Made by a program: the position numbers and the translations under genes
The notes under the pieces: model-generated
Databases searched by the model: none
What the model was told of the DNA's origin: nothing
The model's input: the letters and a program-made list of their open reading frames with translations, nothing else
Origin: Anaerolineales bacterium HSG25
GTDB taxonomy: Bacteria > Chloroflexota > Anaerolineae > 4572-78 > J111
Assembly: GCA_030377865.1 (NCBI GenBank)
Contig: JAUCGA010000008.1
Span: 1 to 64,000 of the forward strand
DNA: 64,000 bases
Reading direction: 5' to 3'
Shown: in pieces, positions 1 to 64,000 of the stretch
Numbering within the stretch: the first letter of the stretch is position 1
Layout: every line of letters begins with the position of its first letter

Positions 1-119
1 GCCTTGCTTGGGTTACCTGATACTATCTTCGACCTCTCTTTCTCTACCTCATTACCTCAATTCTTCTGACTAAATTCCTTGCCATGATTTATTGTCACTA
101 CTTCGCATATACCTAGCGA

Positions 120-788
120 ATGGAGAGTTATCTGCACCGCATGTTATTTGGTTCCTCAAAGGTGATTATCGACACTCTACAAATTGGTCAGCAATACCAT
201 GAAATCGCCAAAGTGATCTCGATTAGTATTCTCTACTTTAATTTGGGCAGTGGTGATGATTATGTCTATTACGGCTCGACCAAATTTGTAGGTCTACATA
301 CCAAAGAGCCGTTGCGATTGCGGCAACGAGACATCGACCAGAATGGCAAAATTGTCTTGCGACAGGTCGATATTGAAAAGGAGATATTCCCCGAATATTA
401 CCTGATTCAGGTAGAACGCTTTGAGGATGTGGTCAACTCGCCGTTGGATGAGTGGATTTATATGCTAAAAAATGAAGAAATACGGGACGAGTTTAACTCC
501 CGAAACATTCTTCAGGCCAAGAAGAAACTCTCCTTTTTGAAGATGGATGAGCTAGAACGACGACGATATGAGGCTTATATGAAAGATTTGGTCATTGAAC
601 GGGATGTGATGGAAACGGCTCACCGAACGGGGATGATAGAAGGTCATCAAGAAGGTCATCGAGAAGGCCGTAAGACAACTCAGATTGAAACAGCCCGTAA
701 GATGCTGGCTGACGGTTTAACGCCAGAGATGGTTGCCAAATATACCGAACTTGCCTTGAGTGAAATCGAGGCTCTGTTTGACGAGTAA
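120..788 (+). pseudogene. Rpn/PD-(D/E)XK transposase-like nuclease, 5'-truncated
   Basis: The 222-residue product matches the middle and C-terminal part of Rpn recombination-promoting nucleases (PDDEXK_2 type): the stretch VIDTLQ..YHEIAKVISISIL resembles the family core, and the tail carries the usual G-x-x-E-G-rich coil (IEGHQEGHREG) followed by ARKMLADGLTPEMVAKYTEL. The usual N-terminal third with the catalytic D-ExK residues, normally some 60-80 residues, is missing. An in-frame TAG lies just upstream at 114-116 and I could not find the missing part in the other frames of bases 1-119. I infer a decayed copy or a copy truncated by sequence divergence. The stop is one base before the MFS gene start at 790, so the two may be cotranscribed. 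Confidence 0.65.
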
Positions 789-789
789 T

Positions 790-2298
790 ATGACCAACAA
801 ATCTGACCAACATCCCTACCTTGTTTTAGCCCTCGTCTCCTTTGGCGTTTTTATCGCCGCCGATGATTTGACCGTCATCTCGACCATGCTCCCGCAGATG
901 ATTTTCGACTTCGAGATTCCGCTTCCTGCCGGATTGGACGATGCCTCATGGATTGTATCGGCCTATCTGATTACCCATGTCGTGGCCATGCCCTTGATGG
1001 GGCGTATCTCTGACCTATATGGACGGCGGACAGTCTTTATTGGCTGTATGGCCGTGTTTGCCATCGGTTCGTTGATGGTGGCGCAGGCAACCACACTCAA
1101 TTTTCTGATATTCTCCCGTGTGATTCAGGCCATCGGCGGTGGTGGGGTAGTTCCGGTCGCGATGGCGGTGGTCGGTGATGTGTTTGCCGAAGAGCGTCGA
1201 GCATTTGCCTTGGGCATACTGGGCGCGGTCGATACCTTGGGCTGGATTATCGGCCCGTTGTACGGCGCATTTTGGGTCAACTATTTTACATGGCAATGGC
1301 AGTTTTACATCAACATCCCCATCAGCCTGCTGACGATTCTGGCTGGATGGGTACTGCTCAAACCGAGAGATCACACCAAGCATGAATCGGGCGGGTTAGA
1401 TTGGCTCGGCGCGATTCTGCTCAGTTTGGCCTTGACTCTGCTCAACATCGGACTAGCCAAAAGTGGCGGACAAGCGGCCACCGGAGTCAACTTCGATTTT
1501 TCAGCGCCAATACCAACATGGCAACAGGTGCTACCCTACTTTGTCGGCGGGGGGCTGGCTTTGCTGATTTTTGTCATCGTCGAGCGGCGAGTCAAAAATC
1601 CCATCATCGAGATTGGCATGTTCGCTATCCCTAACTTTACACTGGCCTGTATCATCAACTTTGTGGTCGGCTTTGTGCTGATGATTGCTATGGTCGGTGT
1701 GCCTCTGTTCGTCAACGGAGTCTTGGCCGTCGGCACAACGATGGAAGAGTTTATCAAAACTGCGGCCATGAACAGTGGACAGATTCTGTCGGCCTTAACC
1801 GGCGCGATGGCGGTGTTGTCGATTGTCGGCGGTTGGTTGTGTGCCCGCACCGGTTATCGTCTACCGACCATTGCCGGACTATTTTTGATGGGAGTCGGCT
1901 TTTACCTGATGAACGATTGGTCAACTGAGGCCACATACATGGTGATGGGGTTCCATTTGATGATTGCAGGCATGGGCTTCGGTCTGGTGATTGCCCCCGT
2001 CGGCACCGCGGTCATCAACGCGGTGCGAGCCGAGTTGCGCGGCGTGGCCTCTGGACTGGTCGTTATCTTCCGGCTGATGGGCATGAGTGTCGGCCTGTCG
2101 AGCCTGACCGCGTGGGGCTTACATCGATTCGATGTACTCAGTCAAGCCTACGAACTGATTGAATTAGGCCGCCATATCAGCGGTATCACCGCTCAAATCA
2201 TGAACGAGATTTTTCTGGGTGCGGCACTGTTATCGTTTATCGCCATTATTTTTGCAATTTGGTTGCGAACGACGGAAAAAATGACGATTTTGGAATAG
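790..2298 (+). CDS. MFS multidrug transporter, DHA2 (EmrB/QacA-like), 14 TM
   Basis: A 502-residue polytopic membrane protein. It has the MFS motif A in the loop after helix 2 (GRISDLYGRRTVF), an acidic pair in helix 1 (FIAADDLTVISTMLPQ), and a motif-C-like stretch GWIIGPLYGAFW. Length and number of hydrophobic segments fit the 14-helix DHA2 family of proton-driven drug/H+ antiporters in the inner membrane. I choose the ATG at 790 rather than the in-frame start at 760, because the latter overlaps the preceding gene and adds only a hydrophilic decapeptide. The substrate cannot be read from the sequence. Confidence 0.9.
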   Translation: MTNKSDQHPYLVLALVSFGVFIAADDLTVISTMLPQMIFDFEIPLPAGLDDASWIVSAYLITHVVAMPLMGRISDLYGRRTVFIGCMAVFAIGSLMVAQATTLNFLIFSRVIQAIGGGGVVPVAMAVVGDVFAEERRAFALGILGAVDTLGWIIGPLYGAFWVNYFTWQWQFYINIPISLLTILAGWVLLKPRDHTKHESGGLDWLGAILLSLALTLLNIGLAKSGGQAATGVNFDFSAPIPTWQQVLPYFVGGGLALLIFVIVERRVKNPIIEIGMFAIPNFTLACIINFVVGFVLMIAMVGVPLFVNGVLAVGTTMEEFIKTAAMNSGQILSALTGAMAVLSIVGGWLCARTGYRLPTIAGLFLMGVGFYLMNDWSTEATYMVMGFHLMIAGMGFGLVIAPVGTAVINAVRAELRGVASGLVVIFRLMGMSVGLSSLTAWGLHRFDVLSQAYELIELGRHISGITAQIMNEIFLGAALLSFIAIIFAIWLRTTEKMTILE

Positions 2299-2350
2299 AC
2301 GTGTCAGGATGCGGCGCATGGGGAGTGCGGCATAAGACCGCTAATCTAGT

Positions 2351-2441
2351 GTAAATATTCAGTGAACTCGCCAGAAAGAGTGTCAGAAACCCGATTTCTT
2401 AAAGAAATCGGGTTTCTAGGGCTACTTTACTGAACTTTTAC
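2351..2441 (+). repeat. Palindromic repeat family A (MITE-like), copy 1
   Basis: About 91 bp. The outer arms are gtaaatattcagtgaa and, inverted, ttactgaacttttac. The inner arms are agaaacccgatttctt and aaagaaatcgggtttct. No coding potential. Seven copies are found in the window (2351, 2636, 6284, 11704, 19934, 52390, 61077). Confidence 0.9.
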
Positions 2442-2573
2442 GGCTCAATCTTGTAGATTGAATCACTCTGGATTACGCACTTTATTTAGAGACTCATTTT
2501 TAGATCCTTAGCCTCCTTAACCTAAAAATTGGTCAATTCCTAAAAATAGATTACAATCCTAACCATTCACGGA

Positions 2574-2620
2574 TTTGTAAAAGAAAAACTCGGTATATCA
2601 CCGAGTTTTTCTTTTACAAA
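2574..2620 (+). terminator. Long perfect hairpin, probable bidirectional terminator
   Basis: A perfect 21-bp stem (2574-2594 with 2600-2620) and a 5-nt loop, with A-rich left and T-rich right arms. It lies between the MFS gene and the DUF3352 gene. It could end transcription from the MFS gene, although 275 bases after the stop is far. Confidence 0.55.
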
Positions 2621-2635
2621 CCCATCACCTATGAC

Positions 2636-2726
2636 GTAAATATTCAGTGAACTCGCCAGAAAGAACGTCAGAAACCCGATTTTTTTGAGAAATCGGGTTT
2701 CTAGGGCGGTTTTACTGAACTTTTAC
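2636..2726 (+). repeat. Palindromic repeat family A, copy 2
   Basis: Same arms as the copy at 2351, in the same orientation. It ends only 30 bases before the start codon of the DUF3352 gene, so its hairpin would lie in or next to the 5' leader of that mRNA. The flanks cctatgac and cctataat may be a decayed 8-bp target duplication. Confidence 0.9.
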
Positions 2727-2756
2727 CCTATAATTAACTTTTTAAGGAGTTTTTTT

Positions 2757-4472
2757 ATGGATATGAAAAAGATAGGCGGGGGCGTTGTAGCCCTCCTCGT
2801 GTTGGCTTGTGTAGCCTTGGTTGGTATCGGAGGCGGTATGACCTATATGTATCAGGATGATTTTCAAGCTGTTATGGGAACAAAACAGTCTCAAAAAACG
2901 GCTCAGTTACTGCCTGAAGAAACTCAGCTTTATATGGCCTTTACCCCCAACGTTCAAGCCATATCTGGCTATGAAAATTTGAAGGCACTGTATCTCGATA
3001 ATCCAGAGATTAAGGCAATTCTTGATAATGCCGAAAAAGAGATACTGATCGAAGGTGATTCACAAGTCAACATTAGAGAAGATATTTTACCGTGGTTAGG
3101 TACAGAAGTGGTCATTGCTATGCCCCATTTTGCCGATGCGGTGGCCGAAGAAACTGATGATGCCCCCGATGTTATCATCTCCATGCAGTCCCGTGATTTG
3201 TCCGCCTCAAACACGTTTGTGGAAAATGAAGTTAACAACACTAAGGGCGAGCCGTTTGTTAGCGAGGAGTACCAAGGCGTAACCCTAAATACTCAACCCC
3301 AAACTAATAATGAGTATGATGAGATGACGATTGCTACGGTTGACGATTTGGTGATTATGAGCAGTAACAAAGATTTCATTAAAAGTATGATCGACAAGGC
3401 AAAGGGAAGTGACACCAAATCGTTGGTCGATAATCCCAACTATGCCAAAATTGTTAGCGAAATGCCGACGAATGGTATCAGCATTATGTATATTGAAATT
3501 TCGGGTATGATGGACACTATTCTGGCTGAGGCCGATATGCCATTACCACCTGATATTGCTCAAAATATGCAAGCTTTTAAAGCGGTTGCAATGACCGGTT
3601 TGCTAGAGGCAGACGGAATTTTGTTCAATATGATAGTCAATTTTGATGTTGATATGCTGAGCGAGGATATGAAGGCGGCTATGAAACAAGAGCCATCATC
3701 CAATAATATCCTCATGCATATCCCTGCCGATGCCCTGTTCTCGATGAATTCGTTGTCTTTACAACGGGTTTGGGAGCAAACGAAGATTAGTTTAGAGGCT
3801 AACCCAGATTTTGCCGAAACCATGACCGATTTTGAACAAGAACTCGGGCTTAATATCGACGAAGATATCTTCTCGTGGATGACGGGTGAATATGCCTTTG
3901 TGGGTGTTGAAGCCGAACCTATTGATGAATATTCCCCGCCAGTCGGTGGATATATGCTTATTGGTAGTACTGATGTGGGGGATGCCCAAACCAAGGTTCA
4001 AAAAATAGTTGATGTAATGTTGGAGCAGACAGGTGGTTTTATTGAATTTGAACCGGCTACTGTGCAAGGCATTGAGGTCAATAGCGCAGTAATGCAAAGT
4101 TTTGATCCTGATTCTGCTGGTGAACCTACTGGAGCCTATTACGGTTTTCATAACGACTACTTTATCTCTGCTTATCCTGAGGATGCAGTAAAAGCGTTAG
4201 GCAACGCCTCCCAAAACTCGTTGGCTGACGATGCGAGTTTCAAGGCAATTCAGCCTCGCCTGCCGTCTAATAATAGCGGATATATTTACTTTAATTTTGA
4301 TAAATTACGTCCTATGGTGGAAGAAAACATGTCGCCCGGAGAGAATGCCGAGTATGATGAAACGGTTCGTCCGTTCTTAGAACCTGTCCATATAATGGTT
4401 GTATCTAATAGTACCGAAGGTCTTGAAGATGGCGTAGCCAAAGGCTCTATCTTCTTTTTGATTACTGAATAA
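2757..4472 (+). CDS. DUF3352 domain protein, membrane-anchored
   Basis: A 571-residue protein with one N-terminal membrane segment (about residues 6-30, GGGVVALLVLACVALVGIGG), and the rest predicted outside the membrane. The opening of the exported part (LLPEETQLYMAFTPN) and the internal repeats of the type NNILMHIPADALFSMNSLSL, DLVIMSSNKDFIKSMIDKA and GYIYFNFDKLRPMVEE match the DUF3352 family, whose function is unknown. The start at 2757 is supported by an aaggag site 7 bases upstream. A longer in-frame start at 2685 lies inside the repeat element and is rejected. Confidence 0.8.
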   Translation: MDMKKIGGGVVALLVLACVALVGIGGGMTYMYQDDFQAVMGTKQSQKTAQLLPEETQLYMAFTPNVQAISGYENLKALYLDNPEIKAILDNAEKEILIEGDSQVNIREDILPWLGTEVVIAMPHFADAVAEETDDAPDVIISMQSRDLSASNTFVENEVNNTKGEPFVSEEYQGVTLNTQPQTNNEYDEMTIATVDDLVIMSSNKDFIKSMIDKAKGSDTKSLVDNPNYAKIVSEMPTNGISIMYIEISGMMDTILAEADMPLPPDIAQNMQAFKAVAMTGLLEADGILFNMIVNFDVDMLSEDMKAAMKQEPSSNNILMHIPADALFSMNSLSLQRVWEQTKISLEANPDFAETMTDFEQELGLNIDEDIFSWMTGEYAFVGVEAEPIDEYSPPVGGYMLIGSTDVGDAQTKVQKIVDVMLEQTGGFIEFEPATVQGIEVNSAVMQSFDPDSAGEPTGAYYGFHNDYFISAYPEDAVKALGNASQNSLADDASFKAIQPRLPSNNSGYIYFNFDKLRPMVEENMSPGENAEYDETVRPFLEPVHIMVVSNSTEGLEDGVAKGSIFFLITE

Positions 4473-4486
4473 GGAATATGGGTATC

Positions 4487-4644
4487 AGAAGTTTATCATT
4501 TCAACATGACTAAAACAATATCTGACAAGATTAACAGAATTGACAGGATTACAAGCAAAAAAATCCTGTTAATCTTGTTAATCCTGTCAAAAAATGCTTT
4601 TGATTTTATCAATATATCAGGTCATGAATGAAACGACAAACTCT
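4487..4644 (-). repeat. Palindromic repeat family B (gacaggattaacagg), copy 1
   Basis: About 155 bp. The centre is an inverted pair of aggattaacag.. units (tgacaagattaacag and ctgttaatcttgttaatc), with conserved outer flanks tttatcatttcaacatg and gaatgaaacgacaaac. It is the reverse complement of the elements at 14235-14384 and 54292-54448. Non-coding. Confidence 0.85.
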
Positions 4645-4656
4645 TGGGGTATATAC

Positions 4657-4689
4657 AGAGTGGTTCAATCTTAAAGATTGAACCACTCT
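4657..4689. repeat. Small perfect inverted repeat
   Basis: Arms agagtggttcaatctt (4657-4672) and aagattgaaccactct (4674-4689), separated by one base. A related half site (caatcttgtagattgaatcactct) is at 2447-2470. It lies 40 bases upstream of the radical SAM gene and could be a repeat or an operator-like dyad. Confidence 0.5.
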
Positions 4690-4728
4690 AAAACGATATC
4701 TACCCTAAGTTAGGAGATGTAAGAACGT

Positions 4729-6225
4729 ATGTTGAGAGCGATAGCTAGAAAAACGAAACGAACCTTAATTGAAACAACCGACGAACTTCGAGACTCGGCC
4801 ATTGTGGGCTGGGAACATGTCGAAAACAAGTTGGCCTTAACCTCCAACCATCGCAAAACCTCGGATGTGGTCTGGCTTGATTTGGGTGATTTAGGCGACT
4901 TGGTCAATCCCGATGGGCCGCATGAGCAGTGGCAGGATCATGGCTTAGGTCTGTTACGGACGATTCTATATCAGAATGATATAAAAACCGATCTCTTATC
5001 GACTCGTGCCGTGACCACTTGGGACAAACTGCGCCGACAGATAGCCGGATACAAAACGCTGATCATGAATATCCGCAGTTATACCTTTCCCGTGGCACGG
5101 CGAGCGGCGCAACTGTTTAAAGAGGTCAACCCCGACGGAATTATTTTAGCAGGCGGCATGCATGCCACCGTCGCGGTTGATGAGATATTGGCCATCCCAC
5201 AATTTGACCGAGTCTGCCAAGGCCCCGGCGAAGGGGTCATCGTTGACCTAGTGAAAGACCCGCTCTCGTTTGAGCGTAGCTTTGTCGGCATGGGAGCCAA
5301 ATCAATGGCTGACTGGCCGACGATTGATCGCACCTTATGGCCGAAACCACATCGTCGTTTGCAAGATAATTTTAACTGGCCTATGGAGCCAGAATGTGGT
5401 TGGGGGCCGCCGCCCGTTGCCACTATTTTGACTAGTCGGGTTTGCCCGTGGCAATGTGTGTTTTGTAACGAAAACTCATATATTCCCAACATGGGTCGTA
5501 AACCTGTTGACATGGTGATTGATGAGTTGAACGAACTGGATGAAAAATATGGGCTTGGCTCGTTTGTCATTCACGATTCGATGTTCTTTCAGCACCCGCG
5601 CTGGCTTAACGAATGGATTGAAAAATATCCCAAACGAGCTAATAAGATATGGCCATACTGGGCCGCGGGACGCTCTGACACGATTCGACAATGGCCGGAG
5701 CTATTTGAAACCCTCGTCCGCGAAACCAACTGGTCGATTCTTTCCATCGGGTTTGAATCGGGCAGTGACCGAATTTTGCGCTTGCTCAACAAAGAGTGTA
5801 CCGAAGAGGACAACCGATTCGCCATCAATTTAATCAACAAAATTGGGGCCGATTTTGAACAGGAAGGCAAAAAACCGCCCATGTTCTGGGCCAACATTAT
5901 GATGGGCATTCCGGGCGAAACCCGTGAGGATGCTTTTAAGACCATTCGCATGCTCAAAACCATGAAATACGTCTTCCCGTCGATTTCATATTATGCCCCA
6001 TATCCGGGGTCGGCACTAGGGTATCAACTGATTGCCGAAGGTAAGAGCATGATGTCCAAAGATGATTATCATCGTTTCCCCGGCGACGAAAAAGTAAAAG
6101 GGATCGACTATCAATTTTACCGCGAGCTATTGGCCGGCAAGTACGATGAGCAGGTCAATAAGGGTATCGAGCAACAGAACTATCATGCCGAAACATCGTA
6201 TGACGAGGCGTTGATTAAGGCATAA
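4729..6225 (+). CDS. B12-binding-type radical SAM protein
   Basis: A 498-residue radical SAM enzyme. The N-terminal half (about 50-200) has the Rossmann-like pattern of cobalamin-binding domains of BchE-type proteins (LIMNIRSYTFPVARRA, IILAGGMHATVAVDE). The [4Fe-4S]-binding cysteines are C239, C243 and C246 (CPWQCVFC). A downstream segment with SILSIGFESGSDRILRLLNK and MMGIPGETREDAFKTI is typical of the B12-radical SAM group. The strict corrinoid DxHxxG motif is not visible, so corrinoid binding is unproven. The substrate is unknown. A second protein of the same architecture is at 10068. Start ATG at 4729; gaga..gtaag upstream is only a weak ribosome site. Confidence 0.85.
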   Translation: MLRAIARKTKRTLIETTDELRDSAIVGWEHVENKLALTSNHRKTSDVVWLDLGDLGDLVNPDGPHEQWQDHGLGLLRTILYQNDIKTDLLSTRAVTTWDKLRRQIAGYKTLIMNIRSYTFPVARRAAQLFKEVNPDGIILAGGMHATVAVDEILAIPQFDRVCQGPGEGVIVDLVKDPLSFERSFVGMGAKSMADWPTIDRTLWPKPHRRLQDNFNWPMEPECGWGPPPVATILTSRVCPWQCVFCNENSYIPNMGRKPVDMVIDELNELDEKYGLGSFVIHDSMFFQHPRWLNEWIEKYPKRANKIWPYWAAGRSDTIRQWPELFETLVRETNWSILSIGFESGSDRILRLLNKECTEEDNRFAINLINKIGADFEQEGKKPPMFWANIMMGIPGETREDAFKTIRMLKTMKYVFPSISYYAPYPGSALGYQLIAEGKSMMSKDDYHRFPGDEKVKGIDYQFYRELLAGKYDEQVNKGIEQQNYHAETSYDEALIKA

Positions 6226-6283
6226 CTCACAAACACCTTCAAACACCTTCAAGGAGAAATACACACCTTGAAGGAGGCGAAAG

Positions 6284-6351
6284 GTAAAAGTTCAGTAATG
6301 CCGCCCTAGAAACCCGATTTCTTTGAGAAATCGGGTTTCTGACGCTCTTTC
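6284..6351 (-). repeat. Palindromic repeat family A, truncated copy
   Basis: Begins with the gtaaaagttcagta arm and contains the full inner aaacccgatttcttt hairpin, but stops after gacgctctttc, so the second outer arm is lost. Flanked by short repeats of caccttgaaggagg (6270 and 6358), and followed by a hairpin of cacctccgaggtg type at about 6386-6418. Confidence 0.8.
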
Positions 6352-6445
6352 AATACACACCTTGAAGGAGGCGAAAGAGACATTCACCTCCGAGGTGCGG
6401 AGTTCCTCGGAGGTGCCGATTGATCCAAAACAAGAGGCGTAAACT

Positions 6446-8323
6446 ATGACCGAAAGACAATTACCAATCGAAGAGATGGTCGCTTACGAGGAGTTCACCG
6501 ACCGCGTAGAAATATTGCGGGAGTTGGATCTTTGGGTCAAGAATATCCAGCGCATGGCCTCCGGTAGTACAGCGCTCATTTCGCCGCGCCGCATGGGTAA
6601 AACGGTGTTACTAGACCGACTGGTCAACACCGTCTTTTTCAAACCAGAATATCAGGTGGCTCCGTGCTATTTTCAGGTAGAGCGAAAAGAGGTAACATTA
6701 CGGGTATTCTTGCTAGATTATGCCACCACCTTTTTTCGGCAATATATTGCTTACTGCCTGCAAGATATTGCCATGTATAAAAATGATAAGCTGTCATTAG
6801 AGGAGTTACTCACGGTTCAATCTGACCATCCCGCAATCAAACTGGCTCAGGAATCGATTGAGGCCTTTCTTAAGCGGTACAACAATCACGATTATCGTGA
6901 TGCTCACAATCATTGGGATGCCTTTATCAGGGAGCCGGAGAGTCTGGCCTCCTATTCTGGTATTCGGGTGGCTCTGATTATTGATGAGTTTCAGGATATG
7001 AAGTTCTATATCTTTAATGTGGCTGAAGAGACCCTGTTTAAGGCTCAACAAAGTGAACGGGAGGAATGGTTTAGTACTGATTTGACGGCGGGCTACAGAC
7101 GACGCTCCCAAAGCCGTAAAGCTCCCATGCTGGTCTCTGGCTCGGCAGTGACGATGATTTTTCGGACGGTGATGGGCGGACCGTTGGGCGGACGGTTTGA
7201 TCTCAGATACCTCAAACCGTTCTCCATTCCTGATGGGGCGGCCTTACTGAGACAACTACGAAAAATCTATTTTCCTGATGATTCTCCTATTAGTTCAGAG
7301 AATGCCCTATATGCCAGTGCCCAAGTCGGCGGGCATCCGTATTATCTGTACTGTTTGGTCATGTCGCATAAGAGGAATAGAAATTTTGCTAGTCAGACCC
7401 AGATTGATCGACTGGTTGAATATGAGATTCAAGAGGGCAGAATATACGGCTTCTGGCAGACTCACTTTGAGGATAACCGAAAATATATCAACGATGATGA
7501 CGATGAGGAACTGGGCAAAAAGATTATCTATTATTTTACCAAATACAATAACCAGCCGGTTGATATTAAGGCCATTGCCAAAACGTTGCAAGCACCTAAA
7601 AAGAAAGTGGAGCAAAAGATTGAAAAGCTCTATTCGGCTGATTTGGTCTACCGTACCCGAGCTAGGTTTTATGCCTTCAACGACATCTGTTTGATGCGCT
7701 TCATCAAGTTTGTTTATGAGCAGGATTTGGAAGGGTTGGAGGAGATTGATTTAAGCCAGCAAAGCCAGTTCAACAATCTCAAGGGGCGTTTTTTGGAGAT
7801 TGTAGTGCAAGTGACCATGATGAAGTTTAACCATGAACAACTGGACGGAGCCTTGTTTGGTCAATCTGTTTCAGGCGATGCGGAACCAAATACAGTAGAA
7901 CTACCGCTATTTCGAGTGGTCGATACGAAGCAGGTCAAAGGCTCGACTACCCGATCATATCAAATTGACATGTGTGGTCAAACGAGTAGTCAACGGCTGT
8001 TTTGGTTATGTGAGTGTAAGTATACCAAAGCTAAGATGCGATTGTCTCAAGTGAAAAAGTTGGAGGCGGCTCGAGAAGCCTTGCGCCAAGAACGAGAGGA
8101 GGCCGAGATACCGGTGCCAGAGATACAGCTATGGCTCGTCTCGACCGGTGGTTTTACAGACGAGGTTCTGAATTATGTGCAAGGACGGGAAGATATTTAT
8201 TTCACCGACCATGATGGAATCAACCAGATTTTCCGAGCTTATGGGGGAAACTATAATATTCCGTTGTTTGAGGGTCAGAAAAAGGCAAATTCTTCAGTGA
8301 CATTAGGAGAGCAAGATGATTGA
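6446..8323 (+). CDS. AAA-type ATPase fused to PD-(D/E)XK nuclease-like domain
   Basis: A 625-residue protein. Residues 46-53 (SPRRMGKT) form the P-loop of the 'archaeal-type' AAA ATPases, which have a PRRxGKT signature; the Walker B is D180-E181 in ALIIDEFQDM. A winged-helix-like segment follows (about 375-420, IKAIAKTLQAPKKKVEQKIEKL). The C-terminal part carries D508 and E523-C-K525 (ECKYTKAK), fitting a PD-(D/E)XK nuclease core. Such proteins are widespread in bacteria and archaea and are suspected of mobile-element or defence roles; no reaction is established. The stop overlaps the next gene by 8 bases, implying translational coupling. Start ATG 6446. Confidence 0.75.
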   Translation: MTERQLPIEEMVAYEEFTDRVEILRELDLWVKNIQRMASGSTALISPRRMGKTVLLDRLVNTVFFKPEYQVAPCYFQVERKEVTLRVFLLDYATTFFRQYIAYCLQDIAMYKNDKLSLEELLTVQSDHPAIKLAQESIEAFLKRYNNHDYRDAHNHWDAFIREPESLASYSGIRVALIIDEFQDMKFYIFNVAEETLFKAQQSEREEWFSTDLTAGYRRRSQSRKAPMLVSGSAVTMIFRTVMGGPLGGRFDLRYLKPFSIPDGAALLRQLRKIYFPDDSPISSENALYASAQVGGHPYYLYCLVMSHKRNRNFASQTQIDRLVEYEIQEGRIYGFWQTHFEDNRKYINDDDDEELGKKIIYYFTKYNNQPVDIKAIAKTLQAPKKKVEQKIEKLYSADLVYRTRARFYAFNDICLMRFIKFVYEQDLEGLEEIDLSQQSQFNNLKGRFLEIVVQVTMMKFNHEQLDGALFGQSVSGDAEPNTVELPLFRVVDTKQVKGSTTRSYQIDMCGQTSSQRLFWLCECKYTKAKMRLSQVKKLEAAREALRQEREEAEIPVPEIQLWLVSTGGFTDEVLNYVQGREDIYFTDHDGINQIFRAYGGNYNIPLFEGQKKANSSVTLGEQDD

Positions 8324-8576
8324 ACAGATTCAGGATACGCATCCTCACATCCAAAAATTGATTATCGAGGGGTATCGTCAGATGTCACCTCAAGAAAAAT
8401 TTAAGCGAGTTACTGAACTAACAATAGCCATTCAACAGTTAGCGTTGGCTCGAATTATAAAACAGTATGGTCAAATATCAGAACGAGAGCAACAACTTCG
8501 TTTAGCTTCATTATGGTTAGAGCCAGAAATCATGATACGGGTTTTTCAATGGAATCCGCGTGAAAAAGGATATTGA
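8316..8576 (+). CDS. Small helical protein of unknown function, coupled to upstream ATPase
   Basis: An 86-residue, mostly helical protein (MIEQIQDTHPHIQKLIIEGY, then TELTIAIQQLALARIIKQYG). I do not recognise a named family. It starts inside the last codons of the ATPase-nuclease gene, with a good aggag site 8 bases upstream. Downstream is the start of a PIN-domain gene at 8587, so it may be an antitoxin-like or adaptor protein of either neighbour. Confidence 0.6.
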   Translation: MIEQIQDTHPHIQKLIIEGYRQMSPQEKFKRVTELTIAIQQLALARIIKQYGQISEREQQLRLASLWLEPEIMIRVFQWNPREKGY

Positions 8577-8586
8577 TAGTCATATT

Positions 8587-8745
8587 ATGTCAGTACGAGT
8601 CGTTTTGGATACAAACATTATTTTTGAAGGGTTGACCAAACAGGGTGGAGCGTGTGGATTACTCATTGATGCTTGGCGAGCAAATTTATTTTCTATTAAC
8701 CCGCCAAATAACCTCAGCGTATGTTGTACAAGTGGAAGCGCCTGA
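8587..8745 (+). pseudogene. PIN-domain (VapC-like) toxin, N-terminal fragment
   Basis: Starting at ATG 8587, the first 40 residues (SVRVVLDTNIIFEGLTKQGG) are a clear PIN-domain opening with the first metal-binding aspartate in LDTN. After AWRANLF the frame degenerates and stops at 8743-8745. The remaining PIN acidic residues are missing, so this is a broken ribonuclease toxin gene. Confidence 0.65.
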
Positions 8746-8947
8746 GCGCATTACGCAACAGAAGGTTGCTTACACCACGTTGTTACAACAATGGAATCAG
8801 GCAGACCCAGCTAAGATTGATGAGGTTTTAGCAAAACGAGCGGTTATTGACCCTGAACCAGAATTACGCCCCGAAATTGTAACGAAACTCCAAAGAAAAA
8901 TCGCTGATAAACGATTTGATGCAAGAGGTCGGCTTTACGGTGGTTGA
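8645..8947 (+). CDS. Unrecognised ORF overlapping the PIN fragment
   Basis: A 100-codon frame opened by GTG at 8645 (or ATG 8669), whose part after about residue 35 (QKVAYTTLLQQWNQADPAKI, then EVLAKRAVIDPEPELRPEIV) has protein-like composition. It could be the frameshifted continuation of the PIN gene region or an independent small gene. Another frame continues after its end: GFTVVDDRRRVYLPLVLR reads through to a stop at about 8986, which hints at a second frameshift near 8935. No family recognised. Confidence 0.35.
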   Translation: MERVDYSLMLGEQIYFLLTRQITSAYVVQVEAPERITQQKVAYTTLLQQWNQADPAKIDEVLAKRAVIDPEPELRPEIVTKLQRKIADKRFDARGRLYGG

Positions 8948-9034
8948 TGATCGACGACGGGTTTATTTGCCGTTGGTATTACGATAAAAACTGTTTTGTA
9001 GTATAATATTGCACTCTGTATCTTAGGAGTAGTT

Positions 9035-9673
9035 ATGAGCAAATTTAGCGACTGGAATTTAGCTAAACTAGAAAAACAGTTCCAGTTAACCCAATGTGAT
9101 ACCATGCCAGCTTTAACTCATTGGCTCGATAATCAAGTTGTGGCCTCCGATTTTGAACGAAAAAGTCTAAAATCCTATCAAGAGACCGTTCGTTATAACA
9201 TCTTGCATTGGAATGAAGCGGAGTTATCCATGCACTTTATTGGGCCACTGCTCCAACTGATAAAGTTTGAGGGTCAGGAGTTTAATCTATTTGCCCAGCG
9301 TTCTTTATCTGGTAAGGTCAGTGGTACTGAACTATCAGGGCGACCAGATGGGATTATTGCTCATGGGCGACGTGAACCAGAAGTACCTTATTTTTGCTTA
9401 CAAGAGTACAAACCAGAGAAAGATCCCGAAGGCGACCCGGTGGCTCAGTGTTTAGCGGCCATGCTGGTGGCTCAGGAGTTAAACCAACATCAATATCCGG
9501 TATACGGCTGTTATGTTTTAGGACGAAACTGGTTTTTTATGACCCTAAAAGAGCGCGACTATGCGATTAGCCGCGCCTATGATGTGACCCAAGATGATAT
9601 TTTTGAGGCATTTGCCCTCTTAAAGGGACTACGAATAATGATTGAACAATGGGTAAATAAAATGGCCCAATAA
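9035..9673 (+). CDS. PD-(D/E)XK nuclease-like protein, uncharacterised
   Basis: A 212-residue protein. The core RPDGIIAHG..EVPYFCLQEYKPEK holds an aspartate (RPDG), and a Q-E-Y-K in place of the usual ExK, as in many uncharacterised PD-(D/E)XK proteins related to type II or type I HsdR N-terminal nucleases. The N-terminal half is helical (LKSYQETVRYNILHWNEAEL). It may act on DNA, perhaps in mobile-element control, but this is only family-level inference. Start ATG 9035 has a taggag ribosome site; a TATAAT-like box is at 9002-9007. Confidence 0.6.
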   Translation: MSKFSDWNLAKLEKQFQLTQCDTMPALTHWLDNQVVASDFERKSLKSYQETVRYNILHWNEAELSMHFIGPLLQLIKFEGQEFNLFAQRSLSGKVSGTELSGRPDGIIAHGRREPEVPYFCLQEYKPEKDPEGDPVAQCLAAMLVAQELNQHQYPVYGCYVLGRNWFFMTLKERDYAISRAYDVTQDDIFEAFALLKGLRIMIEQWVNKMAQ

Positions 9674-9704
9674 CCACATAAGAATGAATTCTTATGCTAA
9701 CACG

Positions 9705-9727
9705 AGAAACCTGCTTAAGCAGGTTTT
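9705..9727 (+). terminator. Probable rho-independent terminator
   Basis: Hairpin aaacctgctt/aagcaggttt ending in a short T run, 30 bases after the stop of the nuclease-like gene. A second hairpin (taagacgctgatt with aatcagcggtctta) follows at 9733-9761. Confidence 0.6.
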
Positions 9728-9854
9728 CCGTTTAAGACGCTGATTTCAATCAGCGGTCTTATGCACAAACCTAAAATTAAATGTCTTGATGACGTGTAAT
9801 GAGAGCTAGGGATTGAGAATTCTTAATTCTTAATTCTTAATTCTTAATTAAACC

Positions 9855-10061
9855 ATGAGCAGTTTTAGCAATCCACACTATATATATCTGTTTGACATGA
9901 AAAACGGTAAACAAAAGTTAGCCTACGGACAATCCCCCGAAGATGCGTTAGATATTCTGCGAGTGCGGTTATCCAAAGAAGAGATGGCTGAGATTATCAT
10001 TGAGAAATATATCAAAATTTCACAGCGAAAATTACAGCAGTATGTTAATAATTTAGGATGA
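9855..10061 (+). CDS. Small conserved-looking hypothetical protein
   Basis: A 68-residue protein (SNPHYIYLFDMKNGKQKLAY, then SPEDALDILRVRLSKEEMAE). No family recognised. It ends 6 bases before the radical SAM gene at 10068, so the two are probably cotranscribed. Upstream, 9818-9850 is a run of four to five tandem ttaattc-type units. There is no clear Shine-Dalgarno for the ATG. Confidence 0.55.
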   Translation: MSSFSNPHYIYLFDMKNGKQKLAYGQSPEDALDILRVRLSKEEMAEIIIEKYIKISQRKLQQYVNNLG

Positions 10062-10067
10062 GATACA

Positions 10068-11621
10068 TTGAAAATATTATTAGCTAGTCCAGAATCGGAC
10101 GTTTGGAACAGTCGAAAACATATCCACATGGGGTTGGGGTATTTGGCCGGAAGTTTACGGACACATGGCTATAAGGTTGATATTTGGGATGCCTCGATTG
10201 AGGTTGATTTTGAAACATTGGATGAGCGACTAACTCGCGACCCATACCATATTATTGGACTCTCTGCTCCTACACCCTTGATTGTGAATGCTTGGGAAGC
10301 GGCTATCAAAGCCAAACGGCGCGGAGTTTTGACGATTTTGGGTGGCCCCCATTTAACCCTCATGCCGGATGAATCGATGCACAAAGACGCGGTCGATTTG
10401 GTGGTACGTGGTGAGGCGGAATACACCATCATCGAAATCATGCGAGCCTTAGAGAAAGAGGCCGAGATTCGTCAAGCTAAAAATTTACCGCCGATTTCGA
10501 CTATTTCGTCACCCCATTTGAATGGTTCTCACAAGGGTAACGGAACGCATGGTTCAACCGAACTCAAGCCGCAACTGTTTCATGCTGAGGCCGGATGGGG
10601 GTCGATTATGGGACTGTCATGGCGCAATCGTGATGGTAAAATAGTCCATAATATGGAGCGGATTTTGCCGAATGATATTGACGCGATTCCCTTTCCGGCC
10701 CATGACATGTTCAAGATTGACCGCTACACCAACCTGAATCCGCTGACCGAAGGATTGGATATGGCCTCCCGAACCTACACCATCGTTACCTCACGAGGGT
10801 GTCCCTATAAATGTATCTACTGCTCCAAACCGATTACCGGCGATACATGGCGGGCACGCAGTGTTGATAATGTGGTGGCCGAGTGGGAGTGGTTGGTTAA
10901 AGATTTGGGCGCTACTGAAATCGGGGTGACGGATGATATTTGGAACCATAACCGTGACCGAGCTAAGGATTTGTGCCGAGCGATTATCAAGGCCAATATC
11001 AATCATGTGCCGTGGGTGACGGTGCATGGTATGAAGGTCAACAATACTGATCGCGAACTGTTTGATCTGATGAAACAAGCTGGATGTAAGCGGGTTGGGT
11101 TTGGGATTGAAAACGGTGACGACTGGATGTTGCGAAATATCATCAAAAAAGGGCAAACGGTTGACATGGTGCGTCAGGCGATGGGGCATGCCAAAGCGGC
11201 AAAATTGGAGACGATGGGCTTTTTCATCTTTGGCATGCCCGGCGAAACGGTGGAATCGATGGAAAAAACTATCAACCTAGCTTTAGAGCTTGACCCTGAT
11301 TTGGCTCATTTTATGATGGCCGCCCCGTTCCCCGGAACCGCCATGTGGGAGACCCTGAAAGAGCATGGCGATGTTTTCTCTGATCAAATGGACTGGTCAC
11401 AGTTGGCGATTCAAAGTGATCGTGCTCATTTTGCATTTGGTGAGTTAGACAAAGAGACAGTTGAGAAAAAATTCCATGAAGCCCACCGACGTTTTTATCT
11501 ACGTCCGCATCGTATGGCTCGTATTTTGAAACGAAAAGATACATGGATGCGTTTCCCCTATTACTTAAAAACAGCAGGCAACATGCTGGTCGGTTTGGGA
11601 GACCGAGAACCCGCGGCGTAG
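10068..11621 (+). CDS. B12-binding-type radical SAM protein (BchE-like architecture)
   Basis: A 517-residue protein starting at TTG 10068. The N-terminal domain (1-140) shows the layout of cobalamin-binding radical SAM proteins (MGLGYLAGSLRTHGYKVDIW, ILGGPHLTLMPDES, VVRGEAEYTIIEIM). The SAM/iron-sulfur cysteines are C245, C249 and C252 (RGCPYKCIYCSKP). Further signatures are KRVGFGIENGDDWMLRNIIK and FFIFGMPGETVESMEKTI. This family includes methylases and ring-forming enzymes such as those acting on lipids, porphyrins and peptides; the substrate here is unknown. A linker at about 140-170 is rich in Asn/Gly/His (LNGSHKGNGTHG). It resembles the protein at 4729 in layout. Confidence 0.85.
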   Translation: MKILLASPESDVWNSRKHIHMGLGYLAGSLRTHGYKVDIWDASIEVDFETLDERLTRDPYHIIGLSAPTPLIVNAWEAAIKAKRRGVLTILGGPHLTLMPDESMHKDAVDLVVRGEAEYTIIEIMRALEKEAEIRQAKNLPPISTISSPHLNGSHKGNGTHGSTELKPQLFHAEAGWGSIMGLSWRNRDGKIVHNMERILPNDIDAIPFPAHDMFKIDRYTNLNPLTEGLDMASRTYTIVTSRGCPYKCIYCSKPITGDTWRARSVDNVVAEWEWLVKDLGATEIGVTDDIWNHNRDRAKDLCRAIIKANINHVPWVTVHGMKVNNTDRELFDLMKQAGCKRVGFGIENGDDWMLRNIIKKGQTVDMVRQAMGHAKAAKLETMGFFIFGMPGETVESMEKTINLALELDPDLAHFMMAAPFPGTAMWETLKEHGDVFSDQMDWSQLAIQSDRAHFAFGELDKETVEKKFHEAHRRFYLRPHRMARILKRKDTWMRFPYYLKTAGNMLVGLGDREPAA

Positions 11622-11670
11622 TTACATCAATCACCGTTAGAGTCTGAGAAAACACCCATAACCACAATAG

Positions 11671-11855
11671 AGTTGTTCGGGAATAAAGGAGTGCAAAAGC
11701 TTCGCAAATATTCAGTGAACTTGCCAGAAAGAGCGTTAGAAACCCGATTTCTTAAAGAAATCGGGTTTCTAAGGCGATTTTACTGAACTTTTACTAGCTT
11801 CTTGCTTTTGCATGTTTGTTTCTGGCAAAAACAAGAAGCTTTTTGCACTCCGTGT
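11671..11855 (+). repeat. Repeat family D hairpin carrying a nested family A element
   Basis: Outer element: gttgttcgggaataaagg, gtgcaaaagctt and, inverted, aagctttttgcactcc. The arms are split by a complete family A copy at 11704-11794. The flanks aagcttc and tagcttc look like a 7-bp target duplication. This shows that A inserted into D. Confidence 0.8.
11704..11794 (+). repeat. Palindromic repeat family A, nested copy
   Basis: Complete 91-bp copy with an outer arm variant gcaaatattcagtgaa and the inner aaacccgatttctta hairpin, sitting within the family D hairpin. Confidence 0.88.
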
Positions 11856-11945
11856 ATCTCGATTTTGAATTTTTATGAGATGATTAGTTATTACCGAACA
11901 TATCTAATCTCTTGTTGCCCGACAAAGTGGTTTAGAGAAAACTAA

Positions 11946-12043
11946 AACGGAAACACAGAGATTCACGGAGACCCACAGAGGGGCACAGAGGAAAAATTTG
12001 TTCGCTTTTTCTCTGTGCCCCTCTGCGAATCTCTGTGTTAATT
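11946..12043. repeat. Long inverted repeat (cacagag type)
   Basis: Arms acacagagattcacggag / cacagaggggcacagag and their inverted counterparts at 12016-12040. The same repeat motif in related form is at 41821-41885 and 61249-61313. Non-coding. Bases 11622-12731 contain no gene that I can support. Confidence 0.7.
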
Positions 12044-12112
12044 AATTCAGGCTAAATTTTCTGTCGAGTACTAAGTCTAATCTCAAAAACTCTGAAGTGG
12101 TCAGAATACTGT

Positions 12113-12165
12113 TGGAGTGCAAAGCTTGCTTTGCGAACTGAATGGCAAAGCAAGCTTTGCACTCC
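12113..12165. repeat. Hairpin of the gtgcaaag family
   Basis: Arms ggagtgcaaagcttgctttg and caaagcaagctttgcactcc. Related hairpins are at 34855-34890, 38997-39055 and 61004-61071. Confidence 0.7.
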
Positions 12166-12460
12166 TTTTTCAAAATTATCTTAACCATCTCACAATTTGA
12201 AAAATTCAACTATTCCCGTAAAATCTCGGTATGTTAATAGTGTTAAACACTATTACACTGTTAAAAAAATAATGCGGGGTTTTATCGTAGCGCAGGCTTT
12301 AGGCAGACGGAAGAAATAAAACATCCCAATTGAGGAGTCAGCACCCGCGGTGCGGCACGACGCGTGCCTACTCCACGGGACAATTATTTTTTTTCACGTA
12401 CTTTAGCCTGTGCGTTTGAAACTCGGTCTAAAGACCGAGCTACAAAACCCTACAAAACTT

Positions 12461-12690
12461 ATTTAAGTAACTTTCAATTCTAAGTTGTCACTTTTCCCGG
12501 AGTGCAAGAATTCCATTCTTGCTGTCAAAATACAATTTTGACACTCCTGTTTTTCCTGATCGTTGCGATTATGTAATCGTAACGGGTATTTGGCAGGTGT
12601 ATACCCGCCTAGTATGGGTAGCGGATACACATCCGCTACCATCATGTGGATACCCGACTTTTTAACAAGTTAGTTCTGAAAACTACTTAA
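12461..12690 (+). repeat. About 230-bp composite repeat (ttaagtaactttc ... acaagttagttctg)
   Basis: Nearly the same sequence recurs at 54073-54290, including the hairpin ggagtgcaagaattccattc, the atcgttgcgattatgtaatc block and the acaagttagttctgaaaac end. A partial copy of the central block is at 49504-49570. No protein-coding signal. Confidence 0.8.
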
Positions 12691-12731
12691 CGCTGTACTA
12701 GAATAAACTTGAAAATCAAAGGAGAACAATC

Positions 12732-13112
12732 ATGGATATGAGTTTAACCATGCAGTATCGGCAAGTGCATTATGAACGAGGTCTGGTTTATAGTGGGGCT
12801 GGACAGTACGAGCAAGCAATTAAGAATTTTAGTAAGGCAATCGACTTAGACCCCGAATGTACTATTGCTTTTTATGACCGCGGAATGGCTTACAAAGAGA
12901 TTAAAGAGTACAAGAACGCAATTTCTGATTTTGAACAGTTTTTGGTATTGATTCCAAAGGCTAAAAACAAAGACAAAATTCAAGCCATTATTGATGAGTT
13001 AAAGGAAAAATTGAAAAATCCGAAACCCGCCAAACGTTGGATTGGCTTAACCAAGGCTGACGTGGCCAGACAGGCAAGGGAAGCCGCAACCCACCGCGAC
13101 CGAGACAAATAA
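12732..13112 (+). CDS. TPR repeat protein
   Basis: A 126-residue protein with two tetratricopeptide repeats (about residues 6-40, [20 protein letters not shown], and 41-75, [20 protein letters not shown]), then a helical tail with basic residues. TPRs bind proteins or peptides. It has an aaaggag site 8 bases before the ATG and ends 5 bases before the radical SAM gene at 13118, so the two form an operon; it may be a partner or chaperone of that enzyme. Confidence 0.8.
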
Positions 13113-13117
13113 TCCCT

Positions 13118-14197
13118 ATGCTCAAATTATTGACTAAACTTCCGTTTTATTGGAGTTATCGAAAATTCGGTTGGCCGGAGATACTTCCTTTTTCGGTGGT
13201 GGTTAGCGTCAGTTATCGATGTAATAGCAAATGCCAAACCTGTGATGTATGGCGCAAACCCAATGATGATATGACCTTAGAGGAGTGGGACAAAACCTTT
13301 GCCCAACTGGGGCCTGGTTCCCTGTACTTTACCTTTACGGGGGGCGAGCCGTTCCTGCGTAAAGACACGGCTGACATGGCCTTGTCCGCCTATAAACATT
13401 GTCAGCCCTCGGTTATCACCATTCCGACCAATGGTATTTTGACCAAACGGATTATCAACCAAGTTGACAAGCTGTGTCGAGGTGCGCCCAAGGCCAAAAT
13501 CGGCATTAATCTTTCTTTGGATGATGTGGCTGAACGGCATGACGAGATTCGCTTGGTGCCGGGAAACTGGCAAAAAGCGCTCAAAACATGGTCAGCCTTA
13601 AAAGAGCTTCAAAAAGAGCATGGGAATCTGGTGTTAAGTACGCACACCGTTATCTCAAAATATAATATTGACCGTTTTTTCCATGTTTATGCCGGATTAG
13701 AGTTCTTAGAACCAGATAGCTACATCACCGAGATTGCCGAGGAGCGGGTCGAGCTAGATACGGTGGGTTGGGGTATCACTCCCACCGCCCAGACATACGG
13801 CCCCATTGCCGACTTTTTGAGCCAGCGAGCCAAAGCGCGCCCCGTCTCAGGGTTTGCCAAAATCACTCAGGCCTTTCGAGCCGAATATTACCAACTCGCC
13901 AAACGAACCCTGTATGAACATCGGCAGGTAATCCCCTGTTATGCCGGTTGGGCGAGTTGCCAAATCGCCCCCAATGGTGATGTGTGGAGTTGTTGTATCC
14001 GCGCCGAAGAAGTGGGGAATCTGCGCGATCATGATTACGACCTGCGTCCAATTTGGCGTGGTGACGAGATGGCAAATTTGCGACAGAGTATCTATCAAGG
14101 TGAGTGTGACTGCCCTATGGCCAATGCCTCGTACGCCAACATGGTGCTTCATCCACCCACACTGGCTAAGGTGGGAGCGACAGTGTTGAGTTCGTAG
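13118..14197 (+). CDS. Radical SAM protein with SPASM-like C-terminus
   Basis: A 359-residue protein. The radical SAM cysteines are C35, C39 and C42 ([11 protein letters not shown]), followed by [15 protein letters not shown]. The C-terminal part has a cysteine cluster ([16 protein letters not shown] and a final GECDCPMA) like the auxiliary-cluster (SPASM/twitch) region of enzymes of the AlbA, anSME and HpnH/PqqE class. These act on peptides, cofactors or lipids; the substrate here is open. It is the third radical SAM gene in 9.5 kb. The start is the ATG 5 bases after the TPR stop. Confidence 0.85.
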
Positions 14198-14234
14198 TTT
14201 GGACTTTTTAGAGCCAGAATTTAAGTAGTTCAAA

Positions 14235-14384
14235 AGTTTGTCGTTTCATTCATAACTCGACATGTTGATAAAACCAAAAGCATTTTTCGACAGGATTAAC
14301 AGGATTGACAGGATTTTTTTGCCTTTAATCCTGTTAATCCTGTCAGATATTGTTTTAGCCATGTTGAAATGATAAACTTCTGGT
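14235..14384 (+). repeat. Palindromic repeat family B, copy 2
   Basis: Begins agtttgtcgtttcattcat, has inverted gacaggattaacagg units, and ends ccatgttgaaatgataaac. It is the reverse complement of the copy at 4487-4644. Confidence 0.85.
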
Positions 14385-14393
14385 AGTTTTCAG

Positions 14394-14498
14394 AACTATA
14401 GATGTTCAGATAAATATTTTCAGCCATAACCTTCCCGCAAGTTTAGAACTTGCGGAAAGGTTGGCCTTGAATTGAAAACCATTATCTGAAAGACTGTA
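14394..14498 (+). repeat. Palindromic repeat family E (cttcccgcaag), copy 1
   Basis: Outer arms gatgttcagataaatatttt and, inverted, tgaaaaccattatctgaaag; central hairpin cttcccgcaag/cttgcggaaag. An inverted copy is at 40344-40450, and the core hairpin alone is at 39151-39181. A partial attcccgcacg repeat follows at 14503-14540. Confidence 0.8.
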
Positions 14499-14594
14499 AA
14501 TTGTCATTCCCGCACGTTTTTAGCGAGAATCCACTGACAGCACTTAGGTTCCCCATTTTTTGCCTTGTTTCAGGAATTCACCACAAAAAAGAGA

Positions 14595-16166
14595 ATGTCT
14601 ATGATTCCAAATACCCCCATCTACTCCACCATGCTAACCCAACTCGCTTCTCTTGTAACCACCGTCAGCCCAGAACGGGAGCAGATTCCTGTTTGCGCGC
14701 CTTTCACGGGGCAACAAATCGGCCCCGTACCGATCTGTCAAGCCGAGGATGTACGGGAGGCGCTCAAACGGGCGCGCATGGCGCAACAGGCCTGGGCCGC
14801 CACACCTTTTGCCGAGCGTCGAACGATTTTTTTACGGTATCATGACCTGCTCCTACGTCATCAAAATGACCTACTCGACCTGCTCCAAATCGAGGCTGGC
14901 AAAGCCCGTCACCACACCGTTGAGGAGGTGCTAGACACGGCTATCAATGCCCGATATTATGCTGATTTGGCCGAATCCGCTCTTAGTCCACACCGTCGAG
15001 CGGGTGTGCTTCCTTTCCTTAGTCAAGTGTGGGAATACCATCATCCGGTGGGTGTGGTTGGACTGATTTCGCCGTGGAACTACCCGTTGACGATGGCTCT
15101 GTCTGATGCGCTTCCGGCGCTGATGGCTGGTAACGCGGTCATTCTCAAACCATCCGAGGAGACCCCCTTCACCGCGTTGATGGGGCTACAACTCCTGCGT
15201 GAGGCTGGTCTACCCACTGATTTATTCCAAATTGTGACCGGGTACGGCCCCGACCTTGGCTCACATCTGATCGGTGCAGTTGACTTTATCGGCTTTACCG
15301 GCAGTACTGCCGTTGGTCGTTTGGTGGCCCAACAAGCCGGACAACAACTCATCAAATGTTCGTTGGAGTTGGGTGGCAAAAATCCTATGTTGGTGTTGGA
15401 TGATGCCGACCTTGGCCGAGCGGTGACGGGTACGGTGCATAACTGTTTTTCCAATGCGGGGCAGTTGTGCGTCTCGATTGAGCGGGTCTATGTGCAACGG
15501 GGTATCTATGAGCCGTTTGTGACGCGCTTGGTCGAACAAACCCAAGCCCTCCGCCTGAGCAAAATGATAGGTTATCAGAAAGACAGCATGGGATCGCTGG
15601 CTTCGGCTGATCAACTCAGCAAAGTCAGTCAGCATGTTGATGATGCACTCGCTAAAGGTGCGACTTTACTCACCGGAGGCAGGGCACGGCCTGACATCGG
15701 CCCCTATTTTTACGAGCCGACCATTCTGACCGATGTTACACCCGACATGCTGGTTTATCAAGAAGAGACTTTTGGCCCCGTCGTGGTAATCTACCCGTTT
15801 GACCATGTTGAGGATGCGATTGAATGGGCGAATGATTCTGAGTACGGCCTCAACGCCACGATATGGAGTCGAGACACTCACCGCGCTCGGAGCATCGCTC
15901 GCCGGATTCAGTGCGGCACGGTCAACATCAACGATTCTTACCCCGCCACTTGGGGCGCGGTTGATTCGCCGATGGGTGGCATGAAACAGTCCGGTCTCAG
16001 TCGGCGACATGGGCGAGAAGGTCTCCTCAAATATACCGAATCGCAAACCGTCGCCCGCCAACGCCTTTTGCCCTTGACTCCCTTGCCCGGTCTCAAACTA
16101 AGCCACTACGCCATGTTGATGACCATTTTAGTCTACCTGATGAAATATTTAGCCCGTTTGAGATGA
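14595..16166 (+). CDS. NAD(P)-dependent aldehyde dehydrogenase (succinate-semialdehyde type)
   Basis: A 523-residue ALDH superfamily enzyme. It oxidises an aldehyde to an acid with NAD(P)+. Catalytic E258 (LELGGKNPM) and nucleophile C292 (NAGQLCVS) are present, as are the cofactor segment SPWNYPLTM and the GFTGSTAVG turn. It resembles the GabD2-like group found in actinobacteria and others, which keeps a C-terminal extension after ESQTVARQR. Here that extension ends in a hydrophobic helix (YAMLMTILVYLMKYL), possibly a membrane anchor. ATG 14595 is preferred; the in-frame start at 14565 has no ribosome site. The next gene is an aldehyde/acyl-reductase-like SDR. Confidence 0.88.
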   Translation: MSMIPNTPIYSTMLTQLASLVTTVSPEREQIPVCAPFTGQQIGPVPICQAEDVREALKRARMAQQAWAATPFAERRTIFLRYHDLLLRHQNDLLDLLQIEAGKARHHTVEEVLDTAINARYYADLAESALSPHRRAGVLPFLSQVWEYHHPVGVVGLISPWNYPLTMALSDALPALMAGNAVILKPSEETPFTALMGLQLLREAGLPTDLFQIVTGYGPDLGSHLIGAVDFIGFTGSTAVGRLVAQQAGQQLIKCSLELGGKNPMLVLDDADLGRAVTGTVHNCFSNAGQLCVSIERVYVQRGIYEPFVTRLVEQTQALRLSKMIGYQKDSMGSLASADQLSKVSQHVDDALAKGATLLTGGRARPDIGPYFYEPTILTDVTPDMLVYQEETFGPVVVIYPFDHVEDAIEWANDSEYGLNATIWSRDTHRARSIARRIQCGTVNINDSYPATWGAVDSPMGGMKQSGLSRRHGREGLLKYTESQTVARQRLLPLTPLPGLKLSHYAMLMTILVYLMKYLARLR

Positions 16167-16183
16167 TTTCCACCTCCTTTTTT

Positions 16184-16376
16184 GGACAGAATTAACAGAA
16201 TTAACAGGATTTTTTGTGGTGATCAAGATGATGTTGGAGTGCAATGGGTTCAGCCATTGCCAGTAGCAACAGCTAAAGCCGTTACATTCCGTTTTCAACA
16301 TCAAGCTGACCACCACAATTAACAGGATTTTTCTTGTTTTTAATCTTGTCAATCCCGTTAATCCTGTCAGATATAA
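16184..16376 (+). repeat. Repeat family B interrupted by a family C element
   Basis: The left half ggacagaattaacagaatt and the right half aatcccgttaatcctgtcag of a B element are separated by a C element at 16216-16316. After the insertion the motif taacagg is repeated on both sides. Confidence 0.8.
16216..16316 (+). repeat. Palindromic repeat family C, subtype 2
   Basis: Terminal inverted repeats gtggtgatcaagatgatgtt and, inverted, caacatcaagctgaccaccac. The core is gtgcaatgggttcagccatt... A reverse-complement copy is at 20189-20289. Confidence 0.85.
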
Positions 16377-16384
16377 TTAAATCC

Positions 16385-17479
16385 ATGCCCACTATCTTTT
16401 TGACCGGCTTCCCCGGTTTTCTTGGCTCGGCCCTCATCGAGCGACTTCTGGCCCGTCATGCCCATGAGGTCACTATAACCTGTCTGGTTCAGCCCAAGTT
16501 TCGTACATTGGCTGAGGAGCGGGTCACTTACATCGAGGCTAAACAATCGACATGGCAAGGCCGCATCAACCTGTGTGAGGGGGACATCACTCAACCTGAT
16601 TTGGGTTTGGGTGACAAATATTCGACTCTCCAACAGGCCAGCCAAGAAATCTATCATCTGGCCGCGGTCTACGATTTGGCCGTGCCGCGTCATGTCGGCC
16701 TGCGGATTAACCTCGACGGAACCCGCCACATGCTCGACTTTGCCACTGGATGTCCCGACCTGCAACGGTTTCAATATGTCAGCACCTGTTACGTCAGCGG
16801 CAACTATGACGGTCTATTTACCGAGACTGACCTACAGGTTGGTCAGCGGTTTAACAACTATTACGAAGAGACCAAATATCTGGCCGAAATCGAGGTGCAG
16901 TCAGCCATGCAACATGGCCTGCCGACCACCATCTACCGCCCCTCGATAGTGACGGGTGACAGCCGTACTGGCGTAACCCAAAAATATGACGGCCCGTATT
17001 ACGTTCTGCAATGGCTACTCCGCCAGCCGAGATGGGCTGTTTTACCGACCACTGGGAATCCGCGTCGTTACTACACCAACATGGTTCCTTGTGATTTTGT
17101 GATTGACGCGCTCGATTATTTGAGCGGCTTGCCCCAATCGGCAGGCCGAGTTTACCAGTTGTGCGATCCGAATCCGCCCACGGTCAACACCGCAATGGGC
17201 ATCATGGCCGAAGCCACCCATCGGCAACTCATCAAAATTCCACTTCCCAAATGGGTGGCGAAAATATCACTGCAACGCCTTTCCATTATGCAAGACCTCA
17301 TGCGGATTGAGCCGGAAACGGTGGAGTATTTTGTCCAGCCAACCCGCTACGATTGTCGGCAAACTCAACAAGATTTGGCCGGAACCGACATCGCCTGCCC
17401 GCCCTTTGCCAGCTATATTCATCGGTTGGTGGCCTACATGGAGCAGTATCCTGATGTCTCCACACGGGCGATGGTTTGA
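16385..17479 (+). CDS. Extended SDR / fatty acyl-CoA reductase-like (NAD_binding_4) protein
   Basis: A 364-residue Rossmann-fold oxidoreductase. The dinucleotide-binding motif is T7-G8-x-x-G11-x-x-G14 (FLTGFPGFLGSALI), the active-site YxxxK is in NNYYEETKYLAE, and the substrate segment is TIYRPSIVTGDSRTG. It matches the 'male sterility'/NAD_binding_4 branch of extended SDRs, which reduce activated fatty acids to aldehydes or alcohols. With the ALDH upstream it could interconvert an acyl group, an aldehyde and an acid (inference). ATG 16385 is chosen because the upstream in-frame start lies within repeat DNA. Confidence 0.75.
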   Translation: MPTIFLTGFPGFLGSALIERLLARHAHEVTITCLVQPKFRTLAEERVTYIEAKQSTWQGRINLCEGDITQPDLGLGDKYSTLQQASQEIYHLAAVYDLAVPRHVGLRINLDGTRHMLDFATGCPDLQRFQYVSTCYVSGNYDGLFTETDLQVGQRFNNYYEETKYLAEIEVQSAMQHGLPTTIYRPSIVTGDSRTGVTQKYDGPYYVLQWLLRQPRWAVLPTTGNPRRYYTNMVPCDFVIDALDYLSGLPQSAGRVYQLCDPNPPTVNTAMGIMAEATHRQLIKIPLPKWVAKISLQRLSIMQDLMRIEPETVEYFVQPTRYDCRQTQQDLAGTDIACPPFASYIHRLVAYMEQYPDVSTRAMV

Positions 17480-17504
17480 GCAAAACGGGTATATTTGAAT
17501 ATTT

Positions 17505-17550
17505 GAATCAAAAGAGCGCCTGACTTATTCGTCAGGCGCTCTTTTGATTC
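17505..17550 (+). terminator. Strong rho-independent terminator of the SDR gene
   Basis: A perfect 20-bp stem (17505-17524 with 17531-17550), loop ttattc, GC-rich centre and A/T outer arms (ctcttttgattc). It lies 25 bases after the stop and is symmetric enough to work on both strands. Confidence 0.75.
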
Positions 17551-17559
17551 GGAGCGAGG

Positions 17560-17676
17560 TCATTGTTTCTCTTCGGTAAAAGTAACTTCAACTTTTTTAC
17601 CCACCGCTTGAGCGATCTTTCTTAGGGTGCCAAGTTGAACGGAGTCGGGTAGTTCATCACCCGACCGAGTTAGGGG
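17560..17676 (-). pseudogene. C-terminal remnant of a helix-turn-helix antitoxin-like gene
   Basis: On the minus strand the frame ending at TGA 17562-17560 reads SVQLGTLRKIAQAVGKKVEV followed by TFTEEKQ. This is the typical end of Xre/HigA-type antitoxins. Its N-terminal part is absent, because a family C element begins exactly at the upstream edge (17677). I infer that the gene was cut by the element or by an associated deletion. Confidence 0.6.
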
Positions 17677-17808
17677 TGTTGAAACCCATGTCATACTGAG
17701 CCGAAGGCGAAGTATCCACCCGAATCTCCCTAGATTCAGGAGAGAGAGACCCTTCGCAAAAATCGCTCAGGGTGACATGAGCATTTTCAACATCAAGCTG
17801 ACCACTAC
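17677..17808 (+). repeat. Palindromic repeat family C, subtype 1
   Basis: Core catgtcatactgagccgaag..cgaagtatccacccgaatc..gcaaaaatcgctcagggtgacatg, right end caacatcaagctgaccac. It lacks most of the left terminal repeat. A complete copy is at 20913-21060. The remaining bases 17809-18000 show no gene. Confidence 0.85.
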
Positions 17809-18000
17809 AATTATCAAAACATTCTCTCGATACTACAGTTCTCAATTTTGACAAATGACTATTTCTTGCCACGATTCTACCAATAGCTTTATTTGTTTTT
17901 TCTGTACGTCTCCATGAATCTCTGTGTTCCTGTTTTAGAGTTGGTTGTTCGTTGAAAATGGTGTAAACTGTATAGGAAAATCTATTTATCGGGGGAACGT

Positions 18001-18465
18001 ATGGATCGTAATAAAACCGCACCGCTTGCGAATATAGAGCAGATAAAAAAGAGGCTAGAACCATCCCACGAACCGTCGGTCTGGGTAGGCAAAGCCCCTC
18101 GTATTTTGTACGTTGATGATCATTCAACCACTCGCGAAATTATGGTCTATATTTTTGAATCAAGTGGCGCTGACATTCTGTTAGCTGAGGATGGCCTAGA
18201 GGGGGTGGAGATGGCTCGGCGCTGGCAACCGGACATCATCCTCATGGATTTACGCATGCCTCGGCTGAACGGCTTCGAGGCGATTAGTAAAATTCGAGCC
18301 GACGAAGCTACGGCTCATATTCCGATTATCGTTACCTCAGCTTGGGCCAACGCCAAACACAAAAAACGCTCATCCGCGGCAGGCGCGAACGAGCATTTTT
18401 CTAAACCTGTTGACTTTAATCATCTGGTGAAGACGATTAATCGATATGTGAAACGTAATTCGTAA
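18001..18465 (+). CDS. Single-domain response regulator (CheY-like receiver)
   Basis: A 154-residue receiver domain protein with an about 32-residue N-terminal extension. Acidic pocket D39-D40, phosphoacceptor D83 (LMDLRMPRLNGF), T112/S113 and K135 (FSKPVD) are all present. There is no output domain, so it probably acts in a phosphorelay or by protein contact. No histidine kinase gene is adjacent; the nearest kinases are at 54.6-58.9 kb. A gggggaa sequence precedes ATG 18001. Tandem attcgta units lie directly after the stop. Confidence 0.9.
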   Translation: MDRNKTAPLANIEQIKKRLEPSHEPSVWVGKAPRILYVDDHSTTREIMVYIFESSGADILLAEDGLEGVEMARRWQPDIILMDLRMPRLNGFEAISKIRADEATAHIPIIVTSAWANAKHKKRSSAAGANEHFSKPVDFNHLVKTINRYVKRNS

Positions 18466-18579
18466 TTCGTAATTCGTGAGAAGTGAATCATCCGATGACT
18501 AGCGACCAAACGTTTCTGGAGGAATATATTCGTCATTCACCCATTCACCCATTCGCCCATTCGTAGATTCACAACTCCT

Positions 18580-19809
18580 CTATCGCCGTCCCGACATCCT
18601 TCGCCAACGGTCAGCCAGACTACGTGATTGGTTCCGCTCAAGCAGAGCTTTGGCCGAGGGTTTGGCCCAAGAAGGGGCTGGTACATCATAATCAAAGTCG
18701 TCTAATATTTTGCGTTCGACTTTATGCTCCAACACATACTCAATCCGATAAACGAGTGCCTCATCATCCGGTGTAACCAACGAGATCGCGTCCCCATCTG
18801 CCTCGGCACGGGCGGTACGACCAATACGGTGGATGTAATCGTCGGCCTGTTCGGGGATATCGTAGTTGATGACATGGCTGATACCATCAATATCTAACCC
18901 CCGTGCCGCGACATTGGTCGCCACCAAAACTTGGTAACGCCCCGATTGAAACCCCTTTAGAGCATTCACTCGATCTCTTTGCTTAAAATCACCATGAATA
19001 CAAGCCGCTTTGATATTATTCTCGCTAAGTTTACGGGTGACAACTTCGGCCTCGACCTTAGTAGCCGTAAACACCAGCATGCTCTCAATCTCCATCTGAT
19101 CTAAAATGGCGACCAGTAGCTCTGTTTTGAGGTGTTTTGGTACAGGATAGAGCGCCTGCCGAATTGTCTCAGGTGGGCGAGAGATGGCGATTTCAATTTT
19201 GATCGGTTTTTCTTGAAATCGTTGAGCCAGACTCAAAACTGAATTGGGCATGGTGGCTGAAAAGAGCAACGTCTGCCGTTTTTGGGGGAGTTGGTTAACG
19301 ATATATTTAATATCGGGCAAAAAGCCCATGTCTAACATACGGTCAGCTTCGTCGAGGATAAGAGTGTTGATTTCTCGTAGATTCACATTCCGGCGGCGCA
19401 TGTGATCCATCAATCGACCGGGGGTGGCGATGATAATATCTGTCCCGCGGCGTAACTTGTCGATTTGCGATTTCATCCCCGCCCCGCCGTATACCGAGGT
19501 GATACGGATGGGGGTACGACTCGCTAATTTTTGAGCCTGTTCGGTCACTTGAATGACCAACTCACGGGTTGGGGCTAAAACGACCACGCGCGGGTCTTTG
19601 GTTTTGCGGCGATCATTCAACAAGCGATCTAGGGTGGGTAATAAGAAGGCAAATGTTTTTCCGGTGCCAGTCTGCGCACAACCAATTAGGTCGCGACCTT
19701 CAAGCGCTGGCGGAATCCCCTGTTCTTGGATAGGGGTCATGTCTGCTACGCCTAATTTTTCTAAGGCGCTTTGTAATGATTTGTTTAAGGTTAGTTCTTT
19801 AAATTCCAT
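18580..19809 (-). CDS. DEAD-box ATP-dependent RNA helicase
   Basis: A 409-residue protein, with all core motifs in order: Q motif (MTPIQEQGIPPALEG), Walker A AQTGTGKT, PTRELVIQ, TPGRLMDH, DEAD, SAT, ATNVAARGLDI and HRIGRTARAE. The length fits the RhlE-like minimal helicases. The tail is short and basic. It unwinds RNA duplexes in the cytosol, typically in ribosome assembly, cold response or mRNA decay. No strong Shine-Dalgarno is seen. Confidence 0.95.
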   Translation of the reverse strand: MEFKELTLNKSLQSALEKLGVADMTPIQEQGIPPALEGRDLIGCAQTGTGKTFAFLLPTLDRLLNDRRKTKDPRVVVLAPTRELVIQVTEQAQKLASRTPIRITSVYGGAGMKSQIDKLRRGTDIIIATPGRLMDHMRRRNVNLREINTLILDEADRMLDMGFLPDIKYIVNQLPQKRQTLLFSATMPNSVLSLAQRFQEKPIKIEIAISRPPETIRQALYPVPKHLKTELLVAILDQMEIESMLVFTATKVEAEVVTRKLSENNIKAACIHGDFKQRDRVNALKGFQSGRYQVLVATNVAARGLDIDGISHVINYDIPEQADDYIHRIGRTARAEADGDAISLVTPDDEALVYRIEYVLEHKVERKILDDFDYDVPAPSWAKPSAKALLERNQSRSLADRWRRMSGRR

Positions 19810-19933
19810 AGTTTGGTTATACCAGTAAGCGGATAGGATGTCAAAAATTGCAGTAGCGCAAAACTTATCATGAGAGCGAACAACATGTCATTCCTGCATG
19901 CGTTTAGCGGGAATCTATGGTTACAGGTCAATG

Positions 19934-20024
19934 GTAAATATTCAGTGAATTTGTCAGAAAGAACGTCAGAAGCCCGATTTCTTAAAGAAATCGGGCTTCT
20001 AGGGCGGCTTTACTGAACTTTTAC
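19934..20024 (+). repeat. Palindromic repeat family A, copy
   Basis: Full 91-bp element; the inner arms are the agcccgatttctta variant. An attcctgcatgc/gcgggaat repeat lies just upstream at 19886-19914. Bases 20040-20188 show no gene, but on the minus strand contain a short frame INLIESDLEVDSDEV ending in a stop, which may be a gene remnant next to the C element. Confidence 0.88.
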
Positions 20025-20188
20025 CATTCGGGTATGACATACTGTATACCACGTTCAGACGACTTTTGCGCTATCGTCAAAAATCACCCTTAACACCTTT
20101 AGAGTTTGCCACCCTGCCGATGGTTGGTTATACTTCATCCGAATCAACTTCTAAATCAGATTCGATGAGGTTGATATTACTATATCTT

Positions 20189-20289
20189 GTAGTAGTCAGT
20201 TTGATGTTGAAAAAGGGGTACAACGGCTTTAGCGGTTGCCTATAGTAATGGCTGATCCCATTGTACGCCAACATTATCTTGACCACCAC
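20189..20289 (-). repeat. Palindromic repeat family C, subtype 2, copy
   Basis: Reverse complement of the element at 16216-16316: gtagtagtcagtttgatgtt at one end, caacattatcttgaccaccac at the other. It ends 33 bases before the start codon of the cyclophilin gene. Confidence 0.85.
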
Positions 20290-20322
20290 AAACATTACTA
20301 TATTTTAGCGAGGATAATAATT

Positions 20323-20805
20323 ATGAGTATGCAGTGGAGTAGTCCCCCTGAGATGGAAATTGATGCCAAAAAAAGCTATTCGGTCACGATGGAAACCTCA
20401 AAAGGAACAATCGAGTTAGCCCTATCGGCAGAGTACGCGCCTAACACCGTTAACAATTTCGTTTTTTTGGTACGACAAGGTTTTTATGATGGCGTAACGT
20501 TTCATCGTGTCATCAGCAACTTTATGGTTCAAGGGGGCGACCCCACCGGAACCGGACGCGGCGACCCCGGCTACAAATTTGGCGATGAGTTTAGCGGCAA
20601 CCCGCTACGCCATGAAGCCAAAGTGATTTCTATGGCTAATGCTGGCCCGAACACCAACGGGAGCCAGTTCTTTATTACCCATGCCCCACAACCTCATTTG
20701 GACAACAAACATACCGTGTTTGGTAAAGTCACCGCTGGGGTTGAGATAGTTGATGCTATTCGCCAAGGCGACAAAATGGTTAAGGTCACGGTTTCTGAAT
20801 CGTAG
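20323..20805 (+). CDS. Peptidyl-prolyl cis-trans isomerase, cyclophilin type, cytosolic
   Basis: A 160-residue cyclophilin. It catalyses cis-trans isomerisation of X-Pro bonds in protein folding. The active-site stretch is [20 protein letters not shown], with the catalytic arginine in FHRV, then [20 protein letters not shown]. It starts at ATG 20323; the in-frame TTG at 20236 lies in the family C element and would add residues encoded by repeat DNA, so I reject it. There is no signal peptide. A lipoprotein paralogue is at 38237-38980. Confidence 0.93.
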
Positions 20806-20912
20806 GCACCCTTTTTGAATATCAATAGACATAATCCAGTCATCCGATGGCGATTAACCGTCGGATGACTGAGTGTTACTTGGTAAACAACCGTTCGATA
20901 TTTCGATAAAGT

Positions 20913-21060
20913 GTGGTGGTCAAGATGATGTTGAAAACCATGTCATACTGAGCCGAAGGCGAAGTATCCACCCGAATCTCCCTAGATTCGGGTGAGTGAG
21001 ACCCTTCGCAAAAAACGCTCAGGGTGACATAATCTTTTTCAACATCAAGCTGACCACTAC
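20913..21060 (+). repeat. Palindromic repeat family C, subtype 1, complete copy
   Basis: Terminal repeats gtggtggtcaagatgatgtt and caacatcaagctgaccactac enclose a core nearly the same as that at 17677-17808. Subtypes 1 and 2 share only the termini. A hairpin of the gcaaaagcaagatgc / cacctccgag types follows at 21112-21172, and tandem cttttca units at 21176-21202. Confidence 0.88.
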
Positions 21061-21216
21061 AGATATTTCGATCAAGAAGTAAATTCTCCTAACAAACAAT
21101 ACAGGCTGACGGCAAAAGCAAGATGCTTTTGCACTCCGAACACCTCCGAGGCGCACTGCACCTCGGAGGTGTTTCACTTTTCACTTTTCACTTTTCACTT
21201 TTCATTCTTCATTCCC

Positions 21217-24200
21217 CTACCGCCGCACACTCGGTAGATAAACACTCTGCCGTCGTAGCTCGATGTTGGTGATTTCGACCTGCGACTCGATCAGTTGGCC
21301 GCTGGCGTTGACTGCTTGCAGACTGGTGCGGGTGAACTCGACTGGCCCGCTGACGAGGCTGGTGAAGGTGATGGTCACGAGTTGGGATTGCTGGCCTAAC
21401 AAGTCGGGCATGTTGAGCATGCCGAGGGCGACGCTACCGCCGCTGTTATCGAGTTGGGGGCCGGTGCCGAGGGGCATGGTTGCGCTGAGTGTGTCGGATT
21501 GGGTCAGGGCGGCGATTTGGTAGCGGTTGGGGTTGAAGGTGAGGTTGAGGCTGAATCCGCCGAGTTGTTGTTCCGTACTGCGTGCGGATGCAGGCAAGAT
21601 GCCTGCGCTCCCAGTGGCGGATGCAGGCTGGATGTTTGCGCTCCCAATTCCCGATAGTTGGTCGAACTGAACCAGTACCTCGAAGGTTTCGCCGACGGCT
21701 ACGTCATTGACGGGGGTGAAGAGGGCAAAGTTGGCTTGTCCGTCTCCCTGCACCGGAGTTTGGGGGGTGGTCAGGCAGTCAGACCCATGCCCGACGGCGA
21801 CGGTGCTAACGTCGTGCAGGTCAACCACGCCGTTCTGGTCAAGGTCGCGGTTGGTCTGCCGACTGCCCCATGCGCCCGCGACTTGACGCAGGTCAAACTC
21901 GGTCAGGCGGCAATCGTCGTCAAAGTCACCCTGTAGGGCGGGACGGGCTTGCAAGCTGTCGGGCGCGATGGTCACTTGCTGACTGGTCGAGCGCCCCCAG
22001 ACTTCTTCATCATACATGGGGTAAATCTGCGCGGGTGGCACGCTGAACTGTCCGGCGGTGGTGGCTCGCATGAGATAGGTGTAGGTATGGTCGCCCGGCC
22101 AGAGGCGAGTGACAAAAAAGCTGACTTTGTCGTCGTAGATGTTTTTGCGATTATAGCCCCAATAGTGCCAATAGGATGGGCCGTTGTTATCACTGTAGGC
22201 GGTGTTGTTCAACCGCTCGTTAATGGCCTCAAAGCCTGCCGGTAGCGGGTCTTCGACCAACACATACCATGCCTCGTCCTTGGCCGAAACTTGCAGTTCC
22301 ACCTCCACGATGTCGCCGATTTTGTAATTCATTTCATCTTCCCGCAAGGTCTCATCTTGCGGGGAGCTTCCGTCAACCGGACTATAGCGCCGCTCAATCC
22401 CCAAGCCTGCGTCTTGCGAGCTAACCGCGGTAAAGCTGTCGTAAAACAGTTCTTGATGTAGCCCCGCACTGTAATAGAGTTGCCCCTCGCCGTATCGCTC
22501 CAGCCGAATGACGTTCTGACCGTCATGCAGGTCAGCCCCGCCAATCACTAGCGGCTCGATGGCCGTGGTCAGATTGTCGCCATTGATTTGCCCCTGCCCC
22601 ACTAAAGTATCATTCAGAAAGACAAAATAGCGATAGTCGGCCTGCAACTCGCCGGAGATTTGCAGATAGCTTGACAGGCTCAACACGGCAAAGGCGGTGG
22701 CCTGCGTGTCACGCCAACCGGCTCCCCGACGATGTTCCATGAGCCAGCGCGCCGCCTTGGGTAACAGGTCATGCTGAGGGCGCAGTTTGGTCAGCGCTAA
22801 CAAAGCCATGCCGGTGTTCTTTTCGCGTGAGGCCATGGTGCGCCAGTGATACTCGGTTTTGTGGTCACTCGTCGGCCAGTATACGCCGGTGGGAGTCTTC
22901 TCGGCCTGACTGAGCAGGCTTTCCAAAAGCGCCTGAGCCGAAGCGGAATCACCATCAGCATGGAGCGCCAAGGCCAAGGCCGCTTGGCCGAAACTGTCCA
23001 ACTCGTTTTGACGGGCCAGCAAACTTTGCGCCATGCTCAGGTCGCCCCGTCCGGCCAGCGCCTTAACATACAGGGCGTAGGCCATAATTCGGGCATCGCT
23101 CTGACCGTCGAGTTGCTGGTCGAGGGCGTTAAAGCCACTGTTCATCACCGCCGGATTGACCTCGAATCCGGCCTGCTCGACCATGGTCAGCCCCAGTAGC
23201 ACGTAGGCGGTCAGGTAGGTGTTGCCCTCGTCGTCATACCACCAGCCCCAGCCGCCGTTGCTCTGCTGATAGCCGTACAGCTTGGTCAGTCCTTGGTCGA
23301 TGATGTCGGGCAGTTCGTCGGCTTTGGGGTTGGGGATGCCCAAATCTTGGTAGGTTTTGGCCGCCACCGCGCTCGGCAGAACCCGACTCATGGTCTGCTC
23401 CACACAGCCGTAGGGATAGTTAATGAGCGAGTCGAGACCGTCCAACACGCCCAGCGCCACCGACGGCGAGAGCCGGATGGTCAGTTCGGAGGTGTCATGC
23501 ACGGCGTTAAAGGGCATGGTGAAGGTCTCGGTGGCGTAGTAGCCATCCAACGGAGTGATGGCTCGACGGGCGCTGAGGGGCGTGTCAACCTGACCCGCCG
23601 CCTGCCAACGGTCGGGCACGGCGTAGGGTTTGATGGGCAGAGTCAGTTCGACCGCGTCCCCACCGAGCGAGGTATCGACCACGCAGGTGACTTGCGCGTC
23701 ACCAACCTGACTCGCCACCGCCGTCCAACTAGAACGGGCTGTGTTACCCGTCGAATCACCCGTCAGGCTGATGTGGCGGGTCGCCCCGTCGAGCAGGGTC
23801 AGGTCGGGCGCGCTGACCGAGACCTGTCCGTCAACCGCATGGCCGGTGTAGTTTTGTACGACCGTATTGAGAGCAAAGGTGTCGCCCAACACGGCAAAGC
23901 GAGGGAGCGCCGGACGCATGATCATGTCCTTGCTGACCAGAATATCCGCCGTGCCTTCGCCGACTTTGGTGTCCACGGTGACGGCTTTGGCTAGGATGCG
24001 CCATGTCGTCAGGTTGTCAGGCAGGTTGACCGTCACCTTAGCCAGACCTTGGCTGTTGGTTTGGATGTTGGCGTTCCAGTAGGCCGTATCCTGAAAAACT
24101 CGGCGTGGGTCTTCGGTGGTTTTATTCGTATCATCACCCGCGTTGGGTGGTTGGGTCGGGGAAGGGGAAGGGGTGGCGGTGCCAGTCGGAGCAAAAGTCC

Positions 24201-26565
24201 CGCCGTCGGCATCCTCGGTCACTCGACCCCAATAGTAGCGCCGTGGGGATAGGCTGTCGTAGGCGGTGACTCGGTTCGATTGGGGGGCGTAGAAGGTGTC
24301 GAACAGGTCGGCGGATAGGTCGTCGCTCAGGGCGAAGATGGCCTCATCAACCAAGGCCAAACTGAACTGCGCCGAGACTGCCTGCCCCGTTTGGTCGGTC
24401 ACTTGCAGAGTCAACTCAGCTTGGTCGCCGGGCTGATATTCCTCCGCCGAGGGCAAAATTTTGACCGACAAGCGTCGATGTTCTGGCGAGACCAGCAGGC
24501 GCGCTTCGATGGTCAGCAATTTTCCTTCGGGGGTGGCCTCACTGCCGTAGTCGTAATCGGCGGATTGGCTGTCGTGGGGCTTAAAGATGTGTAGTTTGGC
24601 AAAGACGTTCGGCGCAAAGGCTTCTTTAATCAGCACGTCAACCAGCGTGACCGGGCCACTCAGGTTAATGACCATCTCCTCGTACAGGCCGTCCCGCTCC
24701 AAGGTCAATAGCGCCTTGCCGGTCAGTTGCGACTCAATCAGCAGTTGAGCCGTATCGCCGACCTGATAACTGTCTTGATCAACCGTAATCTTTAGCTCAT
24801 CGTTTGAGGAGGGATACCAGCCCGTGCCGCCATATAGCCACAGATAACGATAGCTGTTCATCTTCCGACCCCGCCCATCAAGGGCGCTGATGGTCAGCCG
24901 ATACCAGCCCGCCGACAGTCCAGACAAATCAACCTGCGCCTGACCTTGTGGGTCGGTGGTGACTTGCTTTTGCGACAAGGGGGAGTTATACGGGTAGCCC
25001 TGATAGACCTCAACCGTGACCTGCCGATTGGCGACCGGCTGGTCGGCGCGGTCGTGCATGCTAATCTGGCCGATGACCGTGTCGCCGACCTTGTAGCCGT
25101 ACCGCTCGGTGGTCAACGTCAGACTGGCATCGTTCCAGTAAACGGGCAGATTTTTCTGACCGGTAATCGGCTGGTTGCTGGCCTCGGTGACGGTGGCCTC
25201 GAAGGTGTAGGTGGTATCTTGGCCCAAACTGCCGTCGGTGGCGAAGAGTGTCTCAAACTGGCCTTGCCCGTCGGTCGTTCCGGTTAGCTCAGTGACTAGT
25301 TGCCGATAGCCGCCCCAATAGTAGGTTTGGCGATAAATTTTCAGACTCAACTCGGCATGGCTGACCGGCTGACCGAAAAAGTAGTCGGCCTGCACGGTGA
25401 TGGGAATCTCGTCTCCGGCGATGCCGTACTCCAACGGGGTGCTGACCTGCACCTGATATTCGGGCTTGCGGTAGGCTTCGACTTTGAGTTGTTGCGTCTG
25501 CTGAAAATCGGCAAACTCTAACAAAAGCTGGTAGTTGCCCATAGGCGGCTCGTCGGCCAAGGTAAAGGAGCCGTCAATCGTGCCGAAGCTATTCGGTTGA
25601 AAAACCTGACTCGTCACGACGTTGTAACGGGAGTCGCGCAACGTCACGCTAACAGGTTGGGTCGAGGCCAGCGGACTGTAGGACAGCCCCGTGTCGGACT
25701 GGCCTTGTTGACGCAAAATCGCGGCGAAGTTGATGGTGTCGCCCGGTCGGTAGATGGGGCGGTCGGTGTAGAGATAGCTATGATAGGGCGAGCTAGAGCC
25801 GTAGTAGCCCCAATCGTCCCAATACCAGTAGCCGTAATCGGTGCGCCAGCCGCTATCCAATCCGGCCAGTGTGACCGAATCGGCGGTGGTTCCAATCGCC
25901 AAGACCGGCGTGGTACTGTCAAGCTCAAATTTGGCTAAACCGTCCGCATCGGTGCTGGCCTGCTTGACGCTCTGACCATGCTCGTCATACAGGCTCACGG
26001 TCATGTTGCTTGTCGGTTGACTGCTTTGGAGGTTGATGCTCCAGGCCAGCAGGCTGTCCGTCCCGCCTCGCTTGAGGGTCAGCACCTGCGAGGTGACGGC
26101 GAGGTACATGCTGTCCTGCCCCAAGTCGGCATGGCTGGCCGTCAGCAGGTACAGGCCATGCGGCACGGTGGGCAACATGGTGGCCTGCCTCAGCGAGCCG
26201 TAGACATCGCCGCTGTCTAGTTTGCTGACCTGTTGCCAACGGGTCAACTCGGTTAGGTCGGTGCTGGTGATGGGCTGGTTCCAATTGCTCCGCAGGTCGC
26301 CGTATCGGGTGGCGAACTCAGCGGGGGTCAGGCTGTATAAGGTAAAGTCGATGGGTGTGGTCGATGCGGTGGCCCAAAACTGAACTTGGTTCAGACCGCT
26401 AGGGTCAATCAGTTGAATCGGGATGCCATCGCCCAGACTAAGCTGGTTTTGCTGTTGACGGGGCGTGGCCGATAGGGGCGGCGCGCTCCATAAGGTTAGG
26501 CTGACAATAGATACGGCCATGATCATCACGGCGGCTAGGTTAAAGCTGGATAACATTCTGTGCAT
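21217..26565 (-). CDS. Secreted alpha-2-macroglobulin family protein with dockerin- and cohesin-like modules
   Basis: 1782 residues with an N-terminal signal peptide (FNLAAVMIMAVSIVSLTLWS). Repeated MG/bait-like beta domains (SYLYTDRPIYRPGDTINFAA marks the MG2/MG3 region) fill the first 900 residues. The thioester motif C1054-V-E-Q1057 (YPYGCVEQTMSR) opens the alpha/alpha-toroid thioester domain (YGYQQSNGGWGWWYDDEGNT). Near the end, GDFDDDCRLTEFDLRQVAG and DLDQNGVVDLHDVSTVA are paired calcium-loop repeats as in dockerins, then a cohesin-like beta segment, ending in VYLPSVRR. The family traps proteases outside the cell. The gaggagg ribosome site fits the start at 26565. A short repeat is inserted in frame near the C-terminus. 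Confidence 0.88.
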   Translation of the reverse strand: MHRMLSSFNLAAVMIMAVSIVSLTLWSAPPLSATPRQQQNQLSLGDGIPIQLIDPSGLNQVQFWATASTTPIDFTLYSLTPAEFATRYGDLRSNWNQPITSTDLTELTRWQQVSKLDSGDVYGSLRQATMLPTVPHGLYLLTASHADLGQDSMYLAVTSQVLTLKRGGTDSLLAWSINLQSSQPTSNMTVSLYDEHGQSVKQASTDADGLAKFELDSTTPVLAIGTTADSVTLAGLDSGWRTDYGYWYWDDWGYYGSSSPYHSYLYTDRPIYRPGDTINFAAILRQQGQSDTGLSYSPLASTQPVSVTLRDSRYNVVTSQVFQPNSFGTIDGSFTLADEPPMGNYQLLLEFADFQQTQQLKVEAYRKPEYQVQVSTPLEYGIAGDEIPITVQADYFFGQPVSHAELSLKIYRQTYYWGGYRQLVTELTGTTDGQGQFETLFATDGSLGQDTTYTFEATVTEASNQPITGQKNLPVYWNDASLTLTTERYGYKVGDTVIGQISMHDRADQPVANRQVTVEVYQGYPYNSPLSQKQVTTDPQGQAQVDLSGLSAGWYRLTISALDGRGRKMNSYRYLWLYGGTGWYPSSNDELKITVDQDSYQVGDTAQLLIESQLTGKALLTLERDGLYEEMVINLSGPVTLVDVLIKEAFAPNVFAKLHIFKPHDSQSADYDYGSEATPEGKLLTIEARLLVSPEHRRLSVKILPSAEEYQPGDQAELTLQVTDQTGQAVSAQFSLALVDEAIFALSDDLSADLFDTFYAPQSNRVTAYDSLSPRRYYWGRVTEDADGGTFAPTGTATPSPSPTQPPNAGDDTNKTTEDPRRVFQDTAYWNANIQTNSQGLAKVTVNLPDNLTTWRILAKAVTVDTKVGEGTADILVSKDMIMRPALPRFAVLGDTFALNTVVQNYTGHAVDGQVSVSAPDLTLLDGATRHISLTGDSTGNTARSSWTAVASQVGDAQVTCVVDTSLGGDAVELTLPIKPYAVPDRWQAAGQVDTPLSARRAITPLDGYYATETFTMPFNAVHDTSELTIRLSPSVALGVLDGLDSLINYPYGCVEQTMSRVLPSAVAAKTYQDLGIPNPKADELPDIIDQGLTKLYGYQQSNGGWGWWYDDEGNTYLTAYVLLGLTMVEQAGFEVNPAVMNSGFNALDQQLDGQSDARIMAYALYVKALAGRGDLSMAQSLLARQNELDSFGQAALALALHADGDSASAQALLESLLSQAEKTPTGVYWPTSDHKTEYHWRTMASREKNTGMALLALTKLRPQHDLLPKAARWLMEHRRGAGWRDTQATAFAVLSLSSYLQISGELQADYRYFVFLNDTLVGQGQINGDNLTTAIEPLVIGGADLHDGQNVIRLERYGEGQLYYSAGLHQELFYDSFTAVSSQDAGLGIERRYSPVDGSSPQDETLREDEMNYKIGDIVEVELQVSAKDEAWYVLVEDPLPAGFEAINERLNNTAYSDNNGPSYWHYWGYNRKNIYDDKVSFFVTRLWPGDHTYTYLMRATTAGQFSVPPAQIYPMYDEEVWGRSTSQQVTIAPDSLQARPALQGDFDDDCRLTEFDLRQVAGAWGSRQTNRDLDQNGVVDLHDVSTVAVGHGSDCLTTPQTPVQGDGQANFALFTPVNDVAVGETFEVLVQFDQLSGIGSANIQPASATGSAGILPASARSTEQQLGGFSLNLTFNPNRYQIAALTQSDTLSATMPLGTGPQLDNSGGSVALGMLNMPDLLGQQSQLVTITFTSLVSGPVEFTRTSLQAVNASGQLIESQVEITNIELRRQSVYLPSVRR
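21581..21646 (-). repeat. In-frame tandem repeat inside the macroglobulin gene (SAGILPA type)
   Basis: Two about 33-bp units beginning gcggatgcaggc and ending gcgctccca encode ANIQPASA and AGILPASA within SGIGSANIQPASATGSAGIL. This amino-acid motif typifies intergenic-type repeats that have landed in open frames. It interrupts the cohesin-like domain between its first and second strands. Confidence 0.75.
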
Positions 26566-26668
26566 GGTAAACCTCCTCAGGTTGGTAAAAATAGGGTCAT
26601 TTTAGCTAATACCTGTGAGGAAAAAGCATGCCTCACGGTGGAATTAGGGTCGATAGTTGGTTAGACCC

Positions 26669-29398
26669 CTAGAGGATTCGTTTTTTTGCAGGGTTGCAAA
26701 AATTGGTTGAGGTTTGTTTTTTACTGACTTGTTGCCAAGCGACCAATTTGGCTAATACATTTGGCGATTTTGCTAATAAATCCTGCCGATTTTTCCAGAA
26801 GAATGCTAAATCTTGGCCGAGTTTAGCCAAGATTTGGGTATGATCATAACAGTCGGTTATCCGTTTATGGGTCTGGCTCAGTTGGGCTTCAACGACATAA
26901 GGTTTGTGATATTCATGCAAAGCGATCAATGGTAAGCCTAGTTTGTAAAACCTTAGAGCCGCCTCATACTCCCCATCGCAAATTGCCAAATCGGCAACAT
27001 GCCGATAAAAAGAGCCTCGTAGTCGTAGAAAAAACTCATTATTGGTGTTGGTATACTGCTTCTCATGCAGATCATATAGGCTCTGCCACTGATAATATTT
27101 CTTAAAATCCCACATGAGGGCCGTTAAATCAACAAAGCTTTTGTAATCGTTAAACTGTTCCCCCACCTGTTGGCTAATGTGGCGACATCTTTGAAACCAT
27201 TCGCGGGCCTCGACCAGATTACCCTGTTTCCAATAGACTTGAGCCTGCCAAAAGAAAATCTCCGGTTTCAAACTTCCTGGCCCGTTCTCTAAGGCCCACC
27301 TAAGATGTTTATTGGCTTCATCTAACTGCCCCAGCATCATCAACGTATTCGCCATCTGGCAACGTACTGTACTCATCAGTTCGATATTATCCGCGTGAGT
27401 AAAGATATCAAGTGCTTGCTCGTAATAGCCAATCGCCTGATCTGGGCGATTAAAACGCCATGATATTTCGCCCAGAGTTTTGTAGGTTAGCCCCATCCCT
27501 TTGGGCGATTCTAAGGTCCCCCATAGCTCCAACGCCTCGTAACAGTTTTGAAAAGCCTCGCTCTGATGCCCTTTCATGGTGTTAACGTAGGCCAGATTCG
27601 TAAGCGTTTGGGCAACCTGCTCGGTATTGTTTTGTTCGACACTTAAGGTAAACGCGGTCAAATAATCCTCTAAGGCGGCGTTGTAGTTACCTCGATTTTG
27701 GTACACCCAACCTCGTCCGTTTAAGGCACGTAACAACTTATTCGCTAACTCGTGCGTTCGACATATCGCCACCACCTCGTTAAGGGAGGCGATTCCCACT
27801 AGTAGGTGACCCAGCTTAATTTCAGCCTCAGCTCGTTGAATCAAAAACTCAGCTTGATGGGATAAAGTAAGATTTGGTTGAGCCAAAAGCTGACTGGCTA
27901 ACTGATGTATGGCTTCATATTGACCTCGATCAGCCAGATACCATAGTTGACGAATATTTACTTCGTAAGTTTGGTCGGCGGTCAGTTGGTCAAGATAAGG
28001 GCGAATGATTGCCAGTAGAATAGCCCGAAAGGAAAGTTGATGAGCTAAGGTAGCTTGACCAAATAACTCGATAAACAGGTCAAATCCCTGTTTGAGGTCT
28101 ATGACTAATATATGGATTAAACGTTGGCCTTTAAGATGCCATAAACGTCCCTCCAAAACATCCTTTTGCAAAAAATGGGCTAACTGTTCGGTGGGAGCAG
28201 TGATGATGAGTTGTTCGATTTCGACCAGATTTTGAGCAATCTCTCCAATCTGCTGGTTGAGGTAGGTTGCCGCTAACCTGCTGTCTCGTCGTCGTCGTTG
28301 TTGGTCTGGGTCAACATTGGGCCATACATATTGGCTGACCATGCGCCGCATTTCGTCATGCAACGAGATACGTTGATCCGGCAGTTGTTTGATGAACACA
28401 TAGGCTAATACCTGCTCTAACATCTGTTGCGCGGTCTGGTACGATGTTTTGAGTAAAACTTGAACTAACTGCGGGTCAAGAGGATAGACTCGCGACATCG
28501 TTAAAATGAGTCGGTCTAAAGGAGTGCGAATATTAACGATATGATTAACGAGTTGGGCTTCAAAGATTTGTTGTTGGACTTGCAACGCTTCAGGGGAGAG
28601 CATTTGTAGCCGCTCTAGTTGTAATTCGGTTAGCCAAGGTAATGAGATAGAACGAGCCAACCATTCGATCGCCAAATCGATCAAAATGGGTCGTCCTTGA
28701 GCTAGTAATAATATTTTAGCGGCTAAATTGGCTTCTAAAACAAGATGATTCTGAGCCTGTTTGTGTTGCATGTAGATTTCACTGGCTAACGGTGATAGAG
28801 GGCTAAGGCTGATAAGTTGGCCGGGCTGACCAATTTGGGTTTGCCAAAACTGAGCAATACGAGTTGCGTTACGTCCGGCCATGATGAGTACACAGTTATT
28901 TAATCCTGCTACAATTTGAGACAGATACACGCCATCCTCAGATTCCATCAGAGTTTCGGTGGTGTCAAACAGTAACACCACCCGATGCTGTTTGGCAACT
29001 TGGTTAAAGCAGGTCACAAAATCATGGTTGATGAGTTCAAACTCCTGTTGTAGAAACCGTTTGCTCATCCCTTTTACTTTTAAGAGACGTAGTTGTAATA
29101 GCTTTTGCAAATACGGCTCAAAGGCTCGCTCCCCCAATATTTGAGCAATACGGTATCTGACATTACGGGCAATATGGTAGACCTGGTCATCAAAGTCGAT
29201 AATGTTACCGACCAGTAGTTGCCCTTGCTGAGTATCATCGGTTTGATAACGCTGATATATCTCTTGCAACAACCGAGTTTTGCCCAAACCACCTGCCGCG
29301 TTGATAAATACCAAACGTGAGTTCGGCCAATCACCGACCACATGTTCGATGTGGGTTAGTTCTGTATCACGTCCAACAAAAATTCTATCGTCAGTCAA
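26669..29398 (-). CDS. STAND-type ATPase with C-terminal TPR array
   Basis: A 909-residue protein beginning at TTG 29398 with RIFVGRDTELTHIEHVVGDW. P-loop A35-G36-G37-L-G-K40-T41 (INAAGGLGKTRLL), Walker B in HRVVLLFDTTETLM, then a winged-helix-like region and, from about residue 490 to 860, a series of helical TPR repeats (NKLLRALNGRGWVYQNRGNY, TNLAYVNTMKGHQSEAFQNC, MGLTYKTLGEISWRFNRPDQ). STAND ATPases act as switches that oligomerise on ligand sensing by the repeats. It lies 33 bases downstream of the EAD-ATPase gene with a gaggag site between, so they are cotranscribed. No effector domain is seen here. Confidence 0.8.
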   Translation of the reverse strand: MTDDRIFVGRDTELTHIEHVVGDWPNSRLVFINAAGGLGKTRLLQEIYQRYQTDDTQQGQLLVGNIIDFDDQVYHIARNVRYRIAQILGERAFEPYLQKLLQLRLLKVKGMSKRFLQQEFELINHDFVTCFNQVAKQHRVVLLFDTTETLMESEDGVYLSQIVAGLNNCVLIMAGRNATRIAQFWQTQIGQPGQLISLSPLSPLASEIYMQHKQAQNHLVLEANLAAKILLLAQGRPILIDLAIEWLARSISLPWLTELQLERLQMLSPEALQVQQQIFEAQLVNHIVNIRTPLDRLILTMSRVYPLDPQLVQVLLKTSYQTAQQMLEQVLAYVFIKQLPDQRISLHDEMRRMVSQYVWPNVDPDQQRRRRDSRLAATYLNQQIGEIAQNLVEIEQLIITAPTEQLAHFLQKDVLEGRLWHLKGQRLIHILVIDLKQGFDLFIELFGQATLAHQLSFRAILLAIIRPYLDQLTADQTYEVNIRQLWYLADRGQYEAIHQLASQLLAQPNLTLSHQAEFLIQRAEAEIKLGHLLVGIASLNEVVAICRTHELANKLLRALNGRGWVYQNRGNYNAALEDYLTAFTLSVEQNNTEQVAQTLTNLAYVNTMKGHQSEAFQNCYEALELWGTLESPKGMGLTYKTLGEISWRFNRPDQAIGYYEQALDIFTHADNIELMSTVRCQMANTLMMLGQLDEANKHLRWALENGPGSLKPEIFFWQAQVYWKQGNLVEAREWFQRCRHISQQVGEQFNDYKSFVDLTALMWDFKKYYQWQSLYDLHEKQYTNTNNEFFLRLRGSFYRHVADLAICDGEYEAALRFYKLGLPLIALHEYHKPYVVEAQLSQTHKRITDCYDHTQILAKLGQDLAFFWKNRQDLLAKSPNVLAKLVAWQQVSKKQTSTNFCNPAKKRIL

Positions 29399-29431
29399 GA
29401 TGATTTTTTTCTCCTCAAATATATGTACAAG

Positions 29432-31123
29432 TTAATTACTGACGCTAACGGAATCTCTCGTAGCATTTAGTTGGTTAAAGAATAGATCAATCTGTTGAAG
29501 GAGCATGGTATAAGGCTTGTTACTGTACTGTTGGTCTCGTAAACAGTAGTTAATCATAAACTGAAACTGCTCATCCCGTTTGAGTGCTTGCCGTAGCGCA
29601 TTTTTTTCTTCATAGGGATTTCGTTGATCAACCAAATATTGTAATGCTTTTGGTAACATATCTTTTAAAAAATGTTGGCGAAATGTTTGCCTTGTATAAA
29701 CCTCGGTTAACGCAGTTGTGTTTTGTAATAACGTGTAATAGAGGTATTCGATTAGCCACATTTCGGGAACAGAAACAGCTGATTGCTGGAGTCTCGTGAT
29801 ACAGGTTTGTTGAGCCAACTTGAGGTTGTTAGGTTGTTGTTGCCAATGAGCTAATAGCACCGCATGCAATGTTTTATTGTGTAGTAACCGCCCCGATTCA
29901 GTCCAATCGAACATGTGGGTTAAGGTCAAACTATCTGCCAAATGATACGCATCATCATAGCCCCATATATGGTCATTCTCAATCAGATAAGCGAGTAAAT
30001 TATAACTTAAATATCGAAAAACCCCTAACTGCATGACTACAGTTTGTAGTTTATAGGGAATACTCGCTCGAAAATCGGAAAAGGTTTTAGCGACAATCTT
30101 CTTAATTTGTGGCTCAAAAAAATCGACAAACTCGTCAGGCGGTAAATTACCCATAGTTTGGTATAGACCTAATAGTTTGTTGACCGTCTCTGGATGCCCA
30201 CCACTGATGAACATCAGATGAGTGGTCAGTTGCGAGATTGTATCAGCCGTTAGCATCGGAGGAAGGCATTTTGTGACTAGTTGATACAGCGTTTCATAGT
30301 CAAAAGGTAGCAACGAAACAATTTTCATCTGGATGGGGGGGCTAAAAAGAGAATTGTAATGACCGGCCAAATACCGTCCGGCACAGATAACTAGAAAACT
30401 AGAGGATTTATCTTGAAAAAAGCTATCGACCCGTAAACTTTTTTCCACAAACGGAATAAACTCGGTTAATAGTTCATCAAATATATGGAGATTATGCCGG
30501 TTGGCAAAGTCTATAAAGAACACTATCCCTCGTTGGGTGACGGCTGAACGGCGATACAGACGTAACATAGTCCCTAATTGTAACCCCATAAGTTTGATAT
30601 TGCTTGTATCTCCTTCATAAACGAGACCGCAGTCTCGAAAAACCTGTTGCACAACTTGAATCGATGTTTGATTTGAGGTTAGGGTTATAAATTGACCGTA
30701 ATAGCCTTGATTTAAGAAATTATTTTTCAGTTCAATAAGTAAATGGGTTTTACCGTAACCAGCCGGAGCATCGACAAGGTGATAAGGGGGGGAGGCAATG
30801 ATTTGTTGTTTAAGTTGAGCTTGATCGATAAAAACAGGGGCGTATGTTTTGCCGGGCTGATGGTCATGGCTGGTATATGGTGCCTGGTGATGATATTGAG
30901 TGGGGTTATGTTTTTCGGCCCAAGCTAACAATGTGGTAAACTGATAGGTCTGCGCGGCATGGTCAATAATCCGCTCAACCATGGTCGATTGTTCTATCTG
31001 AGGAGCAAAACTGTCATAAACAGCTTGCCAATTGGGGGTATCATAGCAAAAAAAGACCAGCTCTTCCCTACTGAACCTTTGGGTAAGTAGTGTAAATATT
31101 TTGCGTCGGTCGTAGTGGTTCAT
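29432..31123 (-). CDS. EAD-like death-fold domain fused to NACHT/STAND-type ATPase
   Basis: 563 residues. Residues 5-78 (RRKIFTLLTQRFSREELVFF, TMVERIIDHAAQTYQFTTLL) match the pattern of effector-associated domains (EAD7/EAD-like, helical death-fold-like adaptors) that recruit effectors by homotypic contact. Then P-loop A121-G-Y-G-K125-T126 (DAPAGYGKTHLL) and Walker B GIVFFIDFAN. The C-terminal part is helical with no recognised repeat. EAD-STAND proteins are known from multicellular or filamentous bacteria in predicted immunity and programmed death. The partner carrying the matching EAD plus effector is not in this window. Start ATG 31123; no clear ribosome site. Confidence 0.75.
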   Translation of the reverse strand: MNHYDRRKIFTLLTQRFSREELVFFCYDTPNWQAVYDSFAPQIEQSTMVERIIDHAAQTYQFTTLLAWAEKHNPTQYHHQAPYTSHDHQPGKTYAPVFIDQAQLKQQIIASPPYHLVDAPAGYGKTHLLIELKNNFLNQGYYGQFITLTSNQTSIQVVQQVFRDCGLVYEGDTSNIKLMGLQLGTMLRLYRRSAVTQRGIVFFIDFANRHNLHIFDELLTEFIPFVEKSLRVDSFFQDKSSSFLVICAGRYLAGHYNSLFSPPIQMKIVSLLPFDYETLYQLVTKCLPPMLTADTISQLTTHLMFISGGHPETVNKLLGLYQTMGNLPPDEFVDFFEPQIKKIVAKTFSDFRASIPYKLQTVVMQLGVFRYLSYNLLAYLIENDHIWGYDDAYHLADSLTLTHMFDWTESGRLLHNKTLHAVLLAHWQQQPNNLKLAQQTCITRLQQSAVSVPEMWLIEYLYYTLLQNTTALTEVYTRQTFRQHFLKDMLPKALQYLVDQRNPYEEKNALRQALKRDEQFQFMINYCLRDQQYSNKPYTMLLQQIDLFFNQLNATRDSVSVSN

Positions 31124-31502
31124 GGCCGGTCGGTTATCAATAATTGGTTAAAGGTGGTTAGCGTTTCAGAGATTGGTAAAAAAGCCCAAAACAGGGGTTC
31201 AAGGCAAAGCAGACCAATCTCTTATCCGGAGTCGAACAGAGAAATTGGCGGATTGAGACCAAAGCACTGAAACATAATTGCCAAGAAGGCCCGAAGCTGA
31301 TATGTTTCGTTGCAAATGAACATATTAATTTACGCTAACATATTAATACTGATCATCGGCTATATTGGGGATTTCTCTTGAGCCGAGCCCTGAATGTTTT
31401 GTTATCACGACATATAAAATCTGATTTTTAAGGGTTGCACGGATTAACATGTTATAGTTATTCCCCTTATTTATGTGCGTATATTGCTTTGCGTGTGAGT
31501 TA

Positions 31503-31680
31503 AACATTGGCGATGGTCATGGTTTCGGCCATTTTAGGAATATAAGCAAAACACAAAACGTAACGCAAGAGATGCAAAAGGCGCGAATGACGCTATGAGA
31601 AAAACGTTTGCGTCATTCGCGTCTCTTGCATCTCTTGCGTTTAATCTTTTCAACTGGCCCAAACGATGACCAAGGCCCAA
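31503..31680. repeat. Nested inverted repeat between the EAD-ATPase and PHP genes
   Basis: Outer arms: ggcgatggtcatggtttcgg (about 31509) and, inverted, tggcccaaacgatgaccaag (about 31655). The inner arms aacgcaagagatgcaaaagg and tcttgcatctcttgcgtt give a long hairpin at 31562-31641. The arm ggcgatggtcatggcttt recurs at 61488. Bases 31124-31502 show no gene. Confidence 0.65.
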
Positions 31681-31817
31681 ACATTCAGGGATCCAACTTC
31701 CTCATTTAGCTATTTTTTTGTGTTACTCCACCCTGATTTAACTCATTCTACTGATTTTGACTGGGGTATTTCCCAAGTTTTCCTTTTGCTCAAAAAGTAT
31801 TCTTTAGGGCTGGCCAG

Positions 31818-32885
31818 TTATTCAATATAAATCGGATTAGTAAAAACCCAACCTCGTTCTTTGCCCCAAACATGGCGATAAGCTTCCACCCGATAAACGC
31901 CAGGTTGTGTCACTTGCCAATGCAAAAAGCTGTTATAGGTTTCAATAACTGGTCGACCATTGTGAATTAAGCGTAACTTGGCTTTACGAGGACTGCTAAC
32001 ATACAGCGTGGCTGTTTTATCTAGGGATAAACTATCTCCCATAATTGCCCGTTGATTACCACTTTTACCCATAAAACGGAAACCATGCGGTGGAGCCAAC
32101 AAGTCATAACTGATAAAACAGTGTCCATGCTGTAAGGCCGACCGAATCTGCTGACGTGCTTTGTTTAATTGACGACTAAGTGGCGTTGATAACAAAAGGC
32201 GGGTGTTGATGCAACGGAAAATATGTTCATAAGGAAAAATTGTCCGAGTAAATCCATACGCTCGAAACGACATGGCATGGGCATCAGCATTGCCAATAGC
32301 TACCAGTTTCCGACCCGTGGAGCATAACAACTCATCCCATTTGGCTAATAGCTCTGGAAAAGGTTGGGCAATGGCGAATTTAGGGAAATAAGCTCCTCGA
32401 AACCCTCTCGGTATAGTCCGCAGTTCCCATTTAACATCGGTCATAGCATTCCATAACTCAATGCCAGTATAGTTATCAACGTCCCAATCAACCCAAGGAT
32501 AAACCACCCCAGCTCTGCCATAGCCCGGTCGTTCTAAAGGATGGGCTAAAAAACAAAGACCATCATTGTCAATAACCGTATCAATTAGTGACTGTGGTTT
32601 TGAGGCTACATGATTCAACTCGAAAGGGGCAAAATAGCATAATAGGTGATTTACTTCGGGGTCTCGGTATGAATCGTTAACTTCTTGTCCCATCAACCGT
32701 AACACATCACGCCCCGTATCATGATCATGATACCAACCCTCTATTCCCTTTAATGAGATGTTGTGGTCAGTATGTATGATAAAATCAAGTCCGGCTCGAG
32801 CCGCGGCCGCGGCCACATCGTCATGAGTTCCTGTTCCATCAGAAGTGGTGGTGTGTAAATGAAGATTTCCGACAATTTCAAACAT
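31818..32885 (-). CDS. PHP-domain metal-dependent phosphoesterase
   Basis: A 355-residue protein. The four PHP metal motifs are visible: H9-x-H11 near the start (NLHLHTTTSDGTGTHDDV), HTDHN, the AHP of CFLAHPLERPGYG, and GNADAHA. PHP domains bind three metals and hydrolyse phosphate esters. Stand-alone forms include trinucleotide or histidinol phosphatases, but the substrate here is not evident. After residue 260 a beta-rich tail (ATLYVSSPRKAKLRLIHNGR) looks like an accessory domain. It is one base from the upstream FTCD-like gene, so they are translationally linked. Confidence 0.85.
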   Translation of the reverse strand: MFEIVGNLHLHTTTSDGTGTHDDVAAAAARAGLDFIIHTDHNISLKGIEGWYHDHDTGRDVLRLMGQEVNDSYRDPEVNHLLCYFAPFELNHVASKPQSLIDTVIDNDGLCFLAHPLERPGYGRAGVVYPWVDWDVDNYTGIELWNAMTDVKWELRTIPRGFRGAYFPKFAIAQPFPELLAKWDELLCSTGRKLVAIGNADAHAMSFRAYGFTRTIFPYEHIFRCINTRLLLSTPLSRQLNKARQQIRSALQHGHCFISYDLLAPPHGFRFMGKSGNQRAIMGDSLSLDKTATLYVSSPRKAKLRLIHNGRPVIETYNSFLHWQVTQPGVYRVEAYRHVWGKERGWVFTNPIYIE

Positions 32886-32886
32886 A

Positions 32887-33447
32887 CTAGAATCGGAACA
32901 GTCTCAACTCTTGCTTCAGTTCATCACGTACAGCCTGATATTCTTCAATTAAATTTTTGTAGAGCGTGTTTTGTAACTTTTTATCCAATAAAGCAGTTGC
33001 TGTATCTGCTAAATCGATCAACAGGTTGATGGTCATTTCTAAATCGTCAACGACTCGATTAAATGCCGACCCACGAAATTCGGCTAATAGTTTAATGACC
33101 GTAATACAGGCACGGCTCACTTCAACACAACTCTCACATAATCGTTGTTGGTTGAACAATTGATTTCCCTCCAAATAGGAGGCATGCTCGGCTATAGCTT
33201 TCATCTCTTCATCTAGCCAATGTAATAAATTCTCTTTTGTTCGAGCAATTTTTTCGATACGACGGCTTACCTCATGCCAATTCAACCGATCGACCTGATT
33301 ATCGAGGCTAATTTGAACACAAGCCTCTCCGAGGGCAACCGCTTGTGCGGCTGAGGTGACAAGGACAGCACCAGTCATGGCAGATTGATGATCACTAACC
33401 TTTGCCACAAATTGCTGAATAGTGGTTTCTGTAATCTGTGCTTTCAT
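32887..33447 (-). CDS. Cyclodeaminase/cyclohydrolase (FTCD_C-like) helical protein
   Basis: A 186-residue all-helical protein. The layout (HQSAMTGAVLVTSAAQAVAL where FTCD_C/FchA proteins have a PxPGGGS-A-A stretch, then LDEEMKAIAEHAS, then a long C-terminal helix pair) suggests a diverged member of the formiminotetrahydrofolate cyclodeaminase or methenyl-THF cyclohydrolase family. The glycine-rich folate-binding signature is not conserved, so catalytic activity is doubtful. It has an aaaggag site upstream and is one base from the PHP gene. Confidence 0.5.
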   Translation of the reverse strand: MKAQITETTIQQFVAKVSDHQSAMTGAVLVTSAAQAVALGEACVQISLDNQVDRLNWHEVSRRIEKIARTKENLLHWLDEEMKAIAEHASYLEGNQLFNQQRLCESCVEVSRACITVIKLLAEFRGSAFNRVVDDLEMTINLLIDLADTATALLDKKLQNTLYKNLIEEYQAVRDELKQELRLFRF

Positions 33448-33479
33448 AGTTTACTCCTTTGGCAAAGTTGGTTGTATAA

Positions 33480-33609
33480 GGGCTGTTCAGTTCTAATCTA
33501 TATGGGTATAATTGTGACGCTACAAGCGTCACCTACAGTGATTTTGTCAGACATGAGGCCGTGGAGGTCATGCTTGTAGCGTGACGAACATGGAGAACTG
33601 AACAGCCCT
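33480..33609. repeat. Palindromic repeat family D, long form
   Basis: Terminal arms gggctgttcagttct and agaactgaacagccct; inner arms gtgacgctacaagcgtcacc and catgcttgtagcgtgacg. It resembles the 34283 and 34805 elements in its terminal gggctgttc. Confidence 0.8.
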
Positions 33610-33720
33610 AGGTTTTATGTAGGTTGACAATGTTACAGTTTTTAATATCTTGATTCAATTTTAGCAACTTGTCGGAAATTAGCTTAAGCTAAAAAACATT
33701 TTGTCAGATGATAAACAATA

Positions 33721-33760
33721 AATAAAGCCCTATATCATCATGATAAAAGGGCTTTATTTT
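33721..33760 (-). terminator. Rho-independent terminator of the lipoprotein gene
   Basis: On the minus strand, aaagccctttt / agggcttt form a stem ending in T-rich sequence, just 15 bases after the stop of the gene at 33775. Confidence 0.7.
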
Positions 33761-33774
33761 ATACCATTTTGTAT

Positions 33775-34251
33775 TTATTTGTCGCATAGTGTAACCGATT
33801 TTTGTTTATCAGTATGGTATTCGTATTTTTGATTTTGGTGTTCTAATATAATTAGATAACCGGGCGTAATGGCTTGAGCATATACAAACCCATCTTTAGG
33901 ACAATCTAAACTACCATCACGCCAATCAACAGCGGTAAGAGAAAATAACCTTATAACCTCTGTTGAAAGATTTAATCGTTCAGCTAAATCAGTTTTTGCC
34001 AGCCTTAACATGGCTTCTTGAATAGAACCATTGACTTCTGATGAGGATTGTTGATGAATATCACCGTCGCTAATTTCTGTACTTGGTTGTTCTGAATGTT
34101 TTATAGTAGTGGCAGATGACGGCATCGTTTCACGAGCTGGTATATCGGTTAAAGGGGCTATATCGTCTTGATGTGGTTGGTTACCACAAGCAAACAAAGC
34201 AAAAACAGCCCACACCATTATCGTAAATGAGAAGTTTTTACTGGTGACCAT
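33775..34251 (-). CDS. Lipoprotein of unknown function
   Basis: 158 residues with a lipobox (VFALFACGN, cysteine at about residue 22), hence membrane-anchored and extracytoplasmic. A low-complexity linker rich in Ser/Thr/Glu follows. The C-terminal domain (AVDWRDGSLDCPKDGFVYAQ, then TPGYLIILEHQNQKYEYHTD) matches a recurrent domain that I recognise only by its W-x-D-x-SL-x-CP-x-P and TPGY...YHTD pattern. Function unknown. Confidence 0.75.
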   Translation of the reverse strand: MVTSKNFSFTIMVWAVFALFACGNQPHQDDIAPLTDIPARETMPSSATTIKHSEQPSTEISDGDIHQQSSSEVNGSIQEAMLRLAKTDLAERLNLSTEVIRLFSLTAVDWRDGSLDCPKDGFVYAQAITPGYLIILEHQNQKYEYHTDKQKSVTLCDK

Positions 34252-34282
34252 TGTTTTGCTATGTCCCGGTTCTATCCATTAG

Positions 34283-34408
34283 ACTTGTTCGGAAATAAGG
34301 TTTTACACAGGACGGAGTGTCAAAATTGTATTTTGACTGGCAAGAATAAAATTCTTGCACTCCGATGAGCCTCATAAATACTCATTTTTTTATTGCCGAA
34401 CAGCCCTA
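34283..34408. repeat. Palindromic repeat family D
   Basis: Terminal arms acttgttcggaaataagg and ttattgccgaacagccct; inner hairpin ggagtgtcaaaattgtattt / caagaat..attcttgcactcc. Confidence 0.8.
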
Positions 34409-34418
34409 TTACAAGAGT

Positions 34419-34718
34419 TTAGTTTAATAAAATATCTTCTACTTTTGTGGGAGACATGCCGACTACAACAATCATTTTTTCTTTTGATTCTCGTCCCGCG
34501 GCAATCTCAATATTTTTCTTTTCGATGCCGAGTTTTTGGCACAAAAAATCTATTAGCTGATCATTGGCAATTCCTTTTGCCGTTTTAGTCGTCATTTTTA
34601 CTTTCAAGGCATCCCCATGTTTACCAACCACTTCATTCCTTCTCGCGTAGGGGACTACATGCACAGCAAAGGCCGCACCTTCTTCAGCTTTGGTAATCTT
34701 GAATTCAATTTTACGCAT
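34419..34718 (-). CDS. DUF167 (YggU-like) family protein
   Basis: A 99-residue protein with the DUF167 pattern: VHVVPYARRNEVVGKHGDAL, then LIDFLCQKLGIEKKNIEIAA and the G-x-x-S-x-x-K tail (GRESKEKMIVVV). The function of the family is unsettled. Genes of this family often lie by yggT/yggS, which in this window are 400 bases upstream, separated by a repeat element. It has a good aaggag ribosome site. Confidence 0.88.
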   Translation of the reverse strand: MRKIEFKITKAEEGAAFAVHVVPYARRNEVVGKHGDALKVKMTTKTAKGIANDQLIDFLCQKLGIEKKNIEIAAGRESKEKMIVVVGMSPTKVEDILLN

Positions 34719-34804
34719 GGATAATTCTCCTTGGTATAACAGTCAGTTAAATGGTAGATAACTGGTAATGTTTAACTAATTTTAGAAATACGCCACCATA
34801 TAAG

Positions 34805-34907
34805 ACCTGTTCGGCAATAACTTATCATCGTATAAAAACTCAAATTCGAGGTCTGCGGAGTGCAAAAGCTGATTGCTTTTGCACTCCTTTATTGCCGAAC
34901 AGCCCTA
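34805..34907. repeat. Palindromic repeat family D
   Basis: Terminal arms acctgttcggcaataa and ttattgccgaacagccct; hairpin ggagtgcaaaagctgattgc / gcttttgcactcc. It sits between the DUF167 gene and the yggT operon. A further hairpin lies at about 34985-35090 (tcccaagaaccg.. / ..agtgggagattt). No gene in 34719-35103. Confidence 0.8.
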
Positions 34908-35103
34908 TAAACCAGCACTAAAAATATATAATAAATTGGGAATATTAGCTTAAATGTAAGCAACTAAGGCCGTTCTAATTTTTACAATCTCCCAAGAACC
35001 GTTGGCTGAGATTTCGGCGTGAGCGCTCAGTCGAACACTTGCCGAAGCCAGTTCCCTTCGATAAGCTCAGGGAACAGTGGGAGATTTATTTTCTTGGAAC
35101 TAT

Positions 35104-35385
35104 CTAAAAAGACCGGACACCGAGTAACATAAGTAGTAATCCTTCAATAACTTGTAAGCCAATTAAAGCTACAATCGGACTAAGATCAATCATGCTGATG
35201 GTAAAATATGGTCTTAACGGCTCCATAATTGGATTGGTAACAGAGTACAGAAACTGAACCGCTGGGTGATATGGATCAATACGAATATTTGCCATTGGTA
35301 GCCACGACATCAATACTCTAATTAAAATAGCCCACCATAATGATTGAAATACTATCGTAATAAGAAGAGCTAACAGATTAGCCAT
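35104..35385 (-). CDS. yggT: YggT family membrane protein
   Basis: A 93-residue protein with two hydrophobic helices and the family signature ILIRVLMSWLP followed by DPYHPAVQFLYSVTNPIMEP. YggT proteins sit in the inner membrane, and have been linked to osmotic or division functions. It overlaps the end of proC by 8 bases, and is the last gene of a four-gene operon. Confidence 0.9.
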   Translation of the reverse strand: MANLLALLITIVFQSLWWAILIRVLMSWLPMANIRIDPYHPAVQFLYSVTNPIMEPLRPYFTISMIDLSPIVALIGLQVIEGLLLMLLGVRSF

Positions 35386-36226
35386 CGTTATTTACACTCC
35401 CTAAATGACGAGATTTTTGATAAGCGGCCCAGATTGCTTTAGAAATAGTAGTCCTAAAGCCGCCTTTCTCAAGTTGATAAATTGCTTCAACTGTTGTTCC
35501 GCCCGGCGACGAAACCAAGTTACGCAAAACAGTTGGATGTAGTTCGCTTTCACGAGCATAAGCCACCGAGCCTTCAACTGTCTGGTAGACCAGTTTTTCA
35601 GCCACGGGGCGGGTAAAGCCCATATACACTGCTGAATCGATTAGAGCTTCCATAAACATAAATACATAAGCAGGCCCACCACCAGACAAAGCTGTCGCCA
35701 TATCCAGATAATCTTCATGATCAACCTGCACCTCTTCCCCCAACGCGGCCAATATCTGTTGGGTCTGTTCTTTTTGGGTGGTCGAGACCATGTCCGTACT
35801 TGTCCAGACCGACATCCCTTTGCCTATTTGAGCCGGTGTATTGGGCATGACTCGTACAACTCGGTCATGCCGGAGCAGTTGGCTGATGTTACCGATAGTC
35901 GCACCGGCAATAATCGACAAAACTAAGCTATTTTGAGGGAGTTTTCTTTGTAACTCCTCAGCAACTTTTGCCAGTACTTGTGGTTTAATAGATAAAACAA
36001 TAATATCTTGGTTTTCAACTGCCTCAAGATTGTTTCGAGTAATATTGACTTGATATTTTTCAGCTAGACCATCTAGCTGGGTTGAAAATGGATCACTGGC
36101 CGTGATGTTTGCTGGCGGAAGTAGTTTTTTCTGACACAAACCGCTAATCATGGCTGAGGCCATCGCGCCTGCTCCAATAAAACAAAGCTTTGTGTCTTGT
36201 AAAGATGCGTTATTCTGCGTCGTCAC
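35378..36226 (-). CDS. proC: Pyrroline-5-carboxylate reductase
   Basis: A 282-residue enzyme that makes L-proline from 1-pyrroline-5-carboxylate with NAD(P)H. N-terminal Rossmann motif CFIGAGAMASAMISGL, then VLSIKPQVLAKV, and RVMPNTPAQIGKGM. The signature ALSGGGPAYVFMFMEALIDS and SSPGGTTVEAI are present. The start abuts yggS with a one-base overlap. Confidence 0.95.
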   Translation of the reverse strand: MTTQNNASLQDTKLCFIGAGAMASAMISGLCQKKLLPPANITASDPFSTQLDGLAEKYQVNITRNNLEAVENQDIIVLSIKPQVLAKVAEELQRKLPQNSLVLSIIAGATIGNISQLLRHDRVVRVMPNTPAQIGKGMSVWTSTDMVSTTQKEQTQQILAALGEEVQVDHEDYLDMATALSGGGPAYVFMFMEALIDSAVYMGFTRPVAEKLVYQTVEGSVAYARESELHPTVLRNLVSSPGGTTVEAIYQLEKGGFRTTISKAIWAAYQKSRHLGSVNNDG

Positions 36227-37008
36227 TATGTTCGTTCTCCAAATAAAGCTCGACCGACCCGCACAATGGTCGCACCTTCTTCGATTGCTACTTCAAAGTC
36301 GCTGGTCATGCCCATTGATAGGTCATGCCAATTCACCGTCGATAATAGCCACTGTAAATGTTCCTGTAGTTCTACCAACGATTGAAACACAGGTCGTGCA
36401 TCCTCCGGGTTATCGCTGTATGGGGCCATAGTCATTAGTCCGGCAATCATTATATGAGGTAAATCAAGTATCTGTTCAACTTGGGCTACAAAGGTGTCAA
36501 GTTGTGTCTCATCTTCTTGCCAGTTATACAACGGAAAACCCGATTTGCTGGCTTCTCCAGAGACATTACATTGTAGTAGAACGGACAAGGCATGACGATG
36601 CCCCTCACGAACCATAATCCGTTCTATTCGTTGAGCCAGTTTAACACTGTCTAAGGCATGAAGTATGTCCGGTTGAGAGGTTAGGACTGTCGCGACTTGG
36701 CGACTCTGGATGTGACCGATAAAATGCCATATTGCTGGATCAAATTCATAACCATCAATTAAATCGGCAAAGGCGGGAATTTTGGTCTCGATTTCATGGA
36801 CTCGGTTTTCGCCAAAGTGACGTAATCCCGCGTTGTATGCTTCCAAGTGAAGCTCAAGCGGATGGGTCTTGGTCACGGCCACGAGGGTAATCTCATCAGC
36901 ATTACGTCCCACTCGTTCTGCCGCAGTTTTAATCCGTTGCTGAACTTTAGCTATGTTGAGGCTGAGTTTACTCACTGGCGGTTTTTGTTTTATAGATTTT
37001 CGTTTCAT
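36226..37008 (-). CDS. yggS: PLP homeostasis protein YggS/PLPBP
   Basis: A 260-residue, PLP-binding TIM-barrel protein. The lysine that binds PLP lies in ITLVAVTKTHPLE; further signatures are LRHFGENRVHEIETK, WHFIGHIQSRQ, LLQCNVSGEASKSGF, and LSMGMTSDFEVAIEEGATIV. It regulates vitamin B6 and amino-acid pools. An N-terminal extension of about 20 basic residues (KRKSIKQKPPVSKLSL) is longer than usual. It overlaps pgeF by 4 bases. Confidence 0.95.
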   Translation of the reverse strand: MKRKSIKQKPPVSKLSLNIAKVQQRIKTAAERVGRNADEITLVAVTKTHPLELHLEAYNAGLRHFGENRVHEIETKIPAFADLIDGYEFDPAIWHFIGHIQSRQVATVLTSQPDILHALDSVKLAQRIERIMVREGHRHALSVLLQCNVSGEASKSGFPLYNWQEDETQLDTFVAQVEQILDLPHIMIAGLMTMAPYSDNPEDARPVFQSLVELQEHLQWLLSTVNWHDLSMGMTSDFEVAIEEGATIVRVGRALFGERT

Positions 37009-37817
37009 TCTTTTAGGCCAATTATTACTCCAAACCGTCCCGTGCGCCCATTTTCTGCTCGATGAGAAAAAAACTTGTCCGTATTACAGGCCGTACACAG
37101 ATTCGTATGAATGATTGTTCGTACCCCAGTTTCGATGAGTAGTTGTTGATTTGCTTGCCACATATCAAAATAAGGTCGTTGATTTTTACCATGACGGTAA
37201 TCAAATAGCGCATCTGGTCGTTGAAACGTTTGACCCGCCGCGTCTAATACCTCTGTTCCAACTTCGTAACAACATGGCCCAATCGATGGGCCGATAACGG
37301 CTATGATATTTTTGATTTTAGCCCCAAGTTGCCTCATGGCTCGTACTGTTTCGGTGGCTATGTTTTGCATAGTTCCTCGCCAACCGGCATGGGACAAGCC
37401 GATAATTTTCTGCGTTGGGTCAAAAAATATCAAAGGGGTACAATCAGCAAAACGCATGGCAAGGTACACGTTAGGCTCGTTGGTTACAAGCCCATCTGCA
37501 TACCCCATCATGCGTTGCTGGTTTGTGTTATCAATTGTTAAAATATCGGACTTATGTATCAAATGACAAGAGACCGTTTGGGAAGGCGTGATTTGTAAAG
37601 ATTGGCAAGCTAACTCAAAGTTATGTTCTACCGTTGCAGGAGTATCGCCGACCGCCTCGCTCATATTTAAGGAGTGAAAGGGTGTTTGACTAATACCGCC
37701 TAAGCGGGTAAAAATTACCTGTTTTAAGTATGGATAACCATCAAACGTTTTGATGCGATAGAAAGGAAGGTTATAGTGTGAGGTCAAATACGCATCATTG
37801 AGTGTAGTTTGGATCAT
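37005..37817 (-). CDS. pgeF: Purine nucleoside phosphorylase / laccase-domain protein
   Basis: A 270-residue protein of the YfiH/LACC1 family. Zinc ligands are seen in QTVSCHLIH, GPCCYEVGTE and SHAGWRGT; the C-terminus has CTACNTDKFFSHRAENGRTG. Family members cleave adenosine/inosine with phosphate, and one acts on peptidoglycan precursors. It is the first gene of the yggT-proC-yggS-pgeF operon. No clear promoter was identified. Confidence 0.92.
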   Translation of the reverse strand: MIQTTLNDAYLTSHYNLPFYRIKTFDGYPYLKQVIFTRLGGISQTPFHSLNMSEAVGDTPATVEHNFELACQSLQITPSQTVSCHLIHKSDILTIDNTNQQRMMGYADGLVTNEPNVYLAMRFADCTPLIFFDPTQKIIGLSHAGWRGTMQNIATETVRAMRQLGAKIKNIIAVIGPSIGPCCYEVGTEVLDAAGQTFQRPDALFDYRHGKNQRPYFDMWQANQQLLIETGVRTIIHTNLCTACNTDKFFSHRAENGRTGRFGVIIGLKE

Positions 37818-38079
37818 TCCTTAATAGTGTTAGCTTATCCTAACTATGATGATTCACACAATAGGACAATTAGCCTGTCATAACAAAACCCATCAAATCA
37901 TTATACCAGAGTTAACCCAATTGTCTACCAAGATAGTTAACGACGATAAGATTTGTTCAGATTTTTTTGTGACATTAATTTAATTTTACACTGTAGGTTG
38001 TATTTTTAGCAAATAGTTAGTTACGTCGTTTATAACCATGAGACCCCAAAGATTGTAAACCTTTAGGGTCTCTGACTTG

Positions 38080-38217
38080 GTACCCGACACCTTGATTAGA
38101 GAAAAGATTTTTTGACAGGATTAACAGAATTGACAGGATTTTTTGCTTTTAATCTTGTTAATCCTGTCAAATATTATTCTACAATTAGCCCAAGTTAAAT
38201 TTCTTGTCGGGTAATAA
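38080..38217. repeat. Palindromic repeat family B, variant with tacccgaca ends
   Basis: Outer arms tacccgacaccttgatta and cttgtcgggtaataagg; inner arms gacaggattaacagaattg / aatcttgttaatcctgtc. A closely related copy is at 60781-60919. The preceding bases 37818-38079 show only a hairpin-like agaccccaaag/ctttagggtct (38040-38072) and no gene. Confidence 0.8.
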
Positions 38218-38236
38218 GGGGGTCTCTGACACATCT

Positions 38237-38980
38237 TTATTCACTAATAGTAATCGATTCGATAATGTCCCCAATTTGAATCGCCTGTACTACATCCATG
38301 CCACTTTCAACCTGTCCAAAGACGCTATATTGACCATCCAAAAACGGAGTAGGCTCCAACGTAATGTAAAATTGACTACCACTCGATTCTCGTTTTGGAT
38401 TGACTTGATCGGGCAGGCGAGCCATAGCAATTGCCCCTTTGACATGCTTTAAGGAGAACTCTCCCGGCACGGTGTAACCCGGGCCGCCATTACCAGCGCC
38501 TAGTGGGTCGCCACCTTGAATCACAAAACTCGGTTCCACACGATGGAAAGTCAATCCGTCATAAAAACCATCTTGACTAAGATGGACAAAGTTGTTCACA
38601 TGTTCTGGCGCGGCGCTTGCATCTAGGGAGACCACAATATCACCTTTGTTGGTTTTAATCGTGGCCTGATACAGGTTATTCTTATCAATCGTCATGTTAG
38701 GGCGACTTTGGTAAAAATCTGCCCGCTCTGCGGCAGGAAGATCAGCGACACCACTTGGGGTAAAGGTTTGACCGGAGGCAGATTCTTCTACTGGGGTAGA
38801 GCTAACATCAGGCGTGTTGCCGATGGGGTCGATATCTTCTTCTGATGAATCAGTTTCAGATTCAGACGTGTTATCAATAGGGTCGGGATCGGATACCGAT
38901 TCTGGTTTTACTGTACCACAGCTACTTAGCCCAATGCTGAGGCTAATAATCAGAATTATTAATAGTCGTTTTAAATACAT
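38237..38980 (-). CDS. Lipoprotein peptidyl-prolyl isomerase, cyclophilin type
   Basis: A 247-residue, extracytoplasmic cyclophilin. Lipobox with acceptor C21 (LSIGLSSC), an acidic Ser/Asp-rich linker (about 25-70), then the catalytic domain: FVHLSQDGFYDGLTFHRVEP, SGSQFYITLEPTPFLDGQYS. I start it at ATG 38980, because the longer frame upstream reads through a repeat hairpin (38997-39055). It probably folds exported proteins. Confidence 0.88.
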   Translation of the reverse strand: MYLKRLLIILIISLSIGLSSCGTVKPESVSDPDPIDNTSESETDSSEEDIDPIGNTPDVSSTPVEESASGQTFTPSGVADLPAAERADFYQSRPNMTIDKNNLYQATIKTNKGDIVVSLDASAAPEHVNNFVHLSQDGFYDGLTFHRVEPSFVIQGGDPLGAGNGGPGYTVPGEFSLKHVKGAIAMARLPDQVNPKRESSGSQFYITLEPTPFLDGQYSVFGQVESGMDVVQAIQIGDIIESITISE

Positions 38981-38996
38981 GTTTAATCTACAAATA

Positions 38997-39055
38997 AGGA
39001 GTGCAAAGCTTGCTTTGTCTGATGAGATTGATGGCAAAGTAAGCTTTGCACTCCT
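38997..39055. repeat. Hairpin of the gtgcaaag family
   Basis: Arms ggagtgcaaagcttgctttg and caaagtaagctttgcactcc upstream of the cyclophilin start. A cttcccgcaag/cttgcgggaag hairpin lies at 39151-39181. Confidence 0.75.
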
Positions 39056-39191
39056 TTTCAATTTTGATGTTTTCTTAAAATAAAAGGTTCTCTGGTAGAT
39101 TCCGTGCAACTCGAAATTGTGTCCTGAATTAGATACTTTGATGGGGCAATCTTCCCGCAAGTTTTAAACTTGCGGGAAGATGATGACACAA

Positions 39192-40322
39192 TCATGACCT
39201 TTGCACGGAAAGCCCTAAAGAGCCAAATAAAATAACCCCTCTAGCAAGGTTGCCATTGAGCATGGCCTGATAAGCTTCGTTAATCTGCGATAAACTATAT
39301 GTTTGCGAGACGAGCCGATCTAAATCGAGCTTGTTTTGCAGATAAAGTTCACCATACAGAGGGAAATCACGAGCAGGGTGCATACTGCCGTAATAACTAC
39401 CAGTAACAGTTTTTTCTTGCCGCACGATAACCGATCCGGGCAAATTGGTGTTACTACCCATCGGAGCCAAGCCGGTCAAAACGACCAACCCGCCGGGGCG
39501 TACAGCCTCTAAACATAACTCTTGCACTGCGGGTAGGCCAATCGCCTCAAAAGTATAGTCGGCTCCTCGTCCCGCGGTCATAGCTCGGATAGTCGTCACT
39601 ACATCAGCACTAGCCAGCAAAGTGTCTGTTGCCCCAAACGATTCGGCAATGGCTCGTTTCGATTCGTTTTGGTCAATGGCGATAATCTGTTTCGCCCCAG
39701 CCAACTTGGCTCCCATGATGATGCTTAGGCCAACACCGCCCGCGCCAAAAACGGCTACACTACTACCCGGCTTGACCTGCGCGGTGTTGATAACCGCGCC
39801 CACGCCAGTGGTCACGGCACACCCAATCAAGGCCGCAATCGGCAGGGGGATTCGTTTGTCGAGGGGAATACAACATTCTTGGGGCACAACCGTATACTCC
39901 GCAAAACAAGCGGTGGCACTGTAATGGTAAACAGGTTGCCCATTTTCTGATAGTCGGGTCGTGCCGTCCATCATTGTGCCATCCCATATCGGGTCGATGT
40001 ATGTGTCGCACAAACTCGGACGGTCATGCACGCAGTAAAAGCAGGTTCCGCAATTGGGAGCCCAATTTAGAGCCACATGGTCGCCGGGCTGAATGGTGGT
40101 TACACCATCACCAACCACCTCGACGATACCCGCCCCCTCATGACCAGCCACAACAGGCAAGTTATGAGCCGTCGCTCCGGTTGCCAGATGCCAGTCGCTA
40201 TGGCAAACACCCGCGGCCGCGACCTTAACCAACACCTCTCCTGTTTGAGGCGGGGCGAGGTCTAACTGTTTTAGTTCAAAATGGCGATTTGGTTCATATA
40301 AAACTGCGGCGGTAATTTTCAT
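39192..40322 (-). CDS. Zinc-dependent alcohol dehydrogenase (MDR)
   Basis: A 376-residue medium-chain dehydrogenase/reductase. Catalytic zinc ligands are C40 and H61-E62 (GVCHSDWH, GHEGAGIVEVVGDGV); structural zinc cysteines are in CGTCFYCVHDRPSLC. The NAD-binding turn is GAGGVGLSIIMGAKLAGA, and it ends VIDQN-like (IIAIDQNESKR), which suits NAD. It oxidises an alcohol to an aldehyde or the reverse, so could be connected with the ALDH at 14595, but nothing in the sequence links them. Start ATG 40322. Confidence 0.93.
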   Translation of the reverse strand: MKITAAVLYEPNRHFELKQLDLAPPQTGEVLVKVAAAGVCHSDWHLATGATAHNLPVVAGHEGAGIVEVVGDGVTTIQPGDHVALNWAPNCGTCFYCVHDRPSLCDTYIDPIWDGTMMDGTTRLSENGQPVYHYSATACFAEYTVVPQECCIPLDKRIPLPIAALIGCAVTTGVGAVINTAQVKPGSSVAVFGAGGVGLSIIMGAKLAGAKQIIAIDQNESKRAIAESFGATDTLLASADVVTTIRAMTAGRGADYTFEAIGLPAVQELCLEAVRPGGLVVLTGLAPMGSNTNLPGSVIVRQEKTVTGSYYGSMHPARDFPLYGELYLQNKLDLDRLVSQTYSLSQINEAYQAMLNGNLARGVILFGSLGLSVQRS

Positions 40323-40343
40323 TGAGATGGGTTTTATCCTTAC

Positions 40344-40450
40344 TACAGTCTTTCAGATAATGATTTTCAATTCAAGACCAACCTTCCCGCAAGTTTTGAA
40401 CTTGCGGGAAGGTGACAACTGAAAATGTTTATCTGAACATCTATAGTTTC
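40344..40450 (-). repeat. Palindromic repeat family E, copy 2
   Basis: Arms tacagtctttcagataatga and, inverted, tgtttatctgaacatctata; core cttcccgcaag/cttgcgggaag. Reverse complement of 14394-14498. Confidence 0.8.
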
Positions 40451-40495
40451 GGTGGGTGAACTATATCACAAACTGATTATCCAAGCAAAGCAATC

Positions 40496-41737
40496 TTAAT
40501 GCAACAACCCCATTACCTTGTCCAAAATAATTTCAGCCACGGAACGTTTACTCATCAAAGGCAGTTCTTCTTTTTTACCATCTGCCATCAGCAAGGTGAC
40601 GCGGTTGGTATCGACTCCAAAACCAGCATCGGAGGCGCTAATGTTGTTGGCCGCAATCATGTCCAGATTTTTACGTTTTAGTTTGCCTTCAGCGTTTGTC
40701 AGCAGATTCTCACTCTCGGCGGCAAAACCAATCGTTACCTTAGGACAAACAACATCACCATTTTGAGCCATTTGGTTTTTATAGGTCGCCACATCGGCCA
40801 AAATATCGGGGGTACGAACAAGGTCAATACTCATGCCGATACTGCTGTCAGCCTTCTTTTTAATCTTCTGCTCGGCTACTGTCGCTGGACGGAAATCGGC
40901 GACCGCGGCAGACATAATCAACACATCGGCCAATCGAACCACGTCCATGACCGCGTCTCGCATCTGTTGCGCCGAATCGACGGGAATCAGGGCAACCCCA
41001 ATCGGCACAGATAACGAAGCGGTGCTGATGAGCGTGACCTTAGCCCCACGGTCACGAGCGGCATGGGCAATGGCATATCCCATTTTCCCCGTCGAATGGT
41101 TGCTGATAAAACGCACCGGATCGATAGTTTCTCGCGTGCCACCTGCCGTAACCACCAGATTACAGCCCGCTAAATCACCCGCTTGAGCCAAACGCAACCG
41201 AGCCATGTCGAGAATCTCTTCTGGCTCGACCATGCGCCCTCGTCCCACCGCGCCGGAGGCTAATCGTCCCTCAGCCGGGCCTGCTAGGGTTACGCCCCAT
41301 TGCTCTAGTTTAGCCATGTTGGACTGCGTGGCTGGATGTTGCCACATGTCGGTTTCCATAGCCGGAGCGACCAATATCGGGGCAGGGGTGGCGAGGGCAA
41401 TCGTGGTCAACAAATTGTCAGCCAGACCGTTTGCCAACTTGGCTAAGGTGTTGGTCGTGGCGGGTGCGATAATCAACAAATCGGCTTGGTCAGCTAGGGA
41501 GATATGGGGAATATTTTCGCCGTCGGGAATATCGAATATATCATGATAGATACGACGATGGGTCAAGGCTTGAAATGTCAGTGGGGTGATAAACTGTTGT
41601 GCCGCCTCGGTCATGACCACATCAACCGTCGCCCCAGCTTGCACCAATCGACTACAGAGTGTGGCCGCTTTGTAGGCCGCAATACCGCCGGTTATACCAA
41701 GTATTATATGTTTATGAGCTAAAATATCTGCCATCAT
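40496..41737 (-). CDS. coaBC: Phosphopantothenoylcysteine synthetase/decarboxylase
   Basis: A bifunctional coenzyme A enzyme of 413 residues. The N-terminal flavoprotein decarboxylase (CoaC) has LGITGGIAAYKAATLCSRLV, and the C-terminal ligase (CoaB) has VVTAGGTRETIDPVRFISNH, STGKMGYAIA, and AANNISASDAGFGVDTNRVT. The track runs upstream to a TTG at 41755; ATG 41737 or the next ATG 41734 is more likely and is preceded by gagag. No other coenzyme A gene is near. Confidence 0.93.
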   Translation of the reverse strand: MMADILAHKHIILGITGGIAAYKAATLCSRLVQAGATVDVVMTEAAQQFITPLTFQALTHRRIYHDIFDIPDGENIPHISLADQADLLIIAPATTNTLAKLANGLADNLLTTIALATPAPILVAPAMETDMWQHPATQSNMAKLEQWGVTLAGPAEGRLASGAVGRGRMVEPEEILDMARLRLAQAGDLAGCNLVVTAGGTRETIDPVRFISNHSTGKMGYAIAHAARDRGAKVTLISTASLSVPIGVALIPVDSAQQMRDAVMDVVRLADVLIMSAAVADFRPATVAEQKIKKKADSSIGMSIDLVRTPDILADVATYKNQMAQNGDVVCPKVTIGFAAESENLLTNAEGKLKRKNLDMIAANNISASDAGFGVDTNRVTLLMADGKKEELPLMSKRSVAEIILDKVMGLLH

Positions 41738-41818
41738 TGCTCTCTTTCTCGTCAATAAATAGACAAAAAAACCTCGGCAAAGGCTCTTTTTGTCTGTTTA
41801 TTGTTATCAGATCAATAT

Positions 41819-41885
41819 TTCTCGTAGAGGCGGAGACGCAGAGAAAACTCAATAACTCTGCGCCTCCGCGCTTTCGCGGAAAATA
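41819..41885. repeat. Inverted repeat (gaggcggagacgcagag type)
   Basis: Arms gaggcggagacgcagag and ctctgcgcctccgcgc. The same family as 61249-61313. The rest of 41756-41982 shows only tandem attcgcaaat units at 41948-41975. Confidence 0.7.
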
Positions 41886-41982
41886 CTATTTTTTAATGTA
41901 ATGAGGTTGTGCGTGTCCTGTTTTTTGATTGCAGTAGACGAATATTCGCAGATTTGTTATTCGCAAATTCGCAAATTCACAC

Positions 41983-42609
41983 TCAAGCCGTACCAAATTG
42001 ACGGTCGCCGGCATCGCCCAAACCGGGGACGATGTAACCGACATCGTTCAACTTTTCGTCAATCATACCAACATAAATATCAACATCAGGATGAGCTTCG
42101 CGAAGGGCATTTACTCCCTCTGGCGCGGCGATAATTCCCATAAATTTAATGCGCTCTGCCCCCCATTTTTTCAGAATGTCAATTGTGGCCGCGGCAGAAC
42201 CGCCAGTAGCCAGCATGGGGTCTAACACAATGCAGACCTTTACCGTTGGAGCAACTGGTAATTTATTGTAATATTCGACCGGTTGCAGAGTACTTTCATC
42301 TCGGAACAGGCCAATGTGCCACACTTCACTACCGGGCATCATCTCCCATACCCCTTCAACCATACCCAATCCGGCCCGTAAAACTGGAACTAGACCGATT
42401 TTTTCATGCAACAGATGCCCTTCGGTAAGTGCCAAAGGAGTCTCGACCTCAGTCGTTTCTAAGGCCAAATCTTGCGTGGCTTCGTAGGCCAACATAATCG
42501 AAATTTCTCTCACTAGCTCTCGAAATTTCTTTGGTTTTGTACTCTTGTTACGTAAAATCGTTAATTTATGCTTAACTAACGGATGTTGTGATTCATATAC
42601 ATTTGCCAT
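41983..42609 (-). CDS. upp: Uracil phosphoribosyltransferase
   Basis: 208 residues. Salvages uracil to UMP with PRPP. The PRPP loop is [19 protein letters not shown]; other signatures are [39 protein letters not shown], and the C-terminal [10 protein letters not shown]. The start ATG 42609 has a ggagag site. Confidence 0.96.
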
Positions 42610-42903
42610 GATGTCTCTCCAGATTAAGATAATGTAGGTAGTTAGACTAACTCGTTACCCATTATAAAATGAGTAACCCTAAATGACAAAGCTACAAAGA
42701 AAATAAAAATAACTGTGATGGTCAAGATGATGTTGAAATGATAAACTTCTGATGAAAATGGGCTTATTCAATTGTGCTGTATCAATAGTAAGCATGTTTG
42801 CCAAATCGACGATTAGCCGTATCATAAAAAAAGAGACACAGGTTTTCGTCTGCGTCTGCTTTATCTTTTAAGTTGTGCCAAGGCGTGAGGTTTCACTTCG
42901 CGC
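42610..42903. repeat. Intergenic region with partial family C/B fragments
   Basis: Around 42718-42760, gatggtcaagatgatgttga is joined to aatgataaacttctgatg, a fusion of the C terminus with a family B flank. No gene is supported. Confidence 0.5.
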
Positions 42904-43218
42904 CTATTTTTTAGGGGGCCGACCCCGTCGTTTGGTCGGTGGGAGCGGCGGTAAACTGGCATGCTTCTCTAACCTGTCGAGCCGTCGGTTGACATGCGTC
43001 ATCTGCCGATTGATCTCATCAACCGCTAGTTTGAGGTTGGCCCAACTGACATTGTTGCTGTCGATGCCGTTTTGCATAGCCGTGCGCCGTTGTTGATTGG
43101 CTTGCAACGCCTCCTCTAGCCGAACCAGATGTTGCAGAAGTTGCCCGATGGCCCGCTCTTCGGTCAGCGATTCGGTTTTCCATGCTTTGAGTAGCTCTTT
43201 GGGGCTGTCGATACTCAT
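42904..43218 (-). CDS. Small coiled-coil protein with basic tail
   Basis: A 104-residue protein. Helical and Gln/Leu-rich (ERAIGQLLQHLVRLEEALQA), coiled-coil-like through residue 85, then the basic tail TKRRGRPPKK, an AT-hook-like core (RGRP). It may bind DNA or associate with phasin-like or structural partners. No family is recognised. It starts at ATG 43218, where an aaggagg site lies 8 bases upstream; the longer frame is rejected. Confidence 0.65.
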   Translation of the reverse strand: MSIDSPKELLKAWKTESLTEERAIGQLLQHLVRLEEALQANQQRRTAMQNGIDSNNVSWANLKLAVDEINRQMTHVNRRLDRLEKHASLPPLPPTKRRGRPPKK

Positions 43219-43338
43219 GATGTGCCTCCTTTTTGAGATTGGTTTAATTAGCAAACTAGGAGTTATAACTCCTAGTTTGAATTAGGGGATTGTAGACCAT
43301 AGGCAGGCGTTTGTCAAACCTGTTTATCTATTTTTGTT

Positions 43339-43551
43339 ATGGAACGATTTGGCGAAAAGTTAAAGGCTTTGCGAAAACAGCATAACCTATCACAGATGGC
43401 TATTGGGAAAATACTTGAGGTCGATTACAGTTATATTGGTAAAATGGAACGAGGCGAAAATATCCCCAATGCAACCATGCTCCTCAAAATAGCAGGCTAT
43501 TTTCAAGTATCGCTCGACCAGTTGATGTGGGATCATTTGGAGTTGGATTAG
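43339..43551 (+). CDS. Xre-family helix-turn-helix protein
   Basis: A 70-residue HTH_3 protein: EKLKALRKQHNLSQMAIGKI, then EVDYSYIGKMERGENIPNAT. It binds DNA and may be an antitoxin or autoregulator. A second, decayed copy of the same N-terminus begins 8 bases after its stop. Confidence 0.88.
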   Translation: MERFGEKLKALRKQHNLSQMAIGKILEVDYSYIGKMERGENIPNATMLLKIAGYFQVSLDQLMWDHLELD

Positions 43552-43558
43552 TCTTAAT

Positions 43559-43717
43559 ATGAAACGATTCGGTGAAAAATTACGGACAGTCCGCAAACAA
43601 CAAGGGATGACCCAAAAACAACTTGGCGACCTACTAGAGCAACATTTTCAAGAGGCGATCAATAAAACAAAGCAGGTTGAAATATCGAAACAGAAACAAA
43701 AAGGAGCTAAAAAATGA
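43559..43717 (+). pseudogene. Truncated second Xre-type HTH
   Basis: A 52-codon frame starting MKRFGEKLRTVRKQQGMTQK, parallel to the previous gene (MERFGEKLKALRKQHNLSQM), but after QLGDLLEQ it turns into a low-complexity lysine-rich tail without the second recognition helix. Probably a remnant of a duplicated gene. Confidence 0.6.
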
Positions 43718-43996
43718 AGCAAAGAATGTACATGTTTGAGCTACCCGATCCGATGTCCCAACAACTTCAGGCCAAAGGCATTTCTCTGCAACAATTAATA
43801 AAAACTTATTCTCCAATGGTTAAAACTTTATCTTGATGACCAATCAAAGGTAAACATCACGATCACAGAGTCTGATCTGGTTACAGAATCACTAGAACGC
43901 CCCCGTCCTCGTTTTGGGAGTGGCAAACATCTCAATATTGTCATGGCCGATGATTTTGATGAACCATTAGAAGATTTCGCGGAATATATGGTATGA
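43714..43996 (+). pseudogene. Decayed antitoxin of a VapBC-type module (DUF2281-like end)
   Basis: The 5' part is a 40-residue frame from ATG 43714 (MFELPDPMSQQLQAKGISLQ). After a frameshift near 43811-43836 another frame carries RPRPRFGSGKHLNIVMADDF and DEPLEDFAEYM, the usual end of DUF2281 antitoxins. Its stop overlaps the vapC start (ATGA), preserving the original operon geometry. Confidence 0.65.
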
Positions 43997-44140
43997 AAAT
44001 TCTACTTGACACGCATGCTTTGATATGGTTTATCAAGGGAGATCGTCGTCTTAGCTCTACATGTTACGTGAAACTAAAGTTGAAGCATGCCATCACCAAC
44101 ATTGCCACACAATCCATTATCTCAAAACACAGGTCACTGT
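43993..44140 (+). pseudogene. Truncated VapC-type PIN toxin
   Basis: The first 22 residues (KILLDTHALIWFIKGDRRLS) are a textbook PIN N-terminus with the first metal aspartate. Then the sequence diverges (TCYVKLKLKHAIT..) and no further acidic motif is present. The next gene starts at 44144. Toxin activity is not expected. Confidence 0.7.
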
Positions 44141-44143
44141 TAA

Positions 44144-46195
44144 ATGCGTCCATCCCATCTTCTTATCCCGATTCTTTTACTAGCAACATGGCTTCGTCTA
44201 GCCTACCTACCCACCCTGCCCCCCGGCCTCAACTTTGACGAGGCCGGAAACGGCGTGGCCGCGCTCGACCTCCTGCACGACCAACTCCGCATCTGGTGGA
44301 CGATTGGTGGCGGGAAAGAGCCGTTATGGCCCTATCTTATCGCCTTATCCACCTCTCTGTTCGGCCTTTCCCCATTAGCCCTTCGTCTGCCCGCGGCGTT
44401 CACAGGCGTTCTAACCGTGGCCGTCAGCTACCCCTTTATGCGAGCCATGTTCCCCACTCGGTACGGTCACTGGCTCGGCTTGCTGACCGCCTTGGGACTC
44501 GCCACCTCGCAATGGCATCTTCATTTTAGTCGGCTCGGTTTTCGGGCCATTTTGCTTCCTCTGTTGGCAACCCTGACTTTCTACTTTTTCTGGAAAAATT
44601 TGACCGGCCCAAACCGCAATCGTCATGCCATGCTGATCTTGTCAGCCCTGTGCATGGCTTTGGCGATGTATAGCTATCTCGCGGCGCGACTGTTACCTCT
44701 CGTTTTAGTCCTGTTTTTTGTCATTGCAACACCTCACCTTACGTTTGCGCTCCGAATTCGATACGGACTGGTCTATCTTTTTTGGTTCCTCCTGTTCTTG
44801 TCACCTTTGCTGATCCATTTTTACTACTTTCCGGCGCATGCCTTGGCTCGTACTGGCGCGGTCTCTATCTTTAGCCCCGCATGGAATCAGGGCGACCTGT
44901 TCGGCACGGCATGGCAAACCCTGCAAACGACACTCAGTACCTACGTCGCTTCTGGTGGTGATCCGAATCCGCTGGTTAACCTGCCTAGTCAGCCAGCCAT
45001 ATCTGTTTTCCTCATACCCTTTCTTCTGCTTGGTTTTGTCACTGTTCTGTTTCAGGTTGTCGTTGATTTTTGGTTATACATAACAGGACAAGAAGGGTTA
45101 GATGAGTTGTATGCTCCCTATATACTCCTGCTTTGCTGGTGGACTGTTTTGCTTCTGCCCGCCATCTTAGCCCCCGAAGGCGCGCCCCATCATCTGCGGT
45201 TGATTGGCACGCTGGTTCCGACCTACGGCTTCATCGCCATCGGTTTTATGACGGTTGTAATGGGGAGCATAGAGATATTGCCTGCCACAATCTGGAAACT
45301 TGCATGCCTAGCCATATTAATTCTACTCTGCTATCTGCTGACTCTCGGTCAAACCTATCAAAATTACTTCATTCGTTGGCCGAATCAGGTCGATTTTACC
45401 ATGCCCTACGACCTGTACGCGGTAAACCTCGCCGAGCAGATACGTACCGCGCCGCCAGAGGCTCATTATGTTATTCCGATGGATATTCGGGCTAGTGAGG
45501 AGGCGCGCCATTACACGCTCGACTATCTGCTGGCCGAGCAGTCAGCCCGTTACAGTTACATTCCGGTTGACGAGCGCAACGCCGAGCAGGTGTTAAATCA
45601 AACCTTGCCCAATCATCAAGATTTGTATATAGTTCGTTGGACAGCCGATAAACATCAGGCCGCCGATGAGAAAGAGATTGTCACCTTTTTGCTAGAAAAC
45701 TACGCCCTGTATCAGGGTGAAGAGACCTTTCCCGTCTATCGCTTAGAGCATTATCAGCCTGCCGATTCAGCCTTACCCGCTGTCAGTTTGCCGCCTATTG
45801 ATCAGCATGTCGGAGCCAATTTTGATAATCTGCTCCGGCTTGATGCCGTGCATGTTGAGCCAACTGCCCAGAGTGGTGACTGGCTGTCGGTAGCGATTAC
45901 CCTCGCTCCATTAGCCCCGATGGAGGCTGACTACAAAGCCTCTTTGCGACTCATCTCTGCCGATGGGGAACGAGTGGCCCAAAAAGATCGCCATCTACGC
46001 CACAATTTCCATCAAGGCACCTCGCTCTGGCCGCCAGAGACAGTCAACGAATATTATCTGTTACCCATCCCGCCCGACACACCACTCGGCTCTTATACCG
46101 TCAGCCTTGTCATCTATCATCCTGATACCCAAGCCCCGTTGGTGGCGGATGGTCTGGTTGAGGTTCCGTTGGGGCAGACGGAGATTCGAGAGTAG
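44144..46195 (+). CDS. GT39-type (ArnT/PMT-like) membrane glycosyltransferase
   Basis: A 683-residue GT-C enzyme. First membrane helix 1-22, then the catalytic loop with the D-E pair (GLNFDEAGNG), and about 11 hydrophobic helices through residue 430 (ALSTSLFGLSPLALRLPAAF). A soluble C-terminal portion (430-683) contains a beta-rich domain. It moves a sugar from a lipid-linked donor outside the membrane. It is followed after 8 bases by a second GT-C gene and then a DUF218-like gene, so a three-gene surface glycan operon is likely. Confidence 0.85.
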   Translation: MRPSHLLIPILLLATWLRLAYLPTLPPGLNFDEAGNGVAALDLLHDQLRIWWTIGGGKEPLWPYLIALSTSLFGLSPLALRLPAAFTGVLTVAVSYPFMRAMFPTRYGHWLGLLTALGLATSQWHLHFSRLGFRAILLPLLATLTFYFFWKNLTGPNRNRHAMLILSALCMALAMYSYLAARLLPLVLVLFFVIATPHLTFALRIRYGLVYLFWFLLFLSPLLIHFYYFPAHALARTGAVSIFSPAWNQGDLFGTAWQTLQTTLSTYVASGGDPNPLVNLPSQPAISVFLIPFLLLGFVTVLFQVVVDFWLYITGQEGLDELYAPYILLLCWWTVLLLPAILAPEGAPHHLRLIGTLVPTYGFIAIGFMTVVMGSIEILPATIWKLACLAILILLCYLLTLGQTYQNYFIRWPNQVDFTMPYDLYAVNLAEQIRTAPPEAHYVIPMDIRASEEARHYTLDYLLAEQSARYSYIPVDERNAEQVLNQTLPNHQDLYIVRWTADKHQAADEKEIVTFLLENYALYQGEETFPVYRLEHYQPADSALPAVSLPPIDQHVGANFDNLLRLDAVHVEPTAQSGDWLSVAITLAPLAPMEADYKASLRLISADGERVAQKDRHLRHNFHQGTSLWPPETVNEYYLLPIPPDTPLGSYTVSLVIYHPDTQAPLVADGLVEVPLGQTEIRE

Positions 46196-46203
46196 GAGAT
46201 CAG

Positions 46204-48813
46204 ATCATCACGCAGTACACATCACGCATTACGCTTACCATCAGCCTATTTTTACTGACCCTTATTCCTCGCGCCTACGACCTGCCCCGTTTCACCACTG
46301 CCGACGAGGCCAAATGGGTCTATCGCTCGGCTCAATTTTTAGCCGCTTTTTTAAGTGGAGACTTCGCCGCGACCAGTGTCAACCTAACCCCGGCGGTGAC
46401 GACGACATGGCTTGGCTCTATTGGCTTGGCCGTTTACTACCAACTTCATCAGGCTGAGTTGGCTCTACCGCTGATTGAGTGGTTGCACACCCTACCAGAG
46501 TTTCGGGCCGCGCTCTCTCATCTGGTGGCGGTACGTTGGTCGATGGTCATCTTTACCGCGCTGACCGTGCCGCTGATATATATTCTGGCTCGTGGCCTGT
46601 TCGGGTCAACCATCGCTCTACTGGGAGCAATCCTTATCGCCCTCGACCCGCACACCATCTCCCTCTCACGCATCATCGGCCATGATGCACCGACAGCCAT
46701 GTTTATTTTGCTCAGTCTGCTATTTATGATGTTCACGGTAGCGAATAGTCAGGCTAATTCTAATGAAGCTCAACACGGAGTCCAAACCTTTAGGTTTGTC
46801 CGTTTTGGCTCAAACCTAAAGGTTTGGACTCCTAAAAGCCTTCTACTATCAGGAATTATGGCTGGTTTTGCTTTTCTCTCTAAAGCACCCGCCCTGTTCC
46901 TGATTCCTTTTATTGGGCTGATGTTGTTATCCGAACCATTGCTTGGGATATTAACGAGGAAGCCAAAGCAAGCCTTGGACTCCGCTTCGGATGAACCTGA
47001 ACTGACCGATTTGTTCATAATGGCTACCGTCCGCTTATTGGTTTGGTTAGGCGTAGCCTATTTAACCTTTGTGATTATCTGGCCTGCCGCATGGCAAGCA
47101 CCCTTGGCCGCGCCCTATTCCGTTATTGAGAATGCCTTTCTCTCCGCCACCGACTCTGTCGAGGCATCGCAGGATGGCTATTGGTTGGTTCCAAATTTGG
47201 GACTCTTCTATTATATTGTTTATGGTGGCTTCAAACTCAGCCCGTTGGTGTTGGTTGGATGTGTCATGGCTTTATGGCAAGTATTCACCTCGGAGGTCAA
47301 TCGCGTTAAGTTAACGGAATCAGCCCTCCCCCCCGCTTTGCGCCCTCTCCAAAGGGAGGGGGAACTGGCTTCCCCCCCTTTGGGGGGAACTGAGGGGGGG
47401 CGAGGCTCCATTAATGTAACAGCCTTGACCTCCGAGGTGTTGGGTGGAGCAAAACCGGAACGTCATGTACTCTGGCTGTTTTTATTTGCCCTGCTCTTCA
47501 CCCTTTTTATGACCTTGGCCGATAAACGCAGTCCCCGTTACATTTTGCCGATTTTTCCAGCCCTTTCCTTTGTGGCCGCGTATGGCTGGTACAGTGTGGC
47601 AGAACGTTATTTGAACATGGGTCAACCTCATCAGCAACTAGCCTTGTTGACCTCACTCACCCTGTCAGCCATGCTAATTGTTGTGCCCTATATGCCCTAC
47701 TACTACAGCTACTATAACCCATTGCTTGGCGGATCATGGACAGCTCCTCAACTGGTCAAAATCGGTTGGGGTGAGGGACTGGATCGGGTGGGGCGCTATC
47801 TGCAACGCACTCAGCTTCACAGCCGAGTTGGGGTGGCCTACGCTTCCACTGTAGCACCCTATTTTCATGGTCGTATCGGCAGTGTGACCGGCTCTAATCT
47901 CGATGCGCTGGTCTTATACCGCAAGCAGATTCAATCAGGTGAGCCAGACCCCATTTTCATCACCTATTTCCAGCACATGAATAGGCTGTTTCAGGTTAAC
48001 CTTAACGGGCTGAATTATGCTCAGGTTTACGCGGGGCCAACCTTGACCATGCTATCACCGGATGAGACTTATCAACCATTGGCCTATCGCCCTCTCAGTA
48101 ACGTTGGCTCGATTGGTGAATCACTTTTGGTTGATGTGGTTTGGCCTGCCGAGCAAACTCATTCTGACCCGACGGTCAGCCTCTATCCACTTGAGGCTGA
48201 CCCCAATCAAAATGATCCTGTTGCGGGTGGTTCTGCCCCAATTGAAACATGGTCAGATCAACTGCTGGTCAGTCGGCATGCATTATTGTTACCCCTAACT
48301 ATCGAACGAGGTCAGTATCAGCTTTATGCCACCCAACAACCGTTGGGTCATCAACAACCACTTGGCAAAATTGACCTACGTCATTTTCAACTACCCGATT
48401 CAACCTTAGCTCAACCGACCAGCCGATTTGTCTTTAACGAACAGATAGCTATCATTGGGTATCAGTTTAGCCCTACTGAGGATTATATCAGTGTCCGGTT
48501 AGCATGGCAGGCGTTACAAACCCCGTTACCTGACTACACCGTTTTTGTGCAGTTGCTTGACATGGAGACGAACGAACGGGTAGCTGGATTCGACTCTCAG
48601 CCAGTACGCGGAACTTCGCCGACAAGTGGTTGGTTGACCAATGAGGTGATGTTGGATGAGGTGTTGGTTGCCGTACCACCTGACCTACCTGCCGGATATT
48701 ACAGTATCATCGTCGGGCTATATCAGCCAGAAACCGGTCAGCGGCTCACGTTAGCGGATGGTCAGGATAATTGGCTTTTACCGTGGACATTTATCTGGGG
48801 TGATGTGGAGTAG
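46204..48813 (+). CDS. Second GT39-type glycosyltransferase, probable non-canonical start
   Basis: The first canonical start in frame is GTG 46396 (805 aa), but the frame is open up to 46162, and residues encoded from 46204 contain the expected first helix (TLTISLFLLTLI) and the catalytic D-E loop RFTTADEAKWVYRSA. No ATG, GTG or TTG lies there. An aggag at 46194-46198 stands 5 bases before ATC 46204, so I propose an ATC start (869 aa). About ten more helices follow. The soluble C-terminus contains a beta domain (FVFNEQIAIIGYQFSPTEDY). Two palindromic repeats lie in frame at 46778-46832 and 47286-47439. Confidence 0.75.
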   Translation: MITQYTSRITLTISLFLLTLIPRAYDLPRFTTADEAKWVYRSAQFLAAFLSGDFAATSVNLTPAVTTTWLGSIGLAVYYQLHQAELALPLIEWLHTLPEFRAALSHLVAVRWSMVIFTALTVPLIYILARGLFGSTIALLGAILIALDPHTISLSRIIGHDAPTAMFILLSLLFMMFTVANSQANSNEAQHGVQTFRFVRFGSNLKVWTPKSLLLSGIMAGFAFLSKAPALFLIPFIGLMLLSEPLLGILTRKPKQALDSASDEPELTDLFIMATVRLLVWLGVAYLTFVIIWPAAWQAPLAAPYSVIENAFLSATDSVEASQDGYWLVPNLGLFYYIVYGGFKLSPLVLVGCVMALWQVFTSEVNRVKLTESALPPALRPLQREGELASPPLGGTEGGRGSINVTALTSEVLGGAKPERHVLWLFLFALLFTLFMTLADKRSPRYILPIFPALSFVAAYGWYSVAERYLNMGQPHQQLALLTSLTLSAMLIVVPYMPYYYSYYNPLLGGSWTAPQLVKIGWGEGLDRVGRYLQRTQLHSRVGVAYASTVAPYFHGRIGSVTGSNLDALVLYRKQIQSGEPDPIFITYFQHMNRLFQVNLNGLNYAQVYAGPTLTMLSPDETYQPLAYRPLSNVGSIGESLLVDVVWPAEQTHSDPTVSLYPLEADPNQNDPVAGGSAPIETWSDQLLVSRHALLLPLTIERGQYQLYATQQPLGHQQPLGKIDLRHFQLPDSTLAQPTSRFVFNEQIAIIGYQFSPTEDYISVRLAWQALQTPLPDYTVFVQLLDMETNERVAGFDSQPVRGTSPTSGWLTNEVMLDEVLVAVPPDLPAGYYSIIVGLYQPETGQRLTLADGQDNWLLPWTFIWGDVE
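46778..46832. repeat. Palindromic repeat inside GT39 coding region
   Basis: Arms ggagtccaaacctttaggtt and aacctaaaggtttggactcc. Translated in frame as GVQTFRFVRFGSNLKVWTP between two membrane helices, so it lengthens a loop without breaking the frame. Confidence 0.8.
47286..47439. repeat. Nested palindromic repeats inside GT39 coding region
   Basis: Outer arms cacctcggaggtcaa and ttgacctccgaggtg flank an inner GC-rich block (47321-47408) made of ctcccccccgctttgcgccc and cccctttggggggaactgag. In frame it encodes EVNRVKLTESALPP..GEL..GGTEGGRG..., a loop insert. A related C/G-rich block lies between genes at 49645-49712. Confidence 0.8.
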
Positions 48814-48818
48814 AGACA

Positions 48819-49433
48819 ATGGAGCAAACAGAATGGTCAGACAAACCCACCGCCATTTTGATTATGGGCAAACAGGCTAGACGGAAACGGGAAAATAAAC
48901 AGTTATTAGGTCGGGTGGCTATGGCAACAGCCTTGTGGTATGGTGCGCCACAGCCAAAACCATACCTCATGTATCTCGCTTCCGATAGTCATGCGGGTCG
49001 GCAGGATGCTGAACTGGTTAAGCAATGGCTAATCGAGCGGTTTCACATTCCCGCTGACTACCTAATCATTCGGTGTAAAGTCAATTGTACATTGCTTGAG
49101 GTGTTGTTGACCAGAGTTTTGGCTCGTGTTTATGGTTTGAGCCATGTTTTTGCCGTGACCCATCTTTATCATTCGGCACGTACACAATGGTATTTTGATG
49201 AATATCTGGATAACGTTTCGGTAATTCCGACTCATCATGAGATATTTGATGAAATATCATACCTGCCCATGCAGGCCGATCTATTTGTTGAGCTACGGCA
49301 GGATGTAATGGCTTCGCTACCGAGCCGCCTTGAACGATGGAGAGAAGAAATGGTCGAATTTCTATTGACTTATCTGCATCATATTGACCGCCAAGGGCAT
49401 GTGGAGCGCTTTTTAGCGACGACTTTGCGCTAG
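48819..49433 (+). CDS. DUF218/YdcF-SanA-like protein
   Basis: A 204-residue protein with the DUF218 layout: AILIMGKQARRKRENKQLLG at the start, a middle ASDSHAGRQDAELVKQWLIE, and VFAVTHLYHSARTQWYFDEY. Family members (SanA, ElyC, YdcF) act in envelope assembly, probably on nucleotide-sugar or lipid-linked substrates. The start is 5 bases after the GT39 stop, so it is in the same operon. Confidence 0.6.
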   Translation: MEQTEWSDKPTAILIMGKQARRKRENKQLLGRVAMATALWYGAPQPKPYLMYLASDSHAGRQDAELVKQWLIERFHIPADYLIIRCKVNCTLLEVLLTRVLARVYGLSHVFAVTHLYHSARTQWYFDEYLDNVSVIPTHHEIFDEISYLPMQADLFVELRQDVMASLPSRLERWREEMVEFLLTYLHHIDRQGHVERFLATTLR

Positions 49434-49790
49434 AACTTTTCCGAGTTGTACTGCAAAGAACCGCTCTTTTTTGTAATTGTTAGTTCTTCTTAAACGGCTT
49501 CCATGATGGTAACGGGTAGGTGTATACCCGCCAAATACCCGTTGCGATTACATAATCGCAACGATCAGGAAATTTATCTAGTGTTATTAGCTGAAACTTG
49601 TGTAGGGTAGCTAGATCACCTATTTTGCAAAATTATTAGATGCAATTGCCCTTACCCCCTCCCAGCCTCCCCCTGCTAGGGGGAGGAGCCGCTTCCCCCC
49701 TAGCAGGGGGGGTAGAGACTCTGCTCAATTTGGGAGATTTATTTTCTTGGAATTGCCATAATCGCAACAATCAGGAAAAAATCCATAAAA
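49434..49790. repeat. Intergenic repeat region
   Basis: Contains part of the 12461/54073 repeat (gcgattacataatcgcaacg at 49545-49565) and a C/G-rich inverted repeat of ctccccctgctagggggag type at 49645-49712. No gene supported. Confidence 0.65.
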
Positions 49791-49816
49791 AAAGAGCTTC
49801 AAGAAAATTCTTGAAG
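49791..49816 (-). terminator. Terminator between convergent genes
   Basis: aaagagcttcaag and, inverted, cttgaagctcttt form a 13-bp stem around the 4-base centre, with A/T tails on both sides. It ends the minus-strand gene 49837-50364 and may serve the + strand operon too. Confidence 0.7.
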
Positions 49817-49836
49817 CTCTTTTGGTTGTATAACGG

Positions 49837-50364
49837 CTATCCTTTTTTAAAAGGCTTTAGTTTTTCTTCCACATCGTTGATGTGTTCCTGTAAAAAATCG
49901 GTCAAGGTCTGCACACCCGCTTCGTCTTGCGGGATATATTTGTCAATATCAACTGTGACTCGTTTGGTGGCAAAGACCGAATTCAGTTGATGGTCGAGCT
50001 TAACGTCACCAAACATGGGGGATTTGAAGATGTTTTTGGCATCAGTCCTATACATCTCTAACAAATCATCCGGGTCAGCAACCTGATTTTTGATTTGAGC
50101 TTGAAAGGTGATCCATGCTTTAGAGCCAAACATGGCTTGGCTGATTTTACTGCCGCCGGTTTTACGGTCAACGGTGATGGATACCTTGTACAGAATCGAG
50201 TGATTGGGCTTAAAAATAATCCTCTGATCTTCTCCGGCGGTATTGAAGCCAATGGCTGGCATGTTTTTGCGGGTCATTGCCCGAACAATCTCGCCGGTTA
50301 AGATTTCATCTTTGCTCTCGCGCATCTCTTGAGCATGCTGAAATTTTGATAAAAAGGATAACAT
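49837..50364 (-). CDS. Hypothetical protein, second gene of a coupled pair
   Basis: A 175-residue protein without a recognised family. It has mixed alpha/beta composition: KPNHSILYKVSITVDRKTGG, GSKAWITFQAQIKNQVADP, and an amphipathic C-terminal helix with LQEHINDVEEKLKPFKKG. No signal peptide. Its start overlaps the upstream gene's stop by one base. Confidence 0.6.
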   Translation of the reverse strand: MLSFLSKFQHAQEMRESKDEILTGEIVRAMTRKNMPAIGFNTAGEDQRIIFKPNHSILYKVSITVDRKTGGSKISQAMFGSKAWITFQAQIKNQVADPDDLLEMYRTDAKNIFKSPMFGDVKLDHQLNSVFATKRVTVDIDKYIPQDEAGVQTLTDFLQEHINDVEEKLKPFKKG

Positions 50365-50936
50365 TAGGCTCCTCCTGACATAGATAGACGACCATTTAGA
50401 TATTTTCGTAATGAGTGAATCGTAGCGTCAATGTGGCTTTGAAGTAAGGGTTGATTAACCTGATAACCGGCATCAAGATATTGATCGATCTCCAACAGGA
50501 GTGGTACTTGGGCGTAAACATACCCAGCCGTAATATCCGCATCAAAGCTAATCACGCCCGGCTCATTACTGTCGATCATACTACTTTTGACTTCATCTTT
50601 GAATATCTTCCATATTTTGCCGATATTGGTGGTCATTGTACCATATCCCATCACCACACGAGCATGCCGACCTAATACCTTGGCTCCGACCAAATCTTCG
50701 GTCAGATTCCGTAATTGGAAGATGAGCCGCTCTTTGGTGGCTAACTTCTCAAAGCGGAGATAGTGGCGTACCCCATCCGACTCAAGGTCAATCAGGGCGT
50801 ATCCAGCCTCAACATTTGAGGCGATGACCGCTCCGACCAACAGGTCATCCATTAAGCCATTACGCTTGTTTTCTTCATACCGCTTCCAACTGGTATCAAC
50901 CAGAGAGACAAAGATTTGTTCTAATTCTTCAGACAT
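50364..50936 (-). CDS. Hypothetical protein, first gene of a coupled pair
   Basis: A 190-residue protein without a recognised family (EELEQIFVSLVDTSWKRYEE, LTEDLVGAKVLGRHARVVMG). Start ATG 50936 has an aggag site; the 18-residue longer frame is rejected. Its tight linkage to the next gene suggests that both products act together. Confidence 0.6.
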   Translation of the reverse strand: MSEELEQIFVSLVDTSWKRYEENKRNGLMDDLLVGAVIASNVEAGYALIDLESDGVRHYLRFEKLATKERLIFQLRNLTEDLVGAKVLGRHARVVMGYGTMTTNIGKIWKIFKDEVKSSMIDSNEPGVISFDADITAGYVYAQVPLLLEIDQYLDAGYQVNQPLLQSHIDATIHSLRKYLNGRLSMSGGA

Positions 50937-50993
50937 TGTTACTCCTATAAACTCATGAAGCGTGAAATGTGATGCGCGAACTATACTCAAATT

Positions 50994-51132
50994 AGTTTGA
51001 AACCGACACTCTCCTCAGGTCATGCCCGAATGTTTTTATCGGGCATCCAAACGATCTGTAAGGAATGGATTCCCGCTAAAAGCATGCGGGAATGACATGG
51101 AAAAAGTTACGTTTCTATTCTAATCGCAGTAT
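50994..51132 (+). repeat. About 139-bp repeat family F (catgcccgaatg / attcccgc)
   Basis: Starts agtttgaaaccg, holds the hairpins cccgaatgtttttatcggg and attcccgctaaaagcatgcg, and ends attctaatcgcagtata. A copy with about 80 percent identity by eye is at 62621-62760. Confidence 0.8.
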
Positions 51133-51167
51133 AGAACATCACGTTTCACGCTTCAATTTTCACATCT

Positions 51168-52346
51168 TTACTTATCATCCAACGCGGCCACGCCGGGTAG
51201 GGTTTTGCCTTCCAAGAACTCAAGACTGGCTCCACCGCCGGTTGAGATGTGGCTGATTTTGTCGGCCAAACCAGACTGCTCGACCGCGGCGGCACTGTCA
51301 CCACCACCGATAATAGTAGTCGCATCGGTCAGGGTGGCTAGAGCCTCGGCCACGGCAAAGGTGCCTTTGGCAAAGGCTGGCATCTCGAACACACCCATCG
51401 GCCCATTCCAGACTACGGTTTTGGCCGCTGATAGTCGATTGGCAAAATGGGCGATGGTGGCTGGCCCAATATCTAAAATCATCCACCCTTCGGGAACTTC
51501 GTCAACCGGCACCACTTTTGATTCTGCGTCGGCCTTAAACTCGGTAGCAACGACACAATCGACCGGCAGAATCAGCTTATCAGCATGGTTGGCGATGAGG
51601 GTTTTAGCCGTTTCAATCGCTCCCTCCTCAACCAACGAACTACCGACGTTATGTCCTTGGGCGACGAAGAAGGTGTTGGCCATGCCGCCACCAATTAGCA
51701 GGCCATCCACTTGGTCGAGTAGGTTCTCAATGACCGCAATTTTGTCTGAAATTTTGGCTCCGCCCATAATCGCTAAAAATGGCTGTTGTGGGTCAGCCAA
51801 CGCACCACCCAAATAGTTTAGCTCTTTTTCTAGCAGATAACCAGCTACCGCGGGGCGTAGGGTGTCGGTTACACCGGTTGTTGAGGCATGGGCACGGTGG
51901 GCCGAACCAAAAGCGTCATTAACGTACATTTCGCCTAACTTGGCTAGTTGGGCCGCAAACTCGGCTTCATTTTTCTTTTCGGCTTTGTGAAAACGAGTAT
52001 TCTCCAGCAAGGTTACATCACCCGGTTTCATCTCGTTGACGGCAGATTCAACCTCCGCACCAATACAGTTATCCAACATCTGCACCGGACGGTCTAGCAG
52101 TTCACTGAGGCGTTGCGCGGCTGGAGCCAGTGAGAATTTTGGATCAGCCACGCCCTTGGGACGGCCTAAATGGCTCATCAGCACGACACTCGCGCCGTTG
52201 TCGAGCAGATGGTTGATGGTCGGTAGCGCGGCTCGAATACGGCGGTCATCGGTCACGTTGCCACCGTTCATAGGGACGTTAAAGTCGACTCGAACCAGTA
52301 CCCGTTGACCGTTTACAGTAATATCATTGATGGTTTTCTTTTGCAT
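51168..52346 (-). CDS. pgk: Phosphoglycerate kinase
   Basis: 392 residues. Converts 1,3-bisphosphoglycerate and ADP to 3-phosphoglycerate and ATP in glycolysis. Signature [13 protein letters not shown] near the start, [23 protein letters not shown], the nucleotide-binding [12 protein letters not shown], and [36 protein letters not shown]. Complete. No other glycolytic gene is adjacent. Confidence 0.97.
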
Positions 52347-52389
52347 AATCTTTTCCTTGAATAAACAGATTTTAAACAGTAGATGGTAT

Positions 52390-52520
52390 GTAAAAGTTCA
52401 GTAAAGTAGCCTAGAAACCCGATTTCTTTGAGAAATCGGGTTTCTGATACTCTTTCTACTTTTGCATGGTTATTTCTGGCAAAAGCAATCAGCTTTTGCA
52501 CTCCTTTATTTCCGAACAAC
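52390..52520 (-). repeat. Truncated family A element joined to a family D end
   Basis: gtaaaagttcagtaaagtag and the inner aaacccgatttctttgagaa hairpin, cut after gatactctttc at 52457. It is then fused to aaagcaatcagcttttgcac and tatttccgaacaactcta of family D. A solo remnant of the nested state seen complete at 11671-11855. Confidence 0.75.
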
Positions 52521-52524
52521 TCTA

Positions 52525-53181
52525 TTAACGAGTTCTCGTCACGCCGACTTGGTCACACAAATCAGTTAATTTGCATTTGCTACACCAAGGCGAGACGGGG
52601 GTACACAAGTTTTGTCCAAATACGACCAGCAGTCTGTTGTACTCTAGCCAATATTCAGACGGTAGTTTATCTCGCAAGGCAAACTCGGTTTTTTCGGGTG
52701 TTTTGGTCTCTACATAGCCCCACCTGTTTGAGATACGGTGAACATGAATATCGACACAAATCCCCGGTTTACCGAAGCTCGAGGTTAAGACCAGATTGGC
52801 AGTTTTACGCCCCACACCCGGCAGAGCTAATAATGTATCTAACTCATCGGGCACTTGTCCATCATGGTAATCGAGCAACATTTGCGAGATGGCTAAAATG
52901 CTTTTGCTTTTATTCCGATAGAATCCAACAGGATAAATTAGTTCGACAATCTCATCGGCAGAGAGTTTGAGCATAGCCGTTGGTGTATCAGCCACAGCAA
53001 ACAGTTTGGGGGCAATCTTTTCGGTCAGGGTATCTTTGGTACGCAGGCTTAAAATTGTGGTAATTAAAATTTTATATGGGTTGCGTGCCTCAACAGCCAT
53101 GCCGTCAATCAATGCCGGTTGCCACTGTGGTATCTCTTGCCGTAATATTTCAATTGCAGTATGAATCTGTTCTATTTGCAT
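52525..53181 (-). CDS. nth: Endonuclease III
   Basis: A 218-residue HhH-GPD DNA glycosylase/AP lyase for oxidised pyrimidines. The helix-hairpin-helix is LLALPGVGRKTANLVLTS (catalytic Lys in GRKTA), the catalytic Asp is in GICVDIHVHRISNRWG, and the [4Fe-4S] cysteines follow C-x6-C-x2-C-x5-C (LCTPVSPWCSKCKLTDLC). I start it at ATG 53181; the 13-residue longer frame has no support. Confidence 0.94.
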   Translation of the reverse strand: MQIEQIHTAIEILRQEIPQWQPALIDGMAVEARNPYKILITTILSLRTKDTLTEKIAPKLFAVADTPTAMLKLSADEIVELIYPVGFYRNKSKSILAISQMLLDYHDGQVPDELDTLLALPGVGRKTANLVLTSSFGKPGICVDIHVHRISNRWGYVETKTPEKTEFALRDKLPSEYWLEYNRLLVVFGQNLCTPVSPWCSKCKLTDLCDQVGVTRTR

Positions 53182-53243
53182 GATAATCTGAGGCGTGAAT
53201 ATGTGAGACGTGAGAACCACTCATCACACTTCACATATTCACG

Positions 53244-53816
53244 TTATTGCGTTTCGTAGGCTGTGCCACTAAAGCGACTCGCTCCATCAGGTTTGTCCTG
53301 AGTTAAGGTCAGTTGGTTGCTAGTTGTACCATCTACATCACGAACTGTGATTATTGTCGTAACACTCATGTCGGTGCCAAATCCGGTGCAGACACTATAA
53401 CTAATTTTGCCCTGATACCCATCTCCGGTACGGGTAAACTGTTTGACCTCGAACACCGAACGCCGCCCTGATGGGGCAAACTCGGTCTCTTGGCTGATGG
53501 TCATGTTGTCAGCCATGCCGTTTCTGTTTGCATAGTTAAATGTAATCTCGTAAGTGGTTCCTTTGGCCCCATTTGGCCCATCACACCCGTTGATGTCGAT
53601 TACAATGCGATTCAGTTGGCTGATGGTAAACACCGCGGTTGACCCTTGGGCATGAGCCGGAAGTTGCCCAACTTCAATAATCGGTTTTATCCATTGACCG
53701 GGTAACATCGTCGTAGCGATTAATCCACCACTCAGGGCGCTTAGATTTTGCAGTATACGCCGACGGCTGACTATGTTGTTTTGGTCGGGTAATCTATTTT
53801 TATTTGTCATGGTCAT
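53244..53816 (-). CDS. Tat-exported protein of unknown function
   Basis: A 190-residue protein with a twin-arginine signal (SRRRILQNLSALSGGL) and probable cleavage after PAHAQ. The leader end WIKPIIEVGQLPAHAQGS recurs in small exported Chloroflexota proteins that I know only as hypothetical. The mature part is beta-rich with a conserved Cys pair (DINGCDGPNG, YSVCTGFG). ATG 53810 (third residue) has the better-spaced aagga. Folded export suggests a cofactor or rapid folding. Confidence 0.7.
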   Translation of the reverse strand: MTMTNKNRLPDQNNIVSRRRILQNLSALSGGLIATTMLPGQWIKPIIEVGQLPAHAQGSTAVFTISQLNRIVIDINGCDGPNGAKGTTYEITFNYANRNGMADNMTISQETEFAPSGRRSVFEVKQFTRTGDGYQGKISYSVCTGFGTDMSVTTIITVRDVDGTTSNQLTLTQDKPDGASRFSGTAYETQ

Positions 53817-54072
53817 GCTTCCTTATTTCTTATTTAGGTAGTGTTGACGTGTTGACTGATAAAGCCACAAGGCTAAAAACTCAAGATCGCTAAAAGTGGC
53901 CTAAATAGCTGGCTTTAGCTATCAGCATCGGGATTTATTCCGATGTGTCATCTCGGCTCATTCTACCATAATTAGGAGGGATCAACGAATCTTTAGCGAA
54001 TCGACTAAGGTCGATGTTGCTTGTGCATAAATACAATAAAAAGAGATGTATATCGTTTAACGATTGTACATC

Positions 54073-54629
54073 CCTTAAGTAACTTTCATTTCTAAGTTGT
54101 CACTTTTCCCGGAGTGCAAGAATTCCATTCTTGCTGTCAAAATACAATTTTGACACTCCTGTTTTCCTGATCGTTGCGATTATGTAATCGTAACGGGTAT
54201 TTGGCGGGTATATCTTCCTTCAAGGAGGCTTCGCGCTACCCGCCTATTATGGGTACACTTCTGTTTTTTACAAGTTAGTTCTGAAAACAAAAGTTTGTCG
54301 TTTCATTCATGACCTGACATACTGATGATATTAAAAGCATTTTTTGACAGGATTAACAAAATTAACAGGATTTTTTGCTTGTAATCCTGTCAATCCTGTT
54401 AATCCTGTCAGATATTGTTTTAGCCATGTTGAAATGATAAACCTCTGCTGAAAACTACTTAATGATTAAGTGTAAATTGTAAGGTTAAGTAGTTTTCAGA
54501 ACTAACTTGTAAATTGTCATTCCCGCACGTTTTTAGCGGGAATCCACTGACAACATAGATTCCCGCCCAAAACATGCGGGAATGACATGTTGATAAAAAT
54601 GACAACTTAGAAACAAAAGTTACTTAAGG
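54073..54629. repeat. Multi-layer nested palindromic repeat cluster
   Basis: The outer inverted pair is ccttaagtaactttcatttc (54073) with its counterpart gaaacaaaagttacttaagg (ends 54629), each continued by aagttgtcac-type sequence. Within it lies the pair acaagttagttctgaaaac (54270) and gttttcagaactaacttgt (54486), which encloses a family B element at 54292-54448. On the right arm is an attcccgc.. hairpin (54518-54590). Layering implies successive insertions. Confidence 0.85.
54292..54448 (+). repeat. Palindromic repeat family B, copy 3 (nested)
   Basis: agtttgtcgtttcattcat to ccatgttgaaatgataaac, like 14235-14384; here it stands inside the larger cluster 54073-54629. Confidence 0.85.
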
Positions 54630-54646
54630 ATAGCGGTCTAAAAATA

Positions 54647-57055
54647 TCAGTTCGGAACAACAGGCACGGTAAACCAAAATTCAGAGCCAACCCCTTCCGA
54701 ACTTTTTACCCCAATTTTGCCACCGTGTAGCTCTACCAACTGTTGACAGATTTTTAAACCCAACCCAGTACCACCATATCGGCGGGAGTCTGACATATCC
54801 ACCTGTTGAAACGATTGAAAGATTAGTTCTACCTTATTTGCAGGAATACCAATCCCCGTATCTTTTATAGAAAAATAAACTTTATTATTAACCGTTGATC
54901 GCACATTTTCTTCAAGTGATACCTGAATTGTTATCACACCTTTCTCGGTAAATTTGATGGCATTGCCCACCAAATTTAACAAAACCTGTTTCAAACGGGT
55001 ATGGTCAGCCCAAATAGGACGTAAGCTGTCGGAAATAATCACCTCAATTTTGATAGGTTTTTCTTTAATGTGTAATTTTGTTGAAGCCAATACCTCATCA
55101 ATAAGTTCTTGCACATCTAAGGATTGAGGGGTAAGTTGTACCTGACCAGATTCTATTTGGGAGATGTCCAGAATATCATTGATAAGAGCTAACAGATGCT
55201 CACCACTTTCATGAATCAACTGTATATCTTCTTTTGCCGATTCTGGTAGCTCACCGCTTAGACCAAGAAGTAATAGTTCAGAAAAACCGTTGATGGCATT
55301 TAGAGGTGTTCGTAACTCATGGCTCATTACAGTTATAAACTGTGATTTAGCTCGGTCTACCTCTTGTAACTTAGCAATTGTAGCCTGTCTTTCGGCTAAC
55401 AACCGAGCATTGTCAATGGCGATTGCAGTTTGGTTAGCAATTGAATGTAAAAGTGAAATATCTGCGGGAATGAAACGGTCAATCTGTTCACTTTGAACAT
55501 CTAAAACGCCCAGTACCTGTTCTCCTTTACGAAGCGGTATCGCTAACTCTGAGTTTGTATCCGGTAATAAGGGATTACGGAAAAACTGATTGGATTGGTT
55601 GACATCGTTGATTACACGAAATTTACCTATACTGGCTACCTGCCCCACGATTCCTTGTCCCATCTGCAAGCGATGATCTTCCTTCTTGAGTTTGCGACCG
55701 ACTTCTCCAGATCCCTCAAACATTACAAGCTCATTTGTTTCCGTTTCTATCACATAAAGATGAACATGATAGAAATTAAATTCAGTTTGAATACGATTAA
55801 CCACATATTCTAGTAATTCACTTATATCTAGGATAGCGGTAAGTTGGCGACTAATTGCGGCGCTTGTTTCCAAGGCTTGGGTACGTTTTTGAACCCGCTC
55901 CTCGAGGGTGGCTAACAACTCTTTTAGTTGGGTTGTTCGTTCCTGAACCAACTTCTCTAAATGGTTACGATGTTCGGTTAACTCCTGTTCTGTTTTTTTA
56001 CGCTCTGTAATATCACGAATAATCAGCGTAGCATGGTTATTAACGGGTCGGATTTGTAAATGAAAATGCCGTTTCAGTTGACTATCTTCAACCTCAATTT
56101 TGGCAGACTGAGTTTCATCCAACGTTGTCCAAACTTGGCGAGGGAAAGTTTCTAGATAACAGGTGGGGTCGGTACAATCAGGATGAAAAATACGATGCAA
56201 TTTTTTGCCTTTAATGTCGATTGTTTCTCCTAAATCCCATCGTTCTAAGGTTTGGTTAGCCCGTACAACCCGCAATTGGTCATCAAGCAGGCATACAAAC
56301 TCAGTTAACGAATCGACAGTTGCCTCCCACTCTTTCTTAGCTCGTTCAATTTGTTTCAAAGATGTTAGAGTTTTGACTTCGGCTTGTTTGCGCTCATTAA
56401 TCTCGGTTTGTAACTTTTTATTCGTCTCCGTAAGTTCTTCTGTACGTGCTGAAACCTCTGTCTCAAGATTATGACGTAAAGATTCCAAAGTTATTAGGGT
56501 GTTGTAGGTTCGTAAACCGGTGATGATAGCCGTAAAAAGTTTATCTGCTGTAAGTTCAGTTTTGAGCTTGTAATCATCAATCTCGTACTGTTCGATGACT
56601 GTTCTTTCGGGAGCATACCCGGGTTGTCCGGTACGTAAAATGATACGTGCAAAAGGATTGTTCAACTCTTGTCGAACATATTTTACCAATCCCAGGCCCG
56701 CATCTCTACTCTCCATAACAACATCGAGCAAAATAAAGACTATATCGGGGTGGTTATGTAAAATTTGACGTGCCTCTTCCGCTGAATAAGCATGTAATAG
56801 TTTTAGGGCTTTATTTTGGTAAGTAAAGCCAGTTAGAGCCATTTGGGTGACAACATGGACATCCTCATCATCATCTGCTACGAGAATTTTCCAAGTACCA
56901 GTTATCGTCTCTAACGGTTCATCCTTATCATTTTCTGCTAGGAGAAGCGGATCATCATCAAAAAGCGGGTCATCATCACTAAAAAGCGAGTCGCCATTAT
57001 CAAAAAGAGAGTCACCATCACTAAAGAGATTATCTGTTTGATCTTTATTGCTCAT
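54647..57055 (-). CDS. Receiver-PAS-GAF sensor histidine kinase
   Basis: 802 residues. The acidic N-terminus with repeated SLF units (DSLFDNGDSLFSDDDPLFDD) is followed by a receiver (about 55-185; acid pocket VADDDED, phosphoacceptor Asp in FILLDVVMES, and LRTGQPG), a coiled region, PAS (about 240-355), another coil, GAF (about 405-555), HisKA with the phospho-His in VMSHELRTPLNAI, and HATPase (DTGIGIPANKVELIF, GGTGLGLKICQQLVELHGG). It overlaps the upstream DUF1638 kinase gene by 11 bases, with a ggag site, hence the ATG at 57055. It may take phosphate from that kinase on its own receiver. Confidence 0.9.
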   Translation of the reverse strand: MSNKDQTDNLFSDGDSLFDNGDSLFSDDDPLFDDDPLLLAENDKDEPLETITGTWKILVADDDEDVHVVTQMALTGFTYQNKALKLLHAYSAEEARQILHNHPDIVFILLDVVMESRDAGLGLVKYVRQELNNPFARIILRTGQPGYAPERTVIEQYEIDDYKLKTELTADKLFTAIITGLRTYNTLITLESLRHNLETEVSARTEELTETNKKLQTEINERKQAEVKTLTSLKQIERAKKEWEATVDSLTEFVCLLDDQLRVVRANQTLERWDLGETIDIKGKKLHRIFHPDCTDPTCYLETFPRQVWTTLDETQSAKIEVEDSQLKRHFHLQIRPVNNHATLIIRDITERKKTEQELTEHRNHLEKLVQERTTQLKELLATLEERVQKRTQALETSAAISRQLTAILDISELLEYVVNRIQTEFNFYHVHLYVIETETNELVMFEGSGEVGRKLKKEDHRLQMGQGIVGQVASIGKFRVINDVNQSNQFFRNPLLPDTNSELAIPLRKGEQVLGVLDVQSEQIDRFIPADISLLHSIANQTAIAIDNARLLAERQATIAKLQEVDRAKSQFITVMSHELRTPLNAINGFSELLLLGLSGELPESAKEDIQLIHESGEHLLALINDILDISQIESGQVQLTPQSLDVQELIDEVLASTKLHIKEKPIKIEVIISDSLRPIWADHTRLKQVLLNLVGNAIKFTEKGVITIQVSLEENVRSTVNNKVYFSIKDTGIGIPANKVELIFQSFQQVDMSDSRRYGGTGLGLKICQQLVELHGGKIGVKSSEGVGSEFWFTVPVVPN

Positions 57056-58901
57056 GATGTTCTCCAATATTTAAGGGTAAAACAACCACAAATAGTACTC
57101 CTTTCCCCAACTCGCTTTCGCAATGTATACTACCGCCAAGTTTTTGAGTGACAATGTTATAAACAATATGTAACCCCAATCCCGTACCAATCTGTTTATC
57201 AGAGGTAAAGAATGGGTCGAATATTTTGGGGAGTGTATCTTCTGAAATACCTTTCCCATTATCCTGATAAGTCAATATTAGTTGATCATTATCGGTTTTG
57301 GCGACAATTTTTATCTGTCCTTGAGCCTGATTTTGAAACCCATGAGTCTGAGAATTAACAATTAGGTTGGTTATTATCTGGGCCAACGCGCCGGGGAAAC
57401 TGGTCAATTCGATTATTTCATCACACTCTAACTTAACGTCAATTTTAGTTGGGCCTTCTTGAAGTTTCGGTTTAAGACTAACAAGTATATCTTTTAATGA
57501 GGATTTTAGCTGAAAATTAGATCGGTGTTCCGAGATTTGGTCTACCGAAACACGTTTAAAACTTTTAACTAACTCATCGGTTCGGTATAAATTGCTTAAA
57601 ATTAGTTGACTTGTATCGTATGTTATCTGTAAATATTGCTGTAAATCCTGTCGTCGCATGTTGTTCGTCTTGAATATCTCAACAAACTTTTTTGTTTTTC
57701 CCAACAAGTTCGAGGAGGCGGTAATACTTGTTCCTACTGGTGTATTTATTTCGTGAGCGACTCCAGCAACTAGACCACCAAGAGCGGCCATTTTTTCAGA
57801 TTCAATCAACTGTTGCTGAGTTTCTTGTAAATCTTTTAAGGTCTCGACTAATTGGTTTCTCTGCTCGGTAATTAGCTGATATTGGCGGGCGTTGGCAATT
57901 GCCAAGTCGCATACCCCGGCAATACTCAAGGCTAAGTTTAGATAATATTCCTTATATTCTGGAAACGCTATCTGTTCAACTTCTAAAATGCCTTGTTGTC
58001 CGATTCGTAACCGAAATCCCTGACCCGATTCTGTCCACACATGCTCGTTAGTCAGGCTCGCCAATCGTTTTTGTACCGTCACCTCATCAGCCGGTGGGGA
58101 TGACCATGAGCGTCGGATACGACCTAATCTTTCCTCTCGTAACGGTAAGTATGATAGTTCTCCGGGGGCGCAAAGCATGGTAAACAGTTCGAGCATACCT
58201 TCAATAACCTCCTCCTCTGTTTTCATGCTAGAGAAGCTACTCATCAAATCAAAGGTCATGGTATGCTCAGATAACTGACGATTTTTATCAGATAACGTTG
58301 TTTCGGTCTTTTTCTGTTCTTGGGTTAAGCGCCACTGTAAGACGATTTCTGTTAATGTCAGTTTTAAGTAATCTAAACCAATGGGGATAATTTCGTAAGG
58401 TAGCGCGACAAATTCGGAAAATTCTTGGATACGTTGAAAGCTCTTTTCATCAACACCGGTGTCCAACAACAACAACCGACTAGCAGACTCGCGGAAAAAC
58501 TCGCGCCCTAACTCACGGTCAAATTGCCACTCATCTAGTTGACGTTTCCAACGAGCCAACCAACCGGGCGTTATGAGATAAGCCCCACTCCTAATATAGC
58601 TATCAATTATGGCCCTGCTGGCAAACAGATGGAAACATTGCTGTATCTTGTGAATATGATAATGTTCTAACTCTGCGGGGGCATCTGTTAGCTGAATGAT
58701 ACAACGACTGCCAAATATATTAACTTGACCGAGATTATCCTGCCTAGAGTTAGCCAACTCTAGCGTGTCCCACGTGGTTGGCGGACGACCACATTTGGCC
58801 GGAAAAGTGGAGACAACCACATCATCCCATCCTTCGGACTTGATAATCGCTTCTATTTCTCTTTTGAAAAATCCACACATCTGAATACAGAGTTTAGTCA
58901 T
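57045..58901 (-). CDS. Histidine kinase with N-terminal DUF1638 sensor domain
   Basis: 618 residues. Residues 1-190 match the DUF1638 pattern: CGFFKREIEAIIKSEGWDDV, SRCIIQLTDAPAEL, and GAYLITPGWLARWKRQLDEW then LLLLDTGVDE. Stand-alone DUF1638 proteins are found with corrinoid methyltransferases. A weakly conserved GAF-like region follows, then the phosphorylated His in GLVAGVAHEINTPVGT and HATPase motifs (NLIVNSQTHGF, YQDNGKGISEDTLPKIFDPF, GTGLGLHIVYNIV). No membrane segment, so cytosolic. It lies in an operon with the corrinoid protein and methyltransferase, and I infer that it senses the methylation or redox state of the corrinoid. Confidence 0.85.
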   Translation of the reverse strand: MTKLCIQMCGFFKREIEAIIKSEGWDDVVVSTFPAKCGRPPTTWDTLELANSRQDNLGQVNIFGSRCIIQLTDAPAELEHYHIHKIQQCFHLFASRAIIDSYIRSGAYLITPGWLARWKRQLDEWQFDRELGREFFRESASRLLLLDTGVDEKSFQRIQEFSEFVALPYEIIPIGLDYLKLTLTEIVLQWRLTQEQKKTETTLSDKNRQLSEHTMTFDLMSSFSSMKTEEEVIEGMLELFTMLCAPGELSYLPLREERLGRIRRSWSSPPADEVTVQKRLASLTNEHVWTESGQGFRLRIGQQGILEVEQIAFPEYKEYYLNLALSIAGVCDLAIANARQYQLITEQRNQLVETLKDLQETQQQLIESEKMAALGGLVAGVAHEINTPVGTSITASSNLLGKTKKFVEIFKTNNMRRQDLQQYLQITYDTSQLILSNLYRTDELVKSFKRVSVDQISEHRSNFQLKSSLKDILVSLKPKLQEGPTKIDVKLECDEIIELTSFPGALAQIITNLIVNSQTHGFQNQAQGQIKIVAKTDNDQLILTYQDNGKGISEDTLPKIFDPFFTSDKQIGTGLGLHIVYNIVTQKLGGSIHCESELGKGVLFVVVLPLNIGEHHEQ

Positions 58902-58985
58902 TGTGAGTAAGGGAGTAAGGGAGTAGGGAATAGGGGAGTACGCTTACTCCCTCTACTTCCCCCTACTCTCATTACTTCCACCAAA

Positions 58986-60029
58986 TTAAATCTCTATCGG
59001 ATAACGTCCCCATTTATGTACGGCTTCGGAGATGCCCAACAGTACTTCTTCTGGAACTTGCCACGGGATTTCACCATGATTGTCAGCCATAATATATCCA
59101 CCGCCCGGCCCAGCTTTGGCAATGGCATCTTTGACGATTGTTTCAGTTTGCTCTGGAGTCCAATTACGCATCTCAATACCGTTCAGATTACCCAAAACGG
59201 TTAGTTTGCCTTTACATGCGGCCTTCATCTCAGCTAAATCCTCGTCAACACTGGTACCAACAACCACCGTACCAGTTTGAGCAATATCACCAACAATAGG
59301 CAAACAGCGTCCCGAAGCTACATGGGTAGCCGTCGGGCCGTTAATCCGAGCAATGGTTCGTTTGGCAATTTCAAACCCTGTTTTGAGATACATGTCGCGG
59401 GTGGAGATGGTGACAGAGGAAACTGGGTCAAAGTAACATATCGCCGTCGCTCCAGCCTCTAGTTGAGCATTCGCCCATGCTACGCAGAACTCCTCATTCT
59501 TTTTCATTAGCAAATTAAACAAATCAGGTTGTTCATACATTAACTCAATATATTTATCAAACCCCATCTGCATAACCGGCAACGAGAAGGGAGAGACAGC
59601 TACTCCAATGATGGGCGCATCATCGCCAACCTTTTCCTTCATCATGTTAATCGCTTTTAGGGCCTCGCCCAAACATTTGGATTCCTTAACGTTGGGGGGT
59701 TCAACTGTCTTGATATCTTCGGGCTTACGAATAAACGGTCGCCCCGAATTTGGCGGGCCATTTTCGACATAAATAACCTCTCCTCCCCAAGCTTCAACCT
59801 CAATAGGGGCATAAAAAAGGCCATTAAGGCAATCATGTCGATATTTAGCCCGCATACGAAGTTGCCCTTCAACCACATTTTCTGCTTTGGAAAAATACTC
59901 TTTAATAGATAGACCTAACTCTTTGGCTCCATGCATGGTAACGAGTAAAAATAACGGTACTCTATCCGGCTCTTGGTGGCCTAAGGTTGTCAGAACACGT
60001 TGTAATGATGTCATTGTTGTTTGGGTCAT
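58986..60029 (-). CDS. MtaA/UroD-family corrinoid-dependent methyltransferase-like protein
   Basis: A 347-residue TIM-barrel protein of the uroporphyrinogen decarboxylase superfamily (RVLTTLGHQEPDRVPLFLLV, FDPVSSVTISTRDMYLKTGF, LTVLGNLNGIEMRNWTPEQT). Members such as MtaA and CmuA move methyl groups between methylcobamide and a thiol. The zinc motif is atypical: H236-V-A238 stands in place of HxC, C242 follows shortly after, and near the end the sequence is IMADNHGEIPWQVP where MtaA has a cysteine. It overlaps the corrinoid gene by 4 bases, which supports a methyl-transfer partner role over heme synthesis. Confidence 0.82.
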   Translation of the reverse strand: MTQTTMTSLQRVLTTLGHQEPDRVPLFLLVTMHGAKELGLSIKEYFSKAENVVEGQLRMRAKYRHDCLNGLFYAPIEVEAWGGEVIYVENGPPNSGRPFIRKPEDIKTVEPPNVKESKCLGEALKAINMMKEKVGDDAPIIGVAVSPFSLPVMQMGFDKYIELMYEQPDLFNLLMKKNEEFCVAWANAQLEAGATAICYFDPVSSVTISTRDMYLKTGFEIAKRTIARINGPTATHVASGRCLPIVGDIAQTGTVVVGTSVDEDLAEMKAACKGKLTVLGNLNGIEMRNWTPEQTETIVKDAIAKAGPGGGYIMADNHGEIPWQVPEEVLLGISEAVHKWGRYPIEI

Positions 60030-60649
60030 GATGCACCTGCCATAACTTTATTAATTACCTCAACCGCTTCAGAAGCATTTTTACACATCATATCTGCTCC
60101 TACCTCTTTATATAGGTCAGGATCAAATCGGAAAGGGGCACCACCAACGATAACTTTCATCCCATCATTGAGCTTGGGAATAACTTCCTTAATTCGTAAC
60201 GCCGAAGGAAGCATCAGCGTCGAGATTAACAATACTTTAACTCCCTCCTCATTTGCCCGTTGAGTAAGACCGGCTACGTCGGTTCTACCATAATCTTTCA
60301 CTGTAAAACCACTGGCACGCAAGATAGAATAAACAATTCGTTTGCCCAATACATGATAATCCTCAAGTACCGTAATTGCCATGTTGTGTTGTTCTTTGCG
60401 GCGAGAATCTTTGGGTGGCAAAACTGTGTCAATTAACTTCTCGCATATCCGTCCGCTCATGTAAAGTTGAGATAAGGCGACCCCTCCTTGTTCCCACCCG
60501 TCACCAATACGTTCTAGGGCGGGAACGACAACCTGCTCTACAAACTCCATTGGTGACTTGTCTTTTAATGCTGAAGCTAATATCTCCTCAGCCGCTAACT
60601 GGTCGAGAGCCAAGAGCGCTTGTTCAAATTGTTCTACTCGTTGTGTCAC
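60026..60649 (-). CDS. Corrinoid protein (B12-binding methyltransferase subunit)
   Basis: 207 residues. N-terminal helical cap domain (1-88) and a B12-binding Rossmann domain with the D97-x-H99-x-x-G102 motif (DYHVLGKRIV) carrying the lower-ligand His, then LLISTLMLPSALRIKEVIPK and VIVGGAPFRFD. It matches the MtaC/MtbC-type corrinoid proteins of methyl transfer systems. The GTG at 60649 with aaggag 10 bases upstream is the better start; the upstream ATG in the longer frame has no ribosome site. Confidence 0.9.
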   Translation of the reverse strand: MTQRVEQFEQALLALDQLAAEEILASALKDKSPMEFVEQVVVPALERIGDGWEQGGVALSQLYMSGRICEKLIDTVLPPKDSRRKEQHNMAITVLEDYHVLGKRIVYSILRASGFTVKDYGRTDVAGLTQRANEEGVKVLLISTLMLPSALRIKEVIPKLNDGMKVIVGGAPFRFDPDLYKEVGADMMCKNASEAVEVINKVMAGAS

Positions 60650-60780
60650 TATTGTTCTCCTTAAATTAGTTGAAGCTAAAAAGCTTGGTCGAATAATAAA
60701 ATTGTAGTTCATTCTACCATAATAGGGAGCGATAAACGAATCTTAGCCTATATCTCGCGCTACTTACTAACCTCAGCTTC

Positions 60781-60919
60781 AGTACCCGACATACTGATTA
60801 AATGATTTTTTTGATAGGATTAACAGAATTAACAGGATTTTTTGCCTTTAATCTTGTTAATTCTGTCAGATATTCTTTTGTGTTTAGTTGAGACTAAATA
60901 TCCTTGTCGGGTAACAAGA
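60781..60919. repeat. Palindromic repeat family B, tacccgaca variant, copy 2
   Basis: agtacccgacatactgatta at the left, tccttgtcgggtaacaag at the right, with the inner pair gataggattaacagaatt / aatcttgttaattctgtc. Similar to 38080-38217. A lone end (agtacccgaca) is at 62600. Confidence 0.8.
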
Positions 60920-60987
60920 CCTCAGCTAGAGATTTGTCGGTATAACAAAAAGAGACATACACCTAATCAAAATGGCGTATATCTCTA

Positions 60988-61073
60988 GAGTTGTTCGGGA
61001 ACAAAGGAGTGCAAAAGCTTCTTGCTTTTGCCAGCGTCAAACATGCAAAAGCAAGAAGCTTTTGTACTCCACA
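60988..61073 (+). repeat. Palindromic repeat family D hairpin
   Basis: agttgttcgggaacaaagga followed by arms gtgcaaaagcttcttgcttt and gcaagaagcttttgtactcc. Confidence 0.8.
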
Positions 61074-61076
61074 GAC

Positions 61077-61166
61077 GTAAATATTCAGTGAACTCGCCAG
61101 AAAGAACGTCAGAAGCCCGATTTCTTTGAGAAATCGGGCTTCTAGGGTGGCTTTACTAATTTTTAC
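61077..61166 (+). repeat. Palindromic repeat family A with target-site duplication
   Basis: Complete element flanked directly by ccacagac on both sides (61069-61076 and 61167-61174), an 8-bp duplication. Confidence 0.9.
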
Positions 61167-61248
61167 CCACAGACCTCGATTTTGAGATTGTATAAATTAA
61201 TAACCCTGCAAAACAATTCTTGACTTTTTAAGCGAAAAAATATTCTCG

Positions 61249-61313
61249 CAGAGGCGCGGAGACGCAGAGAAAAACATAAAAACTCTGCGTCTCCGCGTCT
61301 CTGCGAGAATTTT
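61249..61313. repeat. Long inverted repeat (gcagaggcgcggagacgcag)
   Basis: Arms attctcgcagaggcgcgga.. and ..cgcgtctctgcgagaat with a short A-rich centre. Bases 61314-61523 show no gene. Confidence 0.75.
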
Positions 61314-61523
61314 ACTACGGATTGGTATTTTGCACGGAAAATCCTAGAGGGTCCTAAATGTATTCGGGATACTCTTTAACGACTTGCATATTTGTTATAT
61401 CTCCTTTATAGTGAAATTGAATGAAGCATTGGCTTAGTAGTACAGAACAATTGTTTTTTATTGGCAAGTTGTTGTACAAAATTTACGGCGATGGTCATGG
61501 CTTTTTCTTAGGTGTTGAAATTA

Positions 61524-62585
61524 ATGAATAAGCAACTTTCTGAGTTTTCAATTACAATTACAATTTATAGCCGTCTTCGTGAAGGAATTAATGTTAAATT
61601 TTATGTGCGTAATTTGTGTGGCACAACAAAAGATGAAAACCTTGAATATGTCAGAAAAATTCAACAAGAAATTGTTGACGAAATTTATTTTCTAACGGGT
61701 TACGGTATTGATAAAGGCGTTATCCGGTATGATGGTAAGATAGTCAAACAGGATATTTTTTATGGACTTGAACCTCGTTTTGAAAAGATTGATAGAGATG
61801 GCTGGTTTTCACATAAAGTAAAATTTTCCATCGGGAGTTTTTATTACTGCTCTGGTAAAGTATATAGCTTTAGGCGTGGCAATCCTCGATATCCTTCTTT
61901 TTCTTTGCCTTGTATCTTTATTTCCTCACAAAGGGCCAAGGAATTTGATATCAACGGTCTTACCCGCCCTTTTTTCATCTCAAATAGTTTTCGCTATGAC
62001 AGAGAGAATATTGTCATCAAGAACTTTCTTGATCGTTTTGATGAGCATGGGAATTTGAGCTTTGGGAAGTATCGATATTACACCTCGATACAAAAAGGCG
62101 GAATTTTTGAACTTGCAACGTTGTGGTACGGTTGTTATACACCCAAACAAAAACGTCAAGGTAAAGGTATATCAAACCTACAAACGGTTAAGTTAGCCAG
62201 TAAACCATTAGAGCAAGATAAGCCTGTTTTCAAAACGTCAAAACTGGCTGGATTACCATTAGATGGAACTGATTATGTTTACCTCATCAAAATGGGGCGG
62301 CATAATGTTTATAAGATTGGCAAATCCAATAACCCACAAGAAAGATTGAATGGTTTACAAACTGCCAGCCCCTATAGATTGAAACTACTCCATGCCTTCA
62401 AAGCTGATAATGCTTCTGCGGCTGAGGAAGTTTTGCACCAAGCATTGCATCATGTACGGATGGAGGGAGAGTGGTTTAAATTATCTGAAAAGCAACGAAA
62501 TACGGTTCTATCCATATCGACATATCGAGATAAACATTTTATTGTGGATAACAAACAAGTAACGATTGAAATACTGTTGCGATAG
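61524..62585 (+). CDS. GIY-YIG-like (MUG113/T5orf172) C-terminal domain protein
   Basis: 353 residues. The first 230 residues are a beta-rich region with no recognised family (EFSITITIYSRLREGINVKF). Residues about 250-335 form a T5orf172/MUG113 GIY-YIG-type nuclease domain: DYVYLIKMGRHNVYKIGKSN, NPQERLNGLQTASPYRLKLL, AAEEVLHQALHHVRMEGEWF. The family usually lies in phage or defence loci. ATG 61524 is chosen over the in-frame GTG 61512. It is flanked by repeats and has lower GC content than its neighbours, so it may be recently acquired. Confidence 0.7.
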   Translation: MNKQLSEFSITITIYSRLREGINVKFYVRNLCGTTKDENLEYVRKIQQEIVDEIYFLTGYGIDKGVIRYDGKIVKQDIFYGLEPRFEKIDRDGWFSHKVKFSIGSFYYCSGKVYSFRRGNPRYPSFSLPCIFISSQRAKEFDINGLTRPFFISNSFRYDRENIVIKNFLDRFDEHGNLSFGKYRYYTSIQKGGIFELATLWYGCYTPKQKRQGKGISNLQTVKLASKPLEQDKPVFKTSKLAGLPLDGTDYVYLIKMGRHNVYKIGKSNNPQERLNGLQTASPYRLKLLHAFKADNASAAEEVLHQALHHVRMEGEWFKLSEKQRNTVLSISTYRDKHFIVDNKQVTIEILLR

Positions 62586-62620
62586 GGTGCAACTGCCTTA
62601 GTACCCGACAGCCAAACTAC

Positions 62621-62760
62621 AGTTTGAAACCGTCACTTCCACATGTCATGCCCGAATGTCGTTATCGGGCATCCACCTTGTCTGTAGAAAATGGATTCCC
62701 GCCAAAAGCATGCGGGAATGACATGTTAAAAAGTTCTGTTCTCATTCTAATCGCAGTATA
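62621..62760 (+). repeat. Repeat family F, copy 2
   Basis: Copy of 50994-51132, with catgcccgaatg and attcccgc hairpins, ending attctaatcgcagtata. Confidence 0.8.
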
Positions 62761-62827
62761 ACGCAGAGATTCGCAGAGGAAAAGCGGATTTTTTGTTCGT
62801 ATCCCGTTATACAATAGGATTTAAGCT

Positions 62828-64000
62828 ATGTCAGCATGGCACTACCCAACCGACATCTACCTCCCCCCCGACCTGCTTGATTTTACCGGCTCGGAACTGT
62901 TGACGCGCCTGCTGGTTCAACGTGGTATCTCGACTATGGGGCAGGCTCGCCCTTTTCTCGACCCGACCTATTATCTGCCCACCTCGGCCCATGTTTTTCC
63001 TGACATGGCTGAGGCCGTCGAACGCCTACAACAGGCGATTGACCAACAAGAGACAATCTGTGTCTGGGGCGATTTTGACGCGGACGGCCAAACCTCGACC
63101 ACGTTACTGGTCTCCATGTTACGGCACTTAGGTGGGCAGGTCAGTTACTATATCCCAAACCGACTAACGGAATCACACGGTATAAAACTTCCGGCTCTTG
63201 AGCGGATTCTGGCTCAAGGCGTGGGACTGATTGTCACCTGCGACACCGGTATCGCCGCGCATGAGGCCGTCAGCATGGCTAAAACTGCTGGCGTTGACGT
63301 GATTATCACCGACCATCATGATTTAGATGAAACCCTGCCCCCCGCCCATGCCGTCATCAACCCCAAACGATTGCCCGAAACTCACCCCCTGCGTGAACTC
63401 CCCGGTGTGGGCGTGGCCTACAAACTGGCCGAAGCCCTCTACTCGGCCATGTCGCCGACTCAATCGCTTGACCATCTGCTTGACTTGGTCGCGCTCGGCA
63501 TTGTGGCTGACATCGCCAAACAGACCGGCGACACCCGCTACCTGCTCCAACAAGGTTTACCGATTTTGAGCCAAACTCGCCGAGTGGGGCTACGGCGTAT
63601 CATCGAAAATAGTCGCCTCAAAAGTGACCGCTTAACCGAAGAGCATATCGGCTTTTGGATTGGCCCGCGGCTCAATGCGTTGGGACGGTTGGGCGATGCC
63701 AATTTAGCTGTCGAACTGCTCACCACCACCGACACGGTGCGAGCCAACCTACTTGCCACCCAATTAGAGGGGCTGAACGAGCAGAGGAAATTGCTGGTCG
63801 AGCAAGTGACGAATGAAGCCTTGGCTCAAATCGAAACCACACCTTCCCTGCTCGACTATAACGCGCTGGTGCTGGCTGGCCCCAATTGGCATCCGGGAGT
63901 CATCGGTATTGCGGCTAGTCGGCTGGTCGAAAAATTTGGCAGGCCGACCATACTTATCGCCCTGCAAGGCTCGGCGATTCTTAAACCGACACGATCAGTT
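62828..64000 (+). CDS. recJ: Single-stranded-DNA-specific exonuclease RecJ, 3'-truncated by window end
   Basis: The frame opens at ATG 62828 and is unbroken for 391 codons to the last base of the window. DHH-family motifs are WGDFDADGQTSTTLL (motif I; canonical D-Y-D-A-D-G has F here), TCDTGIAAHEAV, ITDHHDLDETL and ALGIVADIA, and the second domain begins with GPRLNALGRLGDANLAVELL. RecJ degrades single-stranded DNA 5' to 3' in recombination and repair. The DHHA1 C-terminus lies outside the window. Confidence 0.9.
   Translation, partial: MSAWHYPTDIYLPPDLLDFTGSELLTRLLVQRGISTMGQARPFLDPTYYLPTSAHVFPDMAEAVERLQQAIDQQETICVWGDFDADGQTSTTLLVSMLRHLGGQVSYYIPNRLTESHGIKLPALERILAQGVGLIVTCDTGIAAHEAVSMAKTAGVDVIITDHHDLDETLPPAHAVINPKRLPETHPLRELPGVGVAYKLAEALYSAMSPTQSLDHLLDLVALGIVADIAKQTGDTRYLLQQGLPILSQTRRVGLRRIIENSRLKSDRLTEEHIGFWIGPRLNALGRLGDANLAVELLTTTDTVRANLLATQLEGLNEQRKLLVEQVTNEALAQIETTPSLLDYNALVLAGPNWHPGVIGIAASRLVEKFGRPTILIALQGSAILKPTRSV

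What the first reader, a model, noticed from the sequence alone, without database searches (positions are those of the whole stretch)
54647..60649. Corrinoid methyl-transfer genes fused in one operon with DUF1638 and two-component kinases
Four overlapping or closely spaced minus-strand genes: a corrinoid protein (DxHxxG), an MtaA/UroD-type methyltransferase, a histidine kinase whose sensor is a DUF1638 domain, and a receiver-PAS-GAF kinase. DUF1638 usually stands alone beside corrinoid methyltransferases; here it has become the input of a kinase. The model is that methyl or redox state of the corrinoid is read by the kinase and passed to the receiver of the second kinase. No output gene is seen in the operon, so a response regulator elsewhere (for example that at 18001) may take part.
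Basis: partly seen in the sequence, partly recalled or inferred. Interest (0 to 1): 0.85.

Follow-up and report, generated by a model that had tools for sequence, protein, structure and literature searches.

The report
Corrinoid methyltransferase module wired to kinases
Four adjacent genes look like a sensor built from a vitamin-B12 methyl-transfer pair and a little-known helper domain (DUF1638) fused to a signalling kinase; relatives attach the same helper to other signalling outputs, and one sits among methanol-use genes, so bacteria may use B12 methyl chemistry to sense one-carbon compounds.

Summary
The minus-strand operon (60649-54647) encodes a corrinoid protein with all cofactor motifs, a UroD-family protein, a DUF1638-GAF-histidine kinase (DUF1638 E=7e-11, above Pfam's cut-off) and a REC-PAS-GAF-histidine kinase. 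It is not unique. The corrinoid/UroD/DUF1638-GAF block recurs with swapped outputs: histidine kinase (same genus; Azoarcus KH32C plasmid), hybrid kinase-receiver, or diguanylate cyclase (nine genomes of another family). In that family the UroD subtype and the fusion occur in exactly the same 12 of 41 genomes. Azoarcus keeps all four genes in order (UroD 64% identical), beside fae, fhc and a PQQ methanol dehydrogenase. Unfused operons also exist, and a separate DUF1638-PAS-kinase family stands beside a B12-like protein and an OmpR regulator near rdhA at 15 of 15 loci examined. The UroD lacks MtaA's zinc cysteines; a zinc-free donor:corrinoid methyltransferase (CdmB-like) fits better. Best reading: an enzyme-based C1/methyl-donor or corrinoid-redox sensor in which DUF1638 is the transducer and the second kinase's receiver the likely next step. 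Ligand, methyl transfer and phosphotransfer are untested. In the held literature DUF1638 appears only as a B12-reactivation protein.

The parts
60026..60649 (-). corrinoid protein (B12-binding_2 cap plus B12-binding domain, DxHxxG), 207 aa from GTG 60649; longer ATG frame from 60712
   Evidence: Pfam PF02607 E=7e-15, PF02310 E=4e-15; motif alignment; AAGGAG before the GTG
58986..60029 (-). UroD-family protein, 347 aa, without the MtaA Zn cysteines
   Evidence: PF01208 E=7e-55; nearest solved structure 4ay7 MtaA E=4e-16; 51-82% identical subtype in other modules
57045..58901 (-). DUF1638-GAF-histidine kinase, 618 aa (H383 phospho-acceptor)
   Evidence: PF07796 E=7e-11 above cut-off, PF02518 E=2e-23; 53% full-length relative in G001
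58317..58901 (-). DUF1638 input domain, residues 1-195, with C9, C37, C67, C89
57867..58316 (-). GAF-like domain, residues 196-345 (no Pfam call), carried with this DUF1638 subtype in all fused relatives read
57045..57866 (-). HisKA/HATPase catalytic part, residues 346-618, a subtype shared with other kinases of the family
54647..57067 (-). REC-PAS-GAF-HisKA-HATPase kinase, 806 aa (TTG 57067 or ATG 57055)
   Evidence: Pfam; REC alignment with intact D, T, K residues; Azoarcus counterpart

Best explanation
The operon encodes a sensor made from a corrinoid methyl-transfer system. The UroD protein acts as a zinc-independent methyl-donor:corrinoid methyltransferase, or at least as the binding protein for a small methylated/C1 compound, and loads the corrinoid protein. 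DUF1638 is elsewhere a partner of corrinoid methyltransferases linked to B12 reactivation; here it contacts the corrinoid protein and reads its methylation or Co redox state, perhaps through its Cys-rich, metal-site-like residues. The GAF domain passes the change to HisKA/HATPase, and the phosphate goes to the receiver of the REC-PAS-GAF kinase. In relatives the same input drives a hybrid kinase or a diguanylate cyclase. Shown: domain content, conserved operon, exact co-occurrence, output swapping, co-inheritance. Inferred: methyl transfer, what is sensed (methanol or a similar C1 donor, from the Azoarcus neighbourhood only), contact with DUF1638, phosphotransfer, target genes.
For: Same block, different outputs: HK in G000, G001 and Azoarcus; HK-REC in G757 and G749 (G747 with a broken DUF1638 frame); GAF-GGDEF in nine f71 genomes (GGEEF intact in the six inspected); PAS-HK-REC in G368. 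The UroD subtype and the fusion occur in the same 12 of 41 f71 genomes, with a sharp gap to other UroDs (at least 51% against at most 29% identity). Distances of UroD, corrinoid protein and DUF1638-GAF correlate (r=0.88-0.94, permutation p=0.0002), although relatedness inflates this. Azoarcus KH32C pAZKH has the four genes in the same order beside fae, formylmethanofuran dehydrogenase and PQQ methanol dehydrogenase. Unfused corrinoid-UroD-DUF1638-kinase operons with overlapping genes in G148 and G017. A second DUF1638-kinase family with a B12-like partner and OmpR regulator near rdhA, 15 of 15 loci. DUF1638 is needed with RamA for B12-dependent methionine synthesis (PMC5764234). CdmB is a zinc-free UroD-fold chloromethane:corrinoid methyltransferase (PMC13222342). 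No RamA gene and no other small corrinoid protein were found in G000.
Against: No biochemistry. The methylotrophy link rests on one plasmid. G001 has the first three genes but no REC-kinase after them. G054 lacks UroD in the operon and its kinase has N in place of the acceptor His. G368 has lost the DUF1638 cysteines. Two GAFn kinases (G038, G254) have no DUF1638 beside them. G000 is 80% complete, so absences are soft.
Confidence: 0.6

Rival explanations
1. An ordinary metabolic corrinoid methyltransferase operon that carries its own regulator: corrinoid protein and UroD demethylate a substrate for metabolism, and the kinases control expression by sensing something else through GAF and PAS.
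For: DUF1638, corrinoid and UroD proteins are metabolic in other bacteria. GAF and PAS domains are general ligand sensors. The Azoarcus block lies in a methylotrophy island.
Against: No methyl-acceptor gene was recognised in the module in any locus read. No RamA in G000 or G001. DUF1638 is covalently fused to the signalling protein and stays with GGDEF as well as HK outputs.
Confidence: 0.25
2. The kinases sense corrinoid supply or redox state (free cobalamin, Co(II) against Co(I)), not a methyl donor; UroD is a vestigial scaffold or corrinoid-binding protein.
For: The MtaA Zn-site cysteines are absent. G054 and the rdh-linked kinases have a DUF1638 kinase without UroD. The rdh-linked kinases stand near corrinoid-dependent dehalogenases. 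DUF1638 is linked to B12 reactivation.
Against: UroD is the most conserved part of the block (64% to Azoarcus against 52% for the corrinoid protein and 34-41% for the kinase parts), which argues for a specific active or binding site.
Confidence: 0.12
3. Light sensing by adenosylcobalamin, as in CarH or AerR, with the corrinoid protein as photoreceptor for the kinase.
For: The corrinoid protein has the cap plus Rossmann layout also found in CarH (NCBIfam CarH 43 bits, cut-off 400).
Against: pyl_corrinoid and MtbC models score higher; the conserved UroD partner has no known role in light sensing.
Confidence: 0.03

Closest known systems
MsmS / RdmS methyltransferase-associated sensor kinases of Methanosarcina acetivorans (PMC6944256)
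   Same: sensor kinases tied to methyl-transfer genes; multiple PAS/GAF domains; redox sensing shown
   Different: MsmS senses by haem and RdmS by thiols, and both lack the acceptor His; neither is described with DUF1638; here the whole corrinoid/UroD pair is conserved with the sensor and the output is swappable
DUF1638 plus RamA-like B12 reactivation system of the split methionine synthase in Phaeobacter inhibens (PMC5764234)
   Same: DUF1638 working with a stand-alone corrinoid protein
   Different: there DUF1638 is a separate metabolic protein; here it is fused to kinases or a diguanylate cyclase and RamA is not found in the window's genome
CdmBCA chloromethane methyltransferase of Acetobacterium dehalogenans (PMC13222342)
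   Same: zinc-free UroD-fold methyltransferase plus corrinoid protein
   Different: catabolic, with an acceptor methyltransferase (CdmA) and no kinase reported
MtaA / MtbA methylcobamide:CoM methyltransferases
   Same: UroD family; nearest solved structure 4ay7
   Different: Zn-site cysteines absent; no CoM context; below family cut-offs
RdhPS two-component systems next to rdhA in Dehalogenimonas and Dehalococcoides (PMC13390414)
   Same: cytoplasmic kinase plus regulator near rdhA; the f66 kinases found here, probably this group, carry DUF1638
   Different: PAS instead of GAF, a B12-like partner without DxHxxG, an OmpR-type output and no UroD

Membership tests
DUF1638 (PF07796) | score above Pfam gathering cut-off | tested here: met
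   42.7 bits against 27; also met in G001, G054, f71 and f66 relatives; Azoarcus is below it (22.5 bits) but aligns with the window domain at 39.5%
DUF1638 (PF07796) | conserved Cys/His positions (C9, H/C37, C67, C89) | tested here: met
   window has C9, C37, C67, C89; stand-alone members mostly have H at 37
Corrinoid protein of methyltransferase systems | cap and B12-binding domains with DxHxxG, SxL, GG | tested here: met
MtaA/CmuA methyltransferase (TIGR01463) | curated score cut-off | tested here: not met
   105.7 against 235.4 bits
MtaA/CmuA methyltransferase (TIGR01463) | His-x-Cys...Cys zinc site | tested here: not met
   HVA in place of H-x-C and DNHGE in place of the last Cys; the Cys are absent in all block relatives; the role of these residues as Zn ligands is from memory
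Zinc-free UroD-fold methyltransferase I (CdmB type) | methyl transfer from donor to corrinoid protein | not testable with these tools
   needs biochemistry
Histidine kinase (two-component) | HATPase domain and H-box histidine | tested here: met
   HisKA itself below cut-off (17 against 26.9 bits) in the window protein
Two-component system | receiver with intact active site next to the kinase | tested here: met
   REC of the 806-aa protein
MsmS/RdmS-type methyltransferase-associated kinase | haem-binding or redox-active thiol sensor domain | tested here: inconclusive
   Cys-rich DUF1638, but cofactor unknown

The most novel reading that the evidence does not exclude
A general class of enzyme-based sensors: a corrinoid methyltransferase pair no longer used for carbon flow, in which DUF1638 reports the methylation or redox state of the corrinoid to interchangeable outputs (kinase, hybrid kinase, c-di-GMP synthase) and which controls methylotrophy, and in a sister form reductive dehalogenation.
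Probability: 0.4. Interest if true: 0.92.

Novelty: new variant of a known kind. Interest (0 to 1): 0.8.

Why it matters
How bacteria sense methylated compounds for corrinoid pathways is largely open: the Cdm study says no regulatory system is identified (PMC13222342), and for Dehalogenimonas rdhA the kinase input is unknown (PMC13390414). This finding names a candidate input domain with a recognisable partner protein, in a named strain (Azoarcus KH32C) where it can be deleted and assayed, and it gives DUF1638 a testable second role as a signal transducer.

Tried and rejected
Genome-contig scan with the whole kinase found only a general kinase. Profile search of the DUF1638-GAF region against PDB gave no meaningful match. 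The GAF of the fused proteins and that of the unfused kinases could not be shown to be one family (hhalign probability 5.8%), so the fusion is not proved to be the simple joining of those two genes. Viral contigs: none. Rfam: no riboswitch near the operon. Promoter and terminator scans at chance level. G021 has the UroD (82%) but its contig ends 100 bp downstream: uninformative. A link to the receiver at 18001 is rejected for lack of evidence. A single origin of the two DUF1638-sensor clades is neither shown nor excluded (unrooted tree).

Full report
OBSERVATION. The four genes are present and intact on the minus strand. Pfam confirms B12-binding_2 and B12-binding, URO-D, DUF1638 (42.7 bits, cut-off 27) with HATPase_c, and PAS-GAF-HisKA-HATPase. 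The corrinoid gene most likely starts at GTG 60649, preceded by AAGGAG. Genes 1 and 2 overlap by 4 bp, genes 3 and 4 by 23 bp, and 84 bp separate genes 2 and 3.

THE UROD PROTEIN. Its nearest solved structure is MtaA (4ay7, E=4e-16), but it falls well below the MtaA/CmuA cut-off. The H-x-C motif reads H-V-A and the distal Cys region reads DNHGE; the cysteines are absent in all relatives of the block. In G001 the His is also lost. Thiol activation as in MtaA is therefore unlikely. A zinc-free UroD-fold methyltransferase that moves a methyl group from chloromethane to a corrinoid protein is known (CdmB, PMC13222342), so loss of the Zn site does not argue against methyl transfer.

RELATIVES OF THE BLOCK. 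In the same genus (G001) corrinoid, UroD and DUF1638-GAF-HK are conserved, without the REC-kinase downstream. In the class search the fused form was found in 4 of 396 genomes: G000, G001, G054, G368. At phylum level six f71 genomes appeared; a family search found 12 of 41. There the block reads corrinoid - UroD - DUF1638-GAF-GAF-GGDEF in nine genomes, with GGEEF intact in the six inspected, and DUF1638-GAF-HK-REC in G757 and G749; G747 has UroD, a broken DUF1638 frame and GAF-HK-REC. The matching UroD subtype is found in exactly those 12 genomes. Trees of UroD, corrinoid protein and DUF1638-GAF keep GGDEF and kinase forms apart to the extent they are resolved, and distances correlate.

A NAMED RELATIVE IN ANOTHER PHYLUM. 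A plasmid search hit Azoarcus sp. KH32C pAZKH (NC_020548.1), where a cobalamin-dependent protein, UroD (64%), DUF1638-GAF-HK (39.5% / 34% / 41% for its three parts) and a REC-HK-REC protein (REC 44%) follow each other in the window's order. Upstream lie fae and formylmethanofuran dehydrogenase/formyltransferase genes, downstream PQQ methanol dehydrogenase and its accessory genes. This is the only clue to the ligand: a C1 compound. It is one locus.

UNFUSED AND PARALLEL FORMS. G148 and G017 have overlapping corrinoid - UroD - DUF1638 - GAF-kinase genes; G136 shows the last two at a contig end. The B12-like protein is related to the window's corrinoid protein (hhalign 95.9%, E=6e-9) but lacks DxHxxG. 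The DUF1638 of this group and of the window's group are separate, well-supported clades. A report on Dehalogenimonas states that what these kinases sense is not validated (PMC13390414).

DUF1638. Across stand-alone and fused members C9, H/C37, C67 and C89 are conserved, like a metal site; fused members mostly have C at position 37 where stand-alone ones have H (alignment is uncertain around position 67 for f71). G368 has lost them. The only functional data in the held literature are genetic: DUF1638 is needed with a RamA-like protein for B12-dependent methionine synthesis (PMC5764234). Three papers mention the domain and none of those read describes it as a sensor.

MECHANISM. The consistent input with exchangeable outputs is the signature of a sensory module. 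In the window's genome no RamA and no second small corrinoid protein were found, which argues against bulk methyl metabolism, though the genome is 80% complete. Kinases of this catalytic subtype are often followed by a protein with the same REC type, with or without DUF1638 (G003, G011, G004, G005), which supports phosphotransfer to the REC of the 806-aa kinase. Ligand, methyl transfer, DUF1638 contact and phosphotransfer are inferred. The final output in the window organism is unknown.

LIMITS. Genome handles are anonymous; sampling within class and phylum is partial; the co-occurrence test is not corrected for relatedness; no biochemical evidence exists; the DUF1638 structure model was unusable.

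Noticed in passing
L163, L164, L165, L185-L196: B12-like protein, DUF1638-PAS-histidine kinase and OmpR-type regulator cassettes near rdhA in Dehalococcoidaceae-like genomes; DUF1638 may be the unknown input of RdhS-type kinases.
   Followed up: partly
L034:2843-4621: DUF1638-GAF kinase with Asn in place of the phospho-acceptor His (ISNDLSAPL), next to a second stand-alone DUF1638 and flanked by REC-containing proteins.
   Followed up: partly
L232:7197-7823: HD_5 (HD-GYP-like) phosphohydrolase close to the Azoarcus module; with the GGDEF outputs elsewhere it hints at a c-di-GMP link.
   Followed up: no
L212:6615-9272: Two further REC proteins directly after the DUF1638-GAF-HK-REC hybrid of G757, possible downstream regulators.
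   Followed up: no
L233, L234: Kinases with the same N-terminal GAF as the unfused operons but no DUF1638, UroD or corrinoid gene in the fetched 15 kb.
   Followed up: partly
window 61512-62585 (+): Protein with MUG113/T5orf172 (GIY-YIG-like) domain upstream of the operon, apparently unrelated.
   Followed up: no
window 53244-53816 (-): Twin-arginine-like signal protein of unknown family downstream of the operon.
   Followed up: no
window 10068-11621 (+): Radical SAM protein with B12-binding domain (a second at 4729-6225 was hit only weakly, below cut-off).
   Followed up: no
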